Shown: piece by piece, positions 1 through 64,000 of the stretch | How the letters are laid out: each line of letters starts with the position of its first letter | Position numbering within the stretch: the stretch's first letter is position 1 | Origin: Variovorax sp. 54 | Lineage (GTDB): Bacteria; Pseudomonadota; Gammaproteobacteria; Burkholderiales; Burkholderiaceae_C | Assembly (NCBI RefSeq): GCF_002754375.1 | Contig: NZ_PEFF01000001.1 | Span: forward strand, 992,001 to 1,056,000 | Reading direction: 5' to 3' | Length of the DNA: 64,000 bases | Notes under the pieces: model-generated | Database searches by the model: none | What the model was told of the DNA's origin: nothing | What the model saw: only the letters and a program-made list of their open reading frames with translations | Program-made: the position numbers and the translations under genes

Positions 1-200
1 GCGGTGCCCACGACAGCGGCCCACGGCAGGCTCAGGCCCAGGGCCGTGTTGCACCAGTAGATCAGGTAGGCCCCGACGGTCAGCATCGCGCCGATGGAGA
101 AGTTGGCGAAGCGCAGCACGCTGAACGTGAGGGCCAGCGCCAATGCAGGCAAGGCCACCAACATGCCCGAGACCAGGCCGTTGAACAAGAGCTGCATCAT
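1..200 (-). CDS. livH: Branched-chain amino acid ABC transporter permease (LivH type), 5' part only
   Basis: Reading the minus strand from ATG at 200 gives MMQLLFNGLVSGMLVALPAL and further hydrophobic segments including FSVLRFANFSIGAMLTVGAY, the N-terminal pattern of LivH-family inner-membrane permeases. The gene runs off the left edge, so only about 66 residues are visible. Its start overlaps the livF stop (livF ends at 197), as expected for the last visible gene of a livK-G-F-H style operon. The substrate cannot be told from this part. Family assignment is firm because of the operon context and the membrane pattern. Confidence 0.85.
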   Translation of the reverse strand, partial: MMQLLFNGLVSGMLVALPALALALTFSVLRFANFSIGAMLTVGAYLIYWCNTALGLSLPWAAVVGT

Positions 201-925
201 TGGCCGCTTCCCAGGTAGAGGTGGTGCAGGCCTGAGTCGGCCGCAAGTTCGGTGGCGGCACCCAGCCGCCGCACCTTGCCGGCCACCAGCACCAGGCCGG
301 TGTCGGCCACGGACAGGCCCAGCCGCACGTTCTGCTCGATCATCAGCAGCGTGACGCCGGTCTGGCGGATGCGGCGGATGACCACGAACAGCAGTTCGGC
401 ATTGCGTGGCGACAGGCCGGCCGAGGGCTCATCGAGCACCAGCAGCGCCGGCGACTGCATGAGCGCGGACGCCATCGCCACCATCTGGCGTTGTCCGCCG
501 CTGAGCAGGCCCGCCGAGGTTCGCAGGTGCGGCCGCAGTTCGGGGAAAAGCTCAAGCATCGCGTCCATGCGCGCGCGCAGCGGCGATGCGGCGCGCGCGG
601 ACTGCAGGAACTCGCCGCTCATGCGCAGGTTGTCCGCCACGTCCATGTTGCGGAACACGTTGTTTTCCTGCGGCACGTAGGCCATGGCGCGCTGCGCCCG
701 CGCGGGCGCGTCCAGCCGGCTGATGTCCTGCCCGGCAAGCAGCAGGCGGCCCTCCGAGAGCGGCAGCAGCCCCACCACCGCCTTGAGCAGGGTCGACTTG
801 CCGGACCCGTTCGGGCCGATGATGGTCAGGGCGCTGCCCGCGGGCAGTTCCAGCGCGACTCCGTGCAGGATGTTCTTGCCGTGGTAGCCGGCGTGAAGGT
901 TCTCGATCGAAAGCGATGCAGTCAT
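197..925 (-). CDS. livF: Branched-chain amino acid-type ABC transporter ATP-binding protein LivF
   Basis: This 242-residue ATPase has Walker A GPNGSGKST at residues 37-45, Q-loop YVPQENNVF near 83-91, signature LSGGQRQM at 141-148 and Walker B LLVLDEPSAG at 161-170. The short length and the PQENNVFRNMDVADNL segment are typical of LivF rather than LivG. It energises uptake through the LivH/LivM permease pair at the cytoplasmic face. It starts immediately after livG (stop at 926) and overlaps livH by 4 bases, so it is cotranscribed. The substrate of such Liv paralogues in catabolic clusters is often an aromatic or aliphatic acid rather than an amino acid, and is not decidable here. Confidence 0.93.
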   Translation of the reverse strand: MTASLSIENLHAGYHGKNILHGVALELPAGSALTIIGPNGSGKSTLLKAVVGLLPLSEGRLLLAGQDISRLDAPARAQRAMAYVPQENNVFRNMDVADNLRMSGEFLQSARAASPLRARMDAMLELFPELRPHLRTSAGLLSGGQRQMVAMASALMQSPALLVLDEPSAGLSPRNAELLFVVIRRIRQTGVTLLMIEQNVRLGLSVADTGLVLVAGKVRRLGAATELAADSGLHHLYLGSGQ

Positions 926-1726
926 TCAGCCTCCCAGGTAAGCCTGCTGCACGCGCGGGTCGGCCGTGACGTCGGCGAAGCTGCCCTGCGTCAACACCGT
1001 GCCTTCGGCCAGCACATAGACGGTGTCGCACAGCGCGGCGATCATCTCCATGTTGTGCTCCACGATGGCGAAGGTCATGCCTTCCTGGCGCAGCGTGCGG
1101 ATGAAATCGACCAGTTCGTCGATCAGCGCCGGGTTGACGCCCGCGGCCGGCTCGTCCAGCAGGATGACCTCCGGGTCGCGCATCAGCGCACGGCACAACT
1201 CGAGCAGCTTCTTCTGGCCGCCCGACAGGCTGCCGGCGGGCTCGTCGAGCAGCCGGATCAGCCGCACGCGGTCGAGCAATGCCACGGCGCGCTCGCTGGC
1301 TTGCGCCTCGGCCCGACGGACCTTGCCGCGTCCGAAGAACACCGATCGCATGGCGTCGCCCGGATGGTCGGGCGCCGCCAGCAACAGGTTCTCGAGCACC
1401 GTGAGGCTATCGAGCTCCCGCGACAACTGAAAGGTGCGCGCGATGCCTCGCCGAGCCCGGCGATGCACGGCCAGCCCGGTGATGTCCTCGCCACCGAACA
1501 GCACCTGCCCCTGGTCGGGCTTGAGTGTTCCGGCGAGGACATTGAACAAGGTCGACTTGCCGGCGCCGTTCGGACCGACGATGCCGGTGATGAGCGATGG
1601 CGCGATGGCCAGCGTCGCCTTGCGCAAGGCGGCCACGCCACCGAAGGCCAGAGACACGTCCCGGGCGACCAGCCGGGCCTGCGAGGCCGGCGCACCGGCC
1701 TGGCGTTCGATGACTGCAGCCCTCAT
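926..1726 (-). CDS. livG: Branched-chain amino acid-type ABC transporter ATP-binding protein LivG
   Basis: A 266-residue ABC ATPase with Walker A GPNGAGKST at 51-59, the LivG-typical GIARTFQ at 94-100, signature LSGGQKKLLEL at about 167-177 and Walker B VILLDEPAAGVNP around 187-199. The extended C-terminus with the SFADVTADPRVQQAYLGG tail is the usual LivG ending. It partners LivF as the second nucleotide-binding subunit. Its ATG overlaps the stop of the upstream receptor gene by one base, indicating translational coupling. Residues 1-18 are non-conserved, so a slightly later start is possible. Confidence 0.93.
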   Translation of the reverse strand: MRAAVIERQAGAPASQARLVARDVSLAFGGVAALRKATLAIAPSLITGIVGPNGAGKSTLFNVLAGTLKPDQGQVLFGGEDITGLAVHRRARRGIARTFQLSRELDSLTVLENLLLAAPDHPGDAMRSVFFGRGKVRRAEAQASERAVALLDRVRLIRLLDEPAGSLSGGQKKLLELCRALMRDPEVILLDEPAAGVNPALIDELVDFIRTLRQEGMTFAIVEHNMEMIAALCDTVYVLAEGTVLTQGSFADVTADPRVQQAYLGG

Positions 1727-2961
1727 TACTTGAGCACGTCCACCAGTTCGTTCACGCCATTGCGGATCACGAAGTGGCCGAACTCACGATTGAGCTGGTC
1801 GCCGGTGGGCGTGAAGGTGAACTGCGACCCGGCGCCGCTGTAGGCCACGGCCTTTCCGGCGCGCAGGGCCTTGAGCCCGTCGACCGGGTTCTCGACCTTC
1901 GTTCCGATGCCGCTGGTCACCTGGAGGATCGATTTGGAAAACACCTTGGGATCGGCGCTGCCCGACTTCTCGATGGCCAGCGCGAGGACGGAGATTTCAT
2001 CCCACACGTTGGACGGGAAGATCGCCAGCGTGTTCGGCGCGATGCCAGCGCGGCTCGCGAAGGTCTTGTAGGCGGTAGAGTCCTTGGGCGGGATAGATTG
2101 CACATGATGAATGCCTTCGGCCACGGCCTTACCGACGTTCTTGATGAAAGCACCTTCTGCGTCCGCTGCCGAAGAGTTCGCGTAAATCTTGCTTTTGAAG
2201 CCACCGCGGTAGACCTCGCGCGAGACCGCGGAAAGGTCTGACAGATAGCTGGGCAGGAACACCGCTTCGGGGTTCTTGGCGAACACCTTCTCCACCTCGG
2301 CGCGGTACGACGGCTGGTTCGGGTTGTAGTAGACGACGTCGAGAATCTCGCCACCGCCCTTCTTGAATTCGTTTACGAAAGGCGGAACTATGCTGAGCGT
2401 AAAAGGTGTCTGCAACGCCAGCACCGACACCTTGCGTGCACCGTCCTTAGCGACGGCGCGCGCGAAGACCTGGCCCCAGTCGCGGCCGGTGGCCTGGAAG
2501 CGCCAGACCAATCCCTTGTTATCGCCCTGGGTCACCTCATCGCCCGAGCCGGTCATCAGCAACGGCACACCTTTTGCGATAGTCAGCGGCTTGATCGCCA
2601 TGGCGACTGCGCTGCTCCACACGCCGACGATGGCAGAAACCTTGGACACTTCGAGCAGCTTGTGCGTCGCTGCAACGCCGACCGTCGGATTGCTCTCGTC
2701 GTCCTCAATCACGATCTCCAGCTTGCGGCCGTTGAGCACGCCGCCAGCCTCGGCATTGATGAACTCGGCCGCCTTCTTCGCGGCATCCGCCATGCCTGCG
2801 CCGTAAGCACCGCCGCTGCCACTCAGCGACGCCAGCACACCAATGCGGATGGGCTCTGCAGCGGACTGGGCCAGGGCGGCATGCGGCGCAGCCAGCAGTG
2901 CGAGGCCTCCAACGGCAAGTGCCAGCGCGGCACGCCGCGAGATCGGGTGGAAACGGGTCAT
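1726..2961 (-). CDS. ABC transporter periplasmic substrate-binding protein (Leu/Ile/Val-binding family)
   Basis: About 411 residues, a periplasmic-binding-protein-like type I fold. The ATG at 2961 (MTRFHPISRRAALALAVGG) is preferred over the upstream in-frame ATG at 3057. It gives a proper signal peptide ending AAPHAALAQ, followed by IRIGVLASLSGSGGAYG, the standard LivK-family mature start. It also overlaps the upstream AhpD-like gene in an ATGA arrangement. It delivers an unknown substrate to the LivFGH(M) complex. The arginine pair at the start of the signal may allow Tat export, but a plain Sec signal is equally likely. Confidence 0.9.
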   Translation of the reverse strand: MTRFHPISRRAALALAVGGLALLAAPHAALAQSAAEPIRIGVLASLSGSGGAYGAGMADAAKKAAEFINAEAGGVLNGRKLEIVIEDDESNPTVGVAATHKLLEVSKVSAIVGVWSSAVAMAIKPLTIAKGVPLLMTGSGDEVTQGDNKGLVWRFQATGRDWGQVFARAVAKDGARKVSVLALQTPFTLSIVPPFVNEFKKGGGEILDVVYYNPNQPSYRAEVEKVFAKNPEAVFLPSYLSDLSAVSREVYRGGFKSKIYANSSAADAEGAFIKNVGKAVAEGIHHVQSIPPKDSTAYKTFASRAGIAPNTLAIFPSNVWDEISVLALAIEKSGSADPKVFSKSILQVTSGIGTKVENPVDGLKALRAGKAVAYSGAGSQFTFTPTGDQLNREFGHFVIRNGVNELVDVLK

Positions 2962-3530
2962 CAAATACTTCTCGGTTGCGAAACTTCGGTGGCCGGCACG
3001 GACGTGTCGTCCTCTCCGATCTGAAGGGCTTGGTTGAAGCGGTTGAAGAAACCGCACAGGGAAATACGCAACGTCAGCTCGACCACTTGGGCCTCGCTGA
3101 AATGCGCGCGAAGACGGGTCATGAGCTGATCGCGGATGCGTTGCGGTGCCTGCGTGACCGCGATCGCGTACTCAACGACCACCTTGTCGATTGGCGTCAG
3201 TTCGGGGTGTTCGGCGAAGTCGAGTAGGTTCAATGCGCCTTCGCGCGAAATCCCCTCCACCGACAGCCGCGGTGCATGGTTGTCGACGCAGTAGGTGCAC
3301 TGGTTGAGCAGCGACACCACCACGACGGCCATCTCCACGTAGCGATAGGAAACGCCCTCGCGCGCCTTGAGTTCGAGCAGCATGGCGTACAGGTGTTCGG
3401 CCGCAGGGCGCACATGGGCCATCACGGAGAACTGGTCGGCGAAGGCGGTACCGCCACCAGTGAAACGCTCGAACAGATCTTTGAACTGCGGGTCGAAGGA
3501 AGCGGGGTCCAATTCGGAAACTCTGGGCAT
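2961..3530 (-). CDS. Carboxymuconolactone decarboxylase / AhpD-like family protein
   Basis: This 189-residue, all-helical protein carries the AhpD signature CTYCVDNH: Cys78, Cys81 and His85 form the redox/proton-relay triad of AhpD-like peroxidase-associated proteins. The CxxC-x3-H motif argues for thiol-disulfide chemistry rather than true carboxymuconolactone decarboxylation. The gene is first in the visible operon and its TGA overlaps the ATG of the ABC receptor gene. Proteins of this family are often linked to catabolic clusters as poorly defined accessory enzymes, and its substrate here is unknown. Confidence 0.8.
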   Translation of the reverse strand: MPRVSELDPASFDPQFKDLFERFTGGGTAFADQFSVMAHVRPAAEHLYAMLLELKAREGVSYRYVEMAVVVVSLLNQCTYCVDNHAPRLSVEGISREGALNLLDFAEHPELTPIDKVVVEYAIAVTQAPQRIRDQLMTRLRAHFSEAQVVELTLRISLCGFFNRFNQALQIGEDDTSVPATEVSQPRSI

Positions 3531-4049
3531 GTCGGTGCTTTAGAAAAAAGTCAGGAGATATGAAAGTCGGCAGCGCGTGGCCGCCGAAGGTCGGTGTTCA
3601 GCCGTTCCGGCGAGAGGCGGCACGATGCGGCTGTCGGCGAGAGCGGCCCGCTGCTTTAGCAGCTTCGCGTGCAGAGTTCCAGGTTCATACGTCTCCTTGT
3701 AGGCGCCGCACGTCTGCAGTTCGGGAACCGGCAGTTGAACGATGGGCTTAACGCAGCTCCTCAATGAAAGCATTGAGGCGAATTTCTTGAGTCATCGGGA
3801 AACCTGCCTGCATCGCCCCATCGCGGCTTCTGCTCGCAACGAACAATGTTTGTAGTGGAAACGTTCAATTGTGTCTTCGCATACGACCGAACAATTCAGT
3901 CCACTTGCTCTCATTCGTAGCAAGCTTAGTCAGAACACTCATAAGCCTCCTGCGCCGAACTGCGAGAGGTCACTTCATAGTCGAAAACTTGAGGGGATCG
4001 GTGGCTTTTGCACATTCGAACGGGCGCGCGGAGGGCTTGAATGCACGGG
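3531..4049. other. Gene-poor scarred stretch with a possible 5' gene remnant
   Basis: No intact gene is supported here. On the minus strand at 3795-3748 a 15-codon frame starts MTQEIRLNAF, which resembles from memory the N-terminus of FMN-dependent NtaA/SnaA-type monooxygenases, then hits a stop. The rest is low-quality coding noise up to the AhpD-like gene. On the plus strand from about 3870 an open frame runs into the IS3 relic, but the part before about 4050 does not look like transposase. Confidence 0.3.
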
Positions 4050-4456
4050 AGCATCCAGACGCTGAACTCGTCAACACGATACTGGATGCTGCCATCGAGA
4101 CGGTGGCTGATACCAACAACCGGCCCGTCGTCCACTCTGATCGTGGCGCTCACTATCGCTGGCTCGGTTGGCTATCGCGGATCAGCGACGCGAAGCTGGT
4201 TCGCTCGCTGTCTCGCAAGGGGTACTCGCCAGATAACGCGGCGTGCGAAGGCTTCCTCGGCCGGCTGAAAACGGAACTGTTCTGCCCTCGGGACTGGAGG
4301 GCCGTCACGGTCGAGCCGTTCATCAAAAAAGTTGATTCCTACATCCGCTGGCATAACGAAAAGCCGATCAATATCTCCCTTGGCTCTCTGAGCCCCATCG
4401 AGTACTGAGAGAGTCTTGGACTTGCGACGTAAAACCAGTCCAAGTTTTTATCCGCA
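4050..4456 (+). mobile_element. IS3-family transposase OrfB 3' fragment with right terminal end (copy A)
   Basis: The open frame ending at 4408 carries the end of an IS3-family integrase core: PDAELVNTILDAAIETVAD, then HSDRGAHYRW with the second catalytic Asp, the E-region motif DNAACEGFLGRLKTELF, and SYIRWHNEKP near the C-terminus. The normal ending RESLGL is cut by a stop: the codon after IEY is TGA, while frame reading continues ESLGLAT, suggesting a CGA-to-TGA mutation. The terminal sequence CCAGTCCAAGTTTTTATCCG near 4436-4455 recurs inverted at 6062 and 47320 and marks the right end of the element. The 5' half is missing, so the copy is dead. Confidence 0.85.
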
Positions 4457-4462
4457 CCTCTC

Positions 4463-4489
4463 AGGGTCAGAGATCGTCGGAATCCAACA
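4463..4489. repeat. 27-bp dispersed repeat (inverted partner at 49375-49401)
   Basis: The sequence starting AGGGTCAGAGATCG and ending GGAATCCAACA recurs in reverse orientation at 49375-49401 with one mismatch. Both copies lie in IS-derived debris, so this may be the end of another insertion sequence. No complete element is present. Confidence 0.6.
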
Positions 4490-4603
4490 GGCTGGTGGTG
4501 CATACGTCGCTACGCGGACGCGTCGATGTCAGCATTGTTTCTATAGAGGAAATTCTGCGTCTCCGATTCGAGCGCTTTCGCTAAGGCATCTCGTCTGAGA
4601 CTC
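4490..4603 (+). repeat. About 114-bp repeat, inverted copy at 29921-30034; 3' tail of an unknown gene
   Basis: The core 4514-4603 is about 90 percent identical to the reverse complement of 29921-30010 by eye, and similarity continues weakly to 4490. In one frame both copies read the same kind of peptide, RGRVDVSIVSIEEILRLRFE here and RGRIDVSIVSTEEILCLRFE there, and both stop at the same TAA (4583-4585 here). They therefore look like the 3' ends of two related genes plus trailing sequence. The parent protein is not recognised. Confidence 0.6.
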
Positions 4604-4672
4604 GCCGCAAGGGCGAGCGAACCAGCAAGCCTAGTGGACGAATCATTCGACGAACAACTTGGAGAACTGAAT

Positions 4673-4780
4673 ATGAAGACCTCGCAAATCCTCGCTGCTG
4701 CCGCCCTGACCATTTTTTCTATCGCTAGCGCCCAAGCAGAGACCTACGAAGGCGTTCATACAAAGTTCAAATGTCATTGA
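4673..4780 (+). pseudogene. Truncated DUF4148-like secreted protein gene
   Basis: The frame MKTSQILAAAALTIFSIASA continues QAETYEGVHTKFKCH and stops after 35 residues. It has a clean Sec signal peptide with AQA cleavage site, preceded by a GGAG ribosome site. Small DUF4148 proteins, abundant in Burkholderiales, start in just this way (signal, then AETYEGV) but run to roughly 90-110 residues. Here the sequence after GVH is unrelated and ends at once, so I read it as a 3'-truncated relic. It sits between the IS3 end and the MFS gene. Confidence 0.6.
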
Positions 4781-4801
4781 ACACTTGAACGGGTCTGAAC
4801 C

Positions 4802-6001
4802 ATGTATCGAAATCTAGCCTGGCTAGCGCTGGGTGCCTTCGCCATTGGAACGGAAGGCTTCATGATCGGGGGAATTTTGCCTGGAATGGCGAAAGATCTC
4901 GGCGTATCCGTCTCGGCTGCAGGTCACCTCGTTACTATGTTTGCGCTGGCCTACGCCGCCGGGACTCCGCTAATCGCGGTGGCGACGGCGAGAGTTCCAC
5001 GCAAAACGCTTCTGCTAACCGCGATGGCGGTTTTCGCGGCGGCCAACCTCCTTGCTGCCTGGGCGCCGAACTATTTCGTTCTTGCTTTCGCACGCATCCT
5101 TCTAGCCCTGTCAGCCGGAACCTTCATGCCTGCATCGGCAGGCTATGCTTCGATGGCGATCGCACCCGAGCGTCGCGGCCGCGCGCTCTCCTTCATCTAC
5201 AGCGGAATGACCATTGCGCTGGTGATAGGTGTTCCTTTTGGCACGCTACTCGCTGCACATTTTGACTGGCGATCCACATTCGAAGCGGTCGCACTGATCT
5301 CAGCAGTTGCATTGATCGGAATTTGGCTGAAACTGGAACCTGTCCCGGCCCCGCCTGCAGTCGGGCTGTCCGAAAGAATCTCCGTTGCCCGCCGACCTGA
5401 TGTTCTGGCGGTACTTGCACTCACGGTCCTTTCTCTAGCCGGTGCGTTTGCAGTCGCCACCTACCTCGGGACCTATTTCGAGACGATTTTTGATGTGGCG
5501 CCACGAAACGTCGCATATATATATCTCGTCTTCGGCTTGGCGGCCGCTGTCGGGAACGGCTGGGGGGGATATGCCGCCGATCGCTGGAACCGTCGAAGAT
5601 TTATCGCGGCTGCTACAACCGCTATGGCATTCGCATTCGCAATGCTATCCGCGCTAGCGATGTTCCCGTCCAGTCGTGGATCTTTTTGGGCTGCAATTGG
5701 ATGCGTCGTTTTGTGGGGCGTGTCCGGCTGGGCATTGCCGTCTCTTCAGCAAGTTCGACTGGTCCAAATCGATCCCAAGCTTGCACCTGTTACGTTGTCG
5801 TTGAACTCTTCAGCGACATATGTTGGAGGTGCGTTGGGAGCCGGGATCGGCGCTGCCGCCATCGAATTTACCTCCGTCACGTCGATCGGCGTGGTAGGAG
5901 CTTTCTTTGCGCTTGCGGCTTTGGCCCTCCTTCTCGGGACGTCGAAAGAAAACGGTCTGGCAAACGGGCCACAAGGCGGCATCGACCGCGCGCGGACGTA
6001 A
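4802..6001 (+). CDS. MFS transporter, DHA1-type drug/metabolite efflux family
   Basis: 399 residues with about 12 hydrophobic segments. The N-terminus (LALGAFAIGTEGFMIGGILP) and first half (AGTFMPASAGYASMAIAPERRGRALSF) are typical of the AraJ/YdhP-like DHA1 group of 12-TM exporters. The loop GGYAADRWNRRRF between helices 8 and 9 corresponds to the repeat of MFS motif A. The gene appears intact. It is bracketed by IS3 right ends in opposite orientation (to 4456 and from 6060) and is visibly more AT-rich than its surroundings (for example 5510-5530), consistent with transfer. The substrate is unknown. Confidence 0.88.
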   Translation: MYRNLAWLALGAFAIGTEGFMIGGILPGMAKDLGVSVSAAGHLVTMFALAYAAGTPLIAVATARVPRKTLLLTAMAVFAAANLLAAWAPNYFVLAFARILLALSAGTFMPASAGYASMAIAPERRGRALSFIYSGMTIALVIGVPFGTLLAAHFDWRSTFEAVALISAVALIGIWLKLEPVPAPPAVGLSERISVARRPDVLAVLALTVLSLAGAFAVATYLGTYFETIFDVAPRNVAYIYLVFGLAAAVGNGWGGYAADRWNRRRFIAAATTAMAFAFAMLSALAMFPSSRGSFWAAIGCVVLWGVSGWALPSLQQVRLVQIDPKLAPVTLSLNSSATYVGGALGAGIGAAAIEFTSVTSIGVVGAFFALAALALLLGTSKENGLANGPQGGIDRART

Positions 6002-6059
6002 CCGGGAAAACTTGGTCATCTTGAAGATTACCAAGTTACTCACAGTGTGGTCTGCCGGG

Positions 6060-6390
6060 GGTGCGGATAAAACTTGGACTGGTTTTATGTCGCAAGCCCG
6101 AGACGTTGTCGGTATTCGATGGGGCTCAGAGAGCCAAGGGAGATATTGATCGGCTTTTCGTTATGCCAGCGGATGTAGGAATCAACTTTTTTGATGAACG
6201 GCTCGACCGTGGTCGGCCCTCCAGTCTCGAGGGTAGAACAGTTCCGTTTTCAGCTGACCGAAGAAGCCTTCGCACGCCGCGTTGTCAGGCGAGCGCCCCA
6301 TGTGCGACATCGAACGAATCAGCTTCGCATCGGCGATGTGCGATAGCCGTCCAACCAGCGATAGTGAGCGCCAAGCGATTCGGCATTTGA
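6060..6390 (-). mobile_element. IS3-family transposase OrfB 3' fragment with terminal end (copy B)
   Basis: The minus strand carries the same transposase tail as copy A: DNAACEGFFGQLKTELFYPR, then a frameshift after PRDWR, then FIKKVDSYIRWHNEKP and SLGSLSPIEYRQ. The terminal sequence GCGGATAAAACTTGGACTGG at about 6062 is the right end. Only about the last 110 codons remain and the frame is broken, so it is inactive. Relative to copy A it is inverted, so the two right ends face the MFS gene between them. Confidence 0.85.
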
Positions 6391-6705
6391 CAAGAGATCT
6401 CATGGCGGGAAAGAGCGAAAATTTCTTCGTGAATCTTCAGAAAGATGATCTCGCCCAGCTTCATGAAGCTTTGAATCCTACGATCAAACCGTCGCTGAGT
6501 CGAACAAAATCCGTCCTGCTTCTGCTTGTTGTATCGGCCTGTGGCCGAGCCGAAGCCTGCCTGCTAGGCGCGGAGGCCTGCGCTCGGCCACGCAGCTGTG
6601 ACGCCCAAGCCGATCACTGCGCTTGATGCCCGTGGGCGCGATGCAATTTTCTACGAACATCCACCGGCCTTTGCATGAAGGCCGCCGCACACACCGCGAG
6701 GCCCG
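6391..6705. other. No assignable gene
   Basis: A plus-strand stretch from about 6402 reads MAGKSENFFVNLQKDDLAQL and then loses coding character. It could be the scrap of a small protein gene, but I recognise no family. No repeat or RNA is evident. Confidence 0.3.
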
Positions 6706-7542
6706 ATGATGACCAGTACTACGGCCCGCCGACCCTGGCTGTCGCGGCTGCTCTTTCTGTTCGGCCCGCTCTTCCTGTTCGGCTTGCTACTGTCTCTGAG
6801 CGATGTTTTATACCGGCGGGCTACTGCACTGGCGCCGGTATTTCCGTTCTCACCATGCCACAAGGTATGGGGACATCGCGGCTACGCAGCCATCGGTGGA
6901 GAGAACAGCCTGCGAAGCATGCGGGCAGCTTACGGGAGAGGCGCAAGCGGCGTGGAGATCGATATTCTCTTTGACCAAAAACTAGACGACTTCGTGGTCT
7001 CGCACGACCGGCCCTACACGTTGTTCGACGGCGAACCGCTGAAGCTCGAATCGGTACTGTCAGAGTTCACAGATAGCGGATTTTTCTGGCTAGATGCCAA
7101 GGACCTGCGCAAGCTGTCACCCGCCGCCGCGCGCAGGGCGACACAACGACTGGCAACCCTAATCCAGCGCTACCGACTCAAAGAACGGGCGGTGGTCGAG
7201 TCGAGTAACCCGCTGTACCTGTCCTGGCTGACCGACCGCGGCATCTACACGAGCTATGCGGTGAGCCCCAACGACCAGAAATACGGTGTACTAGTGTCCG
7301 AACTGAATACGGCCATTATGAAGCTGGCCTATGCATTCTCTGGGGCCGGCGCCATCTCGATGAGCGCAGCCCGGTACACGCCGGTCACTGCCGCGAACTT
7401 CGGTCGGGTTGCTGTCCTGCTATCGACAGTAAACGACGCCAGCATACTGCGGCACCTGTCCACGATCTCCGAGGTGAAAGTCATCCTTTCGGATGACGAT
7501 CACTACGCAATCACCGCTTGTGCCCGACCCGCGGTTCATTAG
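6706..7542 (+). CDS. Membrane-anchored glycerophosphodiester phosphodiesterase-like protein
   Basis: 278 residues. An N-terminal hydrophobic helix (about residues 13-33) suggests a membrane anchor or uncleaved signal. It is followed by GDPD-superfamily signatures: HRG at 57-59, EN at 66-67, VEIDI at 83-87 (metal ligands E and D) and SHDR at 99-102 (second catalytic His). These would hydrolyse phosphodiesters in a TIM barrel facing the periplasm. The C-terminal half diverges from housekeeping GlpQ/UgpQ and is about 30 residues short, so the substrate may differ. The start is supported by GAGG just upstream, and a second ATG follows directly. It stands alone amid debris. Confidence 0.7.
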   Translation: MMTSTTARRPWLSRLLFLFGPLFLFGLLLSLSDVLYRRATALAPVFPFSPCHKVWGHRGYAAIGGENSLRSMRAAYGRGASGVEIDILFDQKLDDFVVSHDRPYTLFDGEPLKLESVLSEFTDSGFFWLDAKDLRKLSPAAARRATQRLATLIQRYRLKERAVVESSNPLYLSWLTDRGIYTSYAVSPNDQKYGVLVSELNTAIMKLAYAFSGAGAISMSAARYTPVTAANFGRVAVLLSTVNDASILRHLSTISEVKVILSDDDHYAITACARPAVH

Positions 7543-7679
7543 TGACCGTGCTGAAAGTGCCAGCATCTCGATCATGAACTACATGCTCCTGGCCGCCTCC
7601 GTCATAGCCCACGCCTTGACCCTTCCTCGACTTCAAGTACAGCAAGAAGTTGATAACTTTTAGAGTACGGAGAAAGGAA

Positions 7680-7820
7680 ATGAGAGGTGGCGATGCGCTT
7701 AGGCGGAAATATGCGAACGAGATCGAAGCGATCAGGCTGTCCGTCTTGGTGAGCGGTCACGAGGCCGCGCGAAGATTGGGGATTCCATTGGCGACGTTGA
7801 GCACCCGGTCGATCAGGAAC
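7680..7820 (+). pseudogene. Possible helix-turn-helix / transposase OrfA fragment
   Basis: A short frame reads RRKYANEIEAIRLSVLVSGH then EAARRLGIPLATLS, which has the look of the N-terminal helix-turn-helix of IS OrfA proteins (RRKY..EF.AEAVRL..ARRLGIP..TLS). It degenerates after about 45 codons and runs into the 3' end of the opposing DUF3800 gene. The identity is a guess from pattern only. Confidence 0.35.
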
Positions 7821-8921
7821 CTATGCAACTGGGACACTGGTGCGAACCTTACCGGTCGGCACGACCTGTTTGAGGCCGTAACCTGTGCGCTCGTCCTCTG
7901 CGGAGATCAGCCGCATCATGGCCTCGCGCAACTCGGAAGACATGGATGTGCTTGTGTTCGAATCACGAAAGAATCGCATGGTGGCTCCCGCCACGACATC
8001 GGCAATCTGCACGCCCACAACTTCGTGTGATTGGCCTGGATCAAGGGCGTCCACCTGCTCGACGCGGTCATCGAATCGGGACGTGTAGGGCAAATCCATC
8101 TTGCTGCGCATTCGTTCAGCAGCAGCCTTATCCTGACGCAGAATACTCCCCACCTCGAACTGTTGATCGTGCACCAGCCTGATACCGGCCAAGCGGCGCC
8201 TGTAGTAGCGATTCATGCGGGCGTAGATGCTCGTGAATGAAGTCAGGTTTAGCAACATCCAACCCTGCTTTGAATGTCTATTGAGTTCTGGAGGAGGGAG
8301 AAAGTTCAACCAAGGGTGATGCTGAGCAACACTCAGCTCGCGATACTCGGCTTCCACCACTTCGACCATGAGACCGAACCCTTTGGCGACCTGCGCTGCC
8401 GCCCCTTCATAAGTAGTTTTCGTAGCCAAGTCGCGCAGGCTGGAAAACGATGCACGAAGTGTCGCCCCCCCCGGCATTAAGCAAGACGCGACGAAGCTGT
8501 CTAGCACACGCCCACTTGCATGGGCGTTCAAGAAATCCGCGACGGCATTCTTGAGGAACTCAAGCCGCATCGACTCGGGATAGCCAAGACAAGGGGGTAG
8601 AAGCTGGAATGACGCGATGCACGTGCAGATGAAGTAACGCTTGTCGACCACCTCGACGAAAAGTGGAGCCTGCTGGTCAAGCAGCGCGTTGATCACAGCC
8701 GCAGAGAACTTTGGCTTTGACACTAGTGATTCGAATTTTAGTTCGCCCGACGGAACGCGGTAGCGATCGCGCAACTCTTTGATGCGCTCATCCCAATCGT
8801 ATCCATCCTGAAGCCCGACGCCCGCCAATGCAAAGTAAGGTTTCCCTTTGAAGTCGTAGCCTATGCCACCGTTAATCATGGCACCGCTGTGGCCGCTTTC
8901 ATTGATATAGATGGTAATCAC
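7821..8921 (-). CDS. DUF3800 domain-containing protein
   Basis: 366 residues. It begins MITIYINESGHSG, the position of the DUF3800 hallmark YIDESG, here with Asn replacing the first acidic residue. Near the C-terminus it has VVGVQIADVVAGAT, the second hallmark (Q.AD..AG). The family has an RNase H-like fold and is predicted to be a nuclease. Many members lie in mobile or defence-rich regions, but a biochemical role is not established. The Asp-to-Asn change at a predicted metal ligand could reduce activity. There is no operon partner, and the gene sits between IS scraps and an RHS fragment. Confidence 0.75.
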   Translation of the reverse strand: MITIYINESGHSGAMINGGIGYDFKGKPYFALAGVGLQDGYDWDERIKELRDRYRVPSGELKFESLVSKPKFSAAVINALLDQQAPLFVEVVDKRYFICTCIASFQLLPPCLGYPESMRLEFLKNAVADFLNAHASGRVLDSFVASCLMPGGATLRASFSSLRDLATKTTYEGAAAQVAKGFGLMVEVVEAEYRELSVAQHHPWLNFLPPPELNRHSKQGWMLLNLTSFTSIYARMNRYYRRRLAGIRLVHDQQFEVGSILRQDKAAAERMRSKMDLPYTSRFDDRVEQVDALDPGQSHEVVGVQIADVVAGATMRFFRDSNTSTSMSSELREAMMRLISAEDERTGYGLKQVVPTGKVRTSVPVA

Positions 8922-9133
8922 TATGTTGGGGATTCTTCCGCTCTATGCGACTCGGATAATTCCCCCATAGAGAACTCTTTGTTTCCAACATGGACACAGT
9001 CCGTCCCACCGCTGCGGTCGCGCGCGAGACCCATGAGTACACATCGCTCGCGTACGCATCGCTCGCCGCGGCTCTCTGCCTCAAGGGCTCAATGAATCTC
9101 GTCGACTCCTCGAAGTATCCGAATGCTCACGCG

Positions 9134-9226
9134 CTACACCGCATGCTCGCCATCGCGGATGACGTAGTGGTACGTCGTCGCACGCCCGACCGAATCGGTC
9201 ACGGTGGTCGTGCCGTTGGCGTTGTG
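9134..9226 (-). pseudogene. RHS/YD-repeat protein fragment
   Basis: The minus-strand frame reads HNANGTTTVTDSVGRATTYH and ends with a stop at 9134. The pattern N.NGTTTVTDS.GR.T.Y.Y is a canonical RHS (YD) repeat. Only one repeat survives; upstream of 9226 the frame loses similarity where the autotransporter fragment begins on the other strand. A relic of a large polymorphic-toxin-type RHS gene. Confidence 0.55.
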
Positions 9227-9283
9227 GGCCAGCGCGCACGAGCACCACGGGGCGACGGTGCCGCAGGGACGCAACGTAGCGCG

Positions 9284-9691
9284 GGCGTTGCGGCTGGCCT
9301 GCTGCTGGCCGCAGCCTTGCCGGCGCAGGCGGCGAACTACATCGTGAATAGCGAGGCAGATCTTCATGCTGCTATCGCTTTGGCGAATGCAGATCCCGAC
9401 CCGAGTTCGACAATCACGCTAGGCAGCAACATCGCCATCGGCACGCCGGCCGCGCTGCCGCAGATCACCAAGCCGCTGTCGATCGCCTCGGGCGGCTTCC
9501 TGCTCGCGAGCATCGGCAATGGCCTATTCAACGTCGCCCCCACCTCGGCGCTTACGCTCGATGGCTCCTTCAACAATGCCGGCCCCCTTGGCGTGGCCGG
9601 CGGCAAGCTGGTGCTCAACGGTGGTACCGTCACCCAGACCGGAGTGATCACCGCGACGGGTGGTGAGCTGTGGGTACAGGGTGGTGCGCAG
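9284..9691 (+). pseudogene. N-terminal fragment of an autotransporter / pertactin-like passenger protein
   Basis: The frame shows a signal-peptide end (AAGLLLAAALPAQAANYIV) followed by a low-complexity beta-helix-like passenger rich in Gly, Thr and Asn: ITLGSNIAIGTPAALPQITK, then LTLDGSFNN and GGTVTQTGVITATGGELWV. This is typical of type V secreted autotransporter passengers. No start codon immediately precedes the signal and no beta-barrel domain follows; coding similarity stops near 9691 and the frame ends at 9760. Both ends are therefore truncated. Confidence 0.55.
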
Positions 9692-9862
9692 CTGCCCGAC
9701 TGTGCTGGCAAGCGCCGCGAGCCTGTGCTGCAGCCACGCTTCGCGTGGCCCGATCCTTGAGCAGATCGCGCTCGTCGAGGGGTGGTAGGAGCCACTCAGG
9801 TAACTGAACGCCGAGGTCCTTCCGGGGTGCCGTTGGCCCGAATCAATTCGCAGCCGGCGGCC

Positions 9863-11071
9863 TTACTCGAGCGAGTGGATCGGCCCGAGAGCTTCGTACT
9901 CAATGCCGTTGAACCTGAAGAACTGCGCCTGCTTGAGGGGGCGCAAATCCGCAGGGGTCGTATTGAGGCTGATCCCGGGCAGCATCAGCGGCAGGCGAAC
10001 CGCCTTGAGGTTCGACGCGATCTTGTGGATGTTCTCGCGGGTCAGATCGTTACCAGCCAATCGGATCACCTCGGCAGTCGCCGCTCCCGTGTTGTACCCG
10101 GCGGTGTAGATGTCATCGGTGATATCTACGCTCGGGAGATACTTGGCGAGGAACTGTCTGTAGGCCTTGACCTCAGGCAGACCTTCGAACTCCTTGGCGC
10201 TGACGTTCGGCCTCCATGTCGCCATGATCACGCCTCTGGCACTCTCGAGGCCCACGGGCGCGAAAGATGCCTTCGGCGAAGAGCCACCTGCGCTGACATA
10301 GATGACCGGATCCCACGAGAGTGCGCGGATCTTGCGCAACGCCAGGGCACTCATCTTGGAGATCGTCACCATCAGCACCGCATCGGCGCCGGAGTTCTTC
10401 ATCGCGATGATCTGCGAGTCGATCGTGGGGTCCGCCACCGTGTATGTTTGCTCGGAAACCACCGCGATGTTGGTGCCGGCAAGCTTCGATTTGAACCCAC
10501 TCAGAACCGCCCGCCCGGCCTCGTCGTCCTGATAGATCACCGCAACCCTGGCATTGGGTTTGGTCTGGGACAGATGCCTGGCCCACGAACCGCCTTCAAA
10601 CTCGTACGTTGTCGCGAGGATCAGCGTGTACGGGAATTTCTTCGGATCGGTCAGCTTGGAGGCAGCAGCAGCCAGGAACAGCTGCGGCACCTTCTTCTGG
10701 TTCAGGTAGGGTGCGACCGCAAGTTGCGTGCTGCTGCCCATGCCGCCGGCCATGAATAGCACCTTGTCGGACTCGATTGCTTTGCGAGTCGCCTCGACCG
10801 TGCGCGCAGGTTCGTAGCTGTCGTCGTAGGTTATCAAGTTGATCTTGCGGCCGTTGATACCTCCGTTGTCATTGACCATCTTGAAGTAGGCGGCCATGGC
10901 CTTGCCAGTGCCACCCCAAGCCGATGCCGGTCCGCTTTGCGGACTCGTATGCCCGATGCGAATCTCGGTTTCCGATGCCCCTTCGTCGTACTTGCTCTTG
11001 TTGTTTTGGGCGCCCACGCTCAGGGCCGCAAATGCGGCCAGCGAGGCCAGAATACGCAATGTCGTTTTCAT
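9863..11071 (-). CDS. ABC transporter substrate-binding protein (Leu/Ile/Val-binding family)
   Basis: 402 residues with a Sec signal peptide (MKTTLRILASLAAFAALSVG, cleavage near AQ), then EIRIGHTSPQSGPASAWGGT and NDNGGINGRKINLITYDD, the standard LivK-type type I periplasmic-binding fold. It is the only complete transporter gene of this second Liv set: no permease or ATPase is nearby except a livG scrap at 21004-21105. It is the downstream neighbour of the acyl-CoA catabolic genes on the same strand and probably captured their substrate, an organic acid by inference. A GGAGACATG site gives good support for the start. Confidence 0.9.
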   Translation of the reverse strand: MKTTLRILASLAAFAALSVGAQNNKSKYDEGASETEIRIGHTSPQSGPASAWGGTGKAMAAYFKMVNDNGGINGRKINLITYDDSYEPARTVEATRKAIESDKVLFMAGGMGSSTQLAVAPYLNQKKVPQLFLAAAASKLTDPKKFPYTLILATTYEFEGGSWARHLSQTKPNARVAVIYQDDEAGRAVLSGFKSKLAGTNIAVVSEQTYTVADPTIDSQIIAMKNSGADAVLMVTISKMSALALRKIRALSWDPVIYVSAGGSSPKASFAPVGLESARGVIMATWRPNVSAKEFEGLPEVKAYRQFLAKYLPSVDITDDIYTAGYNTGAATAEVIRLAGNDLTRENIHKIASNLKAVRLPLMLPGISLNTTPADLRPLKQAQFFRFNGIEYEALGPIHSLE

Positions 11072-11191
11072 GCATGTCTCCTTCGTTGTTGATGGCTATG
11101 CCGATGCGGTGCCGCAGGTCCGTATCCGGGCAGACTGATCGCCGCCTGCCGATAGGGGCAGCCTGAAGGCCGGTGATGCTCTCAGCGTTGG

Positions 11192-12340
11192 TCAGTCGCG
11201 TTGCAGCACGTGGGCATAGCCCACCGCACCCAAGCCCACCATATGAGCCAGGCCAATCCTTGCGCCCCTGTGTTGCCGGTCGCCAGCCTCGCGGCGCAAC
11301 TGCATCGTGATCTCTCCGATCTGGCCCACGCCGGTCGGCCCAATGGGATGCCCCATGGCAATAAGGCCACCGGAAGGGCTAACAGCCACCTTGCCGCCGA
11401 TGTCGAAAGCGCCTTCTTTCAGCCACCTGACCGCTTCGCCCGGCTTGCAGATGCCCATAGCCTCGATGTACTGCAGCTCTTCCACCGCGAAGGCATCATG
11501 CAGTTCGATCAGATCGAGCTGTGAGGCCTTGATACCGGCCTGCGCCATGGCCATCTCGCTCACCCGCCGGGTCAACTCGGCATCGAATCCCACCTCCGGT
11601 GGATAGACGGTCTCGCTGATGGCCGCCGACGCGGAAACTCTCACGGCGCGCGATGCGTCAAGGCCGAGGCGCTTGATGCCCTCCTCGGAGGCGATTACCA
11701 CCGCGGCAGCGCCCTCTCCAACCGGACAGCACTGAAGTGTGGTAAGAAATCCCGACACAGCGCGTCCCTTCAGGATGTCTTCGAGTGAGCGCACCTTCTG
11801 GCGATGTGCGTTGGGATTCTTCGCGCCGTTGCCATGGTTCTTGACCGCCACGCGTGCCACATCCTCGATGGTGGCGTTGTACTTCCCCATATAGGCGTCG
11901 GTCAGCAGGGCGAAATGCGTGAACGGCACGATTTCGTCGGCTGCGAGGTGCTGGATTCCGGTCTGCTTCAAGGCGTTATCCACTCGCGCGGGCTTGTCCA
12001 CGCCCACAACCAGACCCACGTCGCTGATGCCCGAAGCCACTTCGATGCAGGCGTGCCGGAATGCTGCCGAACTTGAGGCGGAGGCGTTCTCGATGTGAAC
12101 GATCGAACTCTGGTTGCTGCCCAGATGGCTCAGCATCGGCCTGCCACTGGCCATGCCCAGCAGTGCAGTGCCGACATAGCTCGTCTCGATGTCGGTCCAC
12201 TTTGCTCCGGCGTCGGCGAGCGCTTGGCGGACCGCCGTCAGCCCCAGTTGTACGTAGGGTGTCTCGGACAGTTCCTGGTAGCGATGCCAGCCCACGCCCA
12301 CGACGTACACGGGGCGCAGTTGTGCCAGTGTCTTTGCCAT
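11192..12340 (-). CDS. Thiolase-like protein lacking the nucleophilic Cys (SCP2/Ltp-type; possible aldolase subunit)
   Basis: 382 residues from the ATG at 12340, chosen over 12382 because GAGGAG lies just upstream and it follows the DUF35 stop directly. It has the thiolase fold: HDAFAVEELQYIEAMG and GGLIAMGHPIGPTGVGQI carry the C-terminal His residues. At the nucleophile position the usual ENACASG is ENASASS, so Ser87 replaces Cys and ordinary thiolysis should be impaired. In steroid-degrading actinobacteria, Ltp2-type thiolase homologues pair with a DUF35 protein to act as acyl-CoA retro-aldolases; the adjacent DUF35 gene makes that role attractive here. The substrate is unknown. Confidence 0.8.
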   Translation of the reverse strand: MAKTLAQLRPVYVVGVGWHRYQELSETPYVQLGLTAVRQALADAGAKWTDIETSYVGTALLGMASGRPMLSHLGSNQSSIVHIENASASSSAAFRHACIEVASGISDVGLVVGVDKPARVDNALKQTGIQHLAADEIVPFTHFALLTDAYMGKYNATIEDVARVAVKNHGNGAKNPNAHRQKVRSLEDILKGRAVSGFLTTLQCCPVGEGAAAVVIASEEGIKRLGLDASRAVRVSASAAISETVYPPEVGFDAELTRRVSEMAMAQAGIKASQLDLIELHDAFAVEELQYIEAMGICKPGEAVRWLKEGAFDIGGKVAVSPSGGLIAMGHPIGPTGVGQIGEITMQLRREAGDRQHRGARIGLAHMVGLGAVGYAHVLQRD

Positions 12341-12341
12341 T

Positions 12342-12782
12342 TCAATTCTCCTCGCCGTTGCCGTTGGCTTTATCCTCGGCAATGAAGCGCAGGTCGCGCA
12401 CCGTTTCTCCCGCCTCGTTCTGCACCTCCTCCAGACAGGTGACGAGCGTCGCGCCGTGCTTCAGTGGCGCCGTCTGGGCCGTCGCAAGAAGTCCCCGTAC
12501 AAGCGGGCCGTCATCCAAGACAACCTCGACCACCGTGAAGGGAACGGGCGGCACAGGCCTCGAATGCATGTGAACTGTCGATTGAGCATGCAGGCGCCCG
12601 CGGCCGCTCAGGAGCACCTCGACAAGGCTCTCGCCTGTGTCGCCGGTGAGCTGGCAGCCATAGTGCTGCGGCGGGAAGCTGATGTGTCCGCTGCTGGACT
12701 TGACGGCGCGCAGCGCAGGCGAAGTCAGCAGTGCCGCTGTGCCTTCTTCTGCATAGAAGCCTTGATTTCGCAAAGTGGTCAT
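12342..12782 (-). CDS. DUF35 / OB-fold domain protein, partner of the thiolase-like protein
   Basis: 146 residues from ATG 12782 (AGGAAC just upstream). The layout is a short rubredoxin-like zinc-ribbon region followed by an OB-fold (GESLVEVLLSGRGRLHAQST, then PVPPVPFTVVEVVLDDGPLV). Three of the four expected ribbon cysteines are missing (only HYGCQ keeps one), so zinc binding is doubtful. DUF35 proteins bind acyl-CoA and form obligate complexes with non-condensing thiolase homologues, and this gene is 1 base from the thiolase-like gene. The frame continues upstream without a stop into an acyl-CoA dehydrogenase relic, so a longer fused product starting at 12920 cannot be excluded. Confidence 0.75.
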   Translation of the reverse strand: MTTLRNQGFYAEEGTAALLTSPALRAVKSSSGHISFPPQHYGCQLTGDTGESLVEVLLSGRGRLHAQSTVHMHSRPVPPVPFTVVEVVLDDGPLVRGLLATAQTAPLKHGATLVTCLEEVQNEAGETVRDLRFIAEDKANGNGEEN

Positions 12783-12956
12783 GAGAGTTCCTGGAAAAAG
12801 GTCAAGAGAGGGACGCGAGACGGTCGACTTGAGCGCCCGCGAGATCAGTTCTTTGATGATTTCTCTTGTGCCACCGTAGGTGCGCCGTCTCCGGACGTCG
12901 CCGTACAACCGACCGGCCATGTGTTCGCTCAGGAATCCGTCTTTTCCGAAGCGTCG
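12783..12956 (-). pseudogene. C-terminal relic of an acyl-CoA dehydrogenase
   Basis: Upstream of and in frame with the DUF35 gene, the minus strand reads FLSEHMAGRLYGDVRRRRTY then GGTREIIKELISRAL. This is the C-terminal signature of acyl-CoA dehydrogenases (ARLYRDAR....GGTSEI.KE.I.R.L). The rest of the roughly 380-residue enzyme is absent: just upstream lies the end of the flavin oxidoreductase gene at 12969. A large internal deletion apparently removed most of the gene, and its stop codon has been lost. Confidence 0.65.
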
Positions 12957-12968
12957 GAAGACCGATGG

Positions 12969-13949
12969 TCACTGGCACGTCTCCACCATCGAACGCATCC
13001 TGTAGCGCGCGGCGTCGAACTCGCGGCCAGTCGCCGCCAGGATCTCGGCAACCGGTTCGATCGCACCGACGCCGCTGACCGAATGCCCCGCGCTCCAGAT
13101 GTCGGTCCAGCGGCGGGCACGGTTGGGGTCCTTTGCCTGGCTGAAGAGCTCACGGGCCCTCTCCGGCGTCATGGACTCGTCGAGTGCAGCCGGATCGAGA
13201 CCTGCCGCCAGCAGCGACGGCACCAGCATGCTTGCCGGCAGCCCGGTGATGGCGCTCGTCAGCACGATGTCGTCGGCACTGGAGTTCACCAGCATCTGCT
13301 TGTATGCCTGTGACGCCATGCTTTCCTCGGCGGCAATGAACTTGGTCCCCATGTAGGCCAGGTCGCAACCGAGTACCTGCGCGGCGAGAAGAGCGGCCCC
13401 GTCACTCACGCCGCCGGCAAGCACCAGTGGGCCATCGAAGAAGCTGCGAACGGCCCGCACGAACGCGAAGCCGTTGAGCCAACCGGTCTGGCCGCCGGCA
13501 CCCGCGGTCAGAAGCACGAGGCCGTCTGCGCCCGCTTCAATGGCCTTTCGCGCATGCTTGATCGTCGCGACATCCGCAAACACCAGACATCCTGCGTCGT
13601 GCAGTGGCGCGATCACCGGCGCGGGAGAGCCGACGCTGGTGATCACCATCTCCACGCCGTGGCGCACGATCAATTCCACATCCCTTTTCAAGGACTCCTC
13701 GCCGCGGTGGATGATCAGGTTGGGGCACCAGGGCGCAGCCTTCACATCGCTATCGCCTAGTTCCGAAACAATGCGCGTCAGCCACGCATCGAGCTCCTCC
13801 GCGCTGCGTGCATTGGCGGTCGGGAACGCGCCGATCGCACCACTGCGACAGGTGGCAATCACGAGGTCAGGCCCCGAGACGCGCAGCATGGGCGCCGCAA
13901 TCACAGGCAGGTGAAGTCGTCCGGCGATGTGGTCTGGAAGACGAGTCAT
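12969..13949 (-). CDS. Nitronate monooxygenase-family flavin oxidoreductase
   Basis: 326 residues from ATG 13949, which follows the crotonase stop by two bases. The FMN-binding TIM-barrel pattern is clear: LPVIAAPMLRVSG at the N-terminus, VFADVATIKHARKAIEAGAD, then GLVLLTAGAGGQTG and GPLVLAGGVSDG, with phosphate-binding glycines, and LGCDLAYMGTKFIAAEES. Members annotated as 2-nitropropane dioxygenase act on diverse substrates. In acyl-CoA catabolic clusters some are thought to be enoyl-CoA or quinone reductases, so the real substrate is open. It is part of the operon running from 15529 to 9863. Confidence 0.85.
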   Translation of the reverse strand: MTRLPDHIAGRLHLPVIAAPMLRVSGPDLVIATCRSGAIGAFPTANARSAEELDAWLTRIVSELGDSDVKAAPWCPNLIIHRGEESLKRDVELIVRHGVEMVITSVGSPAPVIAPLHDAGCLVFADVATIKHARKAIEAGADGLVLLTAGAGGQTGWLNGFAFVRAVRSFFDGPLVLAGGVSDGAALLAAQVLGCDLAYMGTKFIAAEESMASQAYKQMLVNSSADDIVLTSAITGLPASMLVPSLLAAGLDPAALDESMTPERARELFSQAKDPNRARRWTDIWSAGHSVSGVGAIEPVAEILAATGREFDAARYRMRSMVETCQ

Positions 13950-13951
13950 GC

Positions 13952-14719
13952 TCAACGTCCTTGCCACACTGGAGCGCGCTTCTCAAGGAAGGCTTGCACG
14001 CCTTCCCTGCGGTCTGTCGACTCGAGGGCGGGCTTGGCCATCGCCATCTGCTGCACCCACGCCTCGCTCTCGGTCCAGTCGACAGCCGCTCGCACGATCT
14101 GCTTGGTTGCTGCCAGCGCGGTTGGTCCGTTGCGCAAGATCCGCTGGGCCAATTCCAGCGCTCCAGCCAACGCCTGGCCTGGTTCGCTCACGCGGTTGAC
14201 GAAGCCCCATTGCTGCAAAGTTGCAGCACTCTGCATATCGCCCGTCAGCAGGAACTCCATTGCGATGTTGTAGGGAACGCGCCTTGGGGCGCGGAACAAC
14301 CCGCCGCCGAGTGCGACCACGTTGTGGCGCACTTCGGGCAGACCGAACTTCGCATCGCTCGCGGCAACCACCAGGTCGCAGGACATGCACAGCTCCATGC
14401 CGCCGCCCACCGCATGCCCTTCCACTGCCGCGATCAGCGGTTTGGCCGGCGGGCGTTTGAAGATGCCGAAGCCACCTCGCTCGGGCGTCGAGGCCAACTC
14501 ACCACGCGCTGCGGCGCGCAAGTCTGCGCCGGCGGAGAAAGTGCCGCCAGCCCCAGTGACCACCGCCAGGAAAATCGACGGGTCGTTGTCGAAATCGTCA
14601 ACGATGTCCGACATGGCCTTCGCGGTGGCGGCATCGAACGCGTTCCTGGCCTCGGGCCGATTGATCGTGATGATCAGGATCGGACCCAGCCGCTCGGTGA
14701 AGACAAGAGGTTTGCTCAT
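13952..14719 (-). CDS. Enoyl-CoA hydratase/isomerase (crotonase) family protein
   Basis: 255 residues of standard crotonase length. Oxyanion-hole motifs are FSAGADLRAAARG (about 61-73) and GHAVGGGMELCMSCD, followed by FGLPEVRHNVVALGGGLFR, where the Glu of LPE matches a catalytic position of enoyl-CoA hydratases. It probably hydrates or isomerises the enoyl-CoA made in this cluster's beta-oxidation-like route. It lies between the SDR (10 bp upstream) and the flavin oxidoreductase (2 bp downstream), so one transcript is likely. Substrate specificity is not readable. Confidence 0.9.
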   Translation of the reverse strand: MSKPLVFTERLGPILIITINRPEARNAFDAATAKAMSDIVDDFDNDPSIFLAVVTGAGGTFSAGADLRAAARGELASTPERGGFGIFKRPPAKPLIAAVEGHAVGGGMELCMSCDLVVAASDAKFGLPEVRHNVVALGGGLFRAPRRVPYNIAMEFLLTGDMQSAATLQQWGFVNRVSEPGQALAGALELAQRILRNGPTALAATKQIVRAAVDWTESEAWVQQMAMAKPALESTDRREGVQAFLEKRAPVWQGR

Positions 14720-14728
14720 GGTTGTGCC

Positions 14729-15529
14729 TTACATCGAGAACGAGAAACCGCCATTTACCGGATAGGTCTGTCCGGTGATCCAGCTGCTTGCCCCCGATGC
14801 CAGGAAAAGCACCATGGCGGCGACATCAGAAGGCTCGCCCAGGCGGCGCACCACGTACTGGGCGAGCGCCTTCTTGAGAAACTCCGGATTTGCAACGGCG
14901 GCGGCAATTGCCGGCGTGTAGGTCGCAGAAATCGCGATGTTGTTTGCAGTGATGCCGTACCGCCCCACGCCGCGCGCGATGCCACGGGTCAAGCCTGCTG
15001 CACCGGCCTTGGCTGCGGAGTAAACCTCCAACCCATTCGCTTCGCCCGAGCGGCCGGCGTCGGAGATGATCGTGATCAGTCGACCGTGCTGCCGATCCAC
15101 CATGCCCGGCAAGGCATGGCGGCTGCAGTTCATCACGCCATCCAGATTCACCGAGATGAAGCGCGCCCAATCGGAGGGCTCGGATTCCCAGAATGGCTTC
15201 CTGTCGGAGTGGCTGCCAGGGTTGGCGCCTGCATTTCCCGCGTTGTTTACGAGGATATCGACCTTGCCAAAGATTGCATGTGCCTTCTCGAACATGGCGC
15301 CCACGCTGGCGTAGTCTGTCACGTCGGCCTGGATGGCCTCGGCCCTGCCGCCCGCCGCCTTGATCTCCTGCGCCACCGCCTGCGCGCGTTCACCGAAGTA
15401 GTCATTGACCACCACGGCCGCGCCGTGCGCGGCCAGCATCTGCGCGATGCCCTTGCCGACGCCCTGGCCTGCACCAGTGACCACGGCAACACGGTCATCA
15501 AGATTGAATATGTGGGTCTTGGCGCTCAT
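14729..15529 (-). CDS. SDR-family short-chain dehydrogenase (3-hydroxyacyl-CoA dehydrogenase-like)
   Basis: 266 residues from ATG 15529, chosen because AGGAAAAC lies upstream; an in-frame ATG exists far upstream at 15691 but the intervening sequence is not conserved-looking. NAD(P) motif TGAGQGVG near the N-terminus, DILVNNAG, and active-site YSAAK with Ser in IISDAGR. The Asp in VVVNDYFGE after strand 2 favours NAD. It is the first gene of the catabolic operon and likely oxidises the hydroxyacyl-CoA made by the adjacent hydratase. Confidence 0.88.
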   Translation of the reverse strand: MSAKTHIFNLDDRVAVVTGAGQGVGKGIAQMLAAHGAAVVVNDYFGERAQAVAQEIKAAGGRAEAIQADVTDYASVGAMFEKAHAIFGKVDILVNNAGNAGANPGSHSDRKPFWESEPSDWARFISVNLDGVMNCSRHALPGMVDRQHGRLITIISDAGRSGEANGLEVYSAAKAGAAGLTRGIARGVGRYGITANNIAISATYTPAIAAAVANPEFLKKALAQYVVRRLGEPSDVAAMVLFLASGASSWITGQTYPVNGGFSFSM

Positions 15530-16209
15530 TCGTGTTTTCCTTTCTTCTTCCAAAAAATCGGTGTGCATGCTGCGCTTCAGAGATCTCCATGGTTGGCGCT
15601 GCTCCGCCTTTCCTGTTGTCTCTGTGTGCGATGCACTGCAATGAATGTAGAGAGGAGCCCTTCTTTCGAGATCGTCGGAAGCGACGAGCACCCCAAAAAA
15701 TAAATGGCGGCGCGAGGCGAGACCTTCAGAATGAATTCATCCGAATTCCGCGGCATGAACGATTGGAAACCTTCGCTTCAGGTCGACTGCAGGGCAATAC
15801 GAAATGGCATCGTGCGACGCGCTATCGCAGCACCAGCCACGGATCGACTTGCCTGCACGCAGCGGGGCGGCACGCCGTGTTCGGTCGGGTGCGATGTGAT
15901 GCGCGCGCTCAACGAACGGGGACTCGACTGTGGCCCTGTTCGGCAAGGAGGGCTACCCGCAGCTTCTGGTCATCCGGCACAGGGGGCGACAGTTCGCACT
16001 GCCGATCGAAATAGCAGGCGTGTAAACGCGCCCTACCGACGACCGCCTGGCGCAGTCCTCGCACGATGGCTGAGCGCAAACGCTTGCCCATTGAGCGCTT
16101 CACGGCCCACAAGATGAGGGTTCAACGAACTTGCCACCGGACGAACAAGCGGATGTTTCCGGAGCCGACGAGGAGATACGCCTGCGCAGCGCAACGCGCG
16201 AAGCGTTTT
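15530..16209. other. 680-bp stretch without a supported gene
   Basis: It contains the promoter region of the minus-strand catabolic operon at its left end. A short plus-strand frame near 15927-16024 reads GYPQLLVIRHRGRQFALPIE and looks coding, but no family is recognised and no start is credible. The right side is the 3' flank of the LuxR gene. Confidence 0.4.
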
Positions 16210-18942
16210 CTATCGCACGATTCCCAAGCGCCGGGCAGCGCTGACGGCCTGCATCCGACTTCCCGCCGCGAGCTTGCTGTTGATGTTGCGCAGATGGGTG
16301 CGGACGGTGCTGTCCGTGACACCCAACTTCTCGGCCATGGCGATATTGCTGTACCCCTCGGCAAGGAGATGCAAAACGTGGACCTCCTTCTCCGTGAGCC
16401 GATCGAGCAGCACCGTCTGCTGGGAGGGGTCGGGCGCCGCAACGGGCAGGGTCGAGCCATAGCCTTCTCGCAGATTTGTGAGGTAGCCAAGAAAAGTGAC
16501 GTCCCTCGAGACGCTGCTTGCGGCAGTGGCTCGCGCATGCAACTGCCGAACGAGCACGCCGAGTGGCGGTCCCTCGTCGAGCACCATACGCACAAAGCCC
16601 TGCCGATGGCAGGCTCGCAGCGTCGATTCGAGTGCGATGAGCGCCGAAGGCTCCCGCCCCGAGCGCGCCAAGGCAACGGCCAGCACAAGCTCGAGGGCCA
16701 GGCCACGTCGGCGGCGTTGCTCCGAGAAGGCGATCGCCGCCTCGGCAGTCAGCGCGATTGCCGCTGTCGCGGCGTCTCCTGAGACCGCTTCCCATCGCAG
16801 CTTGGCGAGAAGGGGATAGTCGACGTCGTTGCCAGCGAGCCGAAAGGTCTGCGTCCTGCTGGCTGCAGCGTCATCGCTCACTCTGGCCAATTCCTGCTGC
16901 GCGGCGATGGAGTGGCCTTGCAGCAATTGCACACGCGAACGTTCCAGCCGGGCGCTGGTGACCACGCGCGGAAGTTGCCTCTCATGGCCTAGCGCCTCGA
17001 GCTCAGTCAAGAGTCTGTACACCTCGTCCACGTCGCCGGCCAGGAACGCGATCCTCGAAAGCATTCGGTAGCCTTGGATCATGTGATCGGGCAGTCCGAT
17101 ATTCCGTGTCTGCGGGATGTAGACCCTCAGCAGGTCTGTCGCATGGGCTATCTCGTTTCGTTCATAGGTTGTCAAGGCATAAAGAAGGCCCGCCCAAGCG
17201 TTGCCGCCGGTGCTCTTTCGCCCTTCAGCGATCGTGGCTGCAACAGCCGTCCTGAAGCGAGCGTGAGCCTCATGAATCCGACCGGCAAACAGATCCAGCG
17301 TACCTTCCATCGTTTCCGCATACATACGATGCAGTTGGCTGCTGTTCTCACTCTGCGCACGCCGGCTGGCGCTCATCAGCTCCAATGCTTCGAAGGACTG
17401 GCCCCGCATGGAAAACACACCCGACATCGTGTTGATCAAGGCGCCATCGGCAAACGGGACGCTGCTCGGCAGTCTTGCGAGGCCACGCCGTCCGGCCTCG
17501 AACGCATCCTCCTGCCGATCCATCATGCCGAAGAGTACGGGGCGCAGTGCCGAAACATGAGGCCAGACATCCTCGTCCGCCGAGTCGGCCAGACCGGAGA
17601 TGTTCAGCGCCGTCATCGCCGCCCAAGGGCCACGCGTGAAGCAGAGGGTCCACAGCTGCGCCATCTTGAGTGCCGGATGGGATCGAAGGGCGTTCGGTGG
17701 CAGCTTGTCAAACCAGCGCCCGAGCAGCCGCATTCGCCCTTGCGCAAGCAAGGAATAGATGTGGCGTGACATCAATGGCAGAACCTCCGATAGTTCACCG
17801 CTTTCGAGATAGTGATCGATCGCGGGAACCGGCCTGTCTTGTGCCGCGAACCAACGCGCTGCCTGCAGATGCAGGGCGGCAACTGCGTCGGGAGACTGGC
17901 GCCGCAGTTGAGACTGAAGAAAGCTCGCGAAAAGGCTGTGGTAACGGTAGGTCTGGTCCTCGCCCTCGACGAGGGTGAGCAACACATTCTCCGCACTGAG
18001 GGCTTGAAGAATTGCGGCACTTTCTATCTGCGGAACCAGCGCATTGCACAAACCCGGCGTCAGCTCTTTCAGGATGCTCGTCCTGAGGAGGAACTGGCGT
18101 ACTTTCTCAGACTGCTGCTCGAAGACTTCGCCCAGAAGGTAGTCAGCCACCGAGAGGTTGGAACCGGAGAACTTGCGCACGAACTCCGCCTTCTCTGCAT
18201 GGTGATCGAGTGCCACCGACGCCAGCCACAGGCCAGTGATCCAACCCTCCGTCTTGCCGTGCAGTTGCGACAGATCCTCCGGGGCAAGACCGGCCTGATG
18301 GCGACCGCCGAGAAGTTTCGAAGCCTCAGCCAACGAAAACCTCAGCTGCGAAGAGTCGATCTCGAACATCTGTCCGAGCGCGCGCAAGCGACTAAGTCGA
18401 AGATCTGGCACGTTGCGAGAGCCGATGATGACGCGGCCGTTGGGCGGGAGATGGGCGATGAATTCGCGCACCCATTCGTGGACACTGGCTACATGAATGG
18501 CTTCGAAGTCATCCAGAAAAAGTGCGAACCGGCCTTCGTATGCAGAGAGCCGGTGCAACACGTGCGCGTCGTCGTCGCCGACGTCGCCTGCATTGAGAAG
18601 ATGGTCAACGCAGCATCGCAAGGACTGCAGGAAACGCGATACATCGTTGTCAGCACGATCAAGCGTCAACCAGACGGTCGCAGTCCCAGAACTTTCAAGA
18701 CTGCTTCGCATCTGGGCCATCGCGGTGGTCTTGCCGAAACCTGCGGGTGCTCGCACCAGGATCAGCTTGACGTGCAGCGGTCCCAGCGCCGCATCGGAGA
18801 TTCTCGGTCGCACGATCTCGGTAGCGACGCGCGCAGGTGGGCTCAGTTTGGTGCGCGGTGATACCCACCCGGGGCTTTGGGGATCGGAGTGACCGGCCCC
18901 TGCTGCGCCTTCGTGGCGGCGGTCTTGGAAGCGAGAAGCCAT
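16210..18942 (-). CDS. MalT-type LuxR-family ATP-dependent transcriptional activator (LAL)
   Basis: About 910 residues (start at 18942; a start at 18996 is also open). N-terminal STAND-like ATPase with Walker A RAPAGFGKTT and Walker B-like FALFLDDFEAIH. A long helical TPR-like middle is followed by a C-terminal LuxR helix-turn-helix: LTEKEVHVLHLLAEGYSNIA, then LGVTDSTVRTHLRNINSKL. Such regulators bind an inducer and ATP, oligomerise and activate transcription. It is divergent from the acyl-CoA ligase gene and downstream of the catabolic operon, so it very probably controls both. The inducer is likely a CoA ester or acid of the pathway, by inference. Confidence 0.88.
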   Translation of the reverse strand: MASRFQDRRHEGAAGAGHSDPQSPGWVSPRTKLSPPARVATEIVRPRISDAALGPLHVKLILVRAPAGFGKTTAMAQMRSSLESSGTATVWLTLDRADNDVSRFLQSLRCCVDHLLNAGDVGDDDAHVLHRLSAYEGRFALFLDDFEAIHVASVHEWVREFIAHLPPNGRVIIGSRNVPDLRLSRLRALGQMFEIDSSQLRFSLAEASKLLGGRHQAGLAPEDLSQLHGKTEGWITGLWLASVALDHHAEKAEFVRKFSGSNLSVADYLLGEVFEQQSEKVRQFLLRTSILKELTPGLCNALVPQIESAAILQALSAENVLLTLVEGEDQTYRYHSLFASFLQSQLRRQSPDAVAALHLQAARWFAAQDRPVPAIDHYLESGELSEVLPLMSRHIYSLLAQGRMRLLGRWFDKLPPNALRSHPALKMAQLWTLCFTRGPWAAMTALNISGLADSADEDVWPHVSALRPVLFGMMDRQEDAFEAGRRGLARLPSSVPFADGALINTMSGVFSMRGQSFEALELMSASRRAQSENSSQLHRMYAETMEGTLDLFAGRIHEAHARFRTAVAATIAEGRKSTGGNAWAGLLYALTTYERNEIAHATDLLRVYIPQTRNIGLPDHMIQGYRMLSRIAFLAGDVDEVYRLLTELEALGHERQLPRVVTSARLERSRVQLLQGHSIAAQQELARVSDDAAASRTQTFRLAGNDVDYPLLAKLRWEAVSGDAATAAIALTAEAAIAFSEQRRRRGLALELVLAVALARSGREPSALIALESTLRACHRQGFVRMVLDEGPPLGVLVRQLHARATAASSVSRDVTFLGYLTNLREGYGSTLPVAAPDPSQQTVLLDRLTEKEVHVLHLLAEGYSNIAMAEKLGVTDSTVRTHLRNINSKLAAGSRMQAVSAARRLGIVR

Positions 18943-19145
18943 CGTTGCTGAACCGAAAAGCCGAAGAGGCGTTGTCTCCAGGTGATGCACTCGCACACCC
19001 CGAGCAACGATCTTACGCGGGGCGCTCGACGTTTGCTGTTGGCGCTACATCCATGTTTCGGCCGGCTGGCAGATTGCCTCGTCGGTTTCGACGAGCCGGA
19101 TTTGCACATCCTGCTCTAGATTCCATCGAACAAAGGAGACAAGAC

Positions 19146-20738
19146 ATGAAATCAGAGTCAGACACCGGATCGGCACCGCCTGGTGCCACCAATTCCGTGA
19201 GCCCTGCACCCAACTCTCTCGAGCACTGGGCGGCGGTGAAGCCGGACGAAGTGGCAATCATCGACGGCGAAACCGAGGTGACCTGGGGCGCGTGGAACCT
19301 GGAAGCCAATCGACTCGCCGAGGCATTCGTACGCATCGGCGTTGTGGGTGGCGACGTCGTCGCGGTCCGCACGCAGATTCGGCATGAGTGGCAGTTCATC
19401 AGTTCCGCCCTGGCCAAGCTGGGTGCTTCGATACTGCCTTTCAACTGGCGGCTGACCCCCGGGGAATCGCGGCACATCCTCGAGGACAGCGGCGCGAAGG
19501 TGCTCATCCTGGATGATGAAGATGTGCAGGCGTTCTCACCTGCGTACGGGGGCCTGAACTTGAAGGCGGTGATCGCCATCGGCTCGCAGCCCCCGGCCGA
19601 AGTGCTGTCGATGGATCAGCTGCTGGCGCAGACCGAGCCCGTTCCTCGCTTTGCGATGGGTCGGCCACCATTGATCATCTACACCTCCGGCACAACGGGT
19701 CAGCCCAAGGGCGTCGTCATGGGCGAGCTCGTCATGAGTGCCGAGCGCATGGAACACATCCAGAGCATCGAAGCCGCAGATCCGCAGCTTCCGGGGGCGC
19801 GCACCATGCTGACACTTCCCATGCACCACGGCGCAGGGCCGGGCGCCTGCTGGAGTTCGATCGCCGCAGGCAACACATTGATCATGGCAAGGCGTTTCTT
19901 GCCCCAGCAAGCGCTTGCGGACATTCAGCGCCACCGTATCAACCACTGGGTCGCGGTGCCCACCATGTTGAAGCGGATCGCCGCGTTGCCCGAAGAAGTG
20001 CTGCAGAGTTACGACGTCTCCTCGATTCGCTCCTTGCGCACCGGTGCTGCGCCAGTGCCTACAAGCCTGAAGGAATGGGTAATGGACTACTTCGGAGAGG
20101 TGCTGCACGAAGGCTACGGTGCGACCGAGGTCGGCATGATCGCGCACCTCGGTCCACACGACGTGCGCAGAAAGCCGGGTTCCAGCGGCAAGCCGTATCG
20201 GCACGTACAGATCCGCATCAAGGATGAAATTGGCACGCTGTTACCGGCCGGGGAAGTGGGTGCCATCTGGGTCAAGTCCCCGGCGGTGATCAAGCGCTAC
20301 GTCAACCAGCCGCTACTCGGGCGAGAAACGATCGATGAAGATGGATTCTTCCAGGTGGGTGACGCGGGGCGGCTGGACGAAGATGGATACATCTACCTGA
20401 CAGATCGCATCAAGGACATGATCATTTCAGGCGGCGTGAACATCTATCCGGCCGAGATCGAATCCGCTTTGATCCAGCACCCGGCGATTCAGGACGTGGC
20501 AGTCATTGGCGTTCCGGACGAAGATCTCGGCGAAGCCGTCAAGGCTTTCGTCGAACTCAGGAACGGCGCGACATCGACGGCAAACGAGCTTCTGACCTTC
20601 GTTGAGCCCTTGCTCGCCTCGTACAAGCGCCCTCGCTCCATCGAGTTCGTGGTCGATCTGCCACGCAGCACGATGGGAAAAGTCCTGAAGCGTGAACTGC
20701 GCAACCCGTTCTGGCAGAACGAGGAAAGGAACGTGTGA
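19146..20738 (+). CDS. Acyl-CoA synthetase / AMP-dependent ligase
   Basis: 530 residues, adenylate-forming ANL superfamily. P-loop-like motif YTSGTTGQPKGVV, A5-like motif HEGYGATEVGMIAHL, A7-like FFQVGDAGRLDEDGYIYLTD, hinge DRIKDMIISGGVNIYPAEIE, and catalytic Lys in MGKVLKREL near the end. The start at 19146 has a good AGGAGA site; earlier in-frame codons read through the divergent promoter. It would activate a carboxylic acid to its CoA ester as the first step of the adjacent pathway. Its stop overlaps a GTG of a following gene that is cut by an IS. Confidence 0.92.
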   Translation: MKSESDTGSAPPGATNSVSPAPNSLEHWAAVKPDEVAIIDGETEVTWGAWNLEANRLAEAFVRIGVVGGDVVAVRTQIRHEWQFISSALAKLGASILPFNWRLTPGESRHILEDSGAKVLILDDEDVQAFSPAYGGLNLKAVIAIGSQPPAEVLSMDQLLAQTEPVPRFAMGRPPLIIYTSGTTGQPKGVVMGELVMSAERMEHIQSIEAADPQLPGARTMLTLPMHHGAGPGACWSSIAAGNTLIMARRFLPQQALADIQRHRINHWVAVPTMLKRIAALPEEVLQSYDVSSIRSLRTGAAPVPTSLKEWVMDYFGEVLHEGYGATEVGMIAHLGPHDVRRKPGSSGKPYRHVQIRIKDEIGTLLPAGEVGAIWVKSPAVIKRYVNQPLLGRETIDEDGFFQVGDAGRLDEDGYIYLTDRIKDMIISGGVNIYPAEIESALIQHPAIQDVAVIGVPDEDLGEAVKAFVELRNGATSTANELLTFVEPLLASYKRPRSIEFVVDLPRSTMGKVLKRELRNPFWQNEERNV

Positions 20739-20793
20739 GCACTACGACCTCAAAAAATCGCCGCATCAAACATGCCGCTTCCGCTCTTGGGGA
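20735..20793 (+). pseudogene. 5' stub of the next operon gene, cut off by an IS3 end
   Basis: A GTG at 20735 overlaps the ligase stop (GTGA) and reads VSTTTSKNRRIKHAASALG before the IS3 terminal sequence begins at 20794. The translational coupling suggests a genuine former gene. Because a livG fragment follows the IS at 21004, the stub may be the start of an Liv transporter gene. Confidence 0.5.
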
Positions 20794-20999
20794 TGCGGAC
20801 AAAAACTTGGACTACCTGGAGGTAGTTCATGTATTCATACGAGGACAGGATTCGAGCGGTCGAGCTGTAAATCAAGCTCAGCAAACGCATCAGGGCGACC
20901 ATTCGCCAGTTGGGGTATCCGACCAAGAATGCCCTGAAAGGTTGGCACCGCGAATACGAGCAGCGCTTCGATTTACCTGTGGGCTATGCGGGCCGATCT
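20794..20999 (+). mobile_element. IS3-family left end with truncated OrfA
   Basis: The terminal sequence TGCGGACAAAAACTTGGACT matches the other ends in this window. OrfA starts at 20829 as MYSYEDRIRAVEL, meets a TAA at codon 14 (where homologues probably have Tyr), then continues in frame as ATIRQLGYPTKNALKGWHRE and RFDLPVGYAGRS before similarity ends abruptly. The remainder of the element is absent. It is likely the partner half of the right-end fragments elsewhere in the window. Confidence 0.8.
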
Positions 21000-21003
21000 C
21001 TCG

Positions 21004-21105
21004 ATGGGCGCGATCCACTTCAAGGATCGAGCCACGCTGAGGGAGTCGCAACACAAAATCGTAGCGCTTGGCATCGGTCGCACGTTCCAGAACTTCTGCC
21101 TTGGC
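21004..21105 (+). pseudogene. Internal fragment of a LivG-type ABC ATPase gene
   Basis: The frame GAIHFKDRATLRESQHKIVA followed by LGIGRTFQNFCLG matches the segment after Walker A in LivG proteins (G.I.F.G.D......I..LGI.RTFQN). Walker A and everything after the Q-loop are missing. The neighbouring ligase, the receptor at 9863 and the truncated coupled start at 20735 suggest a lost Liv transporter for the pathway substrate. Confidence 0.55.
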
Positions 21106-21277
21106 GTCGCGATTCGAGCATGTGCGGACGATAGGCCTCACAAAGCTTGGTATCTCGGATCGACGATTCGGCTTGCTGTAGCGTTCGAAATCACCTTATT
21201 CTTGCTTCCAGTTGATCTGATGACAAAGCAGTGCAAGTCCATCGGTTAAGGATCTTCCCAGGTGCTTAGAGACCACG

Positions 21278-23932
21278 TCATGGCAATTCACGTTGACTGG
21301 CTGGATCGGCGGTGGGCGGCAGGGCGCCGCGCAGCAGGCTCTGCGCTGGCATGCCGGCATCGTCTGCAAGGCGCGGCGGTGGAATGAGTTGTGTGCCGCG
21401 GAGGCGGAACTCGCCGGGATTGCGGCTGCTCGAACGAGGCGACGGTGCTTCGGCAAGCACGGGGGCAGAAGACACGGCGCGCAGCATGACGTTGTCGGTG
21501 CTCGGCTGCGCGCGCTGCTGCATGCCGCGGATCTCGTCGTAGCGGTCCCATGCAAAGGTCTCGGTTGACCTGCCGTCGCGCATGACAACGGGGCGCAGGA
21601 ACATCATGAGATTGCTTTTGTCGCGCGTGCGCACTTCGTTCTTGAACAGGTTGCCGACAACGGGAATGTCGCCTGCGAGTGGCACCTTCTCCACGGTGCT
21701 GCCGTAGTTGTCCGACAGCAAGCCACCGAGCATCACCAGACCGCCGTCTTCCACTAGCACACTGGATTCGATCGAGCGCTTGCTGGTGGTGGGGCCGTTG
21801 GGGCTGTTGACCGTCTGCTGATCGACGGTCGAGGTCTCTTGCGAAATCACCAGCTTGACGGTGCCATTCTCGTTGATGGTCGGGCGCACGCGCAGCGTGA
21901 GCCCAACGTCCTTGCGCTCCACCGTCGTGAAGGGGTTGATGCCCGCTGAGCCCGAGGTGCTGGCGTATTGGCCAGTGACGAAAGGCACGTTCTGGCCTAT
22001 GACGATCTTAGCTTCCTCGTTGTCCAGCGTCAGCAGGTTGGGCGTCGAGAGCACGTTGGCATCGCCGTCGCTGGTAAAAAAGTTCGCGATCACCCCCAAG
22101 ATGTGTTCGCCGCCGATCTTGCCAGCGATGGCGAGGTTCAGACCCGGAGCAACGGTGGGAAGGGTCTTGGCCGCGATGGCCTGCGTCAGTGCCAGGATGT
22201 TCGCGCCCGTCAGGCTCGAATTGGTACCGGCAAGGGCGTTCTTGCTCAGCGCGCTTTGCCACTGCACCCCGAAGTTGGCCGCCTTTCTGGCGCTGACCTC
22301 GACGATCAGTGCTTCGACCATGACCTGCGCGCGGCGCCCGTCGAGCTTGTCGATCACAGCGCGCATCTGGCGGTACTGCGGCTCGGGCGCGGTGATGATC
22401 AGCGAATTGGTGGAGGGATCGGCTTGGATCTGACCACCGGTGGAAGGCTGGTTGGCGTTGTTCAGTGGAGCACCGGCGCTGGAAGTGCCGCCCTGTCCGC
22501 TCGGCAGGCCCGCCTGCGTGACTTGCGCCGCGCCACCTTGTTGCATGCTCGCGCCCCCTCCTTGCCCACCCGACGTGCCGGTCGGTTGGTTCGCCGCCAT
22601 CGCGGCGCGCAGTGTGGCCGCAAGGCGTACCGCATCAGCGTTCTTCAGGTAAACCACGTAGATGTTGCCGGCCGCGCCATTGCTGCTTTCGACGGGTGAA
22701 CGGTCAAGCTTCTCGACCAAGGTTCGCACCAGTCGCGCGCGTGCGAGGTTCGCTGCGCGCAGGATCAGAGAATTGCTGCGCTGATCGGCCAGCAGCGTGG
22801 TGCGAAATGACGCATCGGCAGTGCCCGGCGCGGCGGCGCTTGGCGCCGAGCCCGAGCCGCTGCCGTCGAGGAGCCGCAAGACCAATGGCAGCAGGTCGTT
22901 GGCGACGGAGTGCTTGAGCTGGATGACCTCGATGTCCGACGCATTGGGCACGTCCAACGCCGTGATGATGCGCGCAAGTCGACGCATGTTGTCGGCATAG
23001 TCGGTGATCACGAGGGAGTTGTTGCCCGGATTCGCATTGATGGTGTTGTTGGGCGGAATGAGCGGTCGAAGCACCGGCACCAAGTTGCTCGGCGATTCGA
23101 AGGTGAGTTGGAAGATCTGCGTGACGATCTGGTTGCTGCCGGCCTTTGCGGCGGCGCCGATCGAAGTGTTGACGGCGCTGCTTTGCAGCTTGGCGTCGGC
23201 TTCAGGCACCACCTTGTAGAGGCCGTCGGCCTCCATCACCGCGAAGCCCTGCAGCCGCAGTGCCGCGGTGAACTGGTTGAACGCCGCGGCCGGGGGGATG
23301 GCGCGGTCAGTGATCAGGCTGATGATGCCCTTGACGCGCGGATCGACCACCACATTGCGCCCGGTGACCACAGCCATGGTGCGAGCCACGTCCTCGACGT
23401 CGGCATTGGAGAAGTTGAGCGTGATCGACGCGCTCCCCGGCCCTGGGGCGGCGTCACTCGTCGGACCCATGCCGGCATTCCTGGACGGCCTTTTGTTTCG
23501 GTCGTTCTCCCTTGCAGAAATCTCGGCTTCAGGTGCTGTCAGATGCGGCGCGGCCGTGGGCTCGAGGATCACCAACAGAGAGTTGCCCTGGATCTCGACC
23601 CTGTACACAGTCATCTGATTGAGATTGAGCACCACACGGCTTCTCTCGCCCGCTTGGACCACGTTGACCGAACGCAGGGTCGGCTGGTTTATTTCCACGG
23701 CCGCGCGCCCGACGGAACTCGCAATGCCGGGAAAATCAATTGCAATGCGTGCGGGCTTGGGGATGATGAATCCTTTCGGCACCACGCTGATGGGTTGTGT
23801 CAGTTCGATTCGAAGTACCTCCACATCGGACTGCGTAGAACTCGAAACTCGTTCGATCGAGTTTTGAGCGTGCGCCGCCATTCCGCTGACGATCATTAGG
23901 CCGAGTCCAGCGGGGCGGATCCAACGTGTCAT
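21278..23932 (-). CDS. GspD-type secretin with N-terminal AMIN domain
   Basis: About 884 residues from ATG 23932; ATG 24037 is an alternative. Order: signal peptide (GLGLMIVSGMAAHAQ), AMIN-like domain (LRIELTQPISVVPKGFIIPK, then RIAIDFPGI) that binds peptidoglycan in PilQ/AmiC, then GspD N0 (NADVEDVARTMAVVTGRNVV) and repeated N1-N3 ring domains with ITDYADNMRRLARI. A GQGGGASMQQGG-rich low-complexity insert follows, and finally the secretin barrel (VPFVTGQ, VEDGGLVMLGGLLSDN, VPLAGDIPVVGNLFK). It would form an outer-membrane type II secretion-like channel. An AMIN domain is usual in PilQ but unusual in GspD. No other gsp gene is visible nearby. Confidence 0.85.
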   Translation of the reverse strand: MTRWIRPAGLGLMIVSGMAAHAQNSIERVSSSTQSDVEVLRIELTQPISVVPKGFIIPKPARIAIDFPGIASSVGRAAVEINQPTLRSVNVVQAGERSRVVLNLNQMTVYRVEIQGNSLLVILEPTAAPHLTAPEAEISARENDRNKRPSRNAGMGPTSDAAPGPGSASITLNFSNADVEDVARTMAVVTGRNVVVDPRVKGIISLITDRAIPPAAAFNQFTAALRLQGFAVMEADGLYKVVPEADAKLQSSAVNTSIGAAAKAGSNQIVTQIFQLTFESPSNLVPVLRPLIPPNNTINANPGNNSLVITDYADNMRRLARIITALDVPNASDIEVIQLKHSVANDLLPLVLRLLDGSGSGSAPSAAAPGTADASFRTTLLADQRSNSLILRAANLARARLVRTLVEKLDRSPVESSNGAAGNIYVVYLKNADAVRLAATLRAAMAANQPTGTSGGQGGGASMQQGGAAQVTQAGLPSGQGGTSSAGAPLNNANQPSTGGQIQADPSTNSLIITAPEPQYRQMRAVIDKLDGRRAQVMVEALIVEVSARKAANFGVQWQSALSKNALAGTNSSLTGANILALTQAIAAKTLPTVAPGLNLAIAGKIGGEHILGVIANFFTSDGDANVLSTPNLLTLDNEEAKIVIGQNVPFVTGQYASTSGSAGINPFTTVERKDVGLTLRVRPTINENGTVKLVISQETSTVDQQTVNSPNGPTTSKRSIESSVLVEDGGLVMLGGLLSDNYGSTVEKVPLAGDIPVVGNLFKNEVRTRDKSNLMMFLRPVVMRDGRSTETFAWDRYDEIRGMQQRAQPSTDNVMLRAVSSAPVLAEAPSPRSSSRNPGEFRLRGTQLIPPPRLADDAGMPAQSLLRGALPPTADPASQRELP

Positions 23933-24132
23933 CGTTGCCGCAAGAGTTGCGGCGATGACCGTTTGGGATTTCCCAAAGACCCATCCGATCGTCTCTGGGG
24001 CTTTCTGCGACTTTCCGGGTGCGGTTGGGTGAAACATGAATGGCTTGTGGTCGCAGACGTTAAAAAGCCTGGCGCTTTTCGCGCAATCGCCCTTCGGATT
24101 GCAATCAGCAAACACCACGGATATCGCCGGCG

Positions 24133-24933
24133 TCATTTCCATCGACACCGAATCCGGTTGAACCAGTTGCCCATCACTCCAAGACGCACTCCCCAGCGCG
24201 AGTTTGACTCCGAGGCCCGTTCTCGCTTGAACTCGGCACTTCGCACAAGATGCACGTTCAGTGCACCAGCTTGATGCAGCAGATGCAGAAATTCGGTACA
24301 ACGAGAGATCGATTGTTTGCTGAGCTTGGCGAGCTCGCGTGCGCTCAGCGTGTAGCGCATGAGCAAACTCGCCAGCAGTATCTTGTCCGGGTCATTGGCA
24401 ATCAGCTTATTCGCCGGCCAACGGCGAAGCATGAAACGCGCCGAATCGGAGGCAACAGGCTTCTTGCTGGTCAGGCGACGCTTTGTCGAGGCTTCGTGCA
24501 AAGTTTGTTGAAGGTCTCTGAGTAGAAGCTGGAGTTTTTCAGCTCGGATAGGGCGCTGAAGCGAGTTCGGAAGATCGCTCGCATCGCGGGTAAGTTTGAG
24601 GATGACGCTTGCTGCTCTTGAGGATTCATCCAGGCTGTCAAGTCCGGTCTCGTCAACCAGCAATGCGTCGTAGGGCGGCTCTTGCACCAGCTTCCATCGG
24701 CAGTTTCCTTGGTTTGCCGACAATCGAACGGTCGTTTGGATCACGACGCGCTCGATGGCTGGCAATCGGTGGACGCCTAGTCTCAAGGACCGGCCCGAAA
24801 GCAACTTCATGAAAGTGAGCCTCTTGTCATCGAACCCGATGGACATCCGCGTGACAGCGACCAACGCAGGGCCCGCGGCTTCGAATAGCAATCTCTCCCG
24901 CGCCTGGAAGTCCGGCCGCAGGTGTTCGATCAC
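24133..24933 (-). CDS. Hypothetical protein with a possible C-terminal winged helix
   Basis: 266 residues, no family recognised. The N-terminal half (MSIGFDDKRLTFMKLLSGRS, then YDALLVDETGLDSLD) has alternating strands and helices with an acidic VDE reminiscent of a receiver-like fold. The C-terminal part (LASLLMRYTLSARELAKLSK, then CTEFLHLLHQAGALNV) looks like a winged helix-turn-helix. No signal peptide or membrane segment is present. It precedes the secretin gene on the same strand by 96-200 bp depending on the secretin start, so the two might be cotranscribed. Confidence 0.55.
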   Translation of the reverse strand: MIEHLRPDFQARERLLFEAAGPALVAVTRMSIGFDDKRLTFMKLLSGRSLRLGVHRLPAIERVVIQTTVRLSANQGNCRWKLVQEPPYDALLVDETGLDSLDESSRAASVILKLTRDASDLPNSLQRPIRAEKLQLLLRDLQQTLHEASTKRRLTSKKPVASDSARFMLRRWPANKLIANDPDKILLASLLMRYTLSARELAKLSKQSISRCTEFLHLLHQAGALNVHLVRSAEFKRERASESNSRWGVRLGVMGNWFNRIRCRWK

Positions 24934-25108
24934 GCTAGGCTTGATCCCTCTGGGATCGCCTTGCGCTGCCCAGCTCCGAGCGGCGGCTTACACCGGCGCG
25001 AGGTGATTGCCGTCGAGCAGGGACCGCAGTCGCTGCCCATTCGCTGCAGGCCATGCAGCGCCCGCAATCCGAGAAAATCGGCGCGGTACTCGTATGTGGT
25101 TCGGTCCG

Positions 25109-25639
25109 TCATTCCTTGCCCCGTCGAGCGGGCAGTCGATTGCGCTTGGTGGCTGTCTCGTCTGTCGAATGGCTCTTTGCAGCAGCGCCACCCGGCTTGC
25201 TCGCGGAGCTCTGCCTGATCGCTGCCTCGGCCGGATGTACATCCGTCAGACCGTTCATTCGGTCCAATTGTTTGCTGCGTTCCTCGATGGCCAGAAAAAG
25301 CGCGGCAGAGCCCCATCTGCGGACAGAAAAACCAACGCGCAAGACCTTGCCCTTCGACACATAGGTCTTGGCGATCCATTCGCGTGGCTTGCCATCCGGC
25401 GAGAGCCGGCAGGAGACGCCGGGAACGCCGGTCGTGTTGTTGCTTCGGAGCTTTTGCGCTCGCTCCTTCCGCTCAAGCGGCGGAATGGTTTGAACGATGG
25501 TGTCACGCCATTCGAGCGCTTGTCTCAAGGCGGGCACCATGCCCCCGTTGCGTGACACGCTGAACCGCTTCGTGTACCGGGTACCCTTTCGCATGATGGA
25601 TACCTCGTAGCCCCAATGCCTTTCAATGATTCCGTACAT
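25109..25639 (-). CDS. AP2/ERF-like DNA-binding domain protein
   Basis: 176 residues. The segment NNTTGVPGVSCRLSPDGKPR followed by WIAKTYVSKGKVLRVGFSV, RRWGSAALFLAIEERSK has the three-strand-plus-helix layout of AP2-like domains (GV.......W.A.......FS...G...A...A...R) seen in phage homing endonucleases and in stand-alone betaproteobacterial proteins. The C-terminal 50 residues are basic and low complexity. No nuclease motif is present. It is likely a DNA-binding protein of mobile origin; its target is unknown. Confidence 0.6.
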   Translation of the reverse strand: MYGIIERHWGYEVSIMRKGTRYTKRFSVSRNGGMVPALRQALEWRDTIVQTIPPLERKERAQKLRSNNTTGVPGVSCRLSPDGKPREWIAKTYVSKGKVLRVGFSVRRWGSAALFLAIEERSKQLDRMNGLTDVHPAEAAIRQSSASKPGGAAAKSHSTDETATKRNRLPARRGKE

Positions 25640-25740
25640 AGGTGTTTGATTGGAGGCACCTTCTGAGCCGATGCCTTGAACATTTCGTGGAGATCGTCAC
25701 TGTCGAGACTTTTTTGACCTGACAACGAGCAACGAGCAGG

Positions 25741-25790
25741 GGCAGGCGCTTTGCGTCGGGGACGTTGCTTGGCCCCGCGGGGCCGCCTGC
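25741..25790. terminator. GC-rich inverted repeat downstream of the DUF1501 gene
   Basis: GGCAGGCG at 25741 and CGCCTGC at 25784-25790 can form an outer stem, and GGCCCCGCGGGGCC at 25771-25784 is a perfect palindrome. It lies just beyond the DUF1501 stop (25801) in its direction of transcription. There is no clear T-run, so it is at best a weak terminator. Confidence 0.35.
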
Positions 25791-25800
25791 AAGGAGGTCG

Positions 25801-27264
25801 CTATGCCAGGAAGCCGACGTTCTTCGGATAGTCGATGCCGTTGGCACTGCCGCCGAAGTTTCTAAGGTTGGGAACAACCTCCTCCAGGCTGGTCGCCGGT
25901 ACGCCGAACCAAGTCGCCAAAGTGGCCGCGTACTGGTCGACGGAGGTGGAGGGAATCAGCCGCCCCTGCCCTACTTGGCCTTCATACCCAGCGAGCCGCG
26001 GGTCGCTGGTGATACTGACAACCGGCGAAGTGCCGTAGAACTGCTTGCCCTTGACCGCCCCTCCCAGCACGAATTGGTGACCACCCCAGCCATGGTCCGA
26101 ACCGTCGCCGTTGGAGGCCAAGGTGCGCCCGAATTCGGAGGCAGTGAAGGCAGTCACTTTGTCCGCCACGCCAAGCAGGGCCATCTGGCGATAAAAGGCC
26201 GCGAGCGAGTCGCTCAATAGCTGCAGCAAAGGAGGATGCCTGGAAATCAGGTCATCGTGCATGTCGTAGCGACCCATCGCGACAAAGAACACTTGCCGTT
26301 TTGCACCAATCGCCGCACGGCCACGAATGAGGCGGGCCACCATGGCAAGTTGTTTCCCCAAACCGACGGAGGGGAAGGCGCTGGCCGGGAAATTGCTTCC
26401 GATCGCTGCAGTGACGGTGCCCTCCGCATCCACTGCGCGCTTGGTGATCTTGGTGTACTCGCCTTCCATGGCGTGACTGCGAGGCTCTCGCACCATTTCC
26501 GCCAGCGCGGCCTTGACCGTACTGGATCCGTAGACAGAACTAGCACTCAGGCTTGTCCGTGTCGGACCGCCGACGCCGACGCCGTATGCCAACGCCGAAT
26601 CGCCTGACAGGAAGACGGTGTTTCCGCCCACCCCGATGCAAGTCAGAAGCGAGTTGGTGTTCTGCCCGAGCATCAGGTCGCCCATGTTGCCGCCCCACCC
26701 GATCGTGGAGCCTTCCGGCGAGGAGGATTGCCAGATCGATTGTTGATCGTTGTGTGAAAACAGGCTGGGGGGCAACGGGTAGAGCTTGCGATTGCCGTTG
26801 GTGAACTGGGCGCGTGTAAGTGGCACCACCAGTGGGCCGACGTTGAGCTGCACCGCCAGCTTCGCGTCCGTGTTGAAGAGCGTGGCCAGTTGACTCATGG
26901 ACGGATGCAACGCGTATTGCCGGCCCTCGGGCAGCGTCGTGGTCGGGTTCAGGAGCGTGGCCGCCAAGCTGGCCTTGCTCAGGGCGATGCCGCCGGCCGT
27001 CTGACCGGGGCCTCCGCCGCGAATTGCGCTGTAGGCGTTGTAGCTGGCGTCGTCGTAGGTGACAACCGTGTTGGCGTGGTCGTTGCCACCGTACAGGAAA
27101 ACGCAAACCAGCGCCTTGTAGTCGTCGCCAGCGGCTTGCGCTGCTGCATCGCCCATCAGGGCAAGATTGAGTGCCATGGGCAACGCGCTACCTGCCATTG
27201 CAAGCTGGCCGGAGCGGCGCAGGAACGCGCGGCGGGTGTGGGCTTTTGGATCGATCAGGTACAT
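25801..27264 (-). CDS. DUF1501 domain-containing secreted protein
   Basis: 487 residues. The N-terminus TRRAFLRRSGQLAMAGS is a twin-arginine-type signal ending near GDAAAQA, so Tat export is likely. The mature start DDYKALVCVFLYGGNDHANT is the DUF1501 hallmark, and later GRYDMHDDLISRHPPLLQLL, FTASEFGRTLASNGDGSDHG and WGGHQFVLGG resemble sulfatase/phosphatase-fold metal-site regions. DUF1501 genes are typically paired with DUF1800 genes, as here (10 bp downstream of 27275-29125). The biochemical role is not established. Confidence 0.88.
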   Translation of the reverse strand: MYLIDPKAHTRRAFLRRSGQLAMAGSALPMALNLALMGDAAAQAAGDDYKALVCVFLYGGNDHANTVVTYDDASYNAYSAIRGGGPGQTAGGIALSKASLAATLLNPTTTLPEGRQYALHPSMSQLATLFNTDAKLAVQLNVGPLVVPLTRAQFTNGNRKLYPLPPSLFSHNDQQSIWQSSSPEGSTIGWGGNMGDLMLGQNTNSLLTCIGVGGNTVFLSGDSALAYGVGVGGPTRTSLSASSVYGSSTVKAALAEMVREPRSHAMEGEYTKITKRAVDAEGTVTAAIGSNFPASAFPSVGLGKQLAMVARLIRGRAAIGAKRQVFFVAMGRYDMHDDLISRHPPLLQLLSDSLAAFYRQMALLGVADKVTAFTASEFGRTLASNGDGSDHGWGGHQFVLGGAVKGKQFYGTSPVVSITSDPRLAGYEGQVGQGRLIPSTSVDQYAATLATWFGVPATSLEEVVPNLRNFGGSANGIDYPKNVGFLA

Positions 27265-27274
27265 GGTGGATCTC

Positions 27275-29125
27275 TTATTTCTGGACCAAGTAGGCCGGCG
27301 CAGCCATCACCAGCAACACGGCGGCGTAGAGGCGGTTGTCCTTGAGGGTGTCGGTGCTGCTCTCCGTCACGGCGGGTGTATTCAGCGCGCCGGTGATACG
27401 CGCAACGCTGGCTGCATCCAGCTGGTTGGCCGTCAGCAGCAAATTGAGCCGGTGCACCAGCGCGGCAGGGTCGAGTACCAGTGCGCGCTCGGCTGTGTAG
27501 CTTGCCACCACGCTACCGTTAAGGCCGCCGGGTATGACGCCCTGCATGAAGTTGAGATACCCGCTCACACTGCTTTCGTTGACCAGTTGAAACTCGGGCG
27601 CTACCAACTTGGCTGAAGCTATTGCACTCGACGGAGGCACGTAGCCTGGTCGGAAGAAGTTGAAGACCGAAGGTGCGCGCAACGGGCTTTGGCCGAGTTG
27701 GGCGCTCGAATCCGAAAGGTCTCCGATCTTCCAGGTGTCCTCGGCCGAGGTGATTCCAAAGGTCCGGCCCCACTGGACCAGGCGCAGCATCGGCTCGCGC
27801 AGTCGGCCGAAGTACGGGTTCGCGAGTCCATCGGGACCGCGCGCTTCGTTGTCCAGCAACACCGCCGCAAAAACGCTCTTCATGTCGCCGCGCACGCCGG
27901 CGCCGTTGTCGGCAAATGCGTCGGCCACTCGCTTCACGTAGGCAGGGCTGGGGTTGCTGGTCACGAGGCGTTGGATGAGCTGCCGACCGATGAAGGGGCC
28001 GACGTTGGGATGGTTGTGTAACGTGTCCAGCGCGATCTTCAAGGCGGCCTTGCCTTCGGTGTTGGCAGGCACGACCGCCCCTAGAAATCTGGCCTCCAGC
28101 ATCGAGTGGCGCGAGGCAACGAGCGCCATCGGGCGCGTCGTCCAGCCATTGCTGTCGATCGCGCGGCTGGCGCCTGGCGGTGTGAAGCCAGCGCGTTCGG
28201 CGGCCGGTATGTCCCGGTCATAGCCTGTAAATACGCGCGCCAGGTTGCTGACGTCCGCCAGCGAATAGCTATCTAGCGGTGCACCGTCGCTGCCAGTCTT
28301 GACTGTGCCATCGGCGTTGAGCTGATGCAGGCCGATGCTCATGAGCTGCATCACCTCGCGGGCGTAGTTCTCGTCCGGTTGGCGGCCTTGGGCATCCTCT
28401 TTTTGGTTGCCCTTGGTGTTGAGGAAGTAACCCATGGCCGGATTGAGCGTCACGTTTTCCAACAGCTCGCGAAAGTTGCCTGTGACGCCAACAACCAACG
28501 TGTCCCAGTATTGGGCGATCGCCTGCGCATGCCAGTTGGGGGGGGCAATTTCGCTGGCGGAGACCACAAAGATCTCCGACAACGCGAGCGCCATTCGTTT
28601 GCGTATCGCGTCGGGGGATGCCATGAGCTGGTTCCAGATCATGTCGTCGGAAGTGACTGCGCCGTAGGCCTTGCTCGCGACCCAGGCCCAGCCGGTCTGC
28701 GATGCTGGGCCGGCCATTTGCTCACGCAGCCATGCCAGATAGCCCTGACTGCGCACCGCAGCAATGTCCTCCTCTGAAGCGGAAAATTGCGCCTGCAGTA
28801 GAAACCGTGCCGCCTCTGTGTCGGTTTTGGCTTGGGTGTAGAGGTAGGCTTGGTCGCTCGGTGTGCTTGCGTTGCCAGGTCCGGCCCCGCTGCCCGCCCC
28901 ACCAACCCCACCAACCCCACCGGTGCCGCCTGGCCCTCCAGGGCCACTTTCCGTACCGCCGCCGCAGGCCGTCAGCGTTGCTGCAGCGACGAGGGCGACA
29001 GCGGCGGCTGCAGAAGTTGAGTGATCCGCAGCGCCTGCGAGTTCAATCCTGGAAGCGGTCGTGATGCCAGCCGCTTGCGACGGCCCGTTGGCTCCCTTGG
29101 GGCGCGCGATTGCAAAGTCTTCCAT
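27275..29125 (-). CDS. DUF1800 domain-containing putative lipoprotein
   Basis: 616 residues. A hydrophobic stretch AAAAVALVAAATLTAC ends in lipobox LTAC with Cys54, followed by a Gly-rich spacer (GGPGGTGGVGGVGGAGSG). The N-terminal tail before it is long for a lipoprotein signal, so the true start could be internal. DUF1800 begins around RFLLQAQFSASEEDIAAVRS and includes MALALSEIFVVSASE, ENVTLNPAMGYFLN, PDENYAREVMQLMSIGLHQL and RVFTGYDRD. It is the first gene of a two-gene unit with DUF1501. Function unknown. Confidence 0.87.
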   Translation of the reverse strand: MEDFAIARPKGANGPSQAAGITTASRIELAGAADHSTSAAAAVALVAAATLTACGGGTESGPGGPGGTGGVGGVGGAGSGAGPGNASTPSDQAYLYTQAKTDTEAARFLLQAQFSASEEDIAAVRSQGYLAWLREQMAGPASQTGWAWVASKAYGAVTSDDMIWNQLMASPDAIRKRMALALSEIFVVSASEIAPPNWHAQAIAQYWDTLVVGVTGNFRELLENVTLNPAMGYFLNTKGNQKEDAQGRQPDENYAREVMQLMSIGLHQLNADGTVKTGSDGAPLDSYSLADVSNLARVFTGYDRDIPAAERAGFTPPGASRAIDSNGWTTRPMALVASRHSMLEARFLGAVVPANTEGKAALKIALDTLHNHPNVGPFIGRQLIQRLVTSNPSPAYVKRVADAFADNGAGVRGDMKSVFAAVLLDNEARGPDGLANPYFGRLREPMLRLVQWGRTFGITSAEDTWKIGDLSDSSAQLGQSPLRAPSVFNFFRPGYVPPSSAIASAKLVAPEFQLVNESSVSGYLNFMQGVIPGGLNGSVVASYTAERALVLDPAALVHRLNLLLTANQLDAASVARITGALNTPAVTESSTDTLKDNRLYAAVLLVMAAPAYLVQK

Positions 29126-29454
29126 ACAGGTTTTGATCTCGTTGTGTCTATTTCAGCCATCAGTGCAGCAACCGATGTGCCGGGGCCGTCGAGCATGAAA
29201 ACCCAGTCAAAACTCATTCAGTTCGACACAAATTGTCAAAATTTGTGACTTATATTGTTGCTTTTGCGACAACTTATGTCACTTTGGTAACAGTCATTTA
29301 CAGCGATATGTGGTATTGAAACTATTGTATTGGCCTGTGGTTTTTTGTGTGGCGCGCGACGGTGACAGCTGTGCGTGGAGTTCCGGCGCGCCGCTCGTGG
29401 CCATGGCCATCGTCGATTTGCGACGCAGGCTCTTGCTACAGGCATGCATCGCCT
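29126..29454 (-). promoter_or_regulatory. AT-rich upstream region of the DUF1800-DUF1501 unit
   Basis: The 100 bp around 29225-29330 are strikingly AT-rich compared with the flanks. They contain the interrupted inverted repeat TTTGCGACAACTTATGTCAC and several TTGACA/TATAAT-like words on the minus strand. No gene is supported here; the remainder to 29454 has no feature I can name. Confidence 0.4.
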
Positions 29455-29920
29455 CTTTCATGTGTGCGCAAAGCCACGGTCGGTTGCGTGCTCCGTCGTA
29501 CTGGGCGGTCGAGATTGAGCGATCTGCGCCTGAACGAGCCCGTGCAACGCTGCGAGCGCGAGAACCCTGGCGAACTGCTGCACATCGGCATCAAGAAGTT
29601 GGAACGCCCTAACAAGGTCGGCCGTCGGATCTTCACAAGAGCAAGCTCCGCGCCGAGGCATTCCCGCGGACTGCTGTGGGCTACTCCACAAGCATGGGCG
29701 CCACGATCCAGCAGGTGTTGACCAACAACGGCATGTCGTTCCGTTCCAAGCTACTTGTCGAAACATGCCCCAGACTGGGTATCGGGTAGAAGTTCACCAG
29801 GGTGCATCGCCCACAGACCACCGACAAGGCCGGACCCTTCACACAGTCCACCCAGTGCGAGCGGGCCTTCGGGCACACCTACGCGAACTCAAACCAGCAC
29901 CGCGAAGTCCCCCTTGCAGA
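29455..29920 (+). mobile_element. IS481-family transposase relic (frameshifted)
   Basis: Frame one reads RKATVGCVLRRTGRSRLSDL and CERENPGELLHIGIKKLERP, the N-terminal and catalytic-region pattern of IS481 transposases (RYERENPGELLHIDIKKL, with the catalytic Asp as Gly here). A shifted frame then reads TSMGATIQQVLTNNGMSFRS (DNG region as NNG), LLVETCPRLGIG and, after a stop, FTQSTQCERAFGHTYANSNQ. Frameshifts, stops and loss of catalytic acids make it a dead copy. Confidence 0.75.
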
Positions 29921-30034
29921 GAGTTTCAGACGAGATGCCTTAGCGAAAACACTCGAATCTCAGACACAGAATTTCCTCTGTAGAAACAATGCTGACATCT
30001 ATGCGTCCGCGGGGCTGGGTGCGCACCACCAGCC
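29921..30034 (-). repeat. Second copy of the 114-bp repeat (inverted relative to 4490-4603)
   Basis: Minus-strand reading gives RGRIDVSIVSTEEILCLRFE and the same terminal TAA as the copy at 4490-4603. Upstream on the minus strand the frame extends as LRDTQIINSGIAASGLVVRT, and beyond that the coding trace is frameshifted from RLEIERLMQE, so the gene remnant is longer here. The parent protein is not identified. Confidence 0.6.
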
Positions 30035-30360
30035 CACTGGCGGCAATGCCGCTGTTGATGATCTGCGTATCGCGCAGGCTCTTGCATCAGGCGCTCGATC
30101 TCGAGGCGCAAACCGACTCCGCCACCACCTCGCCCTCCTTTTCTAAAAGCCCCGTCCCTCCACAAGGAGGACGGAGTTTTTTGTCATGGACACCACTTTT
30201 AGAAAAAAAGCACTGCATGTGTTGCAGCCTGGAAGTCGCGGTTAGGGAGGTTTTCTGGCGCCGGACTGTGAGCGTCCAGCCATCCCATCTTGAGTTCTCC
30301 CAAAGGCGTATAACTGACCACCCGCCCCTCGCGGGCGTCGTTGCGTCCGCGTGGCGCAAG
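30035..30360. other. Gene remnant and terminator, no intact gene
   Basis: The left part holds the frameshifted remnant described for the 114-bp repeat. A hairpin with T-run lies at 30152-30182. The right part is the 3' flank of the small minus-strand ORF ending at 30361. Confidence 0.4.
30152..30182 (+). terminator. Intrinsic terminator
   Basis: CCGTC-C-CTCC pairs with GGAG-GACGG across loop ACAA (one bulged C), followed by AG and six Ts at 30177-30182. It reads on the plus strand, downstream of the IS481 relic. Confidence 0.7.
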
Positions 30361-30609
30361 TCAGTCGGAACGCTGCGCCTGCGTGCCTGGACCGCCATAG
30401 GGCACTGCCGGCAGGAAAACGCCGCGCCGCAAACCCGAAATGCATGCGGCCAATCGAAGTAATTCCTCGGCATTGCCATCATGCAACGCACTTTCCGCGT
30501 TTTCCCGCTCGATCAACTCCGCGATGTGCTCGAGCGCAGCGGCCGGCGTAAAGCCGAGGCCGGCACGCGTCATCTCAACGGCCGTGGCAAGCACCTCAGT
30601 TTTGGTCAT
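30361..30609 (-). CDS. Small hypothetical protein (82 aa), coupled to the ORF upstream
   Basis: From ATG 30609: MTKTEVLATAVEMTRAGLGF, then TPAAALEHIAELIERENAES. It is a helical, acidic protein with good amino-acid composition until residue 65. Its ATG overlaps the stop of the 29-codon ORF at 30606-30695 in an ATGA junction, which supports both being translated. No family is recognised. Surroundings are mobile debris on one side and the catabolic island on the other. Confidence 0.45.
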   Translation of the reverse strand: MTKTEVLATAVEMTRAGLGFTPAAALEHIAELIERENAESALHDGNAEELLRLAACISGLRRGVFLPAVPYGGPGTQAQRSD

Positions 30610-30695
30610 GCCAACAAGCCGCGCGCAATGAACCGCATCGGCAAAACCGCCCCCGCTCTCACATGCGATTCGATGAGCTGAGTCTTCTTCATCAT
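30606..30695 (-). CDS. Tiny ORF (29 aa) translationally coupled to the next
   Basis: ATG 30695 is preceded by AGAAGGGGGG and followed at once by a second ATG; the frame reads MMKKTQLIESHVRAGAVLPM and ends GLLA. The stop overlaps the ATG of the 82-residue ORF. It may be a leader peptide that couples translation, or the first half of one gene split by a frameshift. Confidence 0.4.
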   Translation of the reverse strand: MMKKTQLIESHVRAGAVLPMRFIARGLLA

Positions 30696-31327
30696 GCCCC
30701 CCCCTTCTGGACACGCAAAGTCGCGGTGTAGAGCGTGCCGTCCTGCTACATCTCTGCGCTGATGCCGAGCATCAGTACAGAAGTCAAGGTCGAACTCTTT
30801 TTTCGTGAGCGCTACCGACAGCGCTCCCCTGTGAATCATCCGCCGGCCAGGCCCGAAGCAGAAGCCTTCGAGCGGTTCGAGCTCACTCGTTTCCGAAGTC
30901 ATTCCTGCATCGGAAGGCTTCACAGCGGGAAATTGGGCCGAGAGCGACTCGCTTGGACTTCCTGCCCTTGAAAGTTCCGTGGCATCTACTTTCCGGGCAA
31001 CTCCTTGTTGGAACTCATTTTCTGATTATTTTTCCGATGAATGGAAAACCATTGCAAGTTCGGCGTTGCATGCCAGATCTGGCATTCAAGGGCTTCTTGA
31101 TGGGGTCCGTTCAAACAGATTCCGCGCGAAGCGGTCATCTGAAATCTCTCAAACAACTGACACCAAGAGCTCGGGTTCCGTTTAGTCCCGGCGAGCGGGC
31201 GTCAGCGACCGGAAGTTCCTGCGGGGGATTTGCCTGGCTTGGGGTTGAGGTCCATAGGGTTTTTACCGAGGCAACAGTTAGTTTTGGAATAAATAATTCC
31301 ATCCATTGGAACAAATTCTCTGAATTC
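30696..31327 (+). promoter_or_regulatory. Upstream regulatory region of the sugar-acid operon
   Basis: No gene is supported. Two TTCC-N7-GGAA sites are present: 31032-31046 (TTCCGATGAATGGAA, inside the longer TTTTCC-N7-GGAAAA) and 31297-31311 (TTCCATCCATTGGAA). A further palindrome TGGAATAAATAATTCCA lies at 31285-31301. It resembles the E. coli IclR box TGGAAATnATTTCCA in general form. These probably bind the IclR-SMP-30 fusion regulator (inference). Confidence 0.6.
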
Positions 31328-32248
31328 ATGACTTCGCATCTTTCTCTGACCGGTGTTTTCCCCGTTCTTCCCACACCCTTCGATGCCCAGGGGCGCCCTG
31401 ACACCGAGTCCCTGCGCAAGCTCGTCGAATATCTGGTTCGGTGTGGGGTTGATGGCATAACCTACCCTGGGGTCGCGAGCGAGGTGGGGCAACTGGTTCC
31501 CGAGGAGCGGCAGGCGCTCGTCGACATCGTGCTTGCGGAAGTGGCGGGCCGCGTCCCGGTGATTGCGGGTGTTTCGAGCAGCGACGCCGCCACCACCGAT
31601 CGTCTTGCGGTTGCCGCGACCAAGGGGGGCGCGGCGGCGCTGATGCTGGCTGTGCCGCCCGATCGAAAGAGTGCTGCCGAGCAGATCGCCTATTTCACCC
31701 AGGTCGCGCAGGCCGCGGGGGACACCGCTCTGATGCTGCAAAACGTGCCGCCTCCCGTGGGTGCAGGCTTGGACCCGGAAGTGCTGCTCGAGATTCTGGC
31801 GGCCGTTCCGTCGATCCGCTACGTCAAGGAAGAGACGCTGCCAAGTGGTCAGCGCCTGTCGGTATTGCGCGCCGAGGCGCCGACAAACCTGCTGGGTGTG
31901 TTCGGCGGCGCGGGCGGGCGCTACATCACCGACGAGTTGCGCCGTGGTGCTTCCGGGACCATGCCCGCGATCGAGTTGGCGGAGGTGCACACGGCGCTGT
32001 TCAAGGCGCATCGCGAAGGTGACGTCGATCGCGTGCGTGCGCTTTTCACGCGCATGCTGCCCGTGCTGAACGTGCAGGCGGTGTTTCGCTGGTCCCTGAC
32101 GAAATACGTGCTCAAGAAGCGCGGCCTGATCGCCGACGCTCGCCAGCGCATGCCGGGCCCGCTGCTCGACGCGATGGACATGGCCGACGTCGACGCATTC
32201 CTGGCCGACATCGACGACCTGCTGCTGCCGCAGGACCAGTTGCCATGA
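31328..32248 (+). CDS. Dihydrodipicolinate synthase-family lyase/dehydratase
   Basis: 306 residues from ATG 31328. DHDPS/NAL class I TIM barrel: TGVFPVLPTPFDAQGRPD at the start, RYVKEET with Schiff-base Lys167, and GVFGGAGG. The usual GTTGE is GVASE at 48-52 and the usual YN of YNVP is QN at 138-139, so it is not a true DapA. Such variants are 2-keto-3-deoxy sugar-acid dehydratases or aldolases. It heads an operon with galactonate-type enzymes, overlapping the next gene by ATGA. It could cleave or dehydrate a keto-deoxy acid; the exact reaction is unknown. The ribosome site is weak. Confidence 0.85.
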   Translation: MTSHLSLTGVFPVLPTPFDAQGRPDTESLRKLVEYLVRCGVDGITYPGVASEVGQLVPEERQALVDIVLAEVAGRVPVIAGVSSSDAATTDRLAVAATKGGAAALMLAVPPDRKSAAEQIAYFTQVAQAAGDTALMLQNVPPPVGAGLDPEVLLEILAAVPSIRYVKEETLPSGQRLSVLRAEAPTNLLGVFGGAGGRYITDELRRGASGTMPAIELAEVHTALFKAHREGDVDRVRALFTRMLPVLNVQAVFRWSLTKYVLKKRGLIADARQRMPGPLLDAMDMADVDAFLADIDDLLLPQDQLP

Positions 32249-33432
32249 CCGGCTTCGCAAGGATCGCCCAGGTCGAAAGCTTCATCGTCTCGCTGCCGCG
32301 CGACACGCCCTACCTCGGGCCCCTGGGCCCCGGAGAGAAGATCAACGAGCGCGGCTACCTGGTGCGTCGCGGCAATCGCGCGATCTATCCGTCGACCGAC
32401 ATGTCGGTCCTGATCAAGATCACCGCCGACGACGGCACCGTCGGCTGGGGCGAAACCTACGGCATCGTTGCGCCCGACGCGGTCACGAGCATCATCGACG
32501 ACGTGATCGGCCCCGTGATCGTGGGGCGCGACCCCCGCGATGCGATGGTGATCCAGGAGGACCTGTACGACCTGATGCGCGTGCGCGGCTTCTTCGGGGG
32601 CTTCTATGTCGACGCCATTGCCGGCGTGGACATCGCGGTGTGGGATCTCTTTGGAAAGCTGGTCGGCCAGCCCGTGGTCAAGCTGCTCGGCGGCCAGCGA
32701 CTCGAGACCGTGCCGGCCTACGTGTCCGGCCTTCCGGGGGCGACTCTGGAGGCCCGGCTCGAACTCGCGCGCGGCTTCGTCGCCAGGGGCTTCGACGCCT
32801 TCAAATACCACGCGGCCGTATCCTTCGACGGCATTGTGGCCGAGATGCGCACGCTGCGCGAAGGCCTGGGCGATGCGGTCAAGCTGATGGTCGACCTGCA
32901 CTGGAAGTTCACCGCGCAGGAAGCCGTGCAGCTCATCGACCAGCTCGCCCCCTACCGGCCCTACTTCGTCGAAGCACCCTGCCAACCCGAGGACATCGAA
33001 GGCCAGGCCCACGTCGGCGCGAGCGTGCGCGTGCCGCTCGCGCTGGGAGAAGAGTGGCGCACGGTCTTCGAATACCGCCCTCGCCTGGAGCGACGTGCGA
33101 TGTCGATCGTGCAGCCCGAGATGGGACACACCGGCATCAGCCAGTTCATGCAGATCGGCCGCATGGCCAATGCCTTTCACATGAAGGTGATCCCGCACGC
33201 CAGCATCGGCCTGGGTATCTACCAGGCCGCGAGCCTGCACGCTACGGCGGCGCTGCCCAACGCGCCGATGCACGAGTACCAGCACTCGGTGTTCGACCGC
33301 AACCTGCAGTACGTCCGGACCGCGATGCGCTGCGATGCCGGGGCCTTCCATCTCCCCGAGGGGCCGGGATTGGGCATCGAGCCCGCCCCCGAAATCTGGC
33401 AATTCCTGAGAAAGAAAGGCTATTCGCAATGA
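32245..33432 (+). CDS. Enolase-superfamily sugar-acid dehydratase, D-galactonate dehydratase-like
   Basis: 395 residues of the mandelate racemase/muconate lactonizing superfamily. Metal ligands sit in LMVDLHWKF (Asp, with His two residues on), YFVEAPCQPED (Glu) and LALGEEW (Glu). The catalytic His is in VIPHASIG, and a late HEYQHS follows. The D-x-H arrangement and late HASIG motif resemble acid-sugar dehydratases (DgoD/mannonate dehydratase type) rather than muconate cycloisomerases, which carry KxK. Together with adjacent dgoK and dgoA genes it likely dehydrates galactonate or a close sugar acid to the 2-keto-3-deoxy acid. ATGA overlaps join it to both neighbours. Confidence 0.82.
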   Translation: MTGFARIAQVESFIVSLPRDTPYLGPLGPGEKINERGYLVRRGNRAIYPSTDMSVLIKITADDGTVGWGETYGIVAPDAVTSIIDDVIGPVIVGRDPRDAMVIQEDLYDLMRVRGFFGGFYVDAIAGVDIAVWDLFGKLVGQPVVKLLGGQRLETVPAYVSGLPGATLEARLELARGFVARGFDAFKYHAAVSFDGIVAEMRTLREGLGDAVKLMVDLHWKFTAQEAVQLIDQLAPYRPYFVEAPCQPEDIEGQAHVGASVRVPLALGEEWRTVFEYRPRLERRAMSIVQPEMGHTGISQFMQIGRMANAFHMKVIPHASIGLGIYQAASLHATAALPNAPMHEYQHSVFDRNLQYVRTAMRCDAGAFHLPEGPGLGIEPAPEIWQFLRKKGYSQ

Positions 33433-34340
33433 AGGCGTCATTAATCGCCATCGACTGGGGCACTTCCAACCTGCGCGCGAGCTTGCTCGATGCGCGCGGC
33501 GACATCCTTGAAGCGCGCAGCGCGCCCGGCGGCGTGATGGCCGTGCCCGAGCGGCGTTTCGCCGAAGCATTGCTGGCGCTGTGCGGCGATTGGATCGACA
33601 CGCATGCAGTGCCGCTGATTGCGAGCGGCATGATCGGCAGCCGCCAAGGCTGGCAGGAGGCGCCCTACGTCGCTTGTCCGGCAGGCCTGCCAGCGGCCGC
33701 GGCGCAGCTGGTGCAGGTCGAGGTCAGGCCCGGCGCGGTGCTGCACATCGTGCCCGGCATCCGCTGCTTCGGCGCCGACTGTGTGCACGATGTGATGCGC
33801 GGCGAGGAAACCCAGCTCTGGGGCGCGGGCCTTGCGGCCGGCGACTGCTGCGTGCTGCCGGGCACGCACAGCAAATGGGCCTGGCTGGGCGAGGAAGGCA
33901 AGGTCGATCGCTTCGAGACCTTCATGACCGGTGAGTTCTACGGTCTGCTGACGAAGCACGGCATCCTCGGCCGGCTCATGCAGTTCGGCGCGGCGCGGCC
34001 CGAGACCTTCGATGCCGGCGTCAGGCTGGGCCTGGCGCAACATGGCAACGCGCTGCACGTTGTGTTTGCGGCGCGCACCGCCGGCCTCATGGGCGACATC
34101 GACCCAGAGGGATTGCCCGACTACCTCTCGGGCATCCTGATCGGCGTGGAGATCGCAAGCGCGATCGCACGCCATCCGCAACGCAGCATTGCCTTGCTGG
34201 GCGACGACGACCTGTGCAGCCGCTACGAAACCGCGCTCGGCATCGCCGGCGTGGATACGCGCCGCGCGAGCGACGGGGCGACCACGCGTGGGCAATGGCG
34301 CGTTGCCGTCGAGGCCGGGCTTGCGAAGGAAGCCGCATGA
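33429..34340 (+). CDS. dgoK: 2-dehydro-3-deoxygalactonokinase
   Basis: 303 residues. The N-terminus LIAIDWGTSNLRASLLDARG is the ATP-binding phosphate-1 motif typical of DgoK. ASGMIGSRQGWQEAPYVACP, GEETQLWGAG, LPGTHSKWAWL and FMTGEFYGLL are also characteristic. It phosphorylates 2-keto-3-deoxygalactonate to KDPGal in the DeLey-Doudoroff pathway (established for the family). The start overlaps the dehydratase stop in ATGA and its own stop overlaps the aldolase start. Confidence 0.93.
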   Translation: MKASLIAIDWGTSNLRASLLDARGDILEARSAPGGVMAVPERRFAEALLALCGDWIDTHAVPLIASGMIGSRQGWQEAPYVACPAGLPAAAAQLVQVEVRPGAVLHIVPGIRCFGADCVHDVMRGEETQLWGAGLAAGDCCVLPGTHSKWAWLGEEGKVDRFETFMTGEFYGLLTKHGILGRLMQFGAARPETFDAGVRLGLAQHGNALHVVFAARTAGLMGDIDPEGLPDYLSGILIGVEIASAIARHPQRSIALLGDDDLCSRYETALGIAGVDTRRASDGATTRGQWRVAVEAGLAKEAA

Positions 34341-34933
34341 ACGGGGTCATTGCCATCTTGCGCGGCATCACGCCGGACGAAGTGCTGGAGGTGGGGCACG
34401 CATTGGAAACGTGCGGCGTTCGCTGCATCGAAGTGCCGCTGAATTCTCCGCAGGCGCTCGTCAGCATCGAGTCCCTCGTGCGCGAATTCGGTGATCGCTT
34501 GCAGATCGGCGCGGGGACCGTGACGGCTGCCGCGCAAGTCGATCGTGTCGCCGACACGGGAGCGCACCTGGTGCTGTCGCCCAACTTCGATGCCGAGGTC
34601 ATTCGCCGCACCAAGGCGCGAGGCCTGTACTCGATGCCGGGCGTGGCAACCTCCACCGAGGGCTTCGCCGCGATTGCGGCAGGGTGCGATGCGCTCAAGC
34701 TCTTCCCCTCCGAGCTGCTGGGCACCGCTGCGCTGAAGGCATGGTCCGCCGTATTGCCCGCCGGGACGCCGATGTTCAGCGTCGGCGGCGTCGGCATCGA
34801 CAACATCGGAGCCTTCAAGGCGGCCGGGGCTTCGGGGGTGGGCATCGGCTCCAGCCTCTATGTGCCAGGCATCTCCATCGACGAACTTGCCCGGCGCGCG
34901 AAAGCGCTGATTGCAGGGTGGTCGGCGGCCTGA
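34337..34933 (+). CDS. dgoA: 2-dehydro-3-deoxy-6-phosphogalactonate aldolase
   Basis: 198 residues of the KDPG/KDPGal aldolase family. AILRGITPDEVLEVG, GVRCIEVPLNSPQA with catalytic Glu, IGAGTV, and Schiff-base Lys in CDALKLFPSELLG; the KLFPSE form is typical of DgoA rather than Eda. It splits KDPGal to pyruvate and glyceraldehyde 3-phosphate. It is coupled to dgoK through ATGA and followed after 24 bp by a receptor gene with its own strong ribosome site. Confidence 0.93.
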   Translation: MNGVIAILRGITPDEVLEVGHALETCGVRCIEVPLNSPQALVSIESLVREFGDRLQIGAGTVTAAAQVDRVADTGAHLVLSPNFDAEVIRRTKARGLYSMPGVATSTEGFAAIAAGCDALKLFPSELLGTAALKAWSAVLPAGTPMFSVGGVGIDNIGAFKAAGASGVGIGSSLYVPGISIDELARRAKALIAGWSAA

Positions 34934-34957
34934 CAGAAGTTCAAGGAGACCCAGATC

Positions 34958-35956
34958 GTGTTCCGTAAAGACAAGAGAACCGTGCTGCGCCTTGCACTTG
35001 CCTGCGCGCTTCTTCCCGCCTTCGGCGCCGCGCAGGCGCAGTCCGCCTTGCCCTCCTATCCGTCCAGGCCGATCAAGTTCGTGGTCCCGGTGCCGGCCGG
35101 CGGTGCGGCCGACGTGATGGCGCGCATGATCGCCACCCACCTGCAGGCCAAGTGGGGCCAGCCCGTGGTGGTCGACAACAAGCCCGGTGCCGGTTCCAGC
35201 GTGGGCATGGCCCAGGTCGCCAAGGCGGCGCCGGACGGCTACACCATCGGCATGGGCAATGTCGCCGCCAATGCCATCAACCCCGCCGTCAGGCCCGAGT
35301 CTTTCCCCTACGACCCGGTGAAGGATTTCGCGGCGGTCACGATGGTGGGCATCACGCCGCTGATCCTCGTGGTGAATCCGCAGAAGGTACCGGCGCGCAC
35401 TCTGCCCGAGTTCCTCGCCTACCTCAAGGCGCACCCGGGGCAGCTCAGCTACGGGTCTTCCGGCGCGGGTTCGGCGCTGCATGTGGGCATGGAGCTCTTC
35501 ATGCAGAAGACGGGCACCTCGATGGTCCACGTCGGGTACAAAGGCTCCGCACCGATGCTGACCGACCTGCTCGGCGGGCAGATCGATGCCTCGATGGACG
35601 CGGCCGCGACCTCCTGGCCGCATGTTCAATCGGGCAAGCTGCGCGCGCTCGGCGTCTCGACCGCCCAGCGGGTGGATTTCGCACCCGACTTGCCACCGAT
35701 CGCCCAGACCGTGAAAGGCTTCGAGATGAATCCCTGGCACGGTGTGATGGCGCCCGCAGGCACGCCGCCGGCGATCGTCGACAAACTCGCGGCCGAGATC
35801 CAGTCGTTCCTGCGCCAGCCCGACACCGAAGCCAGGCTGCGCGAACGCGGCGTGGTGCGCGTGGGATCGAGCCCTGCGGAGTTCGCGAAGACCTTGCGCG
35901 ATGAAGCCGCGTTCTACAAGAAGCTGGTGGCCGACGCCGGCATCAAGGCCGAATGA
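34958..35956 (+). CDS. Bug-family (TctC) tripartite tricarboxylate transporter substrate-binding protein
   Basis: 332 residues, GTG start with AAGGAGA site. Signal peptide LRLALACALLPAFGAAQAQ, then YPSRPIKFVVPVPAGGAADV, the Bug-family mature start, and VVVDNKPGAGSSVGMAQVAK. These periplasmic receptors bind small carboxylates. Burkholderiales carry many without linked TctAB membrane subunits, as here; some act in sensing. In this operon it probably captures the sugar acid or a relative. It overlaps the next Bug gene by ATGA. Confidence 0.92.
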   Translation: MFRKDKRTVLRLALACALLPAFGAAQAQSALPSYPSRPIKFVVPVPAGGAADVMARMIATHLQAKWGQPVVVDNKPGAGSSVGMAQVAKAAPDGYTIGMGNVAANAINPAVRPESFPYDPVKDFAAVTMVGITPLILVVNPQKVPARTLPEFLAYLKAHPGQLSYGSSGAGSALHVGMELFMQKTGTSMVHVGYKGSAPMLTDLLGGQIDASMDAAATSWPHVQSGKLRALGVSTAQRVDFAPDLPPIAQTVKGFEMNPWHGVMAPAGTPPAIVDKLAAEIQSFLRQPDTEARLRERGVVRVGSSPAEFAKTLRDEAAFYKKLVADAGIKAE

Positions 35957-36972
35957 GCCGCCGATCCGTCGAGAAGGCCATGGCTTTTCCAGGACCCGAT
36001 TTCCCGCTCCCGCGCCGCCGCGTGCTCGGCCTGCTGGCCGCATCGGCGTCATCTTCCCTCTGGCCCATGGTCGCCAGCGCCCAAAGCGAATGGCCTGCGC
36101 GCCCCGTCTCCGTGATTGTTCCGTTCGCGCCGGGCGGTGCGGGCAACGGTTCCGTGCGCATCCTGGCCGAGTTGATCGGGCCACGCATCGGCCAGCCGCT
36201 GGTGATCGACAACCGCCCTGGCGCAGGAGGCATCACCGGCACCGCGATGGTGGCCTCCAGCAACGACGATCACATGCTGCTGATGGGCAGTACCACCATG
36301 ACCATCCTGCCGGCACTGCGCAGCGACCTGAACTACGACGTGCAGCGCGACCTGCAGCCCGTGGGCATGATGTCGACGCAGCCGCTGGTGCTGGCCGTGG
36401 GCGCCGGCTCGCCGGTGCGCAACCTCGACGACCTCATGGCCAGAGGACGGGCGGGCGACCTGAGCGCCGGCAACAGCGGTGTCGGCACGCTCTCGCACCT
36501 GGCGACCGAACTGCTCAACCGCAAACTGGGCACGCGCATCCTGCCCGTTCCCTACAAAGGCGACAGCGTGCTGATTCCCGATGTCGTGGCGGGCACCGTG
36601 TCCATGGGCGTGATGAACCTCCCGGTCGCGTTGCCGCTGATCCATGCCGGTCGCCTGCGCGCAGTGGCGGTCACATCGGCACAGCCCCTCGCGAGCCTGC
36701 CCGCCGTGCCGCTGCTGCGTTCAGTCGGCGAAGAGTTCGTGATCTCCGGCTGGGCCGCGCTCTTCGCAGCGAAGAAAGTACCGGCCGCGGGCGTGGAGCG
36801 GCTCGGGAAGCTGCTGCGCGAAGCCTTGGGCACGCCGACGGTGCGGGAACGCTTTGCCGGCTTTGGCGTGACGCCGGAAGCATCGACGCCGTCGCAGTTG
36901 CGCGAATACGTGCGCAACGAAACCGCGCGTTGGGGAGAAGTGGTGCACAGCCGCAGTATTAAGCTTGAATGA
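35953..36972 (+). CDS. Bug-family (TctC) substrate-binding protein, second copy
   Basis: 339 residues. N-terminus PRRRVLGLLAASASSSLWPM may be a twin-arginine-type signal with cleavage near VASAQ. Mature part begins WPARPVSVIVPFAPGGAGNG, and VIDNRPGAGGITGTAMVASS is the second family signature. It differs clearly from the preceding Bug protein, so it may bind another ligand rather than being a recent duplicate. It is the last gene of the operon, 80 bp before the IclR-SMP-30 gene. Confidence 0.9.
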   Translation: MSRRSVEKAMAFPGPDFPLPRRRVLGLLAASASSSLWPMVASAQSEWPARPVSVIVPFAPGGAGNGSVRILAELIGPRIGQPLVIDNRPGAGGITGTAMVASSNDDHMLLMGSTTMTILPALRSDLNYDVQRDLQPVGMMSTQPLVLAVGAGSPVRNLDDLMARGRAGDLSAGNSGVGTLSHLATELLNRKLGTRILPVPYKGDSVLIPDVVAGTVSMGVMNLPVALPLIHAGRLRAVAVTSAQPLASLPAVPLLRSVGEEFVISGWAALFAAKKVPAAGVERLGKLLREALGTPTVRERFAGFGVTPEASTPSQLREYVRNETARWGEVVHSRSIKLE

Positions 36973-37025
36973 GGGGGCGCTGAGCGCCAACATGCAAGCA
37001 CGACTCGAACTAGAATTCGGTCAAT

Positions 37026-37042
37026 GTTCCGCTCTTTGGAAC
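37026..37042 (+). promoter_or_regulatory. Operator-like inverted repeat GTTCC-N7-GGAAC
   Basis: GTTCCGCTCTTTGGAAC lies 10-27 bp upstream of the IclR-SMP-30 start. It matches the TTCC-N7-GGAA sites at 31032, 31297 and near 39966, suggesting autoregulation by the fusion protein. Confidence 0.55.
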
Positions 37043-37052
37043 TCCTTTCCGC

Positions 37053-38828
37053 ATGCCCATGACAAGCACTACTGGAGCCGCCTCCCAGGGGGATGGCACA
37101 GCCAAATTTCCGGCGACCGAAACGAACCACCAGGCAACCAACTGCGCACGGCCCACGGCCTCAGGTCTCGGTGTGCTGGAAAAGGCGATGAATCTCCTGA
37201 ACATCGTGTCAGCACGCCGCGCACCGATGACCTTCACCGAGTTGCTGCGCGCGTGCGACCTGCCCAAGGCCACGCTGCACCGCATCCTCGCGACGCTGGT
37301 GCGCGAAGGACTGCTGCGACACAACGCCTACGACAAGACCTTTCAACTCGGGCTGCGCCTGCTCGAGCTTGCGCACGACGTGTGGAGCGAGTTCGACTTG
37401 CGCGTGGCGGCACAGGACGAGCTTGCGCGGCTGCGTGACGCGCTCAATGAAACCGTGGAACTCACGTTGCTTGATGGCACCTGGGTGGTCATCCTGGCCA
37501 GCGAACCTTCGGGAGAGGCGCAGGGTACACGCTCGGCTGTCGGACAGCGCTTGCCAGTGCATGCTTCCGCGTCGGGCAAGGCCATTGCAGCGAGCCTCGA
37601 TCCTTCGGGCCAGCGACGCCTAATCCAGGCACTTGATCTTGAACGCTTTACACAGCACACGATCGTGACGGCAACCGAACTGCAGGCCGAACTCGATCTG
37701 GTCCGCGCGCGCGGCTATGCTATCGAACAGGGCGAGCGCGCACTGGATCGCGCGGCGGTGGCCGCGCCGATCTTCGACTACGAAGGCCGCCCTATCGGTG
37801 CTGTCGCCATTACCACCGACGCGAGCCGGCTCGATGCGGCGCGTGCCCACACCCTGTCGTCCGCGCTGATGGGTGCGTCGCGCAGCATCTCCCACAGCGC
37901 AGCGGGCAAGGCGATGTCCATCGCAACGCAGGCACCGCCCGAAACGACGTCGTCCGTCGAGGTCGCTTGTGTGAGCGAGGTGCGCTCGCTCCTTGGCGAA
38001 GGGCCAGTGTGGTCGCCTCGCGACAACGCGCTCTACTGGGTCGACATCCTCACCCCCTCAGTGCACCGCTACGACGCCGCAACGGGCGTTGACACCGAGA
38101 CGCCGCTCGGAACGATGGCAAGCTTGGTCGTGCCGAAAGCCAGCGGCGGTCTGCTGGTTGCAACCCCGGGGGGGATCATGGCGCTCGATCTCTCTACACG
38201 GCGACTGACCTCCTTCTGCCACCCTGAAGCGGGTCGAACCAATGTTCGCTACAACGACGGCAAATGCGACCGACGCGGGCGCCTGTGGGTCGGCTCGATG
38301 GACATGGGGGCAGCGGCCAATCGGGGACACCTGTTCTGCATCGAGGCGAACGGCAGCTGGAAACAGGTTGACACCGGCTTCACGGTCCCCAACGGCATCG
38401 GCTGGAGCCCCGACAACAAGACAATGTATGTCACCGATACGTACCGCCAGGTCATCTACCGCTACGACTTCGACCTCGCATCCGGAGCCATCGCAAACCG
38501 GCGTCCACTGATCACCATCGCCGCCTCCGACGGCAAGCCCGACGGCCTGACGGTCGACGACCAGGGGTGCTTGTGGGTCGCGCTCTGGGACGCCTGGCAG
38601 ATCGCTCGCTTCTCACCCGAAGGCCAGCTCATGCAGCGGCTGCGCGTGCCGGTTCCGCGTCCCACCAGTTGCTGCTTCGGTGGCGACAACCTGGACACGC
38701 TGTATGTCACGAGTGCATCGTTGCGTCTCAGCGAGGAGCAACTGGCGACGGCGCCGCTGTCGGGCTCTCTGTTCGCAATTCAGTTGCCCGATGCACGAGG
38801 CTTGCCGGAGGCCGCCTTCGCTGGTTGA
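37053..38828 (+). CDS. IclR-type transcriptional regulator fused to SMP-30/gluconolactonase
   Basis: 591 residues without interruption. Residues about 40-95 form an IclR winged helix (FTELLRACDLPKATLHRILA), and 110-285 the IclR effector domain (LPVHASASGKAIAASL, GYAIEQGERALDRAAVAAPI). A short linker is followed at 304-585 by a whole SMP-30 six-bladed propeller. The lactonase metal and substrate residues are kept: E316 in LLGEGPVW, N401 in RYNDGK, N447 in VPNGIGW, D497 in DGKPDGLTVD. It therefore looks both DNA-binding and catalytically competent. The start at 37053 could also lie a few codons later. It follows the sugar-acid operon and plausibly links lactone hydrolysis or sensing to its control. 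Confidence 0.9.
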   Translation: MPMTSTTGAASQGDGTAKFPATETNHQATNCARPTASGLGVLEKAMNLLNIVSARRAPMTFTELLRACDLPKATLHRILATLVREGLLRHNAYDKTFQLGLRLLELAHDVWSEFDLRVAAQDELARLRDALNETVELTLLDGTWVVILASEPSGEAQGTRSAVGQRLPVHASASGKAIAASLDPSGQRRLIQALDLERFTQHTIVTATELQAELDLVRARGYAIEQGERALDRAAVAAPIFDYEGRPIGAVAITTDASRLDAARAHTLSSALMGASRSISHSAAGKAMSIATQAPPETTSSVEVACVSEVRSLLGEGPVWSPRDNALYWVDILTPSVHRYDAATGVDTETPLGTMASLVVPKASGGLLVATPGGIMALDLSTRRLTSFCHPEAGRTNVRYNDGKCDRRGRLWVGSMDMGAAANRGHLFCIEANGSWKQVDTGFTVPNGIGWSPDNKTMYVTDTYRQVIYRYDFDLASGAIANRRPLITIAASDGKPDGLTVDDQGCLWVALWDAWQIARFSPEGQLMQRLRVPVPRPTSCCFGGDNLDTLYVTSASLRLSEEQLATAPLSGSLFAIQLPDARGLPEAAFAG

Positions 38829-38850
38829 AGCGCCTGCGCGGAACTCGCGT

Positions 38851-38875
38851 AAAAAAAGCCACCCGTGAGGGTGGC
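38851..38875 (-). terminator. Intrinsic terminator of the porin gene
   Basis: GCCACCC-GTGA-GGGTGGC at 38858-38875, with a T-run on the minus strand from the seven As at 38851-38857. It lies 50 bp beyond the porin stop. Confidence 0.85.
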
Positions 38876-38924
38876 CAAAGCCTTGGGGAATCGTTGCATG
38901 CGCTTGCCGCGCGCATCTCGCTGG

Positions 38925-39944
38925 TCAAAAGTAGTGACGCAAACCGAAGTCGTAGCCGGTCTTGCCGATCGTCTTGCCAGTTGAAGCCCAGCCTTTGGCG
39001 GCGGTATAGGCGAATGCCGCTGCCTTGGGGTCATGCACAACGTCTGTGTAAAGAACGGTGCGTTTTGACAGGTAGTGGTAGTAACCCACAGCGACCCGCG
39101 ACTGAATCAATTGATCGTCCGCTTTGGTGCGGGTGTAGGACACGCGAATGTTGCCGGCACCCACAGGGACGTTCACTCCAACCATCTGGTTGCGGATGGC
39201 TTGGGCGGCCGTATTGGTGCCTGAACCAACGCCACCATACAGTCGCAGAACGCCGAAATCGTACTGCCCCGAGAGATAGGCCCAGTGGTCGCGCGGTTTG
39301 GACGGGTTGATGTACGACACACCGACTTGGAAGGGACCGGATGCATAGATCAGGGACGCCGCATAGGGGCGGTTGCCGGTGGGGTCTGTGCCCTCGCGCA
39401 GGGCGCTTTGGACGCGGAAAGTGAAGCCAGCCTGAGTCAACGCGTAGTTGATCGAGTTGTTCATTCGCACGGTATCGATCGCACCAGGTGCACCGTTGCC
39501 ACGAGAAATGCCGCCTCGCGCACCGTAGCCGCCTGCCAGACCGTCCTGCCCGAAGGGATCGGCGCCCGCCTCGACATAGTGGCTGGGATTGACCTCACGA
39601 CCCAGGGTCACGCGTCCAAAGGCGCCTTCCAAGCCCACCGTCGATCGTCCTCCGAAGTACGCAGTAGCGTTGTACTGCGTGCCGTCGTCAGGATTGATCT
39701 GGGTTTCGAGCTGGAAGATGGCCTTGAGGCCTCCCCCCAGATCTTCGGCCCCGCGAAAACCCAAGCGGCTCGTGGCGCCTGTTCCCATCGTCTTCACGTT
39801 GGTTCCGTCGTACTTGCCTGTGGCGATGTCCATGACGCCGTAGATCGTCATGCTGGACTGCGCGGCGGCAGTGCCTGCAAATGGAATGAGCGCCAGCGCG
39901 GGCAGCAGTTTGCGCAGCGATCGGCGATGAAAGGGGCGGTACAT
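38925..39944 (-). CDS. Gram-negative general porin (Burkholderiales trimeric type)
   Basis: 339 residues from ATG 39944 (AGGAGA upstream). Signal peptide ends GTAAAQ; mature start SSMTIYGVMDIATGKYDG, GSRLGF-like TSRLGFRGAEDLGGGLKAIF, QLETQINPDDG and FGGRSTVGLEGAFGRVTLGR are the hallmarks of OmpC-like 16-strand porins of this order. It ends YDFGLRHYF with the C-terminal Phe needed for outer-membrane assembly. It is convergent with the IclR-SMP-30 gene and divergent from the sugar ABC operon, so it likely admits the substrate of this island. Confidence 0.93.
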   Translation of the reverse strand: MYRPFHRRSLRKLLPALALIPFAGTAAAQSSMTIYGVMDIATGKYDGTNVKTMGTGATSRLGFRGAEDLGGGLKAIFQLETQINPDDGTQYNATAYFGGRSTVGLEGAFGRVTLGREVNPSHYVEAGADPFGQDGLAGGYGARGGISRGNGAPGAIDTVRMNNSINYALTQAGFTFRVQSALREGTDPTGNRPYAASLIYASGPFQVGVSYINPSKPRDHWAYLSGQYDFGVLRLYGGVGSGTNTAAQAIRNQMVGVNVPVGAGNIRVSYTRTKADDQLIQSRVAVGYYHYLSKRTVLYTDVVHDPKAAAFAYTAAKGWASTGKTIGKTGYDFGLRHYF

Positions 39945-39965
39945 GAAGTGAGTCTCCTGTTTGAA

Positions 39966-40031
39966 GTCCATCTATTGGAACTAAATGGCGAATCGGATTG
40001 TTCTTCTTCAAATTTGTTCCGATGAATGGTA
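39966..40031. promoter_or_regulatory. Operator-like sites in the porin/ABC divergent region
   Basis: GTCCATCTATTGGAA at 39966-39980 is nearly the same as TTCCATCCATTGGAA at 31297. TTCCGATGAATGGTA at 40017-40031 shares its first 13 bases with the site at 31032. Both have the TTCC-N7-GGAA form with one or two changes. They probably let one regulator control porin and ABC importer together with the dgo operon. Confidence 0.55.
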
Positions 40032-40118
40032 CTTTCCCTGATGCTTTGAGAAAAGTGTGACGACATACTCCGACGTGAACTTGAAATGTTTCAGTAAACG
40101 AGACTAAAGGAGAGTGGA

Positions 40119-41399
40119 ATGTTGAACCGACGTGAATTTGCGGCGGGTGTCGCCGCAAGCGCGCTGGCCCCCTTGGGCCCGGCAGCCTGGGCACAGGGGA
40201 AATCTCTGACGTATGTGGGCTTCAGTCAGGACGAGGCGGCATCGAAGCCAACGCTGGCGGCCTTCTTCGACACCTATCGCCGAGAGAATCCGGACGTGAA
40301 GCTGGAGGCGATCGGGTTTCCGTGGGCACAGACCCAACAGAACATCCTGCTGCGGGTGCGTGCCAATCAACCGCTGCATGTCGCACAGATGCAGGAGCGG
40401 TGGCTGCCGACCATCGCGCCGCTGGATCGCCTTGTCGATCTCGACACGGTGTTCAGCAAGGGGCAACTTGAAAAGCTGATCGATCCCGGCGTGCTTGCGC
40501 TGGGCGAGTTCCGCGGCAAACGTCTTGGCCTGCCCTGGACGGCGGGCTCCATCGGCATGGTGGGCAACCTCAAGGTATTGCAAGCCGCAGGTGTCGCAAA
40601 GCTGCCTGTGAGCGTCGATGACTTCGTCGACGCGTTGCGCAAGGTCAAGAAGGGAAATCCGCAAGCAGTGCCCTATGCGCTCATGAGCAAGAACAATGGC
40701 TCGCTGAACCCGGAATTCCAGGTCTGGCTCTGGACCTTCGGTGGCCGCATCCTGGACGACAAGGGCAAGGTACAGGTCAACGATGCGGCGGGGGTGCGTG
40801 CGCTTTCGTTCATGACCGATCTCATGCGCGAGGGGCTCGCGGCGCGCGACATCGATCGGCCCGACGCACGCCGTCTGTTCGCGCAGCACCAGACGGCCTT
40901 CTACAACGACGCGCCGCTCGCTCGCGGCTTTGCGCGCAACAACTCGGGGCAGGGGGTCCAGATCGATTCGCTGGTTGCCTCGGTCCCCACGCCTGTGTTC
41001 AAGAGCGATGCGACACCCCAATCCTTTGCATGGGGCCACCTGCTGGGCATCTTCAAGAGCGGCTCGGCACGCATCGACGCACAGTCGCCGCAGGCAAAGC
41101 TCCTGCAATTGCTCGCGCTCAACGACACCACGCAGCTCGAGTACTTCAAGGCCGTGGGGTTGTTTCCGGTGACGAACACCGCGCTCGAAGCGCTCGCCGG
41201 CGACGCCTATGTGCACGCATGGTCGCGGACCGCGCGTTCGGCCCGTCGCGATGAGCTCGCCGCATGGCCCAACTCCGCCGACCTCACGACCATCGTGGGC
41301 GAAGAAGTGCAGTCCGCGCTGCTGCAGCTGAAATCGCCGCAGCAAGCGATCGAAGCCATGGCCAAGCGCCTGGACGTGAAGATGGCAGAGGTGCGATGA
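40119..41399 (+). CDS. Sugar ABC transporter substrate-binding protein (family 1, CUT1 type)
   Basis: 426 residues. The signal MLNRREFAAGVAASALAPLG with an RRE motif suggests Tat export; cleavage near AWAQ. The mature part has the MalE/UgpB-like fold: DTYRRENPDVKLEAIGFPWA, GLPWTAGSIGMVGN, and WLWTFGGRILDD. It is first in an operon with two CUT1 permeases and an ATPase, overlapping the first permease by ATGA. The ligand could be a sugar, polyol or lactone; it is not predictable. Confidence 0.9.
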   Translation: MLNRREFAAGVAASALAPLGPAAWAQGKSLTYVGFSQDEAASKPTLAAFFDTYRRENPDVKLEAIGFPWAQTQQNILLRVRANQPLHVAQMQERWLPTIAPLDRLVDLDTVFSKGQLEKLIDPGVLALGEFRGKRLGLPWTAGSIGMVGNLKVLQAAGVAKLPVSVDDFVDALRKVKKGNPQAVPYALMSKNNGSLNPEFQVWLWTFGGRILDDKGKVQVNDAAGVRALSFMTDLMREGLAARDIDRPDARRLFAQHQTAFYNDAPLARGFARNNSGQGVQIDSLVASVPTPVFKSDATPQSFAWGHLLGIFKSGSARIDAQSPQAKLLQLLALNDTTQLEYFKAVGLFPVTNTALEALAGDAYVHAWSRTARSARRDELAAWPNSADLTTIVGEEVQSALLQLKSPQQAIEAMAKRLDVKMAEVR

Positions 41400-42334
41400 A
41401 CGCCGTGACAACAACCTCGACGCATCGCGAGGTGCAAGCCGCCCCGCGCCGCGGCAGGCTCAAGCGCCACGAGCGCCGCGTCGGCATCGCGCTGGCGCTG
41501 CCTGCACTGGTCGCCTTCTGCGGAGTCATCCTGTATCCATTCCTGCAATCGCTGTTCATGTCGTTGCAGCGCTACACGCTGTCGACGCCCGAGCCCATTT
41601 TTGCGGGGTTCGAGAATTTTCGGCGACTTGCCAACGAGCCAGGTATGTGGACCGTGTGGCTCAACACCGCGGTTTTCGTGGTGGTGACCACGGCGCTGAC
41701 ATTCGTGCTTGCGCTGGCCTGGGCGCTGATCGTGCAGCAGAAATTTCGCGGCCGCACCTTCGTGCGCTCCGCGTCCCTGCTGCCGTGGGTCCTGCCCTCT
41801 ACCGTAACTGCTTTTCTCTGGGCATGGTTGCTCAACGGACAGTACGGCGTACTCAATGCGATGCTGCTTTCGCTGCACGTCATCGATGAGCCGATCACCT
41901 GGCTGGCGACCGAGTACGGTGCCATGGCTGGCGTGATCGTTGCCAAGGCGTGGCTGTCCGTGCCGCTTTTCATGGCGTTCTTCCTGGCCGGGTTGCAGGG
42001 CGTGTCTCAGGACCAGGTCGACGCCGCGCGTGTCGACGGCTGCGAAAACATCGGCGTGCTGCGCTACGTCGTGCTGCCGCACCTTGCACCCACCATGGTC
42101 ATCATCACTGTCCTCGGGGCCATGGGCAACCTGCAGGCCTTCGACGTCATCTACGCGATGACCCAGGGCGGGCCGGTCAAGGCCACCACGATGCTCTCGA
42201 TCGAGGTCTACAAGCAGGCGTTCCAGAACTGGGACATGGGCCTCGCATGCGCGATCGGCTTCGTCTGGTTCATCACCATCGCGGTACCTGCCGGGTTCTA
42301 TCTGCGGATGCTGTTCCGCCGCGAAGCGGCCTGA
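41396..42334 (+). CDS. Sugar ABC transporter permease, MalF/UgpA type
   Basis: 312 residues with six predicted membrane segments after a basic cytoplasmic N-terminus. [20 protein letters not shown] is the first helix, and the EAA-like loop [20 protein letters not shown] contacts the ATPase. The ending [18 protein letters not shown] is typical of UgpA-like CUT1 permeases. The start overlaps the receptor gene stop by ATGA. It pairs with the next permease to form the channel. Confidence 0.92.
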
Positions 42335-42339
42335 CCCCC

Positions 42340-43176
42340 ATGCTCAATCTCAAGACACCGCAATCGAAACTCGTCTTCGGCACGACGCTGGTCTTTCTCG
42401 GCGCGTTTCTTTTCTTTCCGTTGATCTGGATGTTCATCACGGCGCTGAAGCCGGAAGGCGAGATCTTCGTGCGCCTTCCGACGCTGCTTCCGAAGGCGCC
42501 CACGCTGGACAACTTCCGCAACGCCATGCGCGGCGACATGCTGCTGCATCTGCGCAACAGCCTGATCACGGCGGGAGGCGCCGCGGTGCTGACCACCGCG
42601 CTGGCGGCCTATGCGGGCTACAGCTTCGCAAAGTTTCGCTACCGGGGCCGCACGGCGCTGATGTACCTGATGCTTTCGGCGCAGATGTTTCCGTTCGCGC
42701 TGCTGCTGGTGAGCCTGTATCCGCTGCTGCAGAAGCTGGACCTGCTCAACACCCATTTCGGCCTGATCGTCGCTTACATCGTGCTGGCGTTGCCGAGCGG
42801 TACGTACATGCTCTACAGCTACTTCGTGAACATACCGAGCGAGATCGTCGAGGCCGCGCGCGCCGATGGGGCGGGAGAGCTCTATATCTTCCATCGGATC
42901 GTGCTGCCGCTCGCACTGCCTGCGATGATTACCGTCGGCCTGTACTCCTTCATGTGGGCCTGGAACGATCTGCTTTTCTCGCTCACGCTGATCACCGACC
43001 CGGCGCTGCGCACGGTCGGCCCGGGCCTGTTGCAGGGCTACCTCGGCGAATCACGCAGCGATTGGGGCGGCGCCATGGCGGCATCGGTGCTCGGCTCGCT
43101 CCCCGTGGTGATCGGCTTCGCCATGCTTCAACGCTTCTTCATCCAGGGCCTGACGGCCGGAGCGGTCAAATCATGA
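42340..43176 (+). CDS. Sugar ABC transporter permease, MalG/UgpE type
   Basis: 278 residues with six membrane segments. [19 protein letters not shown] is the usual MalG-type start, [20 protein letters not shown] is the EAA loop, and [20 protein letters not shown] followed by LTAGAVKS is the classical MalG/UgpE C-terminus. Five bases separate it from the preceding permease, and its stop overlaps the SDR start by ATGA. Confidence 0.92.
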
Positions 43177-43994
43177 GACTTGCCGGAAAAACAGCCATCG
43201 TCACCGGTGCTGGACAAGGCATCGGGCAGGCGATCGCCCTTCGGTTCTGCGCCGAAGGCGCCGCCGTCATCGCGATCGAATGGTCCCCCGTACTTGCGAC
43301 CGAGCTGCGCAAGGCGCTGCCCTCCGAACGCGCAATCGTGGTCAAGGCCGACGCGACGACGCAGCAGACAGTGGACTACGCGCTGGCCCTGGCGCACCAA
43401 CACTTCGGCGGTGTCGACGTTCTCGTCAACAACGCGGTGAAGTACGCCGAGAAGAGCGTGACCGAAACGAGCGACGACGAGTGGGCAAGCACGCTGGAGT
43501 CCGCACTGACTGGCACCTTTCGCTACTGCCGTGCGGTCATCCCCTCAATGGTCCAGCGCGGAGGGGGAAGCATCGTGAATCTTGCTTCGATCAACCAGCT
43601 CGTCGCCAACCCGGGTCTCGCTGCCTATACAGCAGCCAAGGGCGGGGTGCGCGCCTTGTCAAAGCAGATCGCCATCGAATACGGTCCCCAGCGGGTGCGC
43701 TGCAATTCGATCTCGCCAGCGTTGGTTCTCACGCCGCGAACCGGACATGGCGTGACGGATGCCGACATGCGACTCAACAACGAGGCCTACCCCATCGGCC
43801 GCGTCGGCGTGCCGGACGACGTGGCCAACGCCGCGCTCTTTTTGGCGTCCGACGAATCGGCCTTCATCACCGGAGTTGATTTGCCGGTGGACGGTGGCCT
43901 CACCTCGCTCGCGGCCAGCGCCTTGCTCTCCCGAAAAATCCGTCAGTGGTGGGGGCGCGCGCCCATCGCCCTGCCTTCGAACGACCCAACCTGA
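43173..43994 (+). CDS. SDR-family oxidoreductase (sugar dehydrogenase-like)
   Basis: 273 residues. [12 protein letters not shown] cofactor motif, [13 protein letters not shown] (NNAV in place of NNAG), active-site Ser in [10 protein letters not shown] and YTAAKGG (Tyr-x3-Lys with Ala). The acidic E in IAIEWS after strand 2 suggests NAD. Embedded in the ABC operon, it may oxidise the imported sugar to a lactone that the SMP-30 domain could then open, which fits the sugar-acid enzymes in the neighbouring operon (inference). Confidence 0.87.
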
Positions 43995-44004
43995 TCCAGT
44001 ATCC

Positions 44005-45111
44005 ATGGCACAACTGACACTCCAAGGCGTTGCCAAGTCCTTTGGCGATACACCTATTGTTCGCGGCGTCGACCTGCAGATTGCGCACGGCGAATTTTGC
44101 GTGCTCGTCGGCCCTTCTGGCTGCGGCAAATCCACATTGCTGAGGTTGATCGCCGGCCTTGAAGAAGCCAGCGGCGGAAGCATCCTGATCGGCGGGCGCG
44201 ATGTCACTGACGAGCCGCCCGCGCGGCGCGGCATCGCAATGGTTTTCCAGTCCTATGCGCTCTATCCCCACATGAGCGTGGAAGAAAACATGGGCTTCGG
44301 CATGAAGATGGCGAAGCAGAACGATGCCGGGGAGATCCGACAGGCCGTGCATTCAGCGGCGAAGACACTGCGCATCGATCATCTGCTGGCGCGCCGGCCG
44401 CGCGATCTTTCGGGTGGGCAACGCCAGCGCGTTGCCATCGGCCGTGCCATCGTGCGCAAGCCCGATCTTTTCCTGTTCGACGAGCCGCTTTCCAATCTCG
44501 ATGCAGCGCTGCGCGTGGAGATGCGCGTCGAGCTCGCGAAATTGAAGGAGCAGTTGGGCACGACGTTCATCTATGTCACGCACGACCAGGTGGAGGCCAT
44601 GACGCTTGCCGACCGCATCGTGGTCTTGCGCGATGGGCGTATCGAGCAGGTGGGCACGCCGCTCGAGCTTTATCACGCGCCGGCGAACGAGTTCGTTGCG
44701 GGCTTCATCGGTTCGCCGAAGATGAACCTGCTCGAAGCCCGCGTATCGCACGTCGGCTCCGATGCGTGCGAGCTTGCGCTCGCGGACGACGTGACGCTGC
44801 AGATTCCCCCGGTGGCCGGCGTACGCCCCGGGGAGGCCGTCAAGCTCGGAATCCGCCCCGAGCATCTGTCGCTCGCCTCGCCGGAAGACGCCCATCTGCG
44901 TGGACGCGTCGTCGTCGTGGAGCGGCTGGGAAGCGAAAGCTACGTTCATGTCCAGATGGGGGACAACACAGTCATCGTGCGGACGGACGGGGGCGCCGAC
45001 TGCACGCGCGGCAGCGTGATCGGCTTGCGGCTGGCACCCCATCAACGGCATCTCTTCAACGCGGCGGGCCAGCGGCTCGCGCTCCGCTTGGACGAGCCCG
45101 CCCATGCGTGA
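44005..45111 (+). CDS. Sugar ABC transporter ATP-binding protein, MalK/UgpC type
   Basis: 368 residues. Walker A GPSGCGKST at 36-44, Q-loop MVFQSYALYPHMSVEENMGF, signature LSGGQRQRVAIGRAI, Walker B FLFDEPLSNLDA and H-loop YVTHDQVEAMT. A C-terminal TOBE/regulatory domain (LGIRPEHLSLA) is characteristic of CUT1 ATPases. It powers the two permeases encoded just upstream. The SDR gene lies between permeases and ATPase, and the stop overlaps the next Bug receptor gene by 8 bases. Confidence 0.94.
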   Translation: MAQLTLQGVAKSFGDTPIVRGVDLQIAHGEFCVLVGPSGCGKSTLLRLIAGLEEASGGSILIGGRDVTDEPPARRGIAMVFQSYALYPHMSVEENMGFGMKMAKQNDAGEIRQAVHSAAKTLRIDHLLARRPRDLSGGQRQRVAIGRAIVRKPDLFLFDEPLSNLDAALRVEMRVELAKLKEQLGTTFIYVTHDQVEAMTLADRIVVLRDGRIEQVGTPLELYHAPANEFVAGFIGSPKMNLLEARVSHVGSDACELALADDVTLQIPPVAGVRPGEAVKLGIRPEHLSLASPEDAHLRGRVVVVERLGSESYVHVQMGDNTVIVRTDGGADCTRGSVIGLRLAPHQRHLFNAAGQRLALRLDEPAHA

Positions 45112-46102
45112 ATTCGAGACCGGCCGGCGTCGCCTGCTGTGCCAGGCCATCGCAGCCGCTACAGCGGTTGCGGTCCCGTTTCGCGTATCGGCGGGAGACT
45201 TTCCATCGAAGCCGATCCGCATCGTCGTGCCGTATCCGCCGGGCGGCGCATCAGACATCACGGCGCGCATCCTCGCGCAGCACATGTTCGCGGCCTCGGG
45301 CCAGCCGACGGTGGTGGAGAACCGTACCGGCGCCTCGGGAATCATCGGCACGGATCTGGTCGCCAAGGCGCCCGCGGACGGCCATACACTCGCATTCGTT
45401 GCGAGTTCTCATGTCGCGAACCAGCGATTGTTCGTCGGCCTGCCTTATGACGCCCTTAAGAGCTTCGCGCCCATCACGCAAGTGACGGCCACCCAGCTGG
45501 TGGTGGTCGTGAACGCCACGGTGCCCGCGCGTTCGGTTCCCGAGCTCGTGGCGCTGGCAAGGAGCAAGCCCGGCGCACTGACCTTTGCCTCCTCCGGCAC
45601 CGGGAGCAACCCGCATCTGTTCGCGGAACTCTTCGCGCAGCGCGCCGGCGTGAAGTTGACGCATGTGCCCTATCGCGGCAGCACGGCGGCGCATCCGGAT
45701 CTGATCGGCGGCCAGGTCGACCTGATGTTCGATGCCATCGCAGCCGTGCTCCCGCATGTGCAATCCGGTCGCATGCGCGCACTGGCCGTCTGCGGCGAAA
45801 ACCGAAGCGCCTTGCTGCCCGCAGTGCCCACGATGAGCGAGGCCGGCGTCGCCGGCCATGTGGCGAGTTCGTGGGGCGGAATTCTCGCGCCGGCGGGAAC
45901 GCCGGCACCGATCGTCGCGCGGCTTCAAGGCGAGATCGTGCGTGCACTCGCACTCCCGACAGTGCGCGCGCGACTGGCGCAATTGGGCGCGGAGCCCATC
46001 GGCAACAGCAGTGCCGCATTCGAAGCACTGCTGCGCACGGACTCCGAGCGCTACATCCGGCTGATCGAGTCACTGTCGATCGAGCCACAACAGATCAAAT
46101 AA
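45104..46102 (+). CDS. Bug-family (TctC) substrate-binding protein, third copy
   Basis: 332 residues. The N-terminus GRRRLLCQAIAAATAVAVPF resembles a twin-arginine-type signal. Mature part FPSKPIRIVVPYPPGGASDI and VVENRTGASGIIGTDLVAKA are Bug-family signatures. It overlaps the ABC ATPase gene by 8 bases, so translation is coupled, although no TctA or TctB membrane subunits are present in the window. It may serve another solute or act as a sensor for the island. Confidence 0.92.
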   Translation: MREFETGRRRLLCQAIAAATAVAVPFRVSAGDFPSKPIRIVVPYPPGGASDITARILAQHMFAASGQPTVVENRTGASGIIGTDLVAKAPADGHTLAFVASSHVANQRLFVGLPYDALKSFAPITQVTATQLVVVVNATVPARSVPELVALARSKPGALTFASSGTGSNPHLFAELFAQRAGVKLTHVPYRGSTAAHPDLIGGQVDLMFDAIAAVLPHVQSGRMRALAVCGENRSALLPAVPTMSEAGVAGHVASSWGGILAPAGTPAPIVARLQGEIVRALALPTVRARLAQLGAEPIGNSSAAFEALLRTDSERYIRLIESLSIEPQQIK

Positions 46103-46118
46103 CGAGGTAGTTGCAAGA

Positions 46119-47300
46119 ATGAATCCAACAACTGGCGATGACGCGCTGCGCATCGTCTCCGCGCGCCACTGGATGGTGCGCATGCCGTTCAGGCAAACCA
46201 TCGAATGGGCTTCGGGCAAGCGCACCGGCACGACCCGGGTGATCGTCGAACTGAAGACCGCCGCAGGCCATGTCGGCTACGGTGAATCGATCTGCCTGCT
46301 CGATTTCATAGAGCCCGTACTGCGCCGCGTGGTCATTCCCCTGGCCCTGCACCACCGCGTGGACGAGGCGGAGGCGCTGTCCCGGCACGTGCTTGGCGCC
46401 GGCTACTACCACCACAAGCGCGCAGCCGTCATGGCAACCGCCGCAGTGGAGATGGCGATGTGGGATGCATTCGGAAAGTCCTGCGGGCAGCCCCTTCACA
46501 GGCTCTGGGGTGGGCTTTTTCGCGAACGCATCGAGATGGCGGCCTACCTCTTTCAATCCGACCCGGTCGTGGTCGCGGAGCGCGCGGCACACTTTGCCGA
46601 TGCAGGCTACCGCTCGTTCAAGGTCAAGATCGGCATGGACGTCGACACCGACGCTCCGCTGGTCGCGGCGGTGCGCAAGACGGTAGGCGAACGCATGCCC
46701 ATCCGGGCCGACGTCAACAGCGCCTGGACGCCCGGCACCGCGCGTCGCCAACTGGCGAAGCTTGCCCCCTACGACCTGAGCTATGTCGAACAACCCCTGG
46801 AGCTGGACGACTTCATGGGCCATTCGGAGTTGCGCAAGTGCCAGTCGGTGCCGATCGCGCTCGATGAATCGGCCTATACGCTGGCGGACGTCGGCAACAT
46901 CGTGCGCATGGGCGCCGCGGATGTGATCCTGCTCGACCCGCATGAACAGGGCGGTTTGTGGCAAACGATCAAGGCTGCGGCGATCGCGGAGGCTGCGGGC
47001 ATACCCGTCACGCTGCACAGCGGCGCCGAACTCGGGTTTTCCCAAGCTGCCTACCTGCATCTCGCCGCAAGCATTCCGAACCTTACGCACTCGGTCGATA
47101 CCGAGCACGCCTACCTTGCGGCTGATGTCGTGCGCGAGTCGTTCGAGTTGCGTGATGGCTGCTTCGATGTGCCGCGCGCGCCTGGTCTGGGGGTCACGCC
47201 GAACATGGACGCGCTGGAGCAGTTCTGTACTTCAGAAATTTCCGGTGCTTATCTGGATGACGAGCGTCCAGGGTGGTTTCCCGTCAAACCCGCGTACTGA
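46119..47300 (+). CDS. Enolase-superfamily enzyme, muconate-lactonizing/racemase subgroup
   Basis: 393 residues. Catalytic KxK in SFKVKIGMDVD, metal ligands Asp in IRADVNSAW, Glu in SYVEQPLELDD and Asp in IALDESAYT. The second catalytic Lys usually found before the GG (K....GG) is replaced: the sequence is ILLDPHEQGG, with His at or near that position. The N-terminal capping domain is complete. It may be a cycloisomerase, epimerase or dehydratase acting on a sugar acid or lactone. It ends the operon, 19 bp before an IS3 fragment. Confidence 0.85.
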   Translation: MNPTTGDDALRIVSARHWMVRMPFRQTIEWASGKRTGTTRVIVELKTAAGHVGYGESICLLDFIEPVLRRVVIPLALHHRVDEAEALSRHVLGAGYYHHKRAAVMATAAVEMAMWDAFGKSCGQPLHRLWGGLFRERIEMAAYLFQSDPVVVAERAAHFADAGYRSFKVKIGMDVDTDAPLVAAVRKTVGERMPIRADVNSAWTPGTARRQLAKLAPYDLSYVEQPLELDDFMGHSELRKCQSVPIALDESAYTLADVGNIVRMGAADVILLDPHEQGGLWQTIKAAAIAEAAGIPVTLHSGAELGFSQAAYLHLAASIPNLTHSVDTEHAYLAADVVRESFELRDGCFDVPRAPGLGVTPNMDALEQFCTSEISGAYLDDERPGWFPVKPAY

Positions 47301-47319
47301 GACCAAGCATCAGGAAGGG

Positions 47320-47402
47320 GCGGATAAAAAATTGGACTGGTTTTACGTCGCAAGTCCAAGACTCTCTCGGTACTCGATGGAGCTCAGAGAGCCAAGGGAG
47401 AT
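47320..47402 (-). mobile_element. IS3-family right-end fragment (copy C)
   Basis: The 83 bp beginning GCGGATAAAAAATTGGACTG are almost identical to the end of copy A in reverse, including the transposase tail codons SLGSL-SSIEYRESLGLAT. Similarity stops at 47402. It abuts the end of the sugar-acid island. Confidence 0.85.
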
Positions 47403-47439
47403 CTTGCCCAGATATTCCACCCGACCGTCACTGACGGCA

Positions 47440-47468
47440 ACGGCGCGCGCCGTTCGATCGCGCGCCGT
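47440..47468. repeat. Strong GC inverted repeat
   Basis: ACGGCGCGCG and CGCGCGCCGT form a 10-bp perfect stem with a 9-base loop. It lies 30 bp beyond the SDR stop. No T-run follows, so a terminator role is uncertain. Confidence 0.5.
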
Positions 47469-47497
47469 CCGGGGTCGTTTCAGATTGATTGAGGGAG

Positions 47498-48247
47498 TTA
47501 GCGAAAGCCGCCGCTGACGTACAGGTGTTCGCCGCTGATAAAAGAGGAATCATCGGACGCTAGGAAGACCGCAACCTTGCCCATCTCCTCGGTCTTGCCG
47601 AGGCGGCCGAGTGCCGTTCTCGAGGTGATGGCGTTGGCGAAGTCGGACCCGACGAAGCCATTGGTAATCACTCTTTCGGTGACGGTCAGCCCAGGGTTCA
47701 GGGCGTTGACCCGGATACCGCGCGGTCCCAGCTCTTGGGCGAGGACGCTGGTGTAACCATCGATCGCAGCCTTGGACGCCGAGTAGACAGCATTGCCGGG
47801 CATTGGGTACTTCGCTGCCAACGAGCCGATATTGATAATGCTGGCGCCCGCCTTGAGGTGCTGGACGGCGGCGGCGGTCACCAACATCGTACCGAGCACA
47901 TTGAGATCGAACTCCTGATGGAACTGCTCTTCGGTGACTTCCTCGACGGTACCGAACGTGTGCATGCCGGCATTGTTCACCAGGATATCGAGCCCACCGA
48001 ACGTCTTGATCGCCGCGTCCACAATGGCTTGAGCCGATACCTTCTTCGTGATGTTCGCGCCGATGGCGATGGCGTCGCCACCGGCTTTCTTGATATCCGC
48101 AACGACGGCATCCGCGCCCACCTGGTCGCTGTTGTAGTTGACGACGACCGAAGCGCCCTCGGCGGCCAGCGCCCGCGCGATTGCGGCACCGATACCAGTA
48201 GAGGACCCCGTGACGATGGCGACTTTTCCGGTAAGTTTCTTGGACAT
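47498..48247 (-). CDS. SDR-family oxidoreductase
   Basis: 249 residues, classical SDR: TGSSTGIGAAIARALAAEGA, DILVNNAGMHTFG, Ser in IINIGSLAAKY and YSASKAAIDG. VVVNYNSDQ after strand 2 favours NADP. It is divergent from the TetR gene at 48467 and is very likely its target. Such TetR-SDR pairs are frequently horizontally acquired and respond to reactive or quinone-type compounds, but the substrate is unknown. Confidence 0.9.
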   Translation of the reverse strand: MSKKLTGKVAIVTGSSTGIGAAIARALAAEGASVVVNYNSDQVGADAVVADIKKAGGDAIAIGANITKKVSAQAIVDAAIKTFGGLDILVNNAGMHTFGTVEEVTEEQFHQEFDLNVLGTMLVTAAAVQHLKAGASIINIGSLAAKYPMPGNAVYSASKAAIDGYTSVLAQELGPRGIRVNALNPGLTVTERVITNGFVGSDFANAITSRTALGRLGKTEEMGKVAVFLASDDSSFISGEHLYVSGGFR

Positions 48248-48383
48248 AATCTATTCCTTTGCAAATGGTTTTTTACTGATCGATACAAAACATGGCGTGC
48301 CGGTTTGCCTCAAGGCAGAGCGCCCCGTTCTTACCTTTTTCCGTGGGAGTGTTGTGCTAGGGGCTTCGCCGACTGAGGTTTTG

Positions 48384-48442
48384 TACCGAAAGTATATTAA
48401 GGCGGCCCAAGCCAAGTCAAGAAAGAATTGTACCTTTCGGTA
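48384..48442. promoter_or_regulatory. TetR operator-like sites in the SDR/TetR divergent promoter
   Basis: TACCGAAAGTA at 48384-48394 and TACCTTTCGGTA at 48431-48442 are inverted versions of TACCGAAAGGTA (the first lacks one G). They lie between the divergent SDR and TetR genes and probably bind this TetR protein. Confidence 0.6.
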
Positions 48443-48466
48443 AAAAACCTTAAGGTGTCAAAAGTG

Positions 48467-49081
48467 ATGGATAGTTCTTCGAAAAAAAACCTTGGGGGCC
48501 GCCCCTTGGAATTCTGTCTAGAGACGGCGCTCGAAGCGGCGACGGGCGTTTTTGCGTCGAAGGGATTTGAGGCGGCCTCGCTGAATGATCTCTGCTCGGC
48601 GATGGGTATCAACCGGCCGAGCCTCTATCTGCACTTCGGGAACAAGGAGGCGCTCTACCTGAAATCGCTCGAACGCTACTCGCGCATGAGCGCACAGGAT
48701 CTGGAGACCTGCCTTTCCGATCCGTCCGCGCGAGCGGGAGTCGAGCGGCGGCTGCGCGAAGTTGTGATGACGTCCACCGATCCGCACGGACCGGGTGTGT
48801 GCTTCACCACCCAAGGTCCCCTGAAGAGCCGTACAGCGTCAGCGGGGATACGCGAGGAGCTGGCGCGATGGCGCGGCACCACGGCGCTCAGGCTGCGTGC
48901 GCGCTTTGATAAAGCGGTGATGGACGGCGAATTATCGCCCAGCACGAACACCGAGAGCCTCGCCAATTACTATACGGTGCTGATGCAGGGGTTGGCGGCG
49001 CAAGCGCAGGACGGCGGCGAGCGAGCGGCGCTGCTCAATGTGCTCGATGTCGCGATGGCTGCCTGGCCAGCGTCCCGCTAG
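48467..49081 (+). CDS. TetR-family transcriptional regulator
   Basis: 204 residues from ATG 48467 (AAGGTG upstream); the earlier ATG at 48428 lies inside the operator area. N-terminal helix-turn-helix: FASKGFEAASLNDLCSAMGI followed by NRPSLYLHFGNKEALYLKSL, the standard TetR form. The ligand domain is of the TetR_C subgroup with CFTTQGPLKSR. It is divergent from an SDR gene and likely represses it. Confidence 0.9.
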   Translation: MDSSSKKNLGGRPLEFCLETALEAATGVFASKGFEAASLNDLCSAMGINRPSLYLHFGNKEALYLKSLERYSRMSAQDLETCLSDPSARAGVERRLREVVMTSTDPHGPGVCFTTQGPLKSRTASAGIREELARWRGTTALRLRARFDKAVMDGELSPSTNTESLANYYTVLMQGLAAQAQDGGERAALLNVLDVAMAAWPASR

Positions 49082-49580
49082 GCGCTCTTTACGTTGGCAT
49101 CGGTGTGCCGCGGCGCCTTCTTGGGAACAATATCTCGCCGATTTCCAGCAAATCCCGCAATTAAGCTGCGCTCACGGCGGCCCATGAAGCCCATGTCTTG
49201 GCCATAGGTCTGCTGCGATCAGCACCTGAGCGGTGCGGAGCAGGCTCAGGGTGCGCCACTCATATCCGACACGACCGCGTGCGCTGGATCAAAAACCGCA
49301 GCCGCCCCGCCATGCAGGCGGGCAAGCGCTTCACGGCGTAGGCAGGGCTGCCTGAAAGCGTTCATGGCCTGGTGTGTTGGATTCCGCCGATCTCTGACCC
49401 TAGGCGGATGCGCCAGGCGCCCTAGACGACGATGCAGCGACTTACTTACGAGCTCGACCGGCCTCGCATCAAAGGACTTGGCCGCTGGCTGATGCCTCCA
49501 TCGCGCACTAAGTGCGGAATGCCTGAACGAAGCACCACAATTTAGGGCACATCTAGGGCATGAGCGTCAGAAATGACAAA
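49082..49580. other. Debris between TetR and tRNA-Pro
   Basis: No intact gene. A short frame around 49269-49338 reads RVRWIKNRSRPAMQAGKRFT and stops, looking like a C-terminal scrap of an unrecognised gene. The 27-bp repeat at 49375-49401 matches 4463-4489 inverted. The composition suggests decayed mobile DNA next to the tRNA 3' end. Confidence 0.45.
49375..49401. repeat. 27-bp dispersed repeat (inverted partner at 4463-4489)
   Basis: TGTTGGATTCCGCCGATCTC and the following bases are the reverse complement of 4463-4489 with one mismatch. It may be an IS end or a recombination scar. Confidence 0.6.
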
Positions 49581-49610
49581 GGGGTTAGCAACTACTACGC
49601 TGCTAACCCC
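49581..49610 (-). terminator. Terminator downstream of tRNA-Pro
   Basis: GGGGTTAGCA and TGCTAACCCC form a 10-bp stem around a 10-base loop. A short T-rich tail follows on the minus strand. It is 10 bp beyond the tRNA 3' end. Confidence 0.7.
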
Positions 49611-49619
49611 CGTCAATAC

Positions 49620-49696
49620 TGGTCGGTGTGAAAGGATTCGAACCTTCGACCCCTTGCACCCCATGCAAGTGCGCTACCAGGCTGCGCCACACACCG
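49620..49696 (-). tRNA. tRNA-Pro (anticodon GGG)
   Basis: The minus strand folds into a complete cloverleaf. The acceptor stem CGGTGTG/CACACCG has discriminator A and an encoded CCA. The anticodon stem CTTGC/GCAAG carries loop ATGGGGT, so the anticodon is GGG. The T-arm contains GGTTCGAATCC. It lies directly upstream of a 3' accessory region and downstream of the pheT-ihfA-merR genes. Confidence 0.95.
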
Positions 49697-49722
49697 AAGC
49701 TCTCGATTATAGCGGGCTAAAT

Positions 49723-50181
49723 TCAGTGTCCGACAGTCAGCAGCTCACGAATTTCAAAGAGTTCGCGGCGAAGGTGCAACAACTGCGACAGGTCGACGGT
49801 CTGCGTGGCCGCTGTAGCCCCGGGTTCGTCTTGCACGGCGGCATCGAATTCTTCCTGGCCGATCTCGATGGCCTCCAGGCCTTCGAGCGGCACTTCGCCG
49901 GCCTTGCGACGGTCGCGCTCGCCTTGCGTGAGTTCTTGCAGCTTGTTGCGCGCACCGCTGATGGTGAATCCCTGGTCGTAGAGCAGGTCACGGATGCGGC
50001 GGATCATCAGCACTTCGTGGTGCTGGTAGTAGCGACGGTTGCCCCGCCGCTTCATCGGGCGCAGCTGCGTGAACTCCTGCTCCCAATAGCGCAGCACGTG
50101 CGGCTTCACGCCGCAGAGTTCGCCGACCTCACCGATGGTGAAGTAGCGTTTGACTGGAATCGGCGGGAGCGCTTTCTCCAT
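49723..50181 (-). CDS. MerR-family regulator downstream of ihfA
   Basis: 152 residues from ATG 50181 (MEKALPPIP). N-terminal winged helix KRYFTIGEVGELCGVKPHVL followed by RYWEQEFTQLRPMKRRGNRR and YYQHHEVLMIRRIRDLL, typical of the MerR-like protein conserved after ihfA in proteobacteria. No metal-binding cysteines follow, so it is not a metal sensor. Its regulon is unknown. It is probably cotranscribed with pheT-ihfA. Confidence 0.92.
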   Translation of the reverse strand: MEKALPPIPVKRYFTIGEVGELCGVKPHVLRYWEQEFTQLRPMKRRGNRRYYQHHEVLMIRRIRDLLYDQGFTISGARNKLQELTQGERDRRKAGEVPLEGLEAIEIGQEEFDAAVQDEPGATAATQTVDLSQLLHLRRELFEIRELLTVGH

Positions 50182-50254
50182 TATTTCCATTGAAATCAAG
50201 ACTGTGCGCGGGAAACCTCATAGATTACTCTACGCGGCCGCACAGCACCAAGCA

Positions 50255-50635
50255 CTATTCCGCGCCCAGGCTCCACTCGACTTCGGAAGTGCCTTCTTGT
50301 GGCTCGACGGTGCCCTGGATCTGCTCCTTGAGCTTCGCACTCGCATGGAAGGTGGCCACGCGGCGCTCGCCGATCGGAATGGCTTCGCCGGTGCGCGGGT
50401 TGCGCCCAGGACGCGGCGCCTTCACGCGGATCTGGAAGTTGCCGAAGCCAGAGATCTTCACGTCCGTGCCTTCGATGAGGCTACCGGCGACGAGCTCGAA
50501 GAACGCCTCCACCATGTCTTTCGACTCACGCTTGTTCAGGCCGATCTGCTCGAACAGCAGGTCGGCCAGGTGCGCCTTGGTAAGCGCCGGCGTTTCGAGG
50601 GCTTCGAGCGTGAATTCGGCGGCGTTCATCTTCAT
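50255..50635 (-). CDS. ihfA: Integration host factor subunit alpha
   Basis: 126 residues, longer than the E. coli 99 because of extra residues at both ends. LTKAHLADLLFEQIGLNKRE followed by SKDMVEAFFELVAGSLIEGT, GFGNFQIRVKAPRPGRNPRT and GEAIPI contain the HU/IHF DNA-bending arm with the intercalating Pro in RPGRNPRTGE. It heterodimerises with IhfB. The ATG overlaps the pheT stop in ATGA, as in E. coli, where pheT and ihfA are also adjacent. Confidence 0.96.
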   Translation of the reverse strand: MKMNAAEFTLEALETPALTKAHLADLLFEQIGLNKRESKDMVEAFFELVAGSLIEGTDVKISGFGNFQIRVKAPRPGRNPRTGEAIPIGERRVATFHASAKLKEQIQGTVEPQEGTSEVEWSLGAE

Positions 50636-53073
50636 CCTCTCAAGCGGCCGCCCAGGGTGGCGCCCAGTTGTTCGACGATTGCACGGACAGCAGGTTCGAC
50701 CTGCTCGTCCGTCAGCGTGGCGACATCGCTCTGGAAGGTCAGGCGCACGGCCATGCTCTTCTCGCCCGGCGCCAACGCACCCGGCGCGGCGACTGCGCCT
50801 TCACGCAAGGGCTGCGGACGGTAGATGTCGAACAGCGTTGCATCCCGCAGCAGGCCCGAGGCGGACGCGCCCGCGCGGATGGCCTGCATCAGCGCATCGT
50901 GCGTCACCGCTTCGGCCACGACGACCGCGATGTCGCGCTCGACAGCCTGAAGCTTCGGCACCGGCTGTGCCACGGGCACGGGCCGCGCCGTGACGGCGTC
51001 GAGGTCGAGTTCGAAGAGCACGGGCGCTTGCGTGAAGTCCCACTTCTGGCGCCAGCGCGGATGCAGTTCGCCGATGAAGCCCACGGCCTGGCCATCCAGC
51101 AGCACGCGGGCCGAACGGCCAGGGTGCAACGCCGGATGCTCGGCCACTTCGAAGGTCGGCACGCGCGGCGCGAGCAGCGCCTCGACATCGCCCTTGACGT
51201 CGTAGAAGTCGGCGCGCTGCGGCTTGCCGTCCCAGCGCGACGCCTCGGCATCGCCCCAGGCGAGGCCTGCCACGCGCATGGGCTGATTCACGCCGCGCAC
51301 GGTGCTGTCGGTGGTGACGACGCTGTCGTCGCGCAGGAACACGCGGCCCAGCTCGAACACGCGCACGCGCGGCGCCTTGCGGTCGAGGTTGAACTTGAGC
51401 ACCTGCAGCAGCGAGCCGAGCAGCGACGAGCGCATCACGCTCATCTGGCTGGCGATGGGGTTCAGCAGCTTGACCGGGTTGGCGTTGCCCGCGAGGTCCT
51501 GCTCCCAGTGCGCTTCGACGAAGCTGAAGTTGATGGTTTCCTGGTACCCCAGCGCTGCGATGCTGCGACGCACGGCGAAGCGGCTGCGCTGTGCTTCGGG
51601 TCGCACACGGGCGGTGATGGGCGCGAGCGGCGCGGTCGTCGGCAGGTTGTTGAAGCCGATCAGGCGCGCCACTTCTTCGATCAGGTCTTCCTCGATCAAC
51701 AGATCGAAGCGGTGCGGCGGCGGCGTGACGGTCAACGTGCCTTCGCCTTCGACGAGGGCGAAGCCGAGGCGGTTGAGCGCGTCGGCGCATTGCGCCTGCG
51801 TCAGCGGCATGCCGATGACGCGCGCGGCGCGGGCCACGCGCAGCGTGACGGGCGCGGCGTCGGGCAGGCGCAGCGTCTGGTCGTCCATCTTGCCGGCTTC
51901 GCCGCCGCAGATCTCGACGATCAGTTGCGTGATGCGCTCGATGATCTGCACCGTGCGGCTCGGGTCGACACCGCGTTCGTAGCGGTGGCCGGCGTCGGTC
52001 GAGAAGTTGAAGCGGCGCGAACGGCCTTGCACGGCCTCGGGCCACCAGAAGGCGGCCTCGACGTAGATGTTGCGCGTGTCGTCGGAGACCGAGGTGGCAT
52101 CGCCACCCATGATGCCGGCGAGCGATTCGACTTCGCGGTCGTCGGCGATGACGCCGACTTTTTCGTCGACGGTGATCGTCGTGCCATTGAGCAGCTTGAG
52201 CTGTTCGCCCGCCTTGCCCCAGCGCACCGTGAGGCCGCCGTGGATCTTGTCGAGGTCGAAGATGTGGCTGGGCTGGCCGTACTCGAACATCACGTAGTTC
52301 GAGATGTCGACCAGCGGCGTCACGCTGCGCTGGCCGCAGCGCGCGAGGCGCTCGACCATCCAGGCCGGCGTCGCGACCTTGGTGTTCACGCCGCGCACGA
52401 TGCGGCCGGAGAAACGACCGCACAGGTCAGGCGCTTCGACCTTGACGGGCAGCACATCGGAGAACGACGTGGCCACGGGCGCGATGGCCGGCGTCTTCAG
52501 CGGTGCGCCGGTGAGCGCAGAGAGTTCGCGCGCCACGCCGTACACGCAGAGGCCGTGCGCCAGATTGGGCGTGAGCTTGAGGGTGAGCAGCGCGTCGTCG
52601 AGCTTGAGCACGTCGCGCACATCGGCGCCGAGGGGCGCATTCGCGTCGAGCTCGAGCAAGCCGCCGTGGTCTTCGCTCAGGCCGAGCTCGCGCGCCGAGC
52701 ACAGCATGCCTTCGCTTTCAACGCCGCGCAGCTTGCCCAGCTTGATGAGGAAAGGCTTGCCGTCTTCACCCGGCGGCAGTTCGGCGCCGACGAGGGCGCA
52801 CGGCACCTTGATGCCGACGCGCGCATTGGGCGCGCCGCACACGATGTTCAGCAAGGCACCCTGCCCCACGTCGACCTGGCACACGCGCAGGCGGTCGGCG
52901 TTCGGGTGCTGCACGGCTTCCTTGATTTCGCCGACCACGATGCGCGTGAAAGGCGGCGCCACCGGACGGCGCTCTTCAACCTCGAAGCCGCCCATGGTGA
53001 GCGTTTCGGCCAGTGTGGCGCTGTCGAGGGGCGGGTTGCAGAACTCGCGCAGCCAGGATTCCGGGAATTGCAT
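50632..53073 (-). CDS. pheT: Phenylalanine--tRNA ligase beta subunit
   Basis: 813 residues, full length. An N-terminal tRNA-binding OB domain (VVGEIKEAVQHPNADRLRVC) is followed by the B3/B4 editing domain with LVDISNYVMFEYGQP. The B5 domain (PPPHRFDLLIEEDLIEEVAR) and the catalytic-like core follow, and a C-terminal ferredoxin-fold anticodon-binding domain (AVRLTFQSDVATLTDEQVEP) closes the chain. It forms the alpha2-beta2 enzyme with PheS, encoded 50 bp upstream. Confidence 0.97.
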   Translation of the reverse strand: MQFPESWLREFCNPPLDSATLAETLTMGGFEVEERRPVAPPFTRIVVGEIKEAVQHPNADRLRVCQVDVGQGALLNIVCGAPNARVGIKVPCALVGAELPPGEDGKPFLIKLGKLRGVESEGMLCSARELGLSEDHGGLLELDANAPLGADVRDVLKLDDALLTLKLTPNLAHGLCVYGVARELSALTGAPLKTPAIAPVATSFSDVLPVKVEAPDLCGRFSGRIVRGVNTKVATPAWMVERLARCGQRSVTPLVDISNYVMFEYGQPSHIFDLDKIHGGLTVRWGKAGEQLKLLNGTTITVDEKVGVIADDREVESLAGIMGGDATSVSDDTRNIYVEAAFWWPEAVQGRSRRFNFSTDAGHRYERGVDPSRTVQIIERITQLIVEICGGEAGKMDDQTLRLPDAAPVTLRVARAARVIGMPLTQAQCADALNRLGFALVEGEGTLTVTPPPHRFDLLIEEDLIEEVARLIGFNNLPTTAPLAPITARVRPEAQRSRFAVRRSIAALGYQETINFSFVEAHWEQDLAGNANPVKLLNPIASQMSVMRSSLLGSLLQVLKFNLDRKAPRVRVFELGRVFLRDDSVVTTDSTVRGVNQPMRVAGLAWGDAEASRWDGKPQRADFYDVKGDVEALLAPRVPTFEVAEHPALHPGRSARVLLDGQAVGFIGELHPRWRQKWDFTQAPVLFELDLDAVTARPVPVAQPVPKLQAVERDIAVVVAEAVTHDALMQAIRAGASASGLLRDATLFDIYRPQPLREGAVAAPGALAPGEKSMAVRLTFQSDVATLTDEQVEPAVRAIVEQLGATLGGRLRG

Positions 53074-53123
53074 CTCTTCGATCTCGATCTGTTTTTCTGG
53101 TTTGGAAAGGGCGTGTCAGTGAA

Positions 53124-54200
53124 TCACTGGAACTGCGAGAGAAAACGCAGGTCGCCGTCGAAGAAGAGGCGCAGGTCGTTCACGCCGTAGCGCAGCATCG
53201 TGAGCCGGTCGGGGCCCATGCCAAAGGCGAAGCCGATGTAGCGCTCGGGGTCCAGGCCCATGTTGCGCACGACGTTCGGGTGCACCTGGCCCGAGCCGGC
53301 AACTTCGAGCCAGCGGCCGGCCAATGGGCCGCTCGCGAACTGGATGTCGATCTCGGCGCTCGGCTCGGTGAACGGGAAGAAGCTCGGGCGGAAGCGCAAC
53401 ACGAGGTCGTCGCGCTCGAAGAAGGTGCGGCAGAAGTCAGTGAAGACGACCTTCAGGTCCTTGAAGCTCACGTTCTCGCCGAGCCACAGGCCTTCGCACT
53501 GGTGGAACATCGGCGAGTGGGTGGCGTCGCTGTCGACGCGGTAGGTGCGGCCCGGTGCGATGACGCGGATCTCGGGCGCCTTCACGGTGCCGGTGGCGTC
53601 GGCGGCAGCAGCTGCGAACTCGGCCGCGTACTTCTTGGTGTGCTGGTGGGCGTAGCGCACCTGCATCGGGCTGGTGTGCGGACGCAGGTTGTAGGGAATG
53701 CCGTCGTCGCCCTTGAGGTCGACGTAGAAGGTGTCCTGCATCGAACGCGCCGGATGGTTCGGCGGGTTGTTCAGCGAGGTGAAGCTGTGCCAGTCGCTCT
53801 CGATCTCGGGACCGTCAGCCACGTCGAAGCCCATGCTCGAGAAGATCTCTTCGATGCGCTCCAGCGTGCGGCTCACGGGGTGCAGTCCACCGCCGGCGCG
53901 GTGGCGGCCGGGCAGGCTCACGTCGAGCGCTTCGGCGCGCAGTTGCAGCGAGAGTTCTTCGTCGGCGAGTTGCTGGCGGCGGTCGGTCAGTGCGGCCTCG
54001 ATGGCCTGCTTGCCGACGTTGATCGCGGCGCCACGGGACTTCTTCTCTTCGACACTCAGCGCGGCCATGCCCTTCATCAGCTCGGTGATGCGGCCCGACT
54101 TGCCAAGGAACTGGGCCTTGGCGTTTTCGAGCTCTGCGGGCGTTTTCGCTTCGGCGAAGGCGGCGCGTGCGGTGTCGACCAGGGAGTCCAACTCGTTCAT
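53124..54200 (-). CDS. pheS: Phenylalanine--tRNA ligase alpha subunit
   Basis: 358 residues from ATG 54200 ([12 protein letters not shown]). An N-terminal coiled-coil (residues about 1-80) binds tRNA, and the class II core follows: [17 protein letters not shown], motif 2 with [36 protein letters not shown] and motif 3 [14 protein letters not shown]. Catalyses Phe-tRNA charging with PheT. Preceded by rplT and an internal terminator hairpin (54227-54260). Confidence 0.97.
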
Positions 54201-54226
54201 AGCAACAAAAATCTTCGAGGGGAAAT

Positions 54227-54260
54227 AAAAAAGAGCTGGAGCCTTTTCAAGCGCCAGCCC
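54227..54260 (-). terminator. Internal terminator/attenuator between rplT and pheS
   Basis: On the minus strand GGGCTGG pairs with CCAGCTC (one G-U pair) and is followed by six Ts at 54232-54227. It lies 27 bp upstream of pheS. A second hairpin GCCGTC-TTCG-GACGGC with a stable UUCG loop is at 54281-54296. Partial termination would lower pheST relative to ribosomal genes. No leader ATG is seen, so peptide-based attenuation is unlikely here. Confidence 0.6.
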
Positions 54261-54312
54261 TTGAGCCGTGGGCGCAAGAAGCCGTCCGAAGACGGCGACC
54301 TGCTGTGCAAGA

Positions 54313-54672
54313 TCAAGCAGCCAGCTTGGCCTTGACCTGCTCCACGATGCCGGCAAAAGCGGCCTTGTCGTGCACGGCGATGTCCGCAAGCATCTTGCGG
54401 TCGATCTCGATACCGGCCTTGCGGATGCCATTGGCGAACTGGCTGTAGGTCAGGCCCAGTTCACGCGAGGCGGCGTTGATACGCGCGATCCACAGCTGAC
54501 GGAACACGCGCTTCTTGGTACGACGGTCACGGTAGGCGTATTGCCCAGCCTTCATCACCGCCTGTTTGGCGACGCGGAAGACATTACCGCGGCGACCGCG
54601 AAAACCCTTGGCGAGTGCGAGAACTTTTTTGTGGCGGGCGCGAGCCGTTACACCACGTTTGACGCGAGGCAT
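54313..54672 (-). CDS. rplT: 50S ribosomal protein L20
   Basis: 119 residues, full length. [40 protein letters not shown] and [20 protein letters not shown] are the L20 signature. It binds 23S rRNA early in 50S assembly and in several bacteria represses its own operon. Lies 24 bp after rpmI. Confidence 0.98.
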
Positions 54673-54696
54673 GTGTTTACTCCTTGTTCGTCTGAA

Positions 54697-54900
54697 TTAA
54701 ATGCCACGGCCGGGCAGCATGGCGGCGACAGAAACCATGTTGGTTTCATGCACTGCGACTGCACCACGCAGGTGACGCTTGTTCTTGGTGGTCTTCTTCG
54801 TCAAGATGTGACGCTTGAAGGCTTGACCGCGCTTGACGGTGCCACCGGGACGAACGCGGAAACGTTTTTTCGCGCTGCTCTTGGTCTTCATTTTGGGCAT
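54697..54900 (-). CDS. rpmI: 50S ribosomal protein L35
   Basis: 67 residues. [20 protein letters not shown] and [20 protein letters not shown] are the L35 pattern. Between infC and rplT in the usual order; preceded by an AAAGGAGCATTCAT-type ribosome site. Confidence 0.97.
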
Positions 54901-55053
54901 ATGAATGCTCCTTTAGTTTGTGCTCGTGAGGCGCCGCGGATACTCCACGGACTTGTTGGCCCCGAGACACTTCTTTATCTCGCCCCCGCCTGCACTTCTT
55001 TCGAAATGCGGGCCAGGGCGAAATCCCTTCAAAACCCGTCTACTGCAAATGCC

Positions 55054-55668
55054 TCAGGCGGTTGCCGTGGGCGCTGCTGCCGGCGCAGCATCTGCAGCCG
55101 GCTTCGGCGCCGCGCTGCCAACCTTCTTGCGGCCCGGCGCGATCATCATGATCATCTGGCGGCCTTCCAGCTTCGGGAACTGCTCGACCATGATCGTGTC
55201 GCCCAGTTCGTCGCGAATGCGCTGCAAGAGTGCCAAACCGAGCTCCTGGTGCGTGATCTCGCGGCCGCGGAAGCGCAGCGTGATCTTGCATTTGTCGCCC
55301 TCTTCAAGAAAGCGCTTGATGTTGCGCATCTTGATGTTGTAGTCGCCATCGTCGGTACCGGGCCGGAACTTGATTTCCTTGACCTCGATGACCTTCTGCT
55401 TCGACTTCGCCTCGGCTGCCTTCTTCTGCTCGTGGTACTTGAACTTTCCGTACTCGATCAGGCGGCACACGGGCGGATTGGCCGCAGCAACGACCTCCAC
55501 CAGATCCACATCGGCCTCGCCAGCAAGGCGCAAGGCCTCCGAGAGACTCATAACACCCATTGGCTCGTTTTCCGGGCCTACAAGGCGGACTTCCGGGGCC
55601 ATGATTTCCCGGTTCAGGCGGTGTTGGCGTTCCTCGCGGTGGCGGCGGTCGCGAAATGCAGTAGCGAT
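55054..55668 (-). CDS. infC: Translation initiation factor IF-3 with ATC start codon
   Basis: 204 residues if started at the ATC at 55668, which has an AAGGA site 8-9 bases upstream. It gives [20 protein letters not shown] before MAPEVRLVG, matching the normal IF-3 N-terminus. The first ATG (55602) would cut off conserved residues. Rare start codons such as AUU are typical of infC and allow IF-3 to regulate its own translation (established in E. coli). The body has [20 protein letters not shown] and [20 protein letters not shown]. The C-terminal tail is Ala/Pro-rich. Confidence 0.95.
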
Positions 55669-55779
55669 GGTCAGAATCCTTCAAAGTTTGCTACAAAATC
55701 TGTAGCGATCGCCGTTCAGTCTTCGCGGACAGGCGACACGACTTGGCAGGGAAACATATGAGGGTGTTTCAGAGACAAA

Positions 55780-57687
55780 TCAACGCTTGTCAGCAACGTC
55801 CTGGACGAGCCGTTGCGTGAACGATTCGAGGGACATTGCACCGAGGTCTTGATTGCCCCGGGCGCGCACTGCGACGGCACCTGCTTCCTTTTCCTTGTCG
55901 CCCACGACGAGGATGTAAGGGAGCTTTTGCAACGAATGCTTCCGTATTTTATACGTAATCTTTTCGTTGTGCAGGTCGAGCTGGACCCTAAGCCCTTGAT
56001 TTTGCAGCGTTTTCGCAACTTGCGCAGCGTAATCGGCCTGTCCTTCGCTGATATTGAGCACCGCCACCTGCACCGGAGCGAGCCATGCGGGCATCGCGCC
56101 GGAGTGGTGTTCGATGAGCATGCCGATGAAGCGCTCGAGGCTACCGACGATGGCGCGGTGCAGCATCACCGGGTGGGCGCGGCCGCTCGATTCCGTCACG
56201 TATTCGCCGCCGAGGCGCTCGGCCGTGTTGTAGTCGACCTGCATCGTGCCGCACTGCCAATGGCGGCCCAACGCGTCGCGCAGCGTGTACTCGATCTTCG
56301 GGCCATAGAACGCGCCGTCGCCGGGCGCAATCACGAAATCGACGCCCGAGCGGCGCAGCGATTCCATCACCGCGTGTTCGGCCTTGTCCCAGAACTCATC
56401 GGAGCCGACGCGGTTCTCGGGCCGCGTGGCGACCTTGTAGAGGATGTCCGTGAAGCCGAAATCGGCATACACCTTCTGCAGTTGCGCCGTGTACGCGATG
56501 CACTCGTCGAGGATCTGGTCTTCCGTGCAGAAGATGTGACCGTCGTCCTGCGTGAAACCGCGCACGCGCATGATGCCGTGCAGCGCGCCGCTGGGCTCGT
56601 TGCGATGGCACTGGCCGAACTCGCCGTAGCGCAGCGGCAGGTCGCGGTAGCTGCGCAGGTCGCTCTTGAAAATCAGCACATGGCCCGGGCAGTTCATCGG
56701 CTTGAGGGCGTACTCGCGCTTCTCGGATTCCGTGACGAACATGCCTTCGCGGTAATTCTGCCAATGGCCCGTTTTCTCCCACAGGCTCTTGTCGAGAATC
56801 TGCGGACTCTTCACTTCCCAGTAGCCCGTGTCGCGGTAGATGCCGCGCATGTACTGCTCGACCTGCTGCCAGAGCGCCCAGCCCTTGGGGTGCCAGAACA
56901 CCACGCCCGGCGCCACTTCGTCGATGTGGAACAGGTCGAGTTCCTTGCCCAGCTTGCGGTGGTCGCGCTTCTCGGCTTCCTCGATGCGCTGGATGTACTG
57001 GTCGAGTTGCTTCTTGTCGGCCCAGGCCGTGCCGTAGATGCGCTGCAGTTGCTCGTTCTTGGCGTCGCCGCGCCAGTAGGCGCCGGCCAGCTTCGTGAGC
57101 TTGAAGACCTTCAGGAAGCGCGTGTTCGGCACGTGCGGGCCGCGGCACATGTCGACGTATTCCTGGTGGTAGTACAGGCCCATGGCCTGCTCGTCGGGCA
57201 TGTCTTCGACGAGGCGCAGCTTGTAGTCTTCGCCGCGCGACTTGAAGACCTCGATGACCTCCGCACGCGGCGTCATCTTCTTGACCACGTCGTAGTCCTG
57301 CGCGATCAGCTCGCGCATGCGCGCCTCGATGGCGGCCATGTCTTCGGGCGTGAACGGGCGCTCGAACGAGATGTCGTAGTAGAAGCCTTCGTCGATCACG
57401 GGCCCGATCACCATCTTGGCCGTCGGGTACAGCTGCTTCACCGCGTGGCCGACCAGGTGGGCCGTCGAGTGGCGAATGATCTCCAGGCCCTCGTCGTCCT
57501 TGGGCGTGATGATCTGCAGCTTGGCATCGCGGTCGATGACATCGCTGGCATCGACGAGCTTGCCGTCGACCTTGCCGGCCACCGTCATCTTGGCGAGGCC
57601 GGGGCCGATGGATTGGGCCACTTCGGCCACCGAAACCGGGCCGGGGAACTCGCGGCGCGAGTTGTCGGGGAGCGTGATCTGGATCAT
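55780..57687 (-). CDS. thrS: Threonine--tRNA ligase
   Basis: 635 residues, full length. N-terminal TGS domain ([20 protein letters not shown]), editing domain with [16 protein letters not shown] and GFYYDI, class II core with [30 protein letters not shown], and [20 protein letters not shown] (motif 3). The C-terminal anticodon-binding domain has [20 protein letters not shown]. It heads the thrS-infC-rpmI-rplT-pheST operon and follows a putative attenuator leader. Confidence 0.98.
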
Positions 57688-57710
57688 GTGAAAACCTCGG
57701 GGAGAAAAAC

Positions 57711-57773
57711 AAAAAAGCGCGGTGGATGCCGCGCTTTGCTTGGTTGGTGCGCTGGAAAAACCAGCGAGCGCGG
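57711..57773 (-). promoter_or_regulatory. Attenuator hairpins in the thrS leader
   Basis: On the minus strand CCGCGCT at 57773-57767 lies two bases past the leader-peptide stop. A hairpin CGCTGG-TTTTT-CCAGCG at 57766-57750 follows, then AGCGCGG at 57735-57729. The terminator GCGCGG-CATCCA-CCGCGC (57734-57717) with six Ts at 57716-57711 comes last. CCGCGCT can pair perfectly with AGCGCGG, excluding the terminator. This is the antiterminator/terminator switch expected for ribosome-mediated attenuation. Confidence 0.7.
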
Positions 57774-57775
57774 GG

Positions 57776-57841
57776 CTACCGGCCCTTTCCTTCGAAGAAG
57801 AAAAAGCCGCCGAATCCTTGCGGGGTAGTTCGCGGTGTCAT
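57776..57841 (-). CDS. Putative thrS-operon leader peptide, 21 aa, Thr- and Phe-rich
   Basis: A short frame opens at ATG 57841 with AAAGG 10 bases upstream and stops at TAG 57778-57776. Thr codons are at positions 2, 5 and 6, and Phe codons at 10 and 13-16 (four in a row). The stop is directly before the antiterminator arm. Stalling at the Phe run would leave that arm free, whereas termination at the stop would cover it. The arrangement is what one expects of a leader for an operon encoding both ThrRS and PheRS. In E. coli the pheM leader is directly before pheS instead. Confidence 0.65.
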
Positions 57842-57942
57842 AACCAAGGTGCCTTTCTCGCTCTTGTTGAGTGCAGAGTCGGCGATTCTAGCCGCTGCCT
57901 GTGCGGGCCGTGGGACCGCGCCCATTCGTCGGAACGCCCACG

Positions 57943-57966
57943 AAAAAGCCCGGCACGGAGCCGGGC
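57943..57966 (-). terminator. Intrinsic terminator of aceA
   Basis: GCCCGGC-TCCGT-GCCGGGC on the minus strand followed by five Ts (57947-57943), 50 bp after the aceA stop. Confidence 0.85.
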
Positions 57967-58016
57967 TCGGGGGCGACAGCGCAGCGCGCCGTCACTCAGC
58001 GATCAGCGAAGGCAGC

Positions 58017-59348
58017 TCAGTGGAACTGCTCTTCTTCGGTCGAGCCGGTCAGCGCCTTCACGCTGGATGAGCCACCCTGGATCACGGTGGTCACGTCGTC
58101 GAAGTAGCCGGCGCCGACTTCCTGCTGGTGCGACACGAAGGTGTAGCCCTTGTCGCGTGCGGCGAACTCGGGTTCCTGCACCATGTTCACGTAGTGCTTC
58201 ATGCCTTCGCCGCGAGCGTAGGCGTGGGCGAACTGGAAGGTGTTGAACCAGTTGATGTGGATGCCGGCCAGCGTGATGAACTGGTACTTGTAGCCCAGCG
58301 CCGACAGGTCTTCCTGGAACGAGGCGATCTGCTTGTCGTCCAGGTTCTTCTTCCAGTTGAACGACGGCGAGCAGTTGTACGACAGCAGCTTGCCGGGGCA
58401 GGCGGCGTGCACGGCTTGCGCGAACTCACGGGCGAAGCCGATGTCGGGCACGCCGGTTTCGCACCACACCAGGTCGGCGTACGGGGCGTAGGCGACGCCG
58501 CGGCTGATGGCTTGCTCCAGGCCGTTCTTGACGCGGTAGAAGCCTTCTTGCGTGCGCTCGCCCGTCAGGAAAGGCTTGTCGTTGGCGTCGTGGTCGGACG
58601 TGATCAGGTTCGCAGCTTCTGCATCGGTGCGGGCCAGAACGATGGTCGACACGCCCATCACGTCGGCAGCGAAACGTGCCGAGATCAGCTTCTCGCAGGC
58701 CTCCTGCGTCGGCACGAGCACCTTGCCACCCATGTGACCGCACTTCTTGACGGCAGCCAGCTGGTCTTCGAAGTGCACGCCGGCAGCGCCCGACGCGATC
58801 ATGTTCTTCATCAGCTCGAAGGCGTTCAGCACGCCGCCGAAGCCAGCTTCCGCGTCGGCCACGACCGGCAGGAAGTAGTCGATGAACTCCTTGTCGCCCG
58901 GGTTGATGCCGCGGCCCCACTGGATTTCGTCAGCGCGCTTGAACGTGTTGTTGATGCGACGGACCATCGTCGGCACCGAGTCGTAGGCGTACAGCGACTG
59001 GTCGGGGTACATCGTTTCCGAGGTGTTGCCGTCGGCGGCGACTTGCCAGCCCGACAGGTACACGGCTTCCAGGCCGGCCTTGGCTTGCTGCATGGCCTGG
59101 CCGGCGGAGATCGCGCCGAAGGCGTTCACGTAGCCCTTCTTGGCACCGCCGTTGATCTTGTCCCAGAGCTTTTCAGCGCCGCGCTTGGCCAGCGTGTGCT
59201 CGATGGGGAGCGAACCGCGCAGGCGAACCACGTCGGCTGCGCTGTAGCCGCGCTTCACGCCCTTCCAGCGCGGGTTGGTGGCCCAGTCCTTTTCGAGGGC
59301 GGCAATTTGCTGTTCGCGGCTCAGTTGTTCGTTCAGGGTCTGGGGCAT
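58017..59348 (-). CDS. aceA: Isocitrate lyase
   Basis: 443 residues from ATG 59348 (CGGAG upstream). Active-site loop KKCGHMGGK with catalytic Cys is present, plus [20 protein letters not shown] and [11 protein letters not shown]. It cleaves isocitrate to succinate and glyoxylate in the glyoxylate shunt, needed for growth on acetate and fatty acids. It is monocistronic with its own terminator and an unusually palindrome-rich promoter (59421-59512). Confidence 0.97.
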
Positions 59349-59420
59349 GGTCACTCCGTGAGGTTGATTGAAGGTTGGCGTTGCGGCCGTGGGGTTACTG
59401 TAATCCGATTGCGGACTCTT

Positions 59421-59512
59421 ATGTCTTATAGAAGACATATTTTTGAACCAACAAAATCAACAACTTACAGAGATATTTCTCAATGAGAAATTATTTTTCT
59501 CATATTGAGAAA
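59421..59512 (-). promoter_or_regulatory. Palindrome array upstream of aceA
   Basis: Three inverted repeats occur in an AT-rich stretch: ATGTCTTATAGAAGACAT (59421-59438), TTTCTCAATGAGAAA (59476-59490) and TTTCTCATATTGAGAAA (59496-59512). The last two share half-site TTTCTCA with spacers of 1 and 3. They are candidate operators for glyoxylate-shunt regulators; the regulator is not in the window. Confidence 0.6.
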
Positions 59513-59553
59513 AAATATTGCGGCGCAACAGTCTGAGTTTTCGCGATACGGAA

Positions 59554-59985
59554 TCACTCTTTCGGTTGTGAAAACGAACGCGCTTCCCCTGCGATTTCCG
59601 CGGCATGCGCGATCCAGTCGCCGCCGTCGATCACGCGACGGCCCGCGATGCGCATCGGATGGATCTCGTAGACCAGGCACTCGACCCATTTCGCTCCCAC
59701 CGCCACGCGCACGCTGCGTCGGATGTACTCGCCCGAATCGTCGTCGGCCACTTCTTCGAGCCGGTCGAGTTCGCGCTCGACCTCCGGCGCAATGCGATAC
59801 ACCTCGCCCTTCACGCGCCCTGCCCCGCCGAGCACCACGCCCGGGTACGCGCCCAGGTCGTACAACGTGCCGGCAATGACGGCCTCGCCAACGAACACCG
59901 GCGCCGGCCGGTAGCGCGCGATGTCGTTGCGCCCGCCGCGCCGCAGCGTGCCGTAGACAAGAACGTGGGGCATCATCGAATCCAT
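59554..59985 (-). CDS. Gamma-glutamylcyclotransferase-like (AIG2/GGCT) family protein
   Basis: 143 residues. HVLVYGTLRRGGRND is the signature of the family (YGTLR, substrate-binding loop), followed by GTLYDLGAYPGVVLGG and the catalytic Glu region VKGEVYRI. It probably acts on gamma-glutamyl amines or peptides in the cytoplasm. ATG 59985 is used; two further ATGs three and four codons later are alternatives. It is divergent from the EamA gene, with starts about 15 bp apart. Confidence 0.87.
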   Translation of the reverse strand: MDSMMPHVLVYGTLRRGGRNDIARYRPAPVFVGEAVIAGTLYDLGAYPGVVLGGAGRVKGEVYRIAPEVERELDRLEEVADDDSGEYIRRSVRVAVGAKWVECLVYEIHPMRIAGRRVIDGGDWIAHAAEIAGEARSFSQPKE

Positions 59986-59999
59986 CCGATCAACAACCA

Positions 60000-60941
60000 G
60001 TGCCCAGTCTATTGAACCCCGCCGCTTCCACCTCCGGCCGCCTCGTGGCCTACGGCTGCCTGGCCTTGAGCATGTCGCTCGTCGGCGTCTACGTCGCCCT
60101 CTCCAAGCCGCTGGTGGCGGCCTTCCCGGTGCTGCTGCTGGCCTGGCTGCGCTTCGGCATCGCGGCCCTCGCCATGCCGCACTGGCTGCGGCCCACGCCC
60201 GACGAGCCGCCCATGAGCGCACGCACGCGCGGGCTCGTCTTCCTCGAGTCCTTCCTCGGCAACTTCCTGTTCTCGATCTGCATGCTGTTCGGCGTGAGCC
60301 TCACCAGCGCCGTGTCGGCCGGCGTGATCATGGCGTCGATCCCGGCCGTGGTCGCGGTGGCCAGCTGGCTCTTCTTGCGTGAGCGCATCACGGCGCGCAT
60401 CGGGCTGGCCATCGGCTGCGCCGCGATCGGCATCGGCCTGCTCGCCTTCACGCCGACGCATGCACCGACCGCCACCGGCAGTGGGGTCGGCGCACCGTCG
60501 ATGCCCTGGCTCGGCAACCTGCTCGTGTTCTGCGCGGTGCTCTGCGAGGCCGCCTACGCGGTGATCGGCAAGTCGCTCACCGGCAAGCTGGGGCCCAAGC
60601 GCATCGCCTCGCTCATCAACCTGTGGGGCTTCGTGCTGTCGATGCCCTTCGGCATCTGGTTCGCGCTGCAGTTCGACTTCACTGCCGTGCGCTTCGGCAC
60701 CTGGGCGCTGCTGGTGGCCTACGCACTGGCCGCCAGCATCTGGACCGTGTGGCTGTGGATGACCGGACTTCGCCACGTACCAGCGGCGCAAGCGGGTGTC
60801 TTCACTGTCTTGCTGCCTGTGAGTGCGGCCCTCGTGGGGGTGCTCGTGCTCGGGGAAAACCTCACTTCGCCACAGCTGCTTGCGTTCGCGATCGCCCTCG
60901 TGGGCGTGGTGCTGGCGACGTGGCCGGGGCGACGAACGTGA
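60000..60941 (+). CDS. EamA/DMT-family transporter
   Basis: 313 residues, GTG start at 60000. Ten hydrophobic segments form two EamA repeats: the first with LVGVYVALSKPLVAAFPVLL, the second after NLLVFCAVLCEAAYAVIGKS. The ending LVGVLVLGENLTSPQLLAFA and IALVGVVLATW is typical of the RhaT/YdcZ-like drug/metabolite exporters. Substrate unknown. Confidence 0.88.
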   Translation: MPSLLNPAASTSGRLVAYGCLALSMSLVGVYVALSKPLVAAFPVLLLAWLRFGIAALAMPHWLRPTPDEPPMSARTRGLVFLESFLGNFLFSICMLFGVSLTSAVSAGVIMASIPAVVAVASWLFLRERITARIGLAIGCAAIGIGLLAFTPTHAPTATGSGVGAPSMPWLGNLLVFCAVLCEAAYAVIGKSLTGKLGPKRIASLINLWGFVLSMPFGIWFALQFDFTAVRFGTWALLVAYALAASIWTVWLWMTGLRHVPAAQAGVFTVLLPVSAALVGVLVLGENLTSPQLLAFAIALVGVVLATWPGRRT

Positions 60942-61096
60942 ACAACGCCCCTTCTCCCCTCTGAAAAAACAACAGCTCCCAATGAAAAAAGCGCTTTTTC
61001 CCTTGGAAACGCGTTTTTTCTCATTTAGCATCCGCATTGCCACTGGAGACGCAAGTTTTTCATTGGTGAACGTTCAACCAAAAAAGGAAATCAACC

Positions 61097-61555
61097 ATGG
61101 CAACTGCAAAGAAAGCTCCGGCGAAGAAAGCCGCTCCCGCAAAGAAGGCTGCGGCTCCTGCAAAGAAGGCCGCTCCGGCCAAGAAGGCAGCGGCGCCCGC
61201 CAAGAAGGCTGCTGCTCCTGCGAAGAAGGCTGCCGCTCCGGCAAAGAAGGCTGCTGCTCCTGCGAAGAAGGCTGCTCCTGCAAAGAAGGCTGCTCCCGCC
61301 AAGAAGCGCACCCCCAACGCTGCGTTCATGAAGGCCCTGACCCCCAGCCCGGCACTCGCCGCTGTGGTCGGTTCGACGCCTCTGCCGCGCACCGCTGTGG
61401 TGAGCAAGCTGTGGGACTACATCAAGAAGAACAACCTGCAAGACAAGGCCAACAAGCGCAACATCAACGCCGACGCCAAGCTGAAGGAAATCTTCGGCAA
61501 GGCCCAGGTTTCGATGTTCGAACTGGCAGCGCTGATTGGCAAGCACGTCAAGTAA
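61097..61555 (+). CDS. SWIB/MDM2-domain protein with Lys/Ala/Pro-rich N-terminal tail
   Basis: 152 residues. Residues about 5-72 are many imperfect KKAAAPAKKAAP repeats, a strongly basic histone H1-like tail. The C-terminal 80 residues form a SWIB domain (FMKALTPSPALAAVVG, LWDYIKKNNLQDKANKRNIN, AKLKEIFGKAQVSMFELAAL). It is likely a nucleoid-associated protein. The AAAGGA ribosome site and downstream terminator mark it as monocistronic. Confidence 0.92.
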   Translation: MATAKKAPAKKAAPAKKAAAPAKKAAPAKKAAAPAKKAAAPAKKAAAPAKKAAAPAKKAAPAKKAAPAKKRTPNAAFMKALTPSPALAAVVGSTPLPRTAVVSKLWDYIKKNNLQDKANKRNINADAKLKEIFGKAQVSMFELAALIGKHVK

Positions 61556-61583
61556 GCGTTCGGGAGCCTCGTGCTTCTGAGTC

Positions 61584-61613
61584 AAAAAGCCCGCGTCATG
61601 CGGGCTTTTTTTT
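61584..61613. terminator. Bidirectional terminator of the SWIB and AraC genes
   Basis: AAAAA-GCCCGC-GTCAT-GCGGGC-TTTTTTTT at 61584-61613. It works for the SWIB gene on the plus strand and overlaps the end of the convergent AraC gene (stop at 61596). Confidence 0.9.
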
Positions 61614-62375
61614 CGCCTGCGGCACGCCGCCACCCGCCTCGAAGAAGCGCGCAGGCGTGCGGCCGAAGTGCTTGCGGAAGGCCTCGATGAAGGCGCTCAC
61701 CGAGCTGTAGCCCACCGTCAGCGCCACGGCCGTCACCGACTCGCCCAGGCTCAGCAACTCCACCGCCTTCAGCAAGCGCGCCTGCTGGCGCCATTGCGCG
61801 AAGCTCCATCCCGTCTCTGCTGCGAAGCGCCGCGTGAGCGTGCGACGGGCCATGCCGATGCGATCGGCCCAGTCGTCGATGCCATCGGCCAACGCCGGAT
61901 CATTGGCCAGTGCGCTCGCCATCGCCACCAGCCGCGGGTCCTGCGGCATGGGCAGGTGCAGCGACTCGCGCCCGCCAACCACCAGCTCGTCGATCAGCAC
62001 CCCCACCAATCGCATGCGACGGGGCTCCAGCAGCGCATCGGATGCCTCCAGCGACATCAGCCGCGCCACCAGCTCCCGCACCAGCGGCGTGGCGGCAAAG
62101 ACATGCGGCCCGTCCGGCAGCACCGCCGCAGCCAATGCATCGATGTGCAGGCTCCACCCCGACGTAGCCCCGAAGCTCTGTGCGGCATGGGCGCAGCGCG
62201 GCGCAATCCAGCCGATCCATCCCGGCGGCTGCACCCAGCGACCTGCGGGCGTCTCGATGACCTGCAGGCCTTCGCGCAGTGCGAACAGCTGGCCGGTCTC
62301 GTGCGCGTGGTAGCCCGTGACGCGCGCTGCTTCGTGCGCGTAGCGCCAGAGCGTCGCGGGCGACTCAACCGCCAT
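61596..62375 (-). CDS. AraC-family transcriptional regulator
   Basis: 259 residues. N-terminal cupin-like sensing part (YHAHETGQLFALREGLQVIE, then WVQPPGWIGWIAPRCAHA). C-terminal double helix-turn-helix: DDWADRIGMARRTLTRRFAA, FAQWRQQARLLKAVELLSLG and VGYSSVSAFIEAFRKHFGRT. The shape resembles the group that regulates adjacent efflux or small enzymes. It is divergent from the 97-residue gene at 62473, its possible target. Confidence 0.9.
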   Translation of the reverse strand: MAVESPATLWRYAHEAARVTGYHAHETGQLFALREGLQVIETPAGRWVQPPGWIGWIAPRCAHAAQSFGATSGWSLHIDALAAAVLPDGPHVFAATPLVRELVARLMSLEASDALLEPRRMRLVGVLIDELVVGGRESLHLPMPQDPRLVAMASALANDPALADGIDDWADRIGMARRTLTRRFAAETGWSFAQWRQQARLLKAVELLSLGESVTAVALTVGYSSVSAFIEAFRKHFGRTPARFFEAGGGVPQAKKKPA

Positions 62376-62472
62376 GGCTGCTGGCCCGCTGGCGGTATCG
62401 ATTGGCCCCGCGCCGCAAGCCGGGCGCCCCTCTGCTGCCTAGCATCGGATGCATCGCCACCAAGGAACAACC

Positions 62473-62766
62473 ATGAAAGCGCAAGACATCATTCCCGACG
62501 GTCAGGACTTCGCCGTCATCGACGGCCACACCGTGCGCAAGGGCTCGGTCGGCGCCTTCCTCGCGAATGCGCGCGTGCTCGAGGACGCCAACGCGCCAGC
62601 CGACGCACGCCGCATCGCCCGCAACGACCTGCTGTCGCTCGTCCCCACGCTCGCCGCGCTGGGCCTGTTCGACGTCTTCGAACTGCGCTCGCCCGCGCTG
62701 CGCGACGAGGTGGCCCGCCATCGCGCGACGCTCAGCCCTGCGCCTGCTGCTTCGCCGCGCGCGTGA
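62473..62766 (+). CDS. Small conserved-looking hypothetical protein (97 aa)
   Basis: From ATG 62473 with AAGGA upstream: MKAQDIIPDGQDFAVIDGHT followed by VRKGSVGAFLANARVLEDAN and LSLVPTLAALGLFDVFELRS. Soluble, no signal, composition typical of genuine protein. It is divergent from the AraC gene and its last 35 bp overlap the convergent TPP-enzyme gene. No family recognised. Confidence 0.7.
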   Translation: MKAQDIIPDGQDFAVIDGHTVRKGSVGAFLANARVLEDANAPADARRIARNDLLSLVPTLAALGLFDVFELRSPALRDEVARHRATLSPAPAASPRA

Positions 62767-64000
62767 TCGACGCCAGCGTGCCGCGCGTGGTGATCACTTC
62801 GGGGTCGAGCGGGATCTCGATCAGCGTGCCCGTGTCGGCCGCCAGCGCGCGCAGCAGCGCCGCTTCGAACTGCGCCGTCTCGGTGACGCGCTCGGCCGCG
62901 TAGCCATACGCACGCGCCAGCCCGCAGAAGTCCGGGTTGCGCAGCGCGGTGCCGCTGGTGCGCTCGGGGTACTCGCGCTCCTGGTGCATGCGGATCGTGC
63001 CGAACATGCCGTTGTTGAGCAGCACGACGATGCTCTTGCCGCCGTGCTGCGAGGCCGTCGCCAGCTCCTGCCCGTTCATCAAAAAGTCGCCGTCGCCCGC
63101 GATGGTGAAGGCCACGCGCCCGGTCGCAATGCTCGCCGCAATGCCGGCCGGCACGCCGTAGCCCATCGCGCCACTGGTCGGCGCCAGCTGCGTCTTGGCG
63201 CCCTTGGCGAGCCCGTGGTAGCGGAAGTAGCGATGCACCCAGCTCGCGAAGTTGCCGGCACCGTTGGTGATGGCTGCATCCGCCGGCAGGTGCTTCTGCA
63301 GCAGCGCCACCACGGCCGCCATGTCGACCGCGCCGCGCGGCGTTTCGGCCGGCATGCCGGTGAGCGCCTGCGGCTCGAGCCAGGCTTCGTAGTCCGCATG
63401 CAGCTGCTGCGCCCAGTCTTCCCACGGCAGCGAAGGCGGCGCGCTCAGCACCTCGAGGCTGCGCGCGGCAGCGCTCATGCCGGCGTTGATCGCCAGGTCG
63501 GCCTGGTAGACGCGGTTCAGTTCCTCGGCGCTCGCGTGGATGTGCACCAGCGTCTGCTTGGCCTTCGGCGCTTCGAGCAGCGTGTAGCCGCCGGTCGTCA
63601 TCTCGCCCAGGCGCGGGCCGATGGCCAGGATCAGGTCGGCGTCCTTCACGTGCTGCGCGAGCTTCGGATTGATGCCAATGCCCACGTCGCCCGCGTACAG
63701 CGGGTGGTGGTTGTCGAAGGTGTCCTGGAAGCGGAAGGCGTTCGCCACCGGCAGGCGCCAGTTCTCAGCAAAGCGCTGCAGCGCCTGGGCCGCCTGCGTC
63801 GTCCAGCCGCCACCGCCTGCGATCACCAGCGGGCGTTGCGACTTCAGCAGCAGCTCGCGCAGCGTGCGCAGCGCGCCCGGGTCGCTCCACGGCTGGACCG
63901 CTTCCACGCGCGCCAACGGCCGTGCCGACGTCTCGGAGCGCAACATGTCTTCTGGTAGCACCAGCACGACCGGGCCCGGCCGGCCATTCATGGCGGTGGA
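62732..64000 (-). CDS. Thiamine diphosphate-dependent enzyme (acetolactate synthase-like), N-terminus beyond the window
   Basis: About 422 residues are visible. The central domain begins RPGPVVLVLPEDMLRSETSA, and the C-terminal PP domain holds the ThDP motif AFTIAGDGDFLMNGQELATA with LLNNGMFGTIRMHQ. The PYR domain with catalytic Glu lies beyond 64000. Members include acetolactate synthases and 2-keto acid decarboxylases; the lack of a regulatory partner and the motif GMFGTIRMHQEREYP fit a catabolic paralogue annotated as ilvB-like. The exact reaction is open. Confidence 0.85.
   Translation of the reverse strand, partial: STAMNGRPGPVVLVLPEDMLRSETSARPLARVEAVQPWSDPGALRTLRELLLKSQRPLVIAGGGGWTTQAAQALQRFAENWRLPVANAFRFQDTFDNHHPLYAGDVGIGINPKLAQHVKDADLILAIGPRLGEMTTGGYTLLEAPKAKQTLVHIHASAEELNRVYQADLAINAGMSAAARSLEVLSAPPSLPWEDWAQQLHADYEAWLEPQALTGMPAETPRGAVDMAAVVALLQKHLPADAAITNGAGNFASWVHRYFRYHGLAKGAKTQLAPTSGAMGYGVPAGIAASIATGRVAFTIAGDGDFLMNGQELATASQHGGKSIVVLLNNGMFGTIRMHQEREYPERTSGTALRNPDFCGLARAYGYAAERVTETAQFEAALLRALAADTGTLIEIPLDPEVITTRGTLASITRAAKQQAQG

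Follow-up and report, generated by a model that had tools for sequence, protein, structure and literature searches.

A candidate threonine-sensing leader-peptide attenuator upstream of thrS in Variovorax and other Burkholderiales

The element and its operon

The element described here lies on the minus strand of the window (the whole 64,000-nucleotide stretch of Variovorax sp. 54 DNA that was analyzed), behind an isocitrate lyase gene and before thrS. A first-pass annotation of this site had proposed an attenuator that reads both Phe and Thr; we recomputed every position from the window sequence and found its coordinates all correct. From the presumed promoter to the end of the gene row, the features are as follows.

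57885..57890, minus strand: -10-like TAGAAT, presumed promoter
57850..57866, minus strand: conserved 5' part of the leader, CAAGAGCGAGAAAGGCA, including the Shine-Dalgarno-like GAGAAAGG (57859-57852)
57828..57845, minus strand: near-invariant block GGTTATGACACCGCGAAC, with the rare Thr codon ACA, the Arg codon CGA and the start of the Thr codon ACT; contains segment 1
57776..57841, minus strand: leader open reading frame, 21 amino acids, ATG at 57841, stop codon TAG at 57778-57776
57780..57809, minus strand: hairpin CGGCTTTTTCTT / AGGAAAGGGCCG, with the Phe codons in its 5' arm
57767..57773, minus strand: segment 2, candidate antiterminator arm CCGCGCT, exact complement of segment 3
57750..57766, minus strand: hairpin CGCTGG-TTTTT-CCAGCG between segments 2 and 3, folded in the window
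57729..57735, minus strand: segment 3, terminator 5' arm AGCGCGG, from the consensus terminator scan and folding
57711..57722, minus strand: segment 4, CCGCGCT (57722-57716), running into six T (57716-57711)
55780..57687, minus strand: thrS (NCBIfam TIGR00418), first gene behind the putative attenuator
50255..55602, minus strand: infC, rpmI, rplT, pheS, pheT and ihfA (NCBIfam), downstream of thrS on the same strand
54227..54260, minus strand: terminator-like hairpin before pheS, GGGCTGG..CCAGCTC followed by T6, found by eye

The leader carries Thr at codons 2, 5 and 6 and Phe at codons 13-16, as had been described, and a further Phe at codon 10. The arm that begins two bases past the leader stop (CCGCGCT, 57773-57767) is perfectly complementary to AGCGCGG (57735-57729), and the U6 terminator stands 23 bases before the thrS ATG (57687). 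A consensus terminator scan recovers this terminator with 9 pairs (57737-57714); on both strands of 57600-58100 there are 2 terminator-like sites, compared with 0.7 ± 0.8 in shuffled sequences. A consensus fold of 87 distinct genus leaders (RNAalifold) also contains the hairpin between segments 2 and 3. Upstream, a TANAAT motif starts 48-68 nt 5' of the leader ATG in 93 of 97 genus leaders, so transcription probably begins upstream of the leader; a scan for the full sigma-70 consensus gave no site there. By eye, a string identical or similar to CAAGAGCGAGAAAGGCA precedes the leader ATG in many relatives.

All seven genes behind the element (thrS, infC, rpmI, rplT, pheS, pheT and ihfA) are recognized by NCBIfam models above cut-off, and their order and spacing suggest that they are co-transcribed. 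Inspection by eye shows a hairpin and, behind it, a T-rich tract in the gap between rplT and pheS, both in the window and in all 20 relatives examined (L001-L008, L013, L027, L030, L034, L036, L038, L040, L045, L056, L058, L068 and L071); it is imperfect in four of them (L008, L027, L056 and L058), and its inner part, GCTTGAAAAGGC, recurs in several. Leader control would take in thrS-infC-rpmI-rplT and, given this terminator-like hairpin between rplT and pheS, only perhaps pheST-ihfA as well. The rplT-pheS hairpin may itself gate pheST separately. A second, Phe-rich leader before pheS was considered and rejected, as inspection of the window gap by eye revealed no Phe-rich reading frame with an ATG start.

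The leader frame in the genus and in the order

We searched 101 genomes of the genus for GGTTATGACACCGCGAAC with at most two mismatches and read one leader in each matching genome (n = 97). We take the genus to be Variovorax, the source of the named thrS sequences closest to that of the window (97% and 96%). The block was found in 97 of the 101 genomes, and in 87 of the 87 that are at least 90% complete. Nearly all of these leaders (96/97) begin with MTPRTT, and their stop codons are TAG (87), TAA (9) or TGA (1). When segment 2 is used as an anchor defined regardless of frame, 96 of the 97 leaders have it in frame with their ATG, the distance taking seven values from 48 to 72 nt; this would be expected if selection acts on a translated leader whose stop codon lies next to segment 2. 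The first-pass annotation had named absence of the leader frame from related genomes as evidence against its proposal; the frame is kept in these 96 leaders, which supports the view that it is under selection. One genus member (L125) is without the leader frame, its ATG reading on beyond the usual stop site.

Related leaders occur well beyond the genus. In a sample of 399 Burkholderiales genomes, 91 match the block pattern, and we read 70 of these places in 70 genomes (the 21 matching genomes left unread include G434, a perfect match). Fifty-seven of the 70 places, among them every zero-mismatch place that was read, lie 117-284 nt before thrS; these include the window itself (L195) and a further genus member (L194), and they fall into nine family codes (f1, f3, f7, f9, f22, f31, f34, f38 and f46). 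The remaining 13 places are not before thrS, twelve of them being two-mismatch matches and one a one-mismatch match (L211). The leader peptides of the order begin M-T-P-(R/L)-T, once M-T-A-R-T, and their tails vary. All 73 distinct leaders from outside the genus have Thr at codons 2 and 5, both of which the search motif favours, and 39 have it at codon 6 and 24 at codon 7; some families retain only two Thr codons. Our script recognized a terminator behind 65 of the 77 leaders outside the genus.

To look past the motif, we took 60 thrS-anchored regions from genomes with no motif match at thrS. A short reading frame with an in-frame CGA-ACN in codons 2-7 is present in 13 of these, compared with none on the reverse complements and a mean of 0.4 (at most 2) over 200 shuffles. 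In these diverged leaders Thr is the commonest residue (41/141), and no other Arg codon occurs in the place of CGA; they include MSFRTTTTGTLNQG, MAVRTTTTHP, MFKRTTTTRISR, MQLNRTTTTS, MQRTSTKTITYLG and MTLRTCTKH, with the reservation that one member is doubtful (L273) and two are near copies (L312 and L313). Two further diverged leaders do without CGA: L257, MTPLTYTAGEFFQP, and L286, MRPPTTSFTRLPG. In total, 18 family codes have a leader, that of L273 being uncounted. About 45 of the 60 regions show no recognizable leader.

The loci without this leader bear on a simpler possibility, namely that the element is a plain promoter-proximal terminator, or a processed small RNA, whose leader reading frame goes unused. 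Among Burkholderiales-like thrS loci picked by title, 11 of 35 have no block, and such blockless loci often still show, by eye, a terminator before thrS; many other loci of the order consist of tRNA-Val, terminator and thrS, with no recognizable leader. ARAGORN, run on 42 of the 60 thrS-anchored regions, placed tRNA-Val(GAC) upstream in 40 (hence in at least 40 of the whole set of 60, L256-L315), so thrS may share the tRNA promoter at these loci. An untranslated RNA is not expected, however, to keep, at seven lengths, a reading frame that stops at segment 2 in all but one of 97 leaders, or to hold rare Thr codons fixed, and we consider this explanation highly improbable. The selected frame, the related leaders across the order and the terminator behind most of them instead support the proposal of a leader-peptide attenuator before thrS. 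We put the probability that it is a ribosome-mediated transcription attenuator sensing charged Thr-tRNA at roughly 80%.

The search was also run on 365 genomes that belong to the class but not to the order; it returned 3 one-mismatch matches, none with thrS on the fetched stretch. Nine Xanthomonadales-like thrS loci, so assigned by title (L009-L012, L015-L018 and L028), show by eye a very short leader of another kind, for instance MSTTTDHR, MSTTIAHC, MRTTAAHR and MDTTRSQR; TT is present in 8 of the 9, the leader of L018 being MSTINV. These follow a strongly conserved stretch ending in GAGCGTGCGACATG, with a terminator-like hairpin after the leader in most (by eye), and two of the loci (L010 and L016) gave no Rfam match at cut-off. 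Such loci would represent a second, unrelated-looking Thr leader. In Pseudomonas and Stutzerimonas (L020, L029, L033, L035, L039 and L041) the thrS 5' region is again strongly conserved, in another form ending in CACCACTAGGAGAGGAGGCGCCATG; inspection of these six loci by eye showed no obvious attenuator.

Phe codons and the hairpin arm

According to the first-pass annotation, a ribosome stalled at the Phe codons would expose the antiterminator arm and one reaching the stop would hide it; a single leader might gate the whole operon and read two amino acids. Within the genus, a stall at either Thr or Phe codons would then switch on an operon encoding both ThrRS and PheRS. The gene row, which includes pheST, fits such an arrangement, as do the frequent occurrence of FFF (51 of 96 in-frame genus leaders), the presence of Phe in 90 of 97, and a Phe share of codons 7 and beyond that is 16.2% in the genus and 6.2% outside it. 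The folding of the window RNA agrees too: a ribosome at Phe codon 16 frees segment 2, the antiterminator being the best fold even when segment 4 is out. The Phe run itself, on which that stall would depend, is not conserved. FFFF is found in 24 of 97 genus leaders, and of the 73 distinct leaders outside the genus 3 contain Phe-Phe, so that the conserved run of Phe codons that marks a pheM-type attenuator is not there, and the Phe half of the proposed sensor was not borne out. Seven of the 97 leaders have no Phe at all.

The alternative is that the run reflects the RNA rather than the peptide. In the window, the hairpin ends just before the stop codon, with codons 13 and 14 paired, codon 15 partly paired and codon 16 in the loop. 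Of 30 distinct regions, 28 write FFF as TTTTTCTTC, the spelling that pairing requires, and the unpaired fourth Phe is freely replaced: among 50 leaders the codon after GFFF encodes F in 24, T in 12, V in 10, I in 2 and E in 2. Other clades of the genus hold a hairpin at the same place without the run, as in L095 (GGTCTTTTCC pairs with GGAAAAGGCC), L103 (CGGCCGCTTCC with GGAAGAGGCCG) and L083 (GGCGCTTCC with GGAACGCGCC).

Covariation within the genus points to a hairpin that is kept by pairing and not by residue. In the 20-codon class, a gap-free set of 38 distinct leaders (a length at which only one FFF leader occurs), 89.9% of cells pair, compared with 82.7% in shuffles (reached by 0 of 500); there are 22 further pair types versus 15.7 (0/500), and both sides have changed in 7 of 12 pairs (23/500). 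The 21-codon class, with 17 distinct leaders and the length of 28 of the 51 FFF leaders, varies little: pairing is 93.2% versus 91.2% in shuffles (0/500), with both-side changes in 2 of 13 pairs (84/500) and a number of further types reached by 309 of 500 shuffles. Because the shuffles ignore relatedness, these figures are an indication only.

Folding against synonymous-codon shuffles discriminates less well. The native sequence is among the lowest 15 of 300 in 29 of 71 distinct regions, and leaders with FFF exceed their shuffles by more (median z of -2.2, compared with -0.7 without FFF), a difference that fits either a sensor or a hairpin. The seven Phe-less leaders rank 256, 27, 186, 76, 236, 272 and 90 among 300, four of them folding no better than the median shuffle. 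Since this test is weak in leaders without FFF, the case for the hairpin rests on the covariation. The FFF label, placed on a 97-row thrS tree (270 columns, few supported branches), needs at fewest 3 changes, which is compatible with a single origin.

We conclude that the Phe run is probably no second sensor, and more likely a by-product of the pyrimidine arm of an RNA hairpin. A conserved role in Phe sensing was rejected on the genus-wide set, where FFFF is in the minority and the arm is kept by pairing. Together with a possible single origin of FFF on the tree and the terminator-like hairpin before pheS, this makes a dual Thr and Phe sensor unlikely; the FFFF clade specifically may respond to Phe. 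A run of one amino acid in a leader peptide may thus be the shadow of an RNA hairpin.

Thr codons, the invariant block and the proposed switch

The conserved Thr codons of the leader are unusual ones. In seven genes of the window, ACA and ACT each account for 1 of 116 Thr codons, which makes them the rarest for this amino acid, and CGA accounts for 1 of the 172 Arg codons; the three amount to 2.3%, 2.8% and 2.8% in the thrS genes of 24 relatives. In the leaders, all 97 genus members have ACA at codon 2, as do 76 of 77 others (the search motif favours it). At codons 5 and 4, where the motif is partly responsible, ACT is found in 97/97 and 67/77 (ACG in 10), and CGA (window 57832-57830) in 97/97 and 69/77 (CTG in 5, CGG in 3). 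CGA also precedes the core Thr in 13 of 13 diverged leaders, CGA-ACN being the pattern by which these were selected.

The preference for CGA could have a basis in decoding. All 47 tRNA matches of the window genome were given to ARAGORN, which returned the Arg anticodons ACG (two genes), TCT, CCT and CCG and the Thr anticodons GGT, TGT and CGT. As there is no TCG tRNA-Arg among the 47, CGA must be read by the ACG tRNA, in which A34 would become inosine, and I-A pairing would slow decoding. With CGA in the P site, poor I-A pairing might make the ribosome wait at the A-site Thr codon unless Thr-tRNA is plentiful. Such a codon-pair device would explain the preference for CGA, and also how two Thr codons can be enough for attenuation; leaders with CTG or CGG in this place argue against CGA being essential, and we offer the idea as a tentative one that is more probably wrong than right.

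The block around these codons is conserved more tightly than codon sensing would seem to require. In 24 thrS-anchored leaders, 16 of the 18 columns of GGTTATGACACCGCGAAC are invariant, and since eight columns were used for finding the block, the relevant figure is 8 of the 10 others. By comparison, thrS itself, at the same 24 loci, offers 34 four-fold codons whose residue does not vary, and the third base varies at every one of them. The block GTTATGACACCGCGAAC hardly varies, silent sites included, and more than amino-acid sensing seems to be holding it in place. Pairing was rejected as the reason for the whole block, as the terminator arms vary between families (GCGCGG, GTGCGG, GCACGG and ACGCGC) while the block is constant; pairing with segment 2 accounts for CGCGAAC in part only, and we noticed no compensatory change in a small GUU...AAC hairpin that spans the start codon.

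Near-invariance at silent and untranslated positions alike would fit a block that serves, on the RNA, as a binding site for ThrRS or for another product of the operon such as IF3 or L20, with the reading frame secondary, and E. coli ThrRS is reported to regulate its own expression (PMC2965389), likewise a feedback on thrS. Yet the diverged leaders lose most of the block and retain a short reading frame with CGA-ACN, often with more Thr, and where the block is present the frame and stop are kept and a terminator follows. Autoregulation by a bound protein is for these reasons an improbable account of the element.

Taking Thr attenuation as the preferred reading, we infer the following switch from the arrangement of the segments; the start site, leader translation, stalling, antitermination and the response to Thr are all parts of this model. 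RNA polymerase would start about 35-40 nt before the leader, and a ribosome would begin translating it. If Thr-tRNA is short, the ribosome would wait at Thr codons 5 and 6, at the rare ACU that follows the rare CGA, covering segment 1 and leaving segment 2 available for pairing with segment 3; the terminator could then not form, and transcription would run on into thrS and the genes behind it. With ample Thr-tRNA, the ribosome would reach the stop and cover segment 2, segments 3 and 4 would pair, and transcription would stop. With no ribosome on the leader, segment 1 could pair with segment 2, and the terminator would form too. In the genus, the hairpin would stand between the Thr codons and the stop, its arm happening to read Phe in one part of the genus.

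Folding of the window RNA up to segment 3 is consistent with this scheme, giving the antiterminator fold with a ribosome at codon 6 and the terminator with one at the stop. Once segment 4 is out, the terminator is preferred even under a Thr stall, by 1.8 kcal/mol (-39.0 versus -37.2), and the ribosome-free RNA up to segment 3 folds 2:3, not 1:2; the switch would therefore have to be kinetic, as attenuator switches elsewhere are. In 45 of the 65 leaders with a recognized terminator, the best partner of segment 3 starts 0-13 nt past the last sense codon; it starts earlier in 16 and later in 4. Against shuffles, the 2:3 pairing has a median z of -1.1, being more than 1 sd better in 33/65 and more than 2 sd in 11/65, while the 1:2 pairing is weaker (median -0.7; below -1 in 23/65, below -2 in 9/65).

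Rfam offers no counterpart for the element at cut-off. At gathering score no family was found in it, including Thr_leader (RF00506) and T-box, and neither of these is among the 8 matches that 57650-58000 gave at E values up to 5. Two of the matches overlap the element on the same strand, Trp_leader (15 bits against a cut-off of 41, E 2.2) and ncS025 (13.9 bits against 46, E 4.9), and both were dismissed as chance-level. Eight related loci gave only tRNAs at cut-off, and no T-box.

Several known systems share part of the proposed design. In the thr operon leader thrL of enterobacteria (Rfam RF00506), Thr codons control the terminator of Thr biosynthesis; the window leader would have the same control of a terminator by Thr codons, without a match to RF00506 and before thrS instead of the biosynthetic genes. 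E. coli ThrRS binds its own leader mRNA at a translational operator, a control by protein-mRNA binding as opposed to the leader-peptide attenuation proposed here. The leader peptide of the pheST attenuator is pheM. That attenuator, known from gamma-proteobacteria (PMC1262725), resembles the one proposed here in its ribosome-mediated mode and in its gene neighbourhood; it senses Phe and precedes pheS, whereas here the leader precedes thrS and the conserved residues are Thr. In Bacillota, tandem T-boxes control thrS, also as thrS-infC-rpmI-rplT, and thrS is induced when tRNA-Thr is uncharged, as it would be here, but the T-box RNA reads the tRNA directly, with no leader reading frame, and in another phylum (PMC12452182). 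The nearest counterpart is in Streptomyces lividans, for which leader-peptide attenuators of synthetase genes have been described (thrL-thrS, MKRVRPFLETTPGFVPAR; trpL2-trpS; leuL2-leuS). Its thrL is a short leader with two Thr codons upstream of thrS for which attenuation was proposed; it belongs to another phylum and is unrelated in sequence, and its authors report for it one hairpin, no U-rich tract and a leaderless start (PMC8079986). Since a Thr leader before thrS has been described there, the kind of regulator is already known. For Burkholderiales or Xanthomonadales, a search of PMC found no thrS leader peptide, and the available portions of PMC4833913, PMC2659441 and PMC2965389 name none. 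Going by its title, a paper by Lopatovskaya et al. (2010; doi 10.1134/S0026893310010164) may predict such sites.

If the proposal is right, many members of a large order would control thrS, together with IF3 and two ribosomal proteins, by the charging of Thr-tRNA. A single terminator would set this control, perhaps also over PheRS and IHF-alpha. The near-invariant block and the preference for CGA raise a directly testable question, how codon context tunes ribosome stalling. The leader would also constitute another solution to the regulation of thrS, besides the binding of ThrRS to its mRNA in E. coli and the T-boxes of Bacillota.
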